Under the pieces are notes generated by a model that worked only from the letters and a program-made list of their open reading frames with translations, ran no database searches and had not been told where the DNA came from. The position numbers and the translations under genes were made by a program. This document shows positions 1-16,982 of a DNA stretch of 16,982 nt, one piece after another (the stretch's first letter is position 1; the number at the start of each line of letters is the position of its first letter). This DNA comes from Deltaproteobacteria bacterium (GTDB lineage Bacteria; DRYD01). The stretch covers positions 1-16,982 of the forward strand of contig JAPYWL010000026.1 in assembly GCA_028276365.1 (NCBI GenBank), in the 5' to 3' direction.

Positions 1-1105
1 TTGGATCATTTATTATTTCATTATATTTTTCTATTAAGTTATTCAATTTGTTTTCATCTGTAATAGCACTAAAATATATAATACCTGGTATTTCATTGGT
101 GGTATAATATTCAAAGGAAACTGCATCTGCTAATTTTAATTCGTTCTTTAATACCCTGTTTAATATACTATAATTTGAACCTCCTATCATCGAGCAAATT
201 ATGCTTAAATAATATATTTCTTCTATATTTTTATAAGTTTCTAATCCTGTGGGACAATAATAAGATATTAATAGATAAGCTTTATTTACACTTCCTTTTA
301 TTTCTAATTCTTTTTCTGTTATATCTTGTAATTTGTAATCTATTTTACTTAAGATTTTTCCATTATTTTTTATATCTTTATTTTTTAGTGAATTTTTTAT
401 TAAGTTTTTAATTTCATCTAGTTCTTTATTACTAACTATGACAAAGAATGAATTGTTGGGATTTTGATAATATTTAAAAAAATCTGTTATTTGGTTAATG
501 GTTATTTTTTCTAAGGTTTCTTTATATCCTATTATAGGGTGTTTAATAGGACTTAATGGATAGATTTTTTTCATAGTTTCTTCGAATAAGATAACCATTG
601 GCTCATCATCTCTCATATTTATTTCATGATATATTATATTTTTTTCAGAATTTACGTCTTCTTCCTTAAATAATGGATTTAATACCATATCTGTTAATAT
701 ATCTATTCCTTTATCTAAATTATATGTAGGTAATTTTATATAATACACTGTTTGGTCATAGGAGGTATATGCATTAGTGTACCCTCCTATTGAGTTAATA
801 TACTTAGGAATATCTGTGGGATAATTTTGAGATCCCCTAAAAACTGAGTGTTCTATTAAGTGAGCTATTCCTTTTTCCTCATCTGTTTCATATAATGAAC
901 CTGTTCTTGTAAAGAAGCCTATAAACGAAGACGGATAATCCACTTTTTTATATATGTACTTAAAATCAAAGTCATTTATAACATATGTTAAAGAGTAATG
1001 AAAATCTATAAATTGCTTTATTATTTGCTGTTTATTATTTTTTATTGCTATATTATTTGTAGTATTCTTATTTTCTTTTTTTGTTTTAAGATTTTTTATT
1101 TTCAT
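1..1105 (-). CDS. M16 family zinc peptidase (insulinase/processing-peptidase-like), C-terminus cut by window edge
   Basis: About 368 codons are visible; the gene runs leftward off the window, so the C-terminal part is missing. The inverted zinc motif HLIEH is at residues 82-86 (two His ligands and the catalytic Glu). A candidate third ligand, Glu161 in the segment IIYHEINM, follows about 75 residues later, as is usual for M16 enzymes. Flanking text such as FTRTGSLYETDEEKGIAH and GGYTNAYTSYDQT also fits the family. M16 enzymes cleave peptides, often signal or leader peptides. There is no obvious signal peptide; the first 30 residues are Lys/Asn-rich. The ATG at 1105 is preceded on the minus strand by AAGGAGG at good spacing. 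It lies 20 bases after the rsmH stop, so the two are probably co-transcribed. The family call is firm; substrate and cellular location are unknown. Confidence 0.88.
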   Translation of the reverse strand, partial: MKIKNLKTKKENKNTTNNIAIKNNKQQIIKQFIDFHYSLTYVINDFDFKYIYKKVDYPSSFIGFFTRTGSLYETDEEKGIAHLIEHSVFRGSQNYPTDIPKYINSIGGYTNAYTSYDQTVYYIKLPTYNLDKGIDILTDMVLNPLFKEEDVNSEKNIIYHEINMRDDEPMVILFEETMKKIYPLSPIKHPIIGYKETLEKITINQITDFFKYYQNPNNSFFVIVSNKELDEIKNLIKNSLKNKDIKNNGKILSKIDYKLQDITEKELEIKGSVNKAYLLISYYCPTGLETYKNIEEIYYLSIICSMIGGSNYSILNRVLKNELKLADAVSFEYYTTNEIPGIIYFSAITDENKLNNLIEKYNEIINDP

Positions 1106-1125
1106 AATTTAATCCTCCTTAGTTT

Positions 1126-2196
1126 TTAAAGTTTTAATAAAAGGTCACTAAAATCAAAATTAGCAAAGATCCAAAGTAGAGCACTTCTTGAGGGTTTATT
1201 TATTTTTATTTCTTCCTTTGTTGGTTTTTCTTTTATATATTTAAAATTATTTGATTTTAGAAAGTTTTTGATTATTTTTCCCTCTAAAGAATGGTAGCTT
1301 ATTATAAAAGCTATAAAATTATTATTTATTTTTAATAAATTTTCTAAGAAAAGTTTTAAATCATTTAATTCATTATTAACTTCTATTCTTAGAGCTAAAT
1401 ATATTTTTTGTAGATAATCCTTTAAATACTTGAAACTAAATACTTTTGAAATTATTTTATTTAAATCTTGGGTAGTTTTTATTTCTTGTTTTTGTCTATA
1501 TCTTATTATTGCTTGAATTAATCTTTTAGTATCTTTATAACTTAGTATTTTGTTAAAAACATTTGATAATTCTTCTTGATTATATTTATTTAATACATTG
1601 TAAGCAGTTAGTATTTGGGATTTATCATATCTCATATCAAGTAAAGTATCACTATTAAAACTAAATCCTGATCCGTTTTTTATTTGATACATTGAAACTC
1701 CTAAGTCAGCTAATATAACTAAAGTATCTTCTTCGTTAAATAATTCCTTGTAATTTATTAAGTTTTTGAAATTATCATTAATAAAATAAAATTTATTTTT
1801 ATTGTTTTCTTTAACATTTTCTTTAATATTTTCTTTTTTAGCATTAATAATAATGTAATCATTACTTATTATTTTTTTTTGTTTTAATAAATCTATAGTT
1901 AAATTTATAGAATCGCTATCTTTATCTAATAAGATGTTTTTTGTTATGTATTGTTTAAAATTTGTATAAATATTGATAAAATGATTACCTAATCCTAAGG
2001 TACAATCTATGTATACAAATTTTTCTATAATATTTGTTAAGTTATTTAGAATTGTTGTTATATTAGATATCATTACGGGGTAATGGTAATCAATTTCATT
2101 TTTAACAAAAGCTGGATTTATAAATTTATCAGTTAGTATATGATCATTTGTTTTAGTTATTGATTTAAGGGATTTCGAAGAAGAAGAATTTTTCAT
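1126..2196 (-). CDS. rsmH: 16S rRNA (cytosine1402-N4)-methyltransferase RsmH (MraW), divergent
   Basis: A 356-residue protein, slightly longer than the usual 300-320. It should methylate N4 of C1402 in the decoding centre of 16S rRNA using S-adenosylmethionine. Family landmarks appear in order: YHYPVM (37-42), SAM-site IDCTLGLGNH (63-72), ADLGVSMYQI (163-172) with GSGFSF (175-180), LDMRYD (186-191), LALRIEVNNEL (267-277), YHSLEGKIIKNF (301-312) and PSRSALL (335-341). Several are eroded from the usual forms: GLGNH replaces the glycine-rich GGGGH, YHSLEGK replaces FHSLEDR, and RSALLWIF replaces RSAKLRV. A Lys/Asn-rich insert occupies about 105-140. The gene is not in a dcw (mraZ-ftsL-ftsI) cluster. 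Its ATG is 17 bases after tRNA-Leu and has no Shine-Dalgarno sequence. Confident in the family; whether activity is fully kept is less sure. Confidence 0.87.
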   Translation of the reverse strand: MKNSSSSKSLKSITKTNDHILTDKFINPAFVKNEIDYHYPVMISNITTILNNLTNIIEKFVYIDCTLGLGNHFINIYTNFKQYITKNILLDKDSDSINLTIDLLKQKKIISNDYIIINAKKENIKENVKENNKNKFYFINDNFKNLINYKELFNEEDTLVILADLGVSMYQIKNGSGFSFNSDTLLDMRYDKSQILTAYNVLNKYNQEELSNVFNKILSYKDTKRLIQAIIRYRQKQEIKTTQDLNKIISKVFSFKYLKDYLQKIYLALRIEVNNELNDLKLFLENLLKINNNFIAFIISYHSLEGKIIKNFLKSNNFKYIKEKPTKEEIKINKPSRSALLWIFANFDFSDLLLKL

Positions 2197-2213
2197 ATAT
2201 TATATTTATTATT

Positions 2214-2300
2214 TGGGGAAGGTGGGATTTGAACCCACACGGGGTTAAACCCCCATTGGATCCTGAGTCCAACGCGTCTACCAAGTTCCGCCACTTCCCC
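2214..2300 (-). tRNA. tRNA-Leu, anticodon CAG
   Basis: Read on the minus strand, this is a complete class II tRNA. The acceptor stem is GGGGAAG/CTTCCCC with discriminator A. The D-arm is GCGG...CGC, the anticodon stem TTGGA/TCCAA, and the 7-base loop CTCAGGA gives anticodon CAG. The long variable arm has a GGGG/CCCC stem, and the T-arm is GTGGG-TTCAAAT-CCCAC. The long variable arm and A73 fit leucine. No CCA is encoded. It sits between the epimerase and rsmH on the same strand, and the rsmH ATG follows after 17 bases. Confidence 0.96.
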
Positions 2301-2404
2301 TTAAGTTATGTTTGCTTAATTTTTCTTTATTACTTATATTTAGTATATTTCTATTTACTTTTTCTCTTATTTTTTTTTGTTTCCTTTATTTTATTTTCTA
2401 TTCG

Positions 2405-3409
2405 TTATTTTATATATTTTTTAAGATTTTCGAAGGTAATTTTTAAGGAATCTTCTATATTAGTATTTGGATTATAGTTTAATAAATTTTTAGCTTTGGT
2501 TATGTCAGCCCATGTAGATTTCATTTCATAAGGATTATAGTCCCTTATTATTAACTTTGTTTCTTTGTTAGCTACTTTAAAGATTGTTTTAACATAATCT
2601 ATTACTTTTATTGGATTATCTGAGCCTATGTTTATTATTTCAAAAATATTGCTGTTATCTTTTAATAGGTTAATAGAATTTAGTGTAGCTAAAGCTGTAT
2701 TTTCTACATATGTAAAATCTCTACTTATATCTTTGCCATTTATATATATTGGTTTAGATTTTAAGAGATTATAAAAAAAATTAAATGTAGCCATATCTGG
2801 TCTATTATATGGTCCAAATACTGTAAAATACCTTAAGATTATTACATTTAGCTTATGAATCTTGTGATAAGTTTTTAACATATTTTCACAACAAAATTTA
2901 GTATATGAATAAGGGGATAAAAAATTGGTTATACAATTATCTTCTTTAAAAGGAAGTTTATTACCATCATAAACTGAAGAAGTAGAAGAAAATACAATTT
3001 TTTTATCTATTAATTCATTTTTGTTTATAAAATCTAATAATTTTTGAGTAGCTATTATATTGTTTTTAATATATTTTTGAGGATATTTTAAGCTATATTT
3101 TACTCCTGGATATGCAGCTAAATGTATTGTTATATCTATTTTTGATACTTTTTTTATCTCTTCTTCTAATAATTTTAAATCTTTGGTTAAATCTAGCTTT
3201 AAGAAATTAAAATAATTATTGTTTTTTGTTTTATTTTTATTATATATACTAATTAATTCTTTTAATCTTTCATTTTTAAATATTATATTAAATTTACCGG
3301 CGTAATTATTGAGATTATCAACTACAATTAGATTATAACCTTTTTCTAGTATTAATTTAGATACAAAGAACCCAATAAATCCTAAGCCACCTGTTAATAA
3401 AATGTTCAT
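2405..3409 (-). CDS. NAD-dependent sugar-nucleotide epimerase, UDP-glucuronate 4-epimerase-like
   Basis: A 334-residue extended short-chain dehydrogenase/reductase. The N-terminal NAD-binding motif TGGLGFIG (6-13) is followed by the acidic end of strand beta2, VVDNLNNY (29-36). The active site has SSTSSVYDGNK (141-151) and catalytic YSYTK (Tyr167, Lys171). The segment LRYFTVFGPYNRPDMATF, followed by DFTYVEN, is typical of the CapI / UDP-glucuronate 4-epimerase branch, which makes UDP-galacturonate for surface polysaccharides. Close relatives act on other UDP-sugars, so the substrate is inferred. The start at 3409 has AAAGGAG about 11 bases upstream on the minus strand. It is the first gene of the leftward unit that continues through tRNA-Leu, rsmH and the M16 peptidase. 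Confidence 0.9.
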   Translation of the reverse strand: MNILLTGGLGFIGFFVSKLILEKGYNLIVVDNLNNYAGKFNIIFKNERLKELISIYNKNKTKNNNYFNFLKLDLTKDLKLLEEEIKKVSKIDITIHLAAYPGVKYSLKYPQKYIKNNIIATQKLLDFINKNELIDKKIVFSSTSSVYDGNKLPFKEDNCITNFLSPYSYTKFCCENMLKTYHKIHKLNVIILRYFTVFGPYNRPDMATFNFFYNLLKSKPIYINGKDISRDFTYVENTALATLNSINLLKDNSNIFEIINIGSDNPIKVIDYVKTIFKVANKETKLIIRDYNPYEMKSTWADITKAKNLLNYNPNTNIEDSLKITFENLKKYIK

Positions 3410-3638
3410 AATTCTAAAATCTCCTTTTGAGCTATTTTTTATATTATTTTTATTATTCTATAACTTTAAATTTATACCTTAAAAATTACAAAATGAAAAA
3501 GATAAATTAATAAAACATAGAATTATTTAATTACAAAATTATTTAATTAATAAATTTTGAGGTCTTTAATGATCAACTCTTTTAGGAAAAAGTAGGTAAG
3601 ATTTTGAAAATAATTAATGAAGTGAATTTTTTAGCTTT

Positions 3639-5072
3639 ATGAAAAATTATTTTAGGAATTTATTTCTTAATTTACTACAAAAATTTATTAAAGATAAAAT
3701 TTCTTATGAGATATTAGTTATTTCATTTCCTGTTATGGTTTCTACTTTTTTTGAAGCTACTTCTTTTACCCTTATGCTTTTTATTATCTCATACTTAAAA
3801 AATGATGTCAAGTTGATTGCTTCTTTAGGTAGTAGTATATATGTTATTTGGGTTTTATATGGAATTTCTACTTCATTTTCTAATGGATTAGTTAGCGTTG
3901 TTTCTAGATTATTAGGTGATAAAAATTATGAAGAAATAAATTATACTTTTTCTATTTCATTTATTTTTGGTACCTTTTGGGCATTATTTATATTTTTAAT
4001 TTATAATTTTTTAATATCTGATTTAATTTTTAAGTTTCTTAATTTAGGGGAAAATGAGATAAAGATAGCAAAGGATATAAGTTATTATTTTCTTTTTGTA
4101 ATGTTTTTTAGTATATGGGCAGCTGTTATTTTTGGAACTCTTCAAGGATTAGCTAAGACTAAGGTAATAATGTATATGAGTATTTTTGCTGTTATTGGGG
4201 AAGTTATTTCTACTTTCGTATTTATTAAGTATTTTGATTTATATATACCTTTAGCTATTAATTTGGCATGGTTTATTGGAGAATTAATTAGGATGGGTAT
4301 AGGTATGTTTTTTTTAACTAAGGATAATGTTAATTTTGATTTTAGTTATATTTTTAGAAAAAAAATAGCTGATTCTATTTTAAGATTTTTAGAATTAGTG
4401 TATATAGGGATACCGGTTAAAGTAGGAGCTTTAGTATTTGGGGTAGTTTATTTCTTTTTAATTTCAATATTAAGTGGAATAGGTAAGTTAGAGGGGTATG
4501 AATCTCAAGCAGTAGCAGGATTAACTATTTCCCAAAGATTTGAGGTTATAATTTGGATGATAGATGGAGGATTAAGTGTTGCTTGTGCTAACCTTATTGG
4601 TAGAACTTTAGGTTATGAATATAAAAAAGATTTCAATTTAATTAAAAAGATAGAGCAAGCTAACTTAATTGCTTATAAGACTTTCATAATCGGATTTATT
4701 TTGTTTGTTCCAGCTTTTATTTTATTTACATTTTTCCCATCTAATTTACTTAACATTTTTATAAAAGACCCTATAACTATAAAAATAGGTAGTGGATATT
4801 TGTTTTATACAGGGATTTTTGGATTAGCTATGGTAGTTAATGCAGTTATCAGTGGCTATTTTATAGCTTTAGGCTTTACTTTACCTTTAACTATTGCTAT
4901 GATTATCTTTTCAATAATGAGGATCCCTATTTCTGAATTATTAGTTCCTTATTTAAAATATGATGCAGTTTATTTAGCTATTAATATTACAAATATATTT
5001 ATGGCTATTTTCTTATATCTTTTCCTTTACTTTTATATTATTAAATTAACCCAAAATAAAAATAAACAGTAA
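3639..5072 (+). CDS. MATE family multidrug/cation antiporter-like membrane protein
   Basis: A 477-residue polytopic membrane protein with roughly 12 hydrophobic segments in two halves. Family features include an N-terminal ISFPVMVSTFFE helix, the loop VVSRLLGDKNYEEIN after the second helix, and the second-half counterpart GGLSVACANLIGRTLG. The two halves are split near residues 225-250. MATE proteins export drugs, metabolites or polysaccharide-linked lipids using an H+ or Na+ gradient at the inner membrane; the substrate cannot be read from the sequence. The ATG is the only start after an in-frame TGA at 3618 and has no clear Shine-Dalgarno sequence. It is divergent from the sugar epimerase and is followed 23 bases later by a second epimerase-like gene, so a role in envelope assembly is possible but inferred. 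Confidence 0.85.
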   Translation: MKNYFRNLFLNLLQKFIKDKISYEILVISFPVMVSTFFEATSFTLMLFIISYLKNDVKLIASLGSSIYVIWVLYGISTSFSNGLVSVVSRLLGDKNYEEINYTFSISFIFGTFWALFIFLIYNFLISDLIFKFLNLGENEIKIAKDISYYFLFVMFFSIWAAVIFGTLQGLAKTKVIMYMSIFAVIGEVISTFVFIKYFDLYIPLAINLAWFIGELIRMGIGMFFLTKDNVNFDFSYIFRKKIADSILRFLELVYIGIPVKVGALVFGVVYFFLISILSGIGKLEGYESQAVAGLTISQRFEVIIWMIDGGLSVACANLIGRTLGYEYKKDFNLIKKIEQANLIAYKTFIIGFILFVPAFILFTFFPSNLLNIFIKDPITIKIGSGYLFYTGIFGLAMVVNAVISGYFIALGFTLPLTIAMIIFSIMRIPISELLVPYLKYDAVYLAINITNIFMAIFLYLFLYFYIIKLTQNKNKQ

Positions 5073-5095
5073 AAATAAATAATAAAAATAATAAT

Positions 5096-6001
5096 ATGCT
5101 TGACTATAGTAAAAAAAATATTAATCAAATAGTTTTATTAGGTAGTAGCGGATATTTAGGACTTAGTTTTATTAAGTATTATTTTAATCAATTTGAATCT
5201 AATAAAAATATTTCGTTAATTTTATTTTCTTCTAATTATTCAAAGATTTTAAAATTTTTTAAATTAAATAATATTAATTATAAGAATTTAAATTTAGGAT
5301 TTTATAAATATAGTGAATTTAAAGAGGTTGTAAAGAATTTTAGAAATTATGTTATTTTAAATTTTAGTGGATATAATATATTTAAAGCTTTGTTTTCTTT
5401 GTATAATTATGAATATAAGAATAAATTGATATGGGATAGTAGAATAAATTTTACTAATAGGATAATAGAGAATATTATAGAGGTAAATAATTATCCTGTA
5501 TTTTTTTTGTTACCTTCTGCAGTTTGGATTTATTCGAATTCTAAGATTTCTGATTATTTTAGTAAATGGGAAAACCTTTTAAATTTATTAAAAAATAATA
5601 GTTATAAAATTGTATTTAGGTTAGGAGTTGTTATAGATGAAAATTCATCTTGGCTAAAAATTTTAAACTATTTCTTTAAATTTAATTTAAAACCAGTTTT
5701 TAATAATAATTTATCTTTTCCTTATATTTATATGAATGATGTTTTAAAAGTTATCATTAATTTAATTAATTTTAAGTATAAATTATCTCAAGAAGAATTA
5801 AATATTTTTGATTTGTTTATATATACGAAGTTTAATGATTTTATTAACTTTATTTTAAATGAAAGATATCCATATAAAAAATTCAAAAGTTTTTATATCA
5901 GTGATTATTTAATGGAATTATTTTTTAGGGATTATTATAAAGCTATGTTTTTAAAATATCGTAGTGATTTTTCTAATTTAAAAGAATATTTAAAAAATTA
6001 A
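5096..6001 (+). CDS. SDR39U1/YfcH-like (TIGR01777-type) NAD(P)-binding epimerase-family protein
   Basis: A 301-residue protein with a Rossmann motif LLGSSGYLG (14-22). Downstream segments match the atypical SDR subgroup of E. coli YfcH / human SDR39U1: LNFSGYNIF, then IWDSRINFTNRIIENI, LPSAVWIYSN, KWENLL, VFRLGVVIDENSSW and FPYIYMNDVLKVIINLI. These correspond to the family's LAGE, RW...SRI..T, SAVGYYG, WE, RTGIVLG..GG and SWIHIDDL blocks. Members generally lack a classical YxxxK active site and their biochemical role is unclear. Composition is very rich in Asn, Lys and Phe. No Shine-Dalgarno sequence is seen before the ATG, which lies 23 bases after the MATE gene stop, so translation may be coupled. 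The subgroup assignment is from motif order, not a search. Confidence 0.72.
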   Translation: MLDYSKKNINQIVLLGSSGYLGLSFIKYYFNQFESNKNISLILFSSNYSKILKFFKLNNINYKNLNLGFYKYSEFKEVVKNFRNYVILNFSGYNIFKALFSLYNYEYKNKLIWDSRINFTNRIIENIIEVNNYPVFFLLPSAVWIYSNSKISDYFSKWENLLNLLKNNSYKIVFRLGVVIDENSSWLKILNYFFKFNLKPVFNNNLSFPYIYMNDVLKVIINLINFKYKLSQEELNIFDLFIYTKFNDFINFILNERYPYKKFKSFYISDYLMELFFRDYYKAMFLKYRSDFSNLKEYLKN

Positions 6002-6085
6002 TTTTATTTTTTAATTTTATTGATTTTTTTATATAATATTTTTATATGAAGTTTAAGAAGGGTTTCAAAAAAAAATATAGAAGAA

Positions 6086-6091
6086 TATAAT
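6086..6091 (+). promoter_or_regulatory. Possible -10 element for tRNA-Glu
   Basis: TATAAT is placed so that transcription would begin about 10 bases before the tRNA 5' end. At 17-base spacing the -35 region (TTTCAA, 6063-6068) is a poor match. In DNA this AT-rich such hexamers occur by chance, so this is only a candidate. If real, it would let tRNA-Glu and the downstream gene be made independently of the MATE transcript. Confidence 0.3.
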
Positions 6092-6108
6092 ATAAGTTAA
6101 TAATGAAA

Positions 6109-6181
6109 GGCCCTGTCGTCTAGTGGACTAGGACACCGGCCCTTCAAGCCGGAGACACGGGTTCGAATCCCGTCAGGGTCA
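6109..6181 (+). tRNA. tRNA-Glu, anticodon TTC (with C33)
   Basis: A complete 73-base cloverleaf. The acceptor stem is GGCCCTG/CAGGGTC with discriminator A (one G-T pair at position 2-71). The D-arm is GTCT...GGAC, the anticodon stem CCGGC/GCCGG, the variable loop has 4 bases, and the T-arm is ACGGG-TTCGAAT-CCCGT. The 7-base anticodon loop reads CCTTCAA, giving TTC at 34-36. This places C rather than the nearly universal U at position 33. CCA is not encoded. An ATG start codon follows 17 bases after the discriminator. Confidence 0.96.
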
Positions 6182-6198
6182 TCTACGTTTCTTTTTAT

Positions 6199-7338
6199 AT
6201 GGCTCACGCATATGTACCTGGTCTTAAAGTATTAAAAAGAACAGTTATTAAAAAAGAAAGAAAATTACCTATTGAAGGGGAAGTTATTGTTAATGTTAAT
6301 GATAAGGTTAAAGCAGAGGATGCTGTAGCTAAAGCTTTTTTGCCTGGTCCTGTCGATATAATCAATGCTGCTAATAAATTAGCTATTGATCCTCAGGAAT
6401 TACCTTTATTTTTACTAAAAAAAGAAGGGGACAGAGTATTGGAAGGGGAAACTATTATTAAATATTCTTCTTTTTTTGGGTTATTTAAGCAAGAGATAAA
6501 ATCTTCTATTACAGGAACTATTGAGTCTATTTCAACTTCTACGGGGCAAATAATAATACGAAAAGATCCTACTCCTATCCAAACTATTGCTTTTGTTGAT
6601 GGAATTATTGAAGAAACTATACCAAAAGTTGGAGCTATTGTTAAAACTTATGGTACTTATATTCAGGGAATATTTGGGATAGGTAGAGAGAAAATTGGAA
6701 AAATTAAAGTTATAGCCGAAAACCCTTATGATGAAATAAATGATGAAAAATATTTAAAAGATGTGGAAAAAGGGGATATTGTTGTTGGTGGTAGTTATAT
6801 CACTAAGGAAATAATTGATAAATTAATTAAATTAGAGGTAGTAGGTATAATAACAGGTGGTATAGACGCAGAAACTATAAAGGATATTTTAGGCTATGAA
6901 ATAGGAGTAGCTGTAACTGGCACTGAAAATATTCCATTTACTTTAATAGTTACTGAAGGATTTGGAAAAATATCTATGGCTCTTAAAACTTTTAATTTGC
7001 TAAAAGAAGCCAATAACAAAAAAGCATCTATTTCTGGAGCTACTCAAATAAGAGCAGGAGTTATTAGACCCGAAATTATTATTCCATTTTTAGATGAAGT
7101 TCAAGATTTAGCTAAAATTGAAGATAAAAGTTTTTCCACTGCTTTAGAAAAAGGAGCTCTTGTTAGAATCATAAGAGAACCTTATTTTGGCAAAATTGCT
7201 CAAATAATAGATTTACCAGAAGATCCTACTATTATACCTACTGAATCTAAAGTTAGAGTCGCTAAAATTAAAATACTTGATACTAACGAAGAAATAATAT
7301 ATCCAAGAGCTAATATTGAATTAATTGAAGAAAGTTAA
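6199..7338 (+). CDS. Conserved uncharacterised protein with C-terminal KOW-like domain
   Basis: A 379-residue soluble protein with no signal peptide or membrane segment. I recognise it as a conserved family of unknown function. The N-terminal part (about 1-130) is beta-rich with barrel-sandwich-like repeats (EGEVIVNVNDKVKAEDAVAK; KEGDRVLEGETI; SSITGTIESI). A Gly-rich middle region (about 150-260) contains IQGIFGIGREKIGK, VVGGSYIT, GIITGGID and VTEGFGKI. SGATQIRAGVIRPEI follows. The end (about 315-379) resembles a KOW/NusG-type module: GALVRIIREPYFGKIAQII and then YPRANIELIE. KOW modules commonly bind RNA, ribosome or polymerase partners, but the role here is unknown. Composition is more ordinary than its Asn/Lys-rich neighbours, suggesting constraint. 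It starts 17 bases after tRNA-Glu without a Shine-Dalgarno sequence. Confidence 0.85.
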   Translation: MAHAYVPGLKVLKRTVIKKERKLPIEGEVIVNVNDKVKAEDAVAKAFLPGPVDIINAANKLAIDPQELPLFLLKKEGDRVLEGETIIKYSSFFGLFKQEIKSSITGTIESISTSTGQIIIRKDPTPIQTIAFVDGIIEETIPKVGAIVKTYGTYIQGIFGIGREKIGKIKVIAENPYDEINDEKYLKDVEKGDIVVGGSYITKEIIDKLIKLEVVGIITGGIDAETIKDILGYEIGVAVTGTENIPFTLIVTEGFGKISMALKTFNLLKEANNKKASISGATQIRAGVIRPEIIIPFLDEVQDLAKIEDKSFSTALEKGALVRIIREPYFGKIAQIIDLPEDPTIIPTESKVRVAKIKILDTNEEIIYPRANIELIEES

Positions 7339-7400
7339 TATAATTTTAAAGTTAATATAATTTTATTATAAAAATCAAGAAGAATAGAGGGTAATTTAGT

Positions 7401-8003
7401 ATGGAAACTTTACAAAAACACAGAATGTTTCACCAAAAGGTTAAAGAGATTCTTATTCAACCTAACTTAAATAAATTCTATAAAATCCTTGATTTTGATG
7501 ATGAAAAATCTTTTGTATTAAAATTATTATGTGAATTTGTATATGTTAATGATAATATTTATAGAACTTTAAACGTAAGAAAACTAATTGATTTTTATAA
7601 AAATAATCAAGATAATTATAAAAATATGTTATCTTTAAGTGAAGATAAAATAATTGGGATTTTAAAGGATTTATCTAAGAATAATCCTGAATTCGTTGAT
7701 ATTAAATGGCTAAAAGAAGAAATATTTTCTTCTATTATTGTTAAAAGTTTGTTATTGTTTAATTACTATAAAATTTATATTGACAATTTTGAAGAATTTT
7801 TAGGTAATTTAAAAAGATTAATTAAAGAAGGTAATAATGATAGTTTTATTATTGCTTCTTTACTTAAGGTTAAATTAGTTGTTGTTAATAACATTTTGGA
7901 ATATTACATGGAGAATGGAAAAGTTAAATTAATGAGATATAGCGGAACTCCTTTACCTGGTGGTAAAAGTTTTATTGTATTAAAAATTTTAGAGGATTTA
8001 TAG
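7401..8003 (+). CDS. Hypothetical protein, possible winged-helix-like C-terminus
   Basis: A 200-residue, probably cytoplasmic and mostly helical protein that I do not recognise. No signal peptide or membrane helix is evident. The last 50 residues (SFIIASLLKVKLVVVNNILEYYMENGKVKL, then PLPGGKSFIVLKIL; written here in two pieces) have a helix-turn-helix plus beta-wing rhythm like DNA-binding winged helices. This is only a pattern impression. The ATG at 7401 has GAGGGT upstream at reasonable spacing. It lies 62 bases after the KOW-domain gene on the same strand, so it is probably in its operon. It is the last gene before the convergent pilT. Confidence 0.72.
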   Translation: METLQKHRMFHQKVKEILIQPNLNKFYKILDFDDEKSFVLKLLCEFVYVNDNIYRTLNVRKLIDFYKNNQDNYKNMLSLSEDKIIGILKDLSKNNPEFVDIKWLKEEIFSSIIVKSLLLFNYYKIYIDNFEEFLGNLKRLIKEGNNDSFIIASLLKVKLVVVNNILEYYMENGKVKLMRYSGTPLPGGKSFIVLKILEDL

Positions 8004-8142
8004 AAATTTAGAAACTGATTAGGAATATAGTTAAATGCTATAGCTTTCCAATAAGATGGGGGAATTTTCAATTAGGGGTTTTCAACAGAACTGGGAATAT
8101 GTTTTGTATAAAGTTATTTTAAAATTTTATTTTTAATTTAAA
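8004..8142. other. Convergent intergenic region with a weak bulged hairpin
   Basis: This spacer lies between the convergent orphan gene and pilT. A bulged hairpin can be drawn at 8022-8049: GGAA/TTCC plus TATAG/CTATA with a 3-base bulge. It has no T-run, so it is not a convincing intrinsic terminator. No ORF or RNA gene is seen. Confidence 0.4.
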
Positions 8143-9351
8143 TTAAAAGAATATGCTTCCTTCGCTTGATTTATAGAAATTGTCATTTTTCTTTTCTTCA
8201 TTGTTAGTTAAATCTGAATAATTATAATTAGAGGAATAATTAGAGGATATACCTGTGGTGAATGTATCAGTTGTATAGGATTCTTGTACTTGATAAAGTT
8301 CTTCGGGATGATCGGTTAATTTTATTGCCATTTCTTTAGTAATATGTCCTTGTTTTATTAAGTTTTTAAGGGATTTACCGAAAGTTATCATCCCATCGTA
8401 TTCACCATTTAGGATATAATCATATATTTTATTTAATTCATTATCTCTTATTAATCCTTTTATAGTAGGGGTTGCTATTAGTATTTCTATTACAGGAACT
8501 AAGCTATTAGTTTTAATACTTGTTATAAGTTTTTGAGATATTATAGCTGCAATTGAGTTCATTAGTATTTCTCGAGCGACTTCTCTTTGTTCTTCTTTAA
8601 ACATATCAAGTATTCTATATATAGTTTTAATAGTGTTTTCGGAATGTATAGTGGTTATAACCATATGTCCAGTTTCTGCAGCATTTAAGGCTATTAAGGT
8701 ACTTTCTGGATCTCTTAATTCTCCTATAAATATTATATCGGGATCTTGTCTTAAAGCATCTTTTAAGCCTTGTAAAAAACTAATTGTATCTAACCCTACT
8801 TCTCTTTGAGTTATAAAGCTTTTTATATCATTAAAAACGTATTCAATAGGATCTTCTATAGAAACTATTCTTTTAGAATAGTTTTTATTAATATATTGGA
8901 TAATAGAGGCACAGGTAGTGGTTTTTCCGCTACCTGCTGGTCCTGATACTATTACTAATCCTTTCATTTTGTTTACTATATTTTTAATTAAATCTGATGG
9001 TAAATTAAGTATTTCAAAGTTTTCAGGTGGATTTAAGATTCTTCTTGCAGATAAAGCTAATTTTCCTTGAGTTTTGAATATATTTATCCTATACCTGGTG
9101 TTATCTAAGTAATAACCATAATCTACTGATCCTTTTTTATTTAAATCTTTAAGATATTCTTCATCTTCTATTATTTCTTTTATCATGTTTATTATATCAT
9201 TTTCAGTTAATATTTTATCCCCTATAGGAACCAGGTTTTTATTTATTCTATAATATGGTTTATTATTAGATTTTATATGTAAGTCACTAGCATTTATTTC
9301 TTTGTCGTTCATTAAAGATAACAATTTTTTTAAGCTATACATAATATACAT
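8143..9351 (-). CDS. pilT: Type IV pilus retraction ATPase PilT-like
   Basis: A 402-residue secretion/pilus ATPase of the PilT branch. The N-terminus has ASDLHI (21-26), typical of PilT. Walker A is GPAGSGKTTT (137-146), the Asp box SIEDPIEYVF (164-173), Walker B DIIFIGELRDPES (205-217) and the His box TGHMVITTIHSEN (227-239). GLIRDNELNKIYDYI matches the PilT C-terminal AIRNLIRE region. The protein hexamerises at the pilus base and drives retraction and twitching. A low-complexity Ser/Asn/Tyr tail fills about the last 50 residues. The fourth codon is also ATG (9342) and may be the true start, since it lies nearer the usual PilT N-terminus; neither has a strong Shine-Dalgarno sequence. No other pilus gene is in the window. 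It is divergent from nuoB. Confidence 0.93.
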   Translation of the reverse strand: MYIMYSLKKLLSLMNDKEINASDLHIKSNNKPYYRINKNLVPIGDKILTENDIINMIKEIIEDEEYLKDLNKKGSVDYGYYLDNTRYRINIFKTQGKLALSARRILNPPENFEILNLPSDLIKNIVNKMKGLVIVSGPAGSGKTTTCASIIQYINKNYSKRIVSIEDPIEYVFNDIKSFITQREVGLDTISFLQGLKDALRQDPDIIFIGELRDPESTLIALNAAETGHMVITTIHSENTIKTIYRILDMFKEEQREVAREILMNSIAAIISQKLITSIKTNSLVPVIEILIATPTIKGLIRDNELNKIYDYILNGEYDGMITFGKSLKNLIKQGHITKEMAIKLTDHPEELYQVQESYTTDTFTTGISSNYSSNYNYSDLTNNEEKKNDNFYKSSEGSIFF

Positions 9352-9490
9352 TTCTTTAGAATTAATTATATACCTTTTTTTAATGATACTTTTTCTTAAT
9401 ACAGTAAGATTATTCTTTTAGATCTAAAAAATAAATTTACTTTAAATTAGGAAATATTTAATAACTAAAAAAGGGTATTTTTTTTAGATA

Positions 9491-9496
9491 TATAAT
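9491..9496 (+). promoter_or_regulatory. Possible -10 element for nuoB
   Basis: TATAAT lies 29 bases before the nuoB ATG and ends about 10 bases before its GAGGAGGT ribosome binding site. This would give a leader of about 17 bases. No good -35 box is seen at standard spacing. The position in the short divergent spacer with pilT supports a promoter here; the exact hexamer is a guess. Confidence 0.35.
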
Positions 9497-9519
9497 AAAA
9501 ATAATGAGGAGGTAATTAT

Positions 9520-10179
9520 ATGGAAAGAAGTATAAAAAGAAACGTAGAGTATGAAAAAGAAAATTTCCTTGATTTAGTTACTGATTTTAGTAGGTCTAAG
9601 TTACCTATACCAAGGAGTGGATTAGAAGTTGAGTCTAATTTAGGGAGATTTCCTTCTTTGAAAGAGCCTTCTTTAAAAGATAAGGTACCACCAGTTTATT
9701 TGGAGGCTTTGCCAGGGGGACAGTTATTATTAACTAAGTTAGATGAATTTTTAGCATGGTCAAGAGCTAATTCACTGTGGTATTTATTATTTGGTTTAGC
9801 TTGTTGTGCTATAGAGTTAATGGCAACGGGTGCTAGTAGATTTGATTTTGAGAGATTAGGTATGCCGTTTAGAGCTTCACCACGTCAAGCTGATTTAATG
9901 ATTTTAGCTGGTACTATTACTTGGAAGATGGCACCAAGGGTTAGATTACTATATGAGCAAATGGCACATCCGAAGTATGTTATTGCTATGGGTACTTGTA
10001 CTATAAGAGGGGGACCATATGTTTATCAATCCTATTCTGTTTTACCAGGTGCTGATATGATTGTTCCTGTGGATGTTTATGTGCCAGGTTGTCCTCCTAG
10101 ACCCGAGGCTTTATTACATGGATGTATTGTACTACAAGAAAAAATAAGAAACTCTAATAAAGATTCTAATAAAAAATAA
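9520..10179 (+). CDS. nuoB: NADH-quinone oxidoreductase subunit B (complex I, N2 cluster subunit)
   Basis: A 219-residue NuoB. All four predicted cysteine ligands of the terminal 4Fe-4S cluster N2 are present: Cys95-Cys96 in [10 protein letters not shown], Cys160 in AMGTC, and Cys191 in [10 protein letters not shown]. Other family blocks are [17 protein letters not shown] and [17 protein letters not shown]. The subunit passes electrons to quinone in the connecting arm of complex I at the inner membrane. About 65 residues precede the conserved start ([17 protein letters not shown]), longer than is common. The start is supported by GAGGAGGT 6 bases upstream, so the extension looks genuine. It stands alone: nuoA, nuoC and nuoD are not adjacent, and nuoC lies about 5 kb downstream. 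Confidence 0.97.
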
Positions 10180-10299
10180 AGTTTTTAAGGGTTAATTAAT
10201 AATAAAGATAATGAGTTTTTAAAGATTTTTTCTCTCTAAGTAAAAACTAAAATTTATTGTATAATTTTTGGATTTTATTTAAATTTACTTTATTTTAAA

Positions 10300-10569
10300 A
10301 TGTTAGATTTTTTTATTGGTTTTTTATTACTTGTTTTACTTATATTTATTGATCTTTTTAGTAGGTTTCTATATTTATGGTTTGTTTATAGGAAAATAAA
10401 GATAGATTATATATTTTACAGTTTTTTTAGGTTATCTTTGATTTTTATAGTAATGCTTTTAGGGGTTAAGATTTTTAGTAATTTTATATACTTTATTTTT
10501 GGATTTTTGGTATATTTTTTATTTTCTCCTTTTTTATGGAAATTTATTTTAAAAAATAAATCTAAATAA
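10300..10569 (+). CDS. Small hypothetical membrane protein
   Basis: An 89-residue, very hydrophobic ORF with about three predicted membrane segments (roughly 1-28, 38-57 and 60-80) and a Lys-rich C-terminus (KNKSK). I do not recognise it. It lacks the KYEPFECG-type signature of NuoA, so its place after nuoB does not make it nuoA. No Shine-Dalgarno sequence is visible, and a TATAAT (10260-10265) lies 34 bases upstream. In AT-rich DNA a short Phe/Ile/Leu ORF can be spurious, so I hold it with moderate confidence. Confidence 0.45.
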   Translation: MLDFFIGFLLLVLLIFIDLFSRFLYLWFVYRKIKIDYIFYSFFRLSLIFIVMLLGVKIFSNFIYFIFGFLVYFLFSPFLWKFILKNKSK

Positions 10570-10853
10570 TTTCAATTTAATTTCAATCGTAATTTTAATC
10601 TAAATATTTTTTAATTTAGGATAAGAACAAAAATTAATAATTTTTTGATTTATTTTTATAAATTTTAGCGTAAATTAAAATGATGTAGGTAATTTAGAAA
10701 AAATTTTTTAATATAAATAAAAAGGAGGGTAGAGAAAATTGCTTACTTTTTTTTATATTTTTTGTAATTATGGTAATAGTATCTTCTTTAATGGAATAAA
10801 GAGCTTCTTTAGGGAAATCAAAGGATATTTTTATTTTTATACATGGTATATTT
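10570..10853 (+). other. Spacer with a strong ribosome binding site followed by disrupted reading frames
   Basis: AAGGAGGG at 10722-10729 is followed at good spacing by TTG (10739). That frame ends after about 50 codons and looks poor. One base out of register, the frame of the ORF starting at 10854 encodes a membrane-helix-like stretch (LLFFIFFVIMVIVSSLME). It then meets TAA at 10797 and continues RASLGKSKDIFIFIHG directly into that ORF. This suggests a damaged or mis-sequenced 5' part of the gene. The part before 10720 shows nothing I can name. Confidence 0.45.
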
Positions 10854-11333
10854 ATGATAATTACTATTATGAGTGTTTATTTAATATTTAATCATTTTAG
10901 ACGATTTTTGGCAAAAATTATTAAAACGATGAAAACTGAATTAAAGAATAAAATCAATAATGGGAAATATTGTACAAAAAAAGAGCAAAGATATGAAAAT
11001 GAAATAATAAATGATAAATCATTAGTAAAAAGTTTTTTAGAAAAGATTTTTAATTCTATTTTTGTCACTTTTAAGTTTACTTTTATTATAAGTTTAATAT
11101 TAACTACTATTAATGAAGTAAAAAATGAAAAAGAAATAAATAAATTAATAAAAGAACATGTTCTTTTTTCTTTAAGTAATCTTTTGATATGTTTATTTAG
11201 TGGAATTATATCATTTGGAATCTATGATGAGTATTTAGTAAATATTTATATTTATAATGTATATGTAGCAATATTTGTATATTTTTTAATAGTAGTTTTT
11301 TGGTCTGTAGCTTTTCAAAAAGAGGGATGGTAA
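10854..11333 (+). CDS. Hypothetical membrane protein, probably 5'-truncated or frame-disrupted
   Basis: A 159-residue ORF. It has an N-terminal hydrophobic segment (MIITIMSVYLIF), a highly charged Lys/Glu/Asn-rich middle (about 14-65), and three further hydrophobic stretches (about 72-86, 105-120 and 133-152). No family is recognised. The ATG at 10854 has no ribosome binding site, whereas a strong one lies 130 bases upstream and leads into broken frames; the true gene probably began there. The next ORF starts 33 bases after the stop with its own good GGGAGGT. Functional status is uncertain. Confidence 0.5.
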   Translation: MIITIMSVYLIFNHFRRFLAKIIKTMKTELKNKINNGKYCTKKEQRYENEIINDKSLVKSFLEKIFNSIFVTFKFTFIISLILTTINEVKNEKEINKLIKEHVLFSLSNLLICLFSGIISFGIYDEYLVNIYIYNVYVAIFVYFLIVVFWSVAFQKEGW

Positions 11334-11366
11334 GTTTTAATAAATTTGAAGGGAGGTGAATTTTAA

Positions 11367-11756
11367 ATGTATAAAAGAGAATCTTTTAATTTAGTAAATT
11401 ATTTATTATCGCTTTTTGATACATTTTTATTTTTTATGAAGATCTCTATTTGGGGAATATTATATTTATTAGTAGCTATTTTGGTTCTTTTTATTGTATC
11501 CATTATAATAATTCTTTCTTTTCTTTTTTTATCATCAGTATTAACGGAAATATTAACGGAAGATTTTAGTAATTTTGAAGAATATTTATTTACATTTATT
11601 ATTCTTATACCTGCGTTAATTATTTTACTATCAAGGGATGTAGTGGTTAGTATTTTTAAAAGAATAAAATTAAAAGAAAAAATAGATAATTTTATAAAAA
11701 TGTTTAGGGAATACCAAAGAAAGAGTATGAGTTATTACAAAATAAATTACAGCTAA
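11367..11756 (+). CDS. Hypothetical membrane protein (first part of a possible frameshifted gene)
   Basis: A 129-residue ORF with a strong GGGAGGTG upstream. Hydrophobic segments lie at about 14-30, 33-61 and 73-87, followed by a charged region (IFKRIKLKEKIDNFIKMFRE). I do not recognise it. Just before its stop, the -1 frame is open from 11708 and reads naturally as coding (GIPKKEYELLQNKLQLNNPL). That frame runs into the next ORF, which otherwise begins with TTG and no ribosome binding site. The two may be one broken or programmed-frameshift gene of about 250 codons. Confidence 0.55.
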   Translation: MYKRESFNLVNYLLSLFDTFLFFMKISIWGILYLLVAILVLFIVSIIIILSFLFLSSVLTEILTEDFSNFEEYLFTFIILIPALIILLSRDVVVSIFKRIKLKEKIDNFIKMFREYQRKSMSYYKINYS

Positions 11757-11764
11757 ATAACCCT

Positions 11765-12115
11765 TTGCTAGGTAAAATAATAGATATATCTTTCGTTAGA
11801 ACTCCTTTGGCAATTTTTAATTTGTTTATTTTTATTTTGATTATGAGTCATATAGTATCTTTTTTAATTTATCTGATTTTGAATATGAAAGAGATAATAT
11901 ACTTTATTATATACTACATTACAATAGGTCCTTATGTTGAGTTATATAATTTAATTATTAAGGGAGAATTAATTAAAGATCCAGTAAATATTTTATATCT
12001 TATACTTACGGAAAAACACTTAATTATAATTATCTTAGTTCATATTGTTATTTTATTTTTATTTGTATTTTTAATAGCATTTTTTATTTCTAAGTTTAAA
12101 AATAGGAAAAATTAA
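11765..12115 (+). CDS. Hypothetical membrane protein (possible second part of the preceding gene)
   Basis: A 116-residue ORF if started at TTG 11765, although its frame is open back to 11708. It contains about three membrane segments (roughly 14-38, 42-54 and 84-108) and ends in a basic tail (SKFKNRKN). No ribosome binding site precedes the TTG, and it begins 8 bases after the preceding stop. Either it is translated by coupling from the preceding ORF or it is the C-terminal half of a frameshifted protein. No family is recognised. Confidence 0.45.
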   Translation: MLGKIIDISFVRTPLAIFNLFIFILIMSHIVSFLIYLILNMKEIIYFIIYYITIGPYVELYNLIIKGELIKDPVNILYLILTEKHLIIIILVHIVILFLFVFLIAFFISKFKNRKN

Positions 12116-12183
12116 TAAGTTAATATATATAGAGGATTTGGGGTGATTAAGTTGAATAGGTAATTATAAGGAGGTAGTTTTTT

Positions 12184-12549
12184 ATGAGAATAAAGAGAGG
12201 AGTTATAAAAAAGAAAGCCCATAAAAAAATATTAAAATTGGCTAAAGGATATAAAGGAGCTAGAAGTAGAAGATTTAAGACTGCTAATGAAGCAGTAATG
12301 CATGCAGGTAAATATTCTTATAGAGATAGAAAACAAAGGAAAAGGGATTTTAGGAAACTTTGGATAGAAAGAATAAATGCTGCTGTTAGAAATTTTGGAT
12401 TATCTTATTCTAAATTTATAAATTTATTAAGAAAAAATAATATTAAAATAGATAGGAAGAATCTGCAGCTTTTAGCAGTTGAAAATTTTGATGTTTTCTC
12501 TAAATTAATTGAACAATTACAAAATCAGGAATTGGTTTTAAATAGATAA
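12184..12549 (+). CDS. rplT: 50S ribosomal protein L20
   Basis: A 121-residue L20, the normal length. The basic N-terminus ([43 protein letters not shown]; quoted only to show order: [38 protein letters not shown]) threads into 23S rRNA. The globular half has [17 protein letters not shown] and [17 protein letters not shown]20 is an early 50S assembly protein. The start has AAGGAGGT upstream. The usual infC-rpmI-rplT order is absent: upstream are unrelated small membrane ORFs, and downstream is the RRM gene with its own probable promoter. Confidence 0.97.
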
Positions 12550-12566
12550 AAAATAAATCTTTTGGG

Positions 12567-12602
12567 TAGGAATTAATAAAAAAATAGGAATTAATAAAAA
12601 AA
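12567..12602 (+). repeat. Perfect 18-bp tandem duplication upstream of the RRM gene promoter
   Basis: TAGGAATTAATAAAAAAA occurs twice head to tail (12567-12584 and 12585-12602), immediately before a TATAAT at 12606. Two abutting exact copies of 18 bases indicate a recent local duplication, though the A-run portion is low complexity. The repeat occupies the normal -35/UP-element region. Confidence 0.8.
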
Positions 12603-12605
12603 AAG

Positions 12606-12611
12606 TATAAT
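12606..12611 (+). promoter_or_regulatory. Probable -10 element of the RRM gene
   Basis: TATAAT is followed by an A-rich stretch. The expected transcription start is about 12618, exactly where the AAGGGGTATAGCC element begins. There is no recognisable -35 hexamer at 17 bases; the region is the 18-bp tandem repeat. The call rests on the hexamer and on its position relative to the inverted-repeat element and leader. Confidence 0.5.
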
Positions 12612-12617
12612 ATAAAA

Positions 12618-12630
12618 AAGGGGTATAGCC
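12618..12630 (+). repeat. 5' half of a 13-bp perfect inverted repeat flanking the RRM gene
   Basis: AAGGGGTATAGCC is the exact reverse complement of GGCTATACCCCTT at 13117-13129. This half falls at the predicted 5' end of the transcript and is not obviously sequestered in a local hairpin. It is GC-rich compared with its surroundings. Confidence 0.9.
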
Positions 12631-12745
12631 GATATTATTTGCCTAACAGGGGCAAAAAAAACATACCTGTTGCTCTAAAAGAGGCCAGTTGCTCTAATAG
12701 GTTATAGGAGCTAAAGGGAGCTCTTTGAGTTTAAGGAGGTAGTTT
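12631..12745 (+). promoter_or_regulatory. Structured 5' leader of the RRM gene
   Basis: This is a leader of about 115 bases, visibly richer in G and C than other spacers. Possible stems are AACAGG/CCTGTT (12645-12650 with 12666-12671, 15-base loop) and CTCT/AGAG (12673-12676 with 12680-12683). The third, AGGAGCT/AGCTCTT (12706-12712 with 12719-12725), has a G-T pair and a 6-base loop. GTTGCTCTAA is repeated at 12669-12678 and 12688-12697. The ribosome binding site AAGGAGGT (12733-12740) follows the last stem. It could be an autoregulatory or temperature-responsive leader; I do not recognise a known riboswitch class. Confidence 0.55.
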
Positions 12746-13090
12746 GTGACTAAATTGTTCGTAGGGAACCTAAGTTATCAATTAACAGAAGAAGAATTCA
12801 AAGATACTTTCCAACCTTATGGTAATATTAAAAGCATAAGATTATTAACTAATAAGGGATTTGGATTTGTAGAATATGAAACTTCAGAAGAAGCTCAAAA
12901 AGCTATAGAAAATCTTAATGGTAAAGAATTAAAGGGAAGACCAATGAGAGTAGAATTAGCTAAACCAAGAGAAGAAGGATTAAGGTCTTCTTCTAATAAC
13001 AAATTTAGAACAAGAGGATTTTCAAGAGGTTCTTCTTCTAAAAATACTCCTAATAGAAATTTTAGAAGAAATTTCTCTAAATCTGAATAA
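12746..13090 (+). CDS. Small RRM-domain RNA-binding protein with basic RG/Ser tail
   Basis: A 114-residue protein with one complete RNA recognition motif. RNP2 is LFVGNL (4-9), RNP1 is KGFGFVEY (37-44), and the second helix is SEEAQKAIENLNGKEL, followed by GRPMRVELAKP. The C-terminal 40 residues are basic, Ser/Asn-rich and contain RG-type motifs (FRTRGFSRGSS), like bacterial Rbp and plant glycine-rich proteins. Such proteins bind single-stranded RNA and are often cold- or stress-related. The start is GTG with AAGGAGGT 5 bases upstream. The gene forms its own unit with a structured leader, and its ends are joined by complementary sequences in the 5' and 3' untranslated regions. Confidence 0.95.
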   Translation: MTKLFVGNLSYQLTEEEFKDTFQPYGNIKSIRLLTNKGFGFVEYETSEEAQKAIENLNGKELKGRPMRVELAKPREEGLRSSSNNKFRTRGFSRGSSSKNTPNRNFRRNFSKSE

Positions 13091-13108
13091 ATATATTTAA
13101 TTAAATTA

Positions 13109-13142
13109 AAGATTTTGGCTATACCCCTTATTTAAAAATCTT
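13109..13142 (+). promoter_or_regulatory. 3'-UTR hairpin presenting the complement of the mRNA 5' end in its loop
   Basis: AAGATTTT (13109-13116) pairs perfectly over 8 bp with AAAATCTT (13135-13142). The 18-base loop (13117-13134) starts with GGCTATACCCCTT, which is the exact complement of 12618-12630. The hairpin begins 18 bases after the RRM stop codon. The sequence relationship is directly seen; that the two sites pair in RNA is inferred. Confidence 0.7.
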
Positions 13143-13150
13143 CAAATTTA

Positions 13151-13177
13151 GGGATTATCAATAATATTCCTTTTTTT
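13151..13177 (+). terminator. Possible weak intrinsic terminator after the RRM gene
   Basis: An imperfect hairpin around GGGATTATCAATAATATTCC is followed directly by seven T residues. The stem is AT-rich and needs a bulge or wobble pairs, so it is weak. Its position just after the 3'-UTR hairpin makes it a reasonable transcript end. Confidence 0.35.
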
Positions 13178-13327
13178 CAGTGTTTATTTGATAGTAAAGA
13201 TTAATATTTTTTTTTATTTTTTTTCTTTTTTTTCTTTATTTTTTAGAAGGATTTTTTTTAAGAGTGTAAAATTTTAGAATGAAAACAATTAAAAAATTAA
13301 TTAATAAAAATAAGGAGGTATTAAAAA
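13178..13327 (+). other. T-rich spacer upstream of the outer-membrane protein pair
   Basis: The spacer contains a nearly pure pyrimidine stretch at about 13206-13246 (runs of 7-9 T), then an A-rich leader and the AAGGAGGT ribosome binding site of the first barrel gene. No ORF is seen. The tract may be intrinsically bent DNA or part of a terminator-promoter transition, but nothing specific can be shown. Confidence 0.4.
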
Positions 13328-14149
13328 ATGAATAGAATAAATAACTATTTAAAAATAGTGTTACTTTTAATATTAATATCTATATCTGTTGTAAAATATT
13401 CTTATGCACAGAATTATTATGTTTATAATAATGTTGAGGATAAAAAGATGGAAATAAAAGTGGGGGCATGGAGTGCTAAGTTAACAGGTACTTTATTTGC
13501 TCCTTCTACTAATTTCACTACTGATTTAGCTGATGATTTAGGGTTTGGGAATACTAAAACGGGATTTTATGTAGATTTTAATTATAAATTATCTAATTTA
13601 AATACGGTTGGTTTTTCTTATTTTAATGTTGAGCATAAAGCTGTTAGAACTTTAACAAGAAATATAACTTTACCTGCTGAGCCCTTAGATGTTAATGTTA
13701 ATTCTGGTATTACTGTTTTTTCTAATATAAGAAATAGTGCTTTTGATTTGTTTTATAAAAGATATTTAAATACTGAACAAAATTATGATTTTTATGGTAT
13801 GATAGGTATAAGGTTTAATAATTTCAAAGCTGATTATTCTAGTAATACAACTCCATTGGCTTCATTTGAAGGTAACGTTCCTTCTTTATTTTTAGGATTA
13901 GGTGGAAAATTTAATATTGGTTCTAACTTAAGTGCTTTTTACGAAATAAGTGGCTTAAGTGTTTCTCTTAATTCTAGTTCTAAAAATAAGTTTTTCCAAT
14001 ATAATTTAGGTTTAGGTTATAGATTTACTGAAAATTGGAATTTACAAGTGGGTTATAGATATCTTTCTACTAAGTTTGAAGATGATTTTAATAGAAATGC
14101 AGATCTTAAATTACAAGGGCTTAATTTTGGAATAAATCTTAAATTTTAA
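13328..14149 (+). CDS. Outer-membrane beta-barrel protein, paralogue A
   Basis: A 273-residue secreted protein. It has a classical signal peptide: a basic start, hydrophobic core IVLLLILISISVV, and YSYA as the likely signal peptidase site near residue 27. The mature part shows alternating polar/aromatic strands and Gly-rich turns. It ends GINLKF, with the C-terminal Phe that BamA recognises. Conserved blocks shared with the next gene are VGAWSAKLTGT, DDLGFGNTKTGF, MIGIRFNNFKADY and LKLQGLNFGI. About 8-10 strands would fit the length. Function is unknown; it may be structural or a small porin. The ribosome binding site is strong (AAGGAGGT). The next paralogue begins 48 bases downstream, so the two are probably one operon. 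Confidence 0.87.
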   Translation: MNRINNYLKIVLLLILISISVVKYSYAQNYYVYNNVEDKKMEIKVGAWSAKLTGTLFAPSTNFTTDLADDLGFGNTKTGFYVDFNYKLSNLNTVGFSYFNVEHKAVRTLTRNITLPAEPLDVNVNSGITVFSNIRNSAFDLFYKRYLNTEQNYDFYGMIGIRFNNFKADYSSNTTPLASFEGNVPSLFLGLGGKFNIGSNLSAFYEISGLSVSLNSSSKNKFFQYNLGLGYRFTENWNLQVGYRYLSTKFEDDFNRNADLKLQGLNFGINLKF

Positions 14150-14197
14150 GGGTATTTAAGAAATAATAAAAAAAGCTAAAAAGGAGGTAATTCAAAA

Positions 14198-15046
14198 ATG
14201 AGTATTAATTTAAATGTAATAATAAGGAAAATTTATTTAAAGGCTTTAATGTTTGTTTTATGTTTTATAAGTATTATAAATTTTTCATATTCCTATAGTT
14301 TTACTGATGATAGTTATAGTTATAAAGGAATGGAATTCAAGGTTAAAGTTTGGGCTTCTAGATTAAGTGGCTCTACTACTGAATATACTACAGGAAATAG
14401 TTATGATTTAAAAGATGTATATGGATTTGGAGGTACTAAAACTTCTTTACAATTTGAATTAAGGAAAGAGATAAATAATAATTCGTTTGGTTATTTGGCT
14501 TACTTTGGGGATACTAGGAAATCAAATACTATTCTCACTTCTCCAGTTAGTTTTTATTTTAATCAAAATGGAACAGGAACTGTTAGATTAAACAGTGGAG
14601 ATAATTTAAATACTGTTATTAAAGTGAATTCTTTTGATATTGTTTATGGTTATTATATAGGTAGGAAATATGATAAAGGGTATGCTGCAGTTTTAGCGGG
14701 ACTTAGGTTTAATAATTTTGCTGTTGATTGGACCTACAGTGGAAGTAGAAATGGATCTAATTCTTATAGGATAAATGGTGCAAGTGGATTTTTGGGATTA
14801 GAAGGGAAGTATAATTTTAGTGAAAATTTAGCAGGATTTGCTAGAGTTGATGGAGGAGTTGTCGGTGGTGGAGGTAAAAGAGTTGGTATATTTGAATATG
14901 AATTAGGTGGTGATCTTAAATTAACAGAAAATCTAAACTTAGAATTAGGATTTAAATTTGCTGATGCTAGAGCAAGAGATGAATTAGGTAATAAACTATC
15001 ACTTAAATACCAAGGAATCAACGGAGGAATTAAGTTTAAATTTTAA
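14198..15046 (+). CDS. Outer-membrane beta-barrel protein, paralogue B
   Basis: A 282-residue paralogue of the preceding gene. The N-terminal signal peptide has core ALMFVLCFISIINF, with cleavage probably soon after FSYSYS, and the protein ends GGIKFKF with terminal Phe. Aligned blocks are VKVWASRLSGS, DVYGFGGTKTSL, LAGLRFNNFAVDW, SGFLGLEGKYNFSENLAGF and LKYQGINGGI. It is more Gly-rich than its partner (VVGGGGKRVG around residue 225). The ribosome binding site AAGGAGGT sits 10 bases before the ATG. Spacing and shared direction suggest co-expression with paralogue A. A minus-strand ORF inside it is a shadow. The exact family is not identified. Confidence 0.87.
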   Translation: MSINLNVIIRKIYLKALMFVLCFISIINFSYSYSFTDDSYSYKGMEFKVKVWASRLSGSTTEYTTGNSYDLKDVYGFGGTKTSLQFELRKEINNNSFGYLAYFGDTRKSNTILTSPVSFYFNQNGTGTVRLNSGDNLNTVIKVNSFDIVYGYYIGRKYDKGYAAVLAGLRFNNFAVDWTYSGSRNGSNSYRINGASGFLGLEGKYNFSENLAGFARVDGGVVGGGGKRVGIFEYELGGDLKLTENLNLELGFKFADARARDELGNKLSLKYQGINGGIKFKF

Positions 15047-15144
15047 TTATAATCTAAATTTTAATTTTTGCTCATATTTATTAATTATAATGAAATGGTA
15101 AAGGTTTGAAAATTGTTGCTTTATAAATATATGGAGGAATGTTT

Positions 15145-15951
15145 ATGTTTTTATGGGAATTAAAAGAAAAGAATCATAAAGAAAAAGAGGAATTAAGAAA
15201 TAAATTGTTTGATAATAGGATAGAAATATTAGAAAAAATAAAAGTTGATTTGGCTAAGAAAATTGAGGAAAAATTTAAAGAGGATATTGTTATTCCTTAT
15301 GGTAGTTATGATTGGTTAAGTAGGGTTTATCCTATTATCATTCTTAAAAATAAAGACCTATTAAGAGAATTAGTTTTATTTTTAAAAAATGAATTAAATT
15401 TTAATTATCTTAATTACATAACGGCAGTAGATTATCCTTTACATAATTTAATGCATGTTATTTATGAATTTACCTCTATTCCTATTAAATCTAATGTAGA
15501 TGAGTTAGCTGTTGAATATTCTGAATATAAAATTAATGACAATTTAATTTTAAATAATCAGTATACTAAAAGAATACGGATTGTAGTAGTTTTAGATAGA
15601 GATAATGTAAATATTGATAGTATAGCTGATATATTTGACACTGCAGATTGGCATGAAAGAGAAACTTATGATTTATTTGGAATAATATTTAAAAATAGAC
15701 CAGTTGATAGGCCTTTAAGAAGAATATTGATGCCTGATGAATGGGAAGGGTTTCCTTTGAGAAAGGATTTCTTTCATGAAAGAATTATTCCTCATCCATT
15801 TACTGAATCTTATTATGTTGTTAAAAAAGTAAAAGAATTAACAGATAATCCACCCATAAAACAAGTTCCCCATCTTTATACACACACAAAAGAAAGAAAA
15901 GAAATAAATAAAGAAATAAATAAAATAAAGGAAAATAATCAAGAATCGTAA
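15145..15951 (+). CDS. nuoC: NADH-quinone oxidoreductase subunit C (complex I 30 kDa subunit)
   Basis: NuoC, 268 residues from this start. The family signature is ADWHERETYDLFGIIF (about 167-182), followed by RRILMPDEWEGFPLRKDF (about 192-209). The upstream ITAVDYP...MHVIYEF matches the N-terminal fold. It is a peripheral-arm subunit that contacts NuoD and NuoB. An ATG at 15139 is in frame but abuts the GGAGGA ribosome binding site; the ATG at 15145 has proper spacing, so I chose it. There is a 25-residue Lys/Glu-rich helical N-terminus and a charged Lys/Glu/Asn tail. It is unlinked to nuoD (no fusion, no adjacent nuoD) and lies about 5 kb from nuoB, with rplT, the RRM gene and barrel genes between. 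Confidence 0.96.
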   Translation: MFLWELKEKNHKEKEELRNKLFDNRIEILEKIKVDLAKKIEEKFKEDIVIPYGSYDWLSRVYPIIILKNKDLLRELVLFLKNELNFNYLNYITAVDYPLHNLMHVIYEFTSIPIKSNVDELAVEYSEYKINDNLILNNQYTKRIRIVVVLDRDNVNIDSIADIFDTADWHERETYDLFGIIFKNRPVDRPLRRILMPDEWEGFPLRKDFFHERIIPHPFTESYYVVKKVKELTDNPPIKQVPHLYTHTKERKEINKEINKIKENNQES

Positions 15952-15977
15952 TTATTTATATAGGTTGAGAGGTTAAT

Positions 15978-16727
15978 GTGGTGATTTATAAAAATAGAAT
16001 TTATAAGGAAAATTATAGGAATAAAATTAGTAAAAAGGGAAAATATTTTAATATTATATTTATTTTATTTTTTCTTTTGTTTTTTGGAAATATTATTTTT
16101 TTCAGTTTTAATAAAATTTTAGGACAGAATATTAATAATTATATTAATCCTAACGAAATTTTTGATAGAATGAGTCTTAGTGTATATGGATTGAATACTT
16201 ATAAATGTGATGTTAAAATAAACGCGAATATTGTTAATTTTGGATTAAGTTTTAATTTTAATGGTGAAGTTTATTATAAAGAACCAGATAAATTATTTTT
16301 AAAACTTAAGGATCTGCCTGAAGATGTTCAAGAAAAATACAGGCTTTCTTTTACTCAGACTTCTGTACCCGGGATGGTTTCAAAAATATATAAAGAAAAA
16401 TATAATTCTAAGGTTATTTCTGTAAGGAATTTTGCAAATACAAAAGTATATGTTTTGTATATGGAACCTATTAAAAGTAGAGCAATAAAAAATGTATTAA
16501 TGTTTGTTGATGCTTTTAACTATACTATCCCTAAATCAATTATATATTATAAAGATGGGGGTAAAATAATTATTGATCAAAAATATATAAAAATAGAAAA
16601 GTATTATTTGCCAGGTTATCAAGAGGTTTATTTTGATTTTCCTAAAGTCCAAGCTAATTTAATTTCTAATTTTTATAATTATCAATTGAATATTCCTTTA
16701 AGTGATGATTTGTTTAAGAAAAATTAA
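15978..16727 (+). CDS. Probable LolA-like periplasmic/outer-membrane lipoprotein-sorting-type protein
   Basis: A 249-residue exported protein. The Lys/Asn-rich N-terminus precedes one hydrophobic segment (about 24-45, IIFILFFLLFFGNIIFF), which could be a signal peptide or an anchor. The mature part resembles LolA/DUF4292-type half-barrel proteins: NPNEIFDRMSLSVYGLNTYK, then NGEVYYKEPDKLFLKL, YVLYMEPI and YLPGYQEVYFDF. Such proteins carry lipoproteins or lipids across the periplasm; the assignment here is from pattern, not a search. The start is GTG at 15978 or GTG at 15981; both are in range of GAGAGG. It lies 26 bases after nuoC and 22 bases before the hydrolase, so these three are probably one operon. 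Confidence 0.6.
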   Translation: MVIYKNRIYKENYRNKISKKGKYFNIIFILFFLLFFGNIIFFSFNKILGQNINNYINPNEIFDRMSLSVYGLNTYKCDVKINANIVNFGLSFNFNGEVYYKEPDKLFLKLKDLPEDVQEKYRLSFTQTSVPGMVSKIYKEKYNSKVISVRNFANTKVYVLYMEPIKSRAIKNVLMFVDAFNYTIPKSIIYYKDGGKIIIDQKYIKIEKYYLPGYQEVYFDFPKVQANLISNFYNYQLNIPLSDDLFKKN

Positions 16728-16749
16728 TATAAAGGAGGGGTGAAAGATA

Positions 16750-16982
16750 ATGAAATTATATTACGTAGCTCATTCTACTTTTGCTATTAATGATAATAAT
16801 TATACTATTTTAATAGATCCATTTTTTAAAGGTAATCCATTAGCAAAAGAATTAGATTTGGATATTAATCTTATTGTTGTTACTCATGGGCATTTTGATC
16901 ATATAGCTGATGTAGTTGAATTATCAAAAAAGTATAATTGTGAAGTATATGCTAATTTTGAGTTGGCAAATTATTTAGCTTC
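16750..16982 (+). CDS. UPF0173-type metal-dependent hydrolase (metallo-beta-lactamase fold), N-terminal part
   Basis: The first 77 codons are visible before the window ends. The protein begins MKLYYVAHSTFAI and ILIDPFFKGNP, then has the metal-binding motif THGHFDHIAD (HxHxDH), typical of the UPF0173 branch of metallo-beta-lactamase-fold hydrolases. Substrates of this branch are generally unknown. A strong AAGGAGGGG ribosome binding site precedes the ATG, and the gene follows the LolA-like gene closely on the same strand. Confidence 0.9.
   Translation, partial: MKLYYVAHSTFAINDNNYTILIDPFFKGNPLAKELDLDINLIVVTHGHFDHIADVVELSKKYNCEVYANFELANYLA

Follow-up and report, generated by a model that had tools for sequence, protein, structure and literature searches.

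A long-range UTR helix predicted to close a small RRM mRNA in Candidatus Calescibacteriota

Complementary arms around the RRM gene

In a hot-spring bacterium, a gene for a small RRM protein lies between a 13-mer, AAGGGGTATAGCC (12618-12630), and its exact reverse complement (13117-13129), an observation of the earlier note that we checked in the sequence. The locus raises the question of whether the two copies pair within the mRNA and what such a closure would do for it. The stretch of DNA analyzed (hereafter the window; 16,982 nucleotides, 24% G+C) belongs to a 1.59 Mb MAG assembly (G000) of Candidatus Calescibacteriota, a candidate phylum of hot-spring bacteria; described related populations originate from Yellowstone springs at about 80 °C (PMC4791363). 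G000 and G001 constitute one genus (g1), and G002, G003, G004 and G005 a second one (g2). The elements of the RRM unit are the following:

12606..12611, forward strand: TATAAT, probable -10 box from its sequence, implying a transcript start near 12618
12618..12632, forward strand: 5' arm of the terminal helix, AAGGGGTATAGCCGA, from pairing and comparison across genomes
12640..12671, forward strand: leader element TGCCTAACAGGGGC...CCTGTT, probable H-type pseudoknot, from conservation
12641-12643 with 12651-12653: putative pseudoknot stem 1, GCC with GGC
12645-12650 with 12666-12671: putative pseudoknot stem 2, AACAGG (in the hairpin loop) with the downstream CCTGTT
12673..12683, forward strand: small CTCT/AGAG hairpin directly 3' of the pseudoknot, from comparison across genomes
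12733..12739, forward strand: Shine-Dalgarno sequence AAGGAGG, outside the terminal helix
12746..13090, forward strand: RRM protein of 114 aa, carrying one RRM and a basic tail rich in Ser/Arg (Pfam RRM_1, E 1e-24)
13115..13129, forward strand: 3' arm of the terminal helix, TTGGCTATACCCCTT, from pairing and comparison across genomes

Further 3' of the RRM gene, positions 13328-15046 encode two neighboring proteins that are close in length (273 and 282 aa), perhaps diverged duplicates, the first of which matches a beta-barrel outer-membrane family.

As RNA, the 13-mer helix gains one G-U and one A-U pair, reaching 15 pairs between 12618-12632 and 13115-13129. Under Markov models, the expected count of the 13-mer is 0.02-0.035 for the whole 1.59 Mb assembly and 3e-7 to 5e-7 for any one 3' UTR of 60 nt, far below the copies observed, which makes a chance origin of the pair as unlikely as had been supposed. 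Among the perfect 13-nt inverted pairs of the window lying less than 1 kb apart, the 12618/13117 pair has the highest G+C content (7). A copy search across the genome returned no scattered set, the three exact copies being both arms and one more within an unrelated ORF. On the sense strand of its ORF, this third copy (L001 1501-1513; G000:C71:10954-10966) reads as the 3'-arm sequence; pairing in trans with the 5' arm of the RRM mRNA is conceivable, as is a chance occurrence.

The earlier note also placed the second copy in the loop of an 8-bp hairpin (13109-13116/13135-13142) and proposed a kissing interaction or switch. The hairpin exists, but its significance did not hold: the window contains 63 8-bp inverted repeats of a similar kind (3.7 per kb), its folding z-score is -1.2, and it was absent when looked for at the RRM loci of the relatives. 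We consequently rejected it as part of the feature on grounds of chance level and lack of conservation, and the loop-based readings are not supported.

Maintenance of the pairing among relatives

The RRM gene was found in six genomes of two genera, with G003 and G005 nearly identical at the locus, and the protein was not found in G006, the remaining genome of the order (73% complete). In all five relatives carrying the gene, the leader opens with a run of G, the complement of which lies 10-38 nt past the stop codon, so that no relative keeps the gene without the complementarity. The arms (5'/3') of the relatives are:

G001: AGGGGGTATAGC/GCTATACCCCCT
G005: AAAAGGGGGTATGGA/TCCATACCCCCTTTT
G003: nearly as in G005, with one extra G
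G004: GGGGGGTATGGAAA/TTTCCATACCCCTT
G002: AAGGGGGCATGGAA/TTCCATGCCCCCTT

An ungapped alignment of both arms from the six genomes, G-U pairs included, showed standard pairs in 94% of the cells over 14 pairs, compared to 38-58% when the 3' strand was shifted by 1-3 columns. Five of the 14 pairs are altered in both partners, and 500 out of 500 shuffles gave a lower covariation score. The changes fall on the split between g1 and g2 and also within both genera, implying several events, though few. The compensatory changes that the earlier note proposed to look for are thus present, and they strongly support its suggestion of a 5'-3' closure of the mRNA, the transcript ends themselves being placed from sequence signals. 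From this comparative evidence, pairing of the RRM arms is well supported, with covariation speaking for its formation in the RNA.

Folding predicted the terminal helix as the closing structure of each RRM mRNA from 37 to 80 °C. The anchored consensus fold reached -55.6 kcal/mol, compared to -32.5 kcal/mol without the 5' arm, giving the helix a share of about 23 kcal/mol; its stability at the growth temperature is uncertain, as the folding program accounts poorly for the closing of a loop of about 500 nt.

Between the 5' arm and the Shine-Dalgarno sequence, the leader carries the element TGCCNAACAGGGGC...ACCTGTTGC, nearly invariant in the six genomes, which is a probable H-type pseudoknot whose first loop is a single base and whose last loop is A-rich. 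As its main stems hardly vary, covariation adds little for this fold, and both-sided change between the genera was limited to one outer pseudoknot pair and one pair of the following CTCT/AGAG hairpin (G-U in g2, U-A in g1). The motif occurs once per genome. A pattern scan over the genomes of 84,980 species found 24 stretches, of which only the five from Calescibacteriota precede an RRM gene, and a covariance search of 386 genomes added only weak matches at chance level. The curated Rfam covariance models identified only tRNAs above their gathering scores in the window, with no family for the feature. Two further observations concern this region. The leader of g1 contains an extra stretch without counterpart in g2 (window 12686-12732), which includes a repeated GTTGCTCT and a GAGCT/AGCTC hairpin. 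In addition, the start of the RRM coding sequence, AAATTGTTCGT (window 12752-12762), is identical in six of six genomes and includes Leu TTG and Phe TTC, codons chosen for these amino acids in just 8% and 11% of cases in a G000 sample; this identity may reflect a constraint at the RNA level.

A second gene with matching ends

In a screen for complementarity between 5' and 3' UTRs, the RRM gene came out on top both among 1405 genes of G002, which were screened blind, and among 139 genes of a G000 sample. Complementary UTR segments beyond chance, the mark of bacterial mRNAs with 5'/3'-UTR pairing in cis as a general kind, are present. Among RRM loci of other phyla (24 taken, 23 scored), none stood out for such complementarity.

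The third-ranked gene of the blind G002 screen encodes a 91-aa protein with a hydrophobic N-terminus followed by CPNCPDDGYLAKD repeats (CPNCPDD-repeat protein), for which no convincing Pfam family was found. Its homologues occur in the same six genomes as the RRM gene (L085 1740-2015 in G002:C1, and L175-L180, with the G000 copy at L180 1429-1662), and it lacks the leader element. Its arms (5'/3') are:

G002: GGGATGGAGGGGGA/TTCCCCTCTGTCCC, G-U pairs included
G004: GGAGCAAGGTGGTAAA/TTTACCACCTTGCTCC, 16 perfect pairs
G001: TGGGAGGGTTAGG/CCTAACCCTCCCA, 13 perfect pairs
G000: AGTGGGAGGGTTGGGTT/AACCTACCCCTCCCACT, one mismatch
G003 and G005: GGGTGTAGG/CCTACACCC and one additional short block; the helices are shorter here and contain an internal loop

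Despite belonging to one genus, G002, G004 and G005 have CPNCPDD arms that differ almost wholly from each other. When each of the twelve UTR pairs of both genes was confronted with foreign UTRs (800 3' and 800 5' UTRs), between 0 and 9 of each 800 reached its score. By a log-odds ranking the two genes stood at positions 1 and 6 of 1499 in G002 and headed the samples from G000 and G001; only the G002 ranking was blind, as both loci had been added on purpose to the other two samples. Genome-wide, no broad excess of such zipping was detected compared to UTRs swapped between genes, and few genes stand out; some of the remaining high-ranking genes in G002 (L145 1315-1842, L137 1511-2530 and L156 16609-17601 among them) have A+T-rich or mismatched pairings. 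As read from these alignments, end-pairing is a recurrent mRNA architecture of at least two unrelated small genes, and extends beyond the RRM mRNA. The proposal that the paired ends form an autoregulatory platform for the RRM protein is weakened by this finding, as the unrelated CPNCPDD gene has the same architecture.

The same arms bear on a feature acting at the DNA level, either inverted repeats bounding a small mobile unit, which the earlier note had mentioned, or paired sites for a regulator. The genes around the RRM unit do differ between the two genera; however, each genome has a single RRM unit in place of the multiple copies expected from a mobile one, the arms contain G-U pairs, and those of the CPNCPDD gene share almost no sequence between genomes, which implies no fixed protein site. 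Arm-like 10-mers elsewhere were also close to control counts, for which a regulon of such sites was rejected as well. We consider an explanation at the DNA level exceedingly improbable.

Pairing could alternatively serve for repression, with the 3' UTR reducing translation or triggering decay as in the icaR mRNA of Staphylococcus aureus, in which the 3' UTR motif UCCCCUG pairs with the 5' UTR, covers the Shine-Dalgarno sequence, blocks translation and recruits RNase III (PMC3868564). The RRM 3' arm is C-rich like that motif, and in g2 the CPNCPDD 5' arm is located near the Shine-Dalgarno sequence. Yet the RRM 5' arm starts 85-130 nt upstream of the start codon in six of six genomes, and in all of them the Shine-Dalgarno sequence stays free of the helix, as opposed to its occlusion in icaR; repression in this manner appears unlikely.

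Transcript ends and protection from decay

A TATAAT or TAAAAT box is found 6-8 nt upstream of the RRM G-run in G000, G001, G005 and G003, with no clear -10 box upstream of the arm in G002. In G000 and G001 a TATAAT precedes the arm by 4-8 nt in both genes, and TATAATACAG directly precedes the arm of the second one. The box at 12606-12611 is where the earlier note had located it, and a start of transcription at the arm would follow from it. In g2, the coding sequence preceding that of the RRM protein stops at the 5' arm or overlaps it, so that the arm may there be internal to a longer transcript through co-transcription.

At the other end of the RRM unit, the C-run of the 3' arm is followed in g2, after 2-4 nt, by the start of a gene for tRNA-Leu(CAG):

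L006 1886-1972, tRNA-Leu(CAG)
L007 1375-1462, tRNA-Leu(CAG)
L008 1880-1966, tRNA-Leu(CAG)
L009 1368-1454, tRNA-Leu(CAG)

From this arrangement, the RRM mRNA and tRNA-Leu of g2 are probably a single transcript split by RNase P, whose cleavage is expected to trim the mRNA back to the helix and make its closed end nearly blunt. In g1, tRNA-Leu(CAG) lies elsewhere (window 2214-2300) without an arm, indicating that the 3' arm belongs to the RRM gene and not to the tRNA, and no mark of a 3' end was seen near the RRM 3' arm in this genus. Taking the promoter-like boxes and the abutting tRNA together, we infer that both mRNA ends lie in or beside the duplex.

The arrangement in g2, with an upstream ORF stopping at the 5' arm and a tRNA directly past the 3' arm, would also suit a processing stem at which an RNase III-type cleavage frees the RRM mRNA from a transcript running from the upstream gene to tRNA-Leu, as the stems of rRNA precursors do. 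Against such a role, the TATAAT just upstream of the arm in G000 and G001 leaves nothing upstream to remove, 12-15 pairs are short for RNase III, and no tRNA was found in the 3' flanks of the CPNCPDD gene that were examined, making it rather unlikely. The 3' flank admits as well a long-range terminator, in which the 3' arm would pair with the nascent 5' arm and the following U-rich sequence would stop transcription: U-rich stretches follow the RRM C-run in six of six genomes, and no ordinary terminator was found 3' of the RRM gene in the window. However, the U-run of g2 is just 2-4 nt long and is followed at once by the tRNA, whose expression would be lost, and we regard a terminator as very unlikely.

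The reading that we favor, and hold to be somewhat probable, is that a conserved long-range UTR helix closes the RRM mRNA, and likewise the CPNCPDD mRNA, with the duplex protecting both ends. The helix between the start of the 5' UTR and the 3' UTR would make of the RRM mRNA a panhandle of about 460-530 nt, shielding its 5' end from 5'-end-dependent attack by RppH and enzymes of the RNase E/G type and its 3' end from exonucleases; mRNAs so protected would be long-lived templates for small proteins. The closed RRM mRNA would remain translatable, its ribosome-binding site being outside the helix. Calescibacteriota encode RNase Y and a homologue of RNase E/G just below the curated cut-off, and nothing was found above the cut-off for RNase J. 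The presence of this architecture in an unrelated gene favors a generic role such as protection over a switch specific for RRM, and by analogy with known systems protection from decay is the most likely function of the closure. A wider proposal, of which we are doubtful, is that of an mRNA class with ends zipped by gene-specific arms that diverge yet keep matching, with the 5' end set by transcription start and, in g2, the 3' end by RNase P, which would keep the templates of a few abundant small proteins closed and protected in a phylum of thermophiles.

Closure through both ends is a textbook property of eukaryotic mRNAs, and to our knowledge few cases of 5'-3' UTR pairing have been described in bacteria, icaR being the best known. 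The 5'/3'-UTR interaction of Bacillus subtilis hbs was reportedly described by Braun et al. in 2017. According to the passages on it in PMC7821165 and PMC8406224, a 14-nt pairing between both UTRs stabilizes the hbs mRNA against RNase Y, making it the nearest functional parallel, by analogy, to the long-range pairing of about the same length within one small mRNA seen here. It differs in phylum and gene, in that the arms of Calescibacteriota appear at the very ends and are kept by compensatory change across genera in two unrelated genes, and in that stabilization, established for hbs, is here suggested by likeness. The icaR pairing is, as a passage of PMC7821165 states, lacking in Staphylococcus epidermidis. 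The same source describes RNAIII of S. aureus, an RNA of about 500 nt bearing a small ORF whose 5' and 3' regions pair, as in the RRM mRNA; RNAIII is a trans-acting regulator, a role that the Calescibacteriota mRNAs do not suggest. Pairing of the Listeria hly 3' UTR with the prsA2 5' UTR protects, in the account given in PMC8406224, an mRNA from 5' exonuclease; it resembles the present case as UTR-UTR pairing at a 5' end, but involves two mRNAs and an enzyme of the RNase J type.

What sets Calescibacteriota apart is the compensatory upkeep of the pairing across two genera and in two unrelated genes, between sequences that share only their match. End-zipping thus looks like a selected mRNA architecture, and whether closed ends stabilize the mRNAs of bacteria, thermophiles in particular, becomes directly testable.
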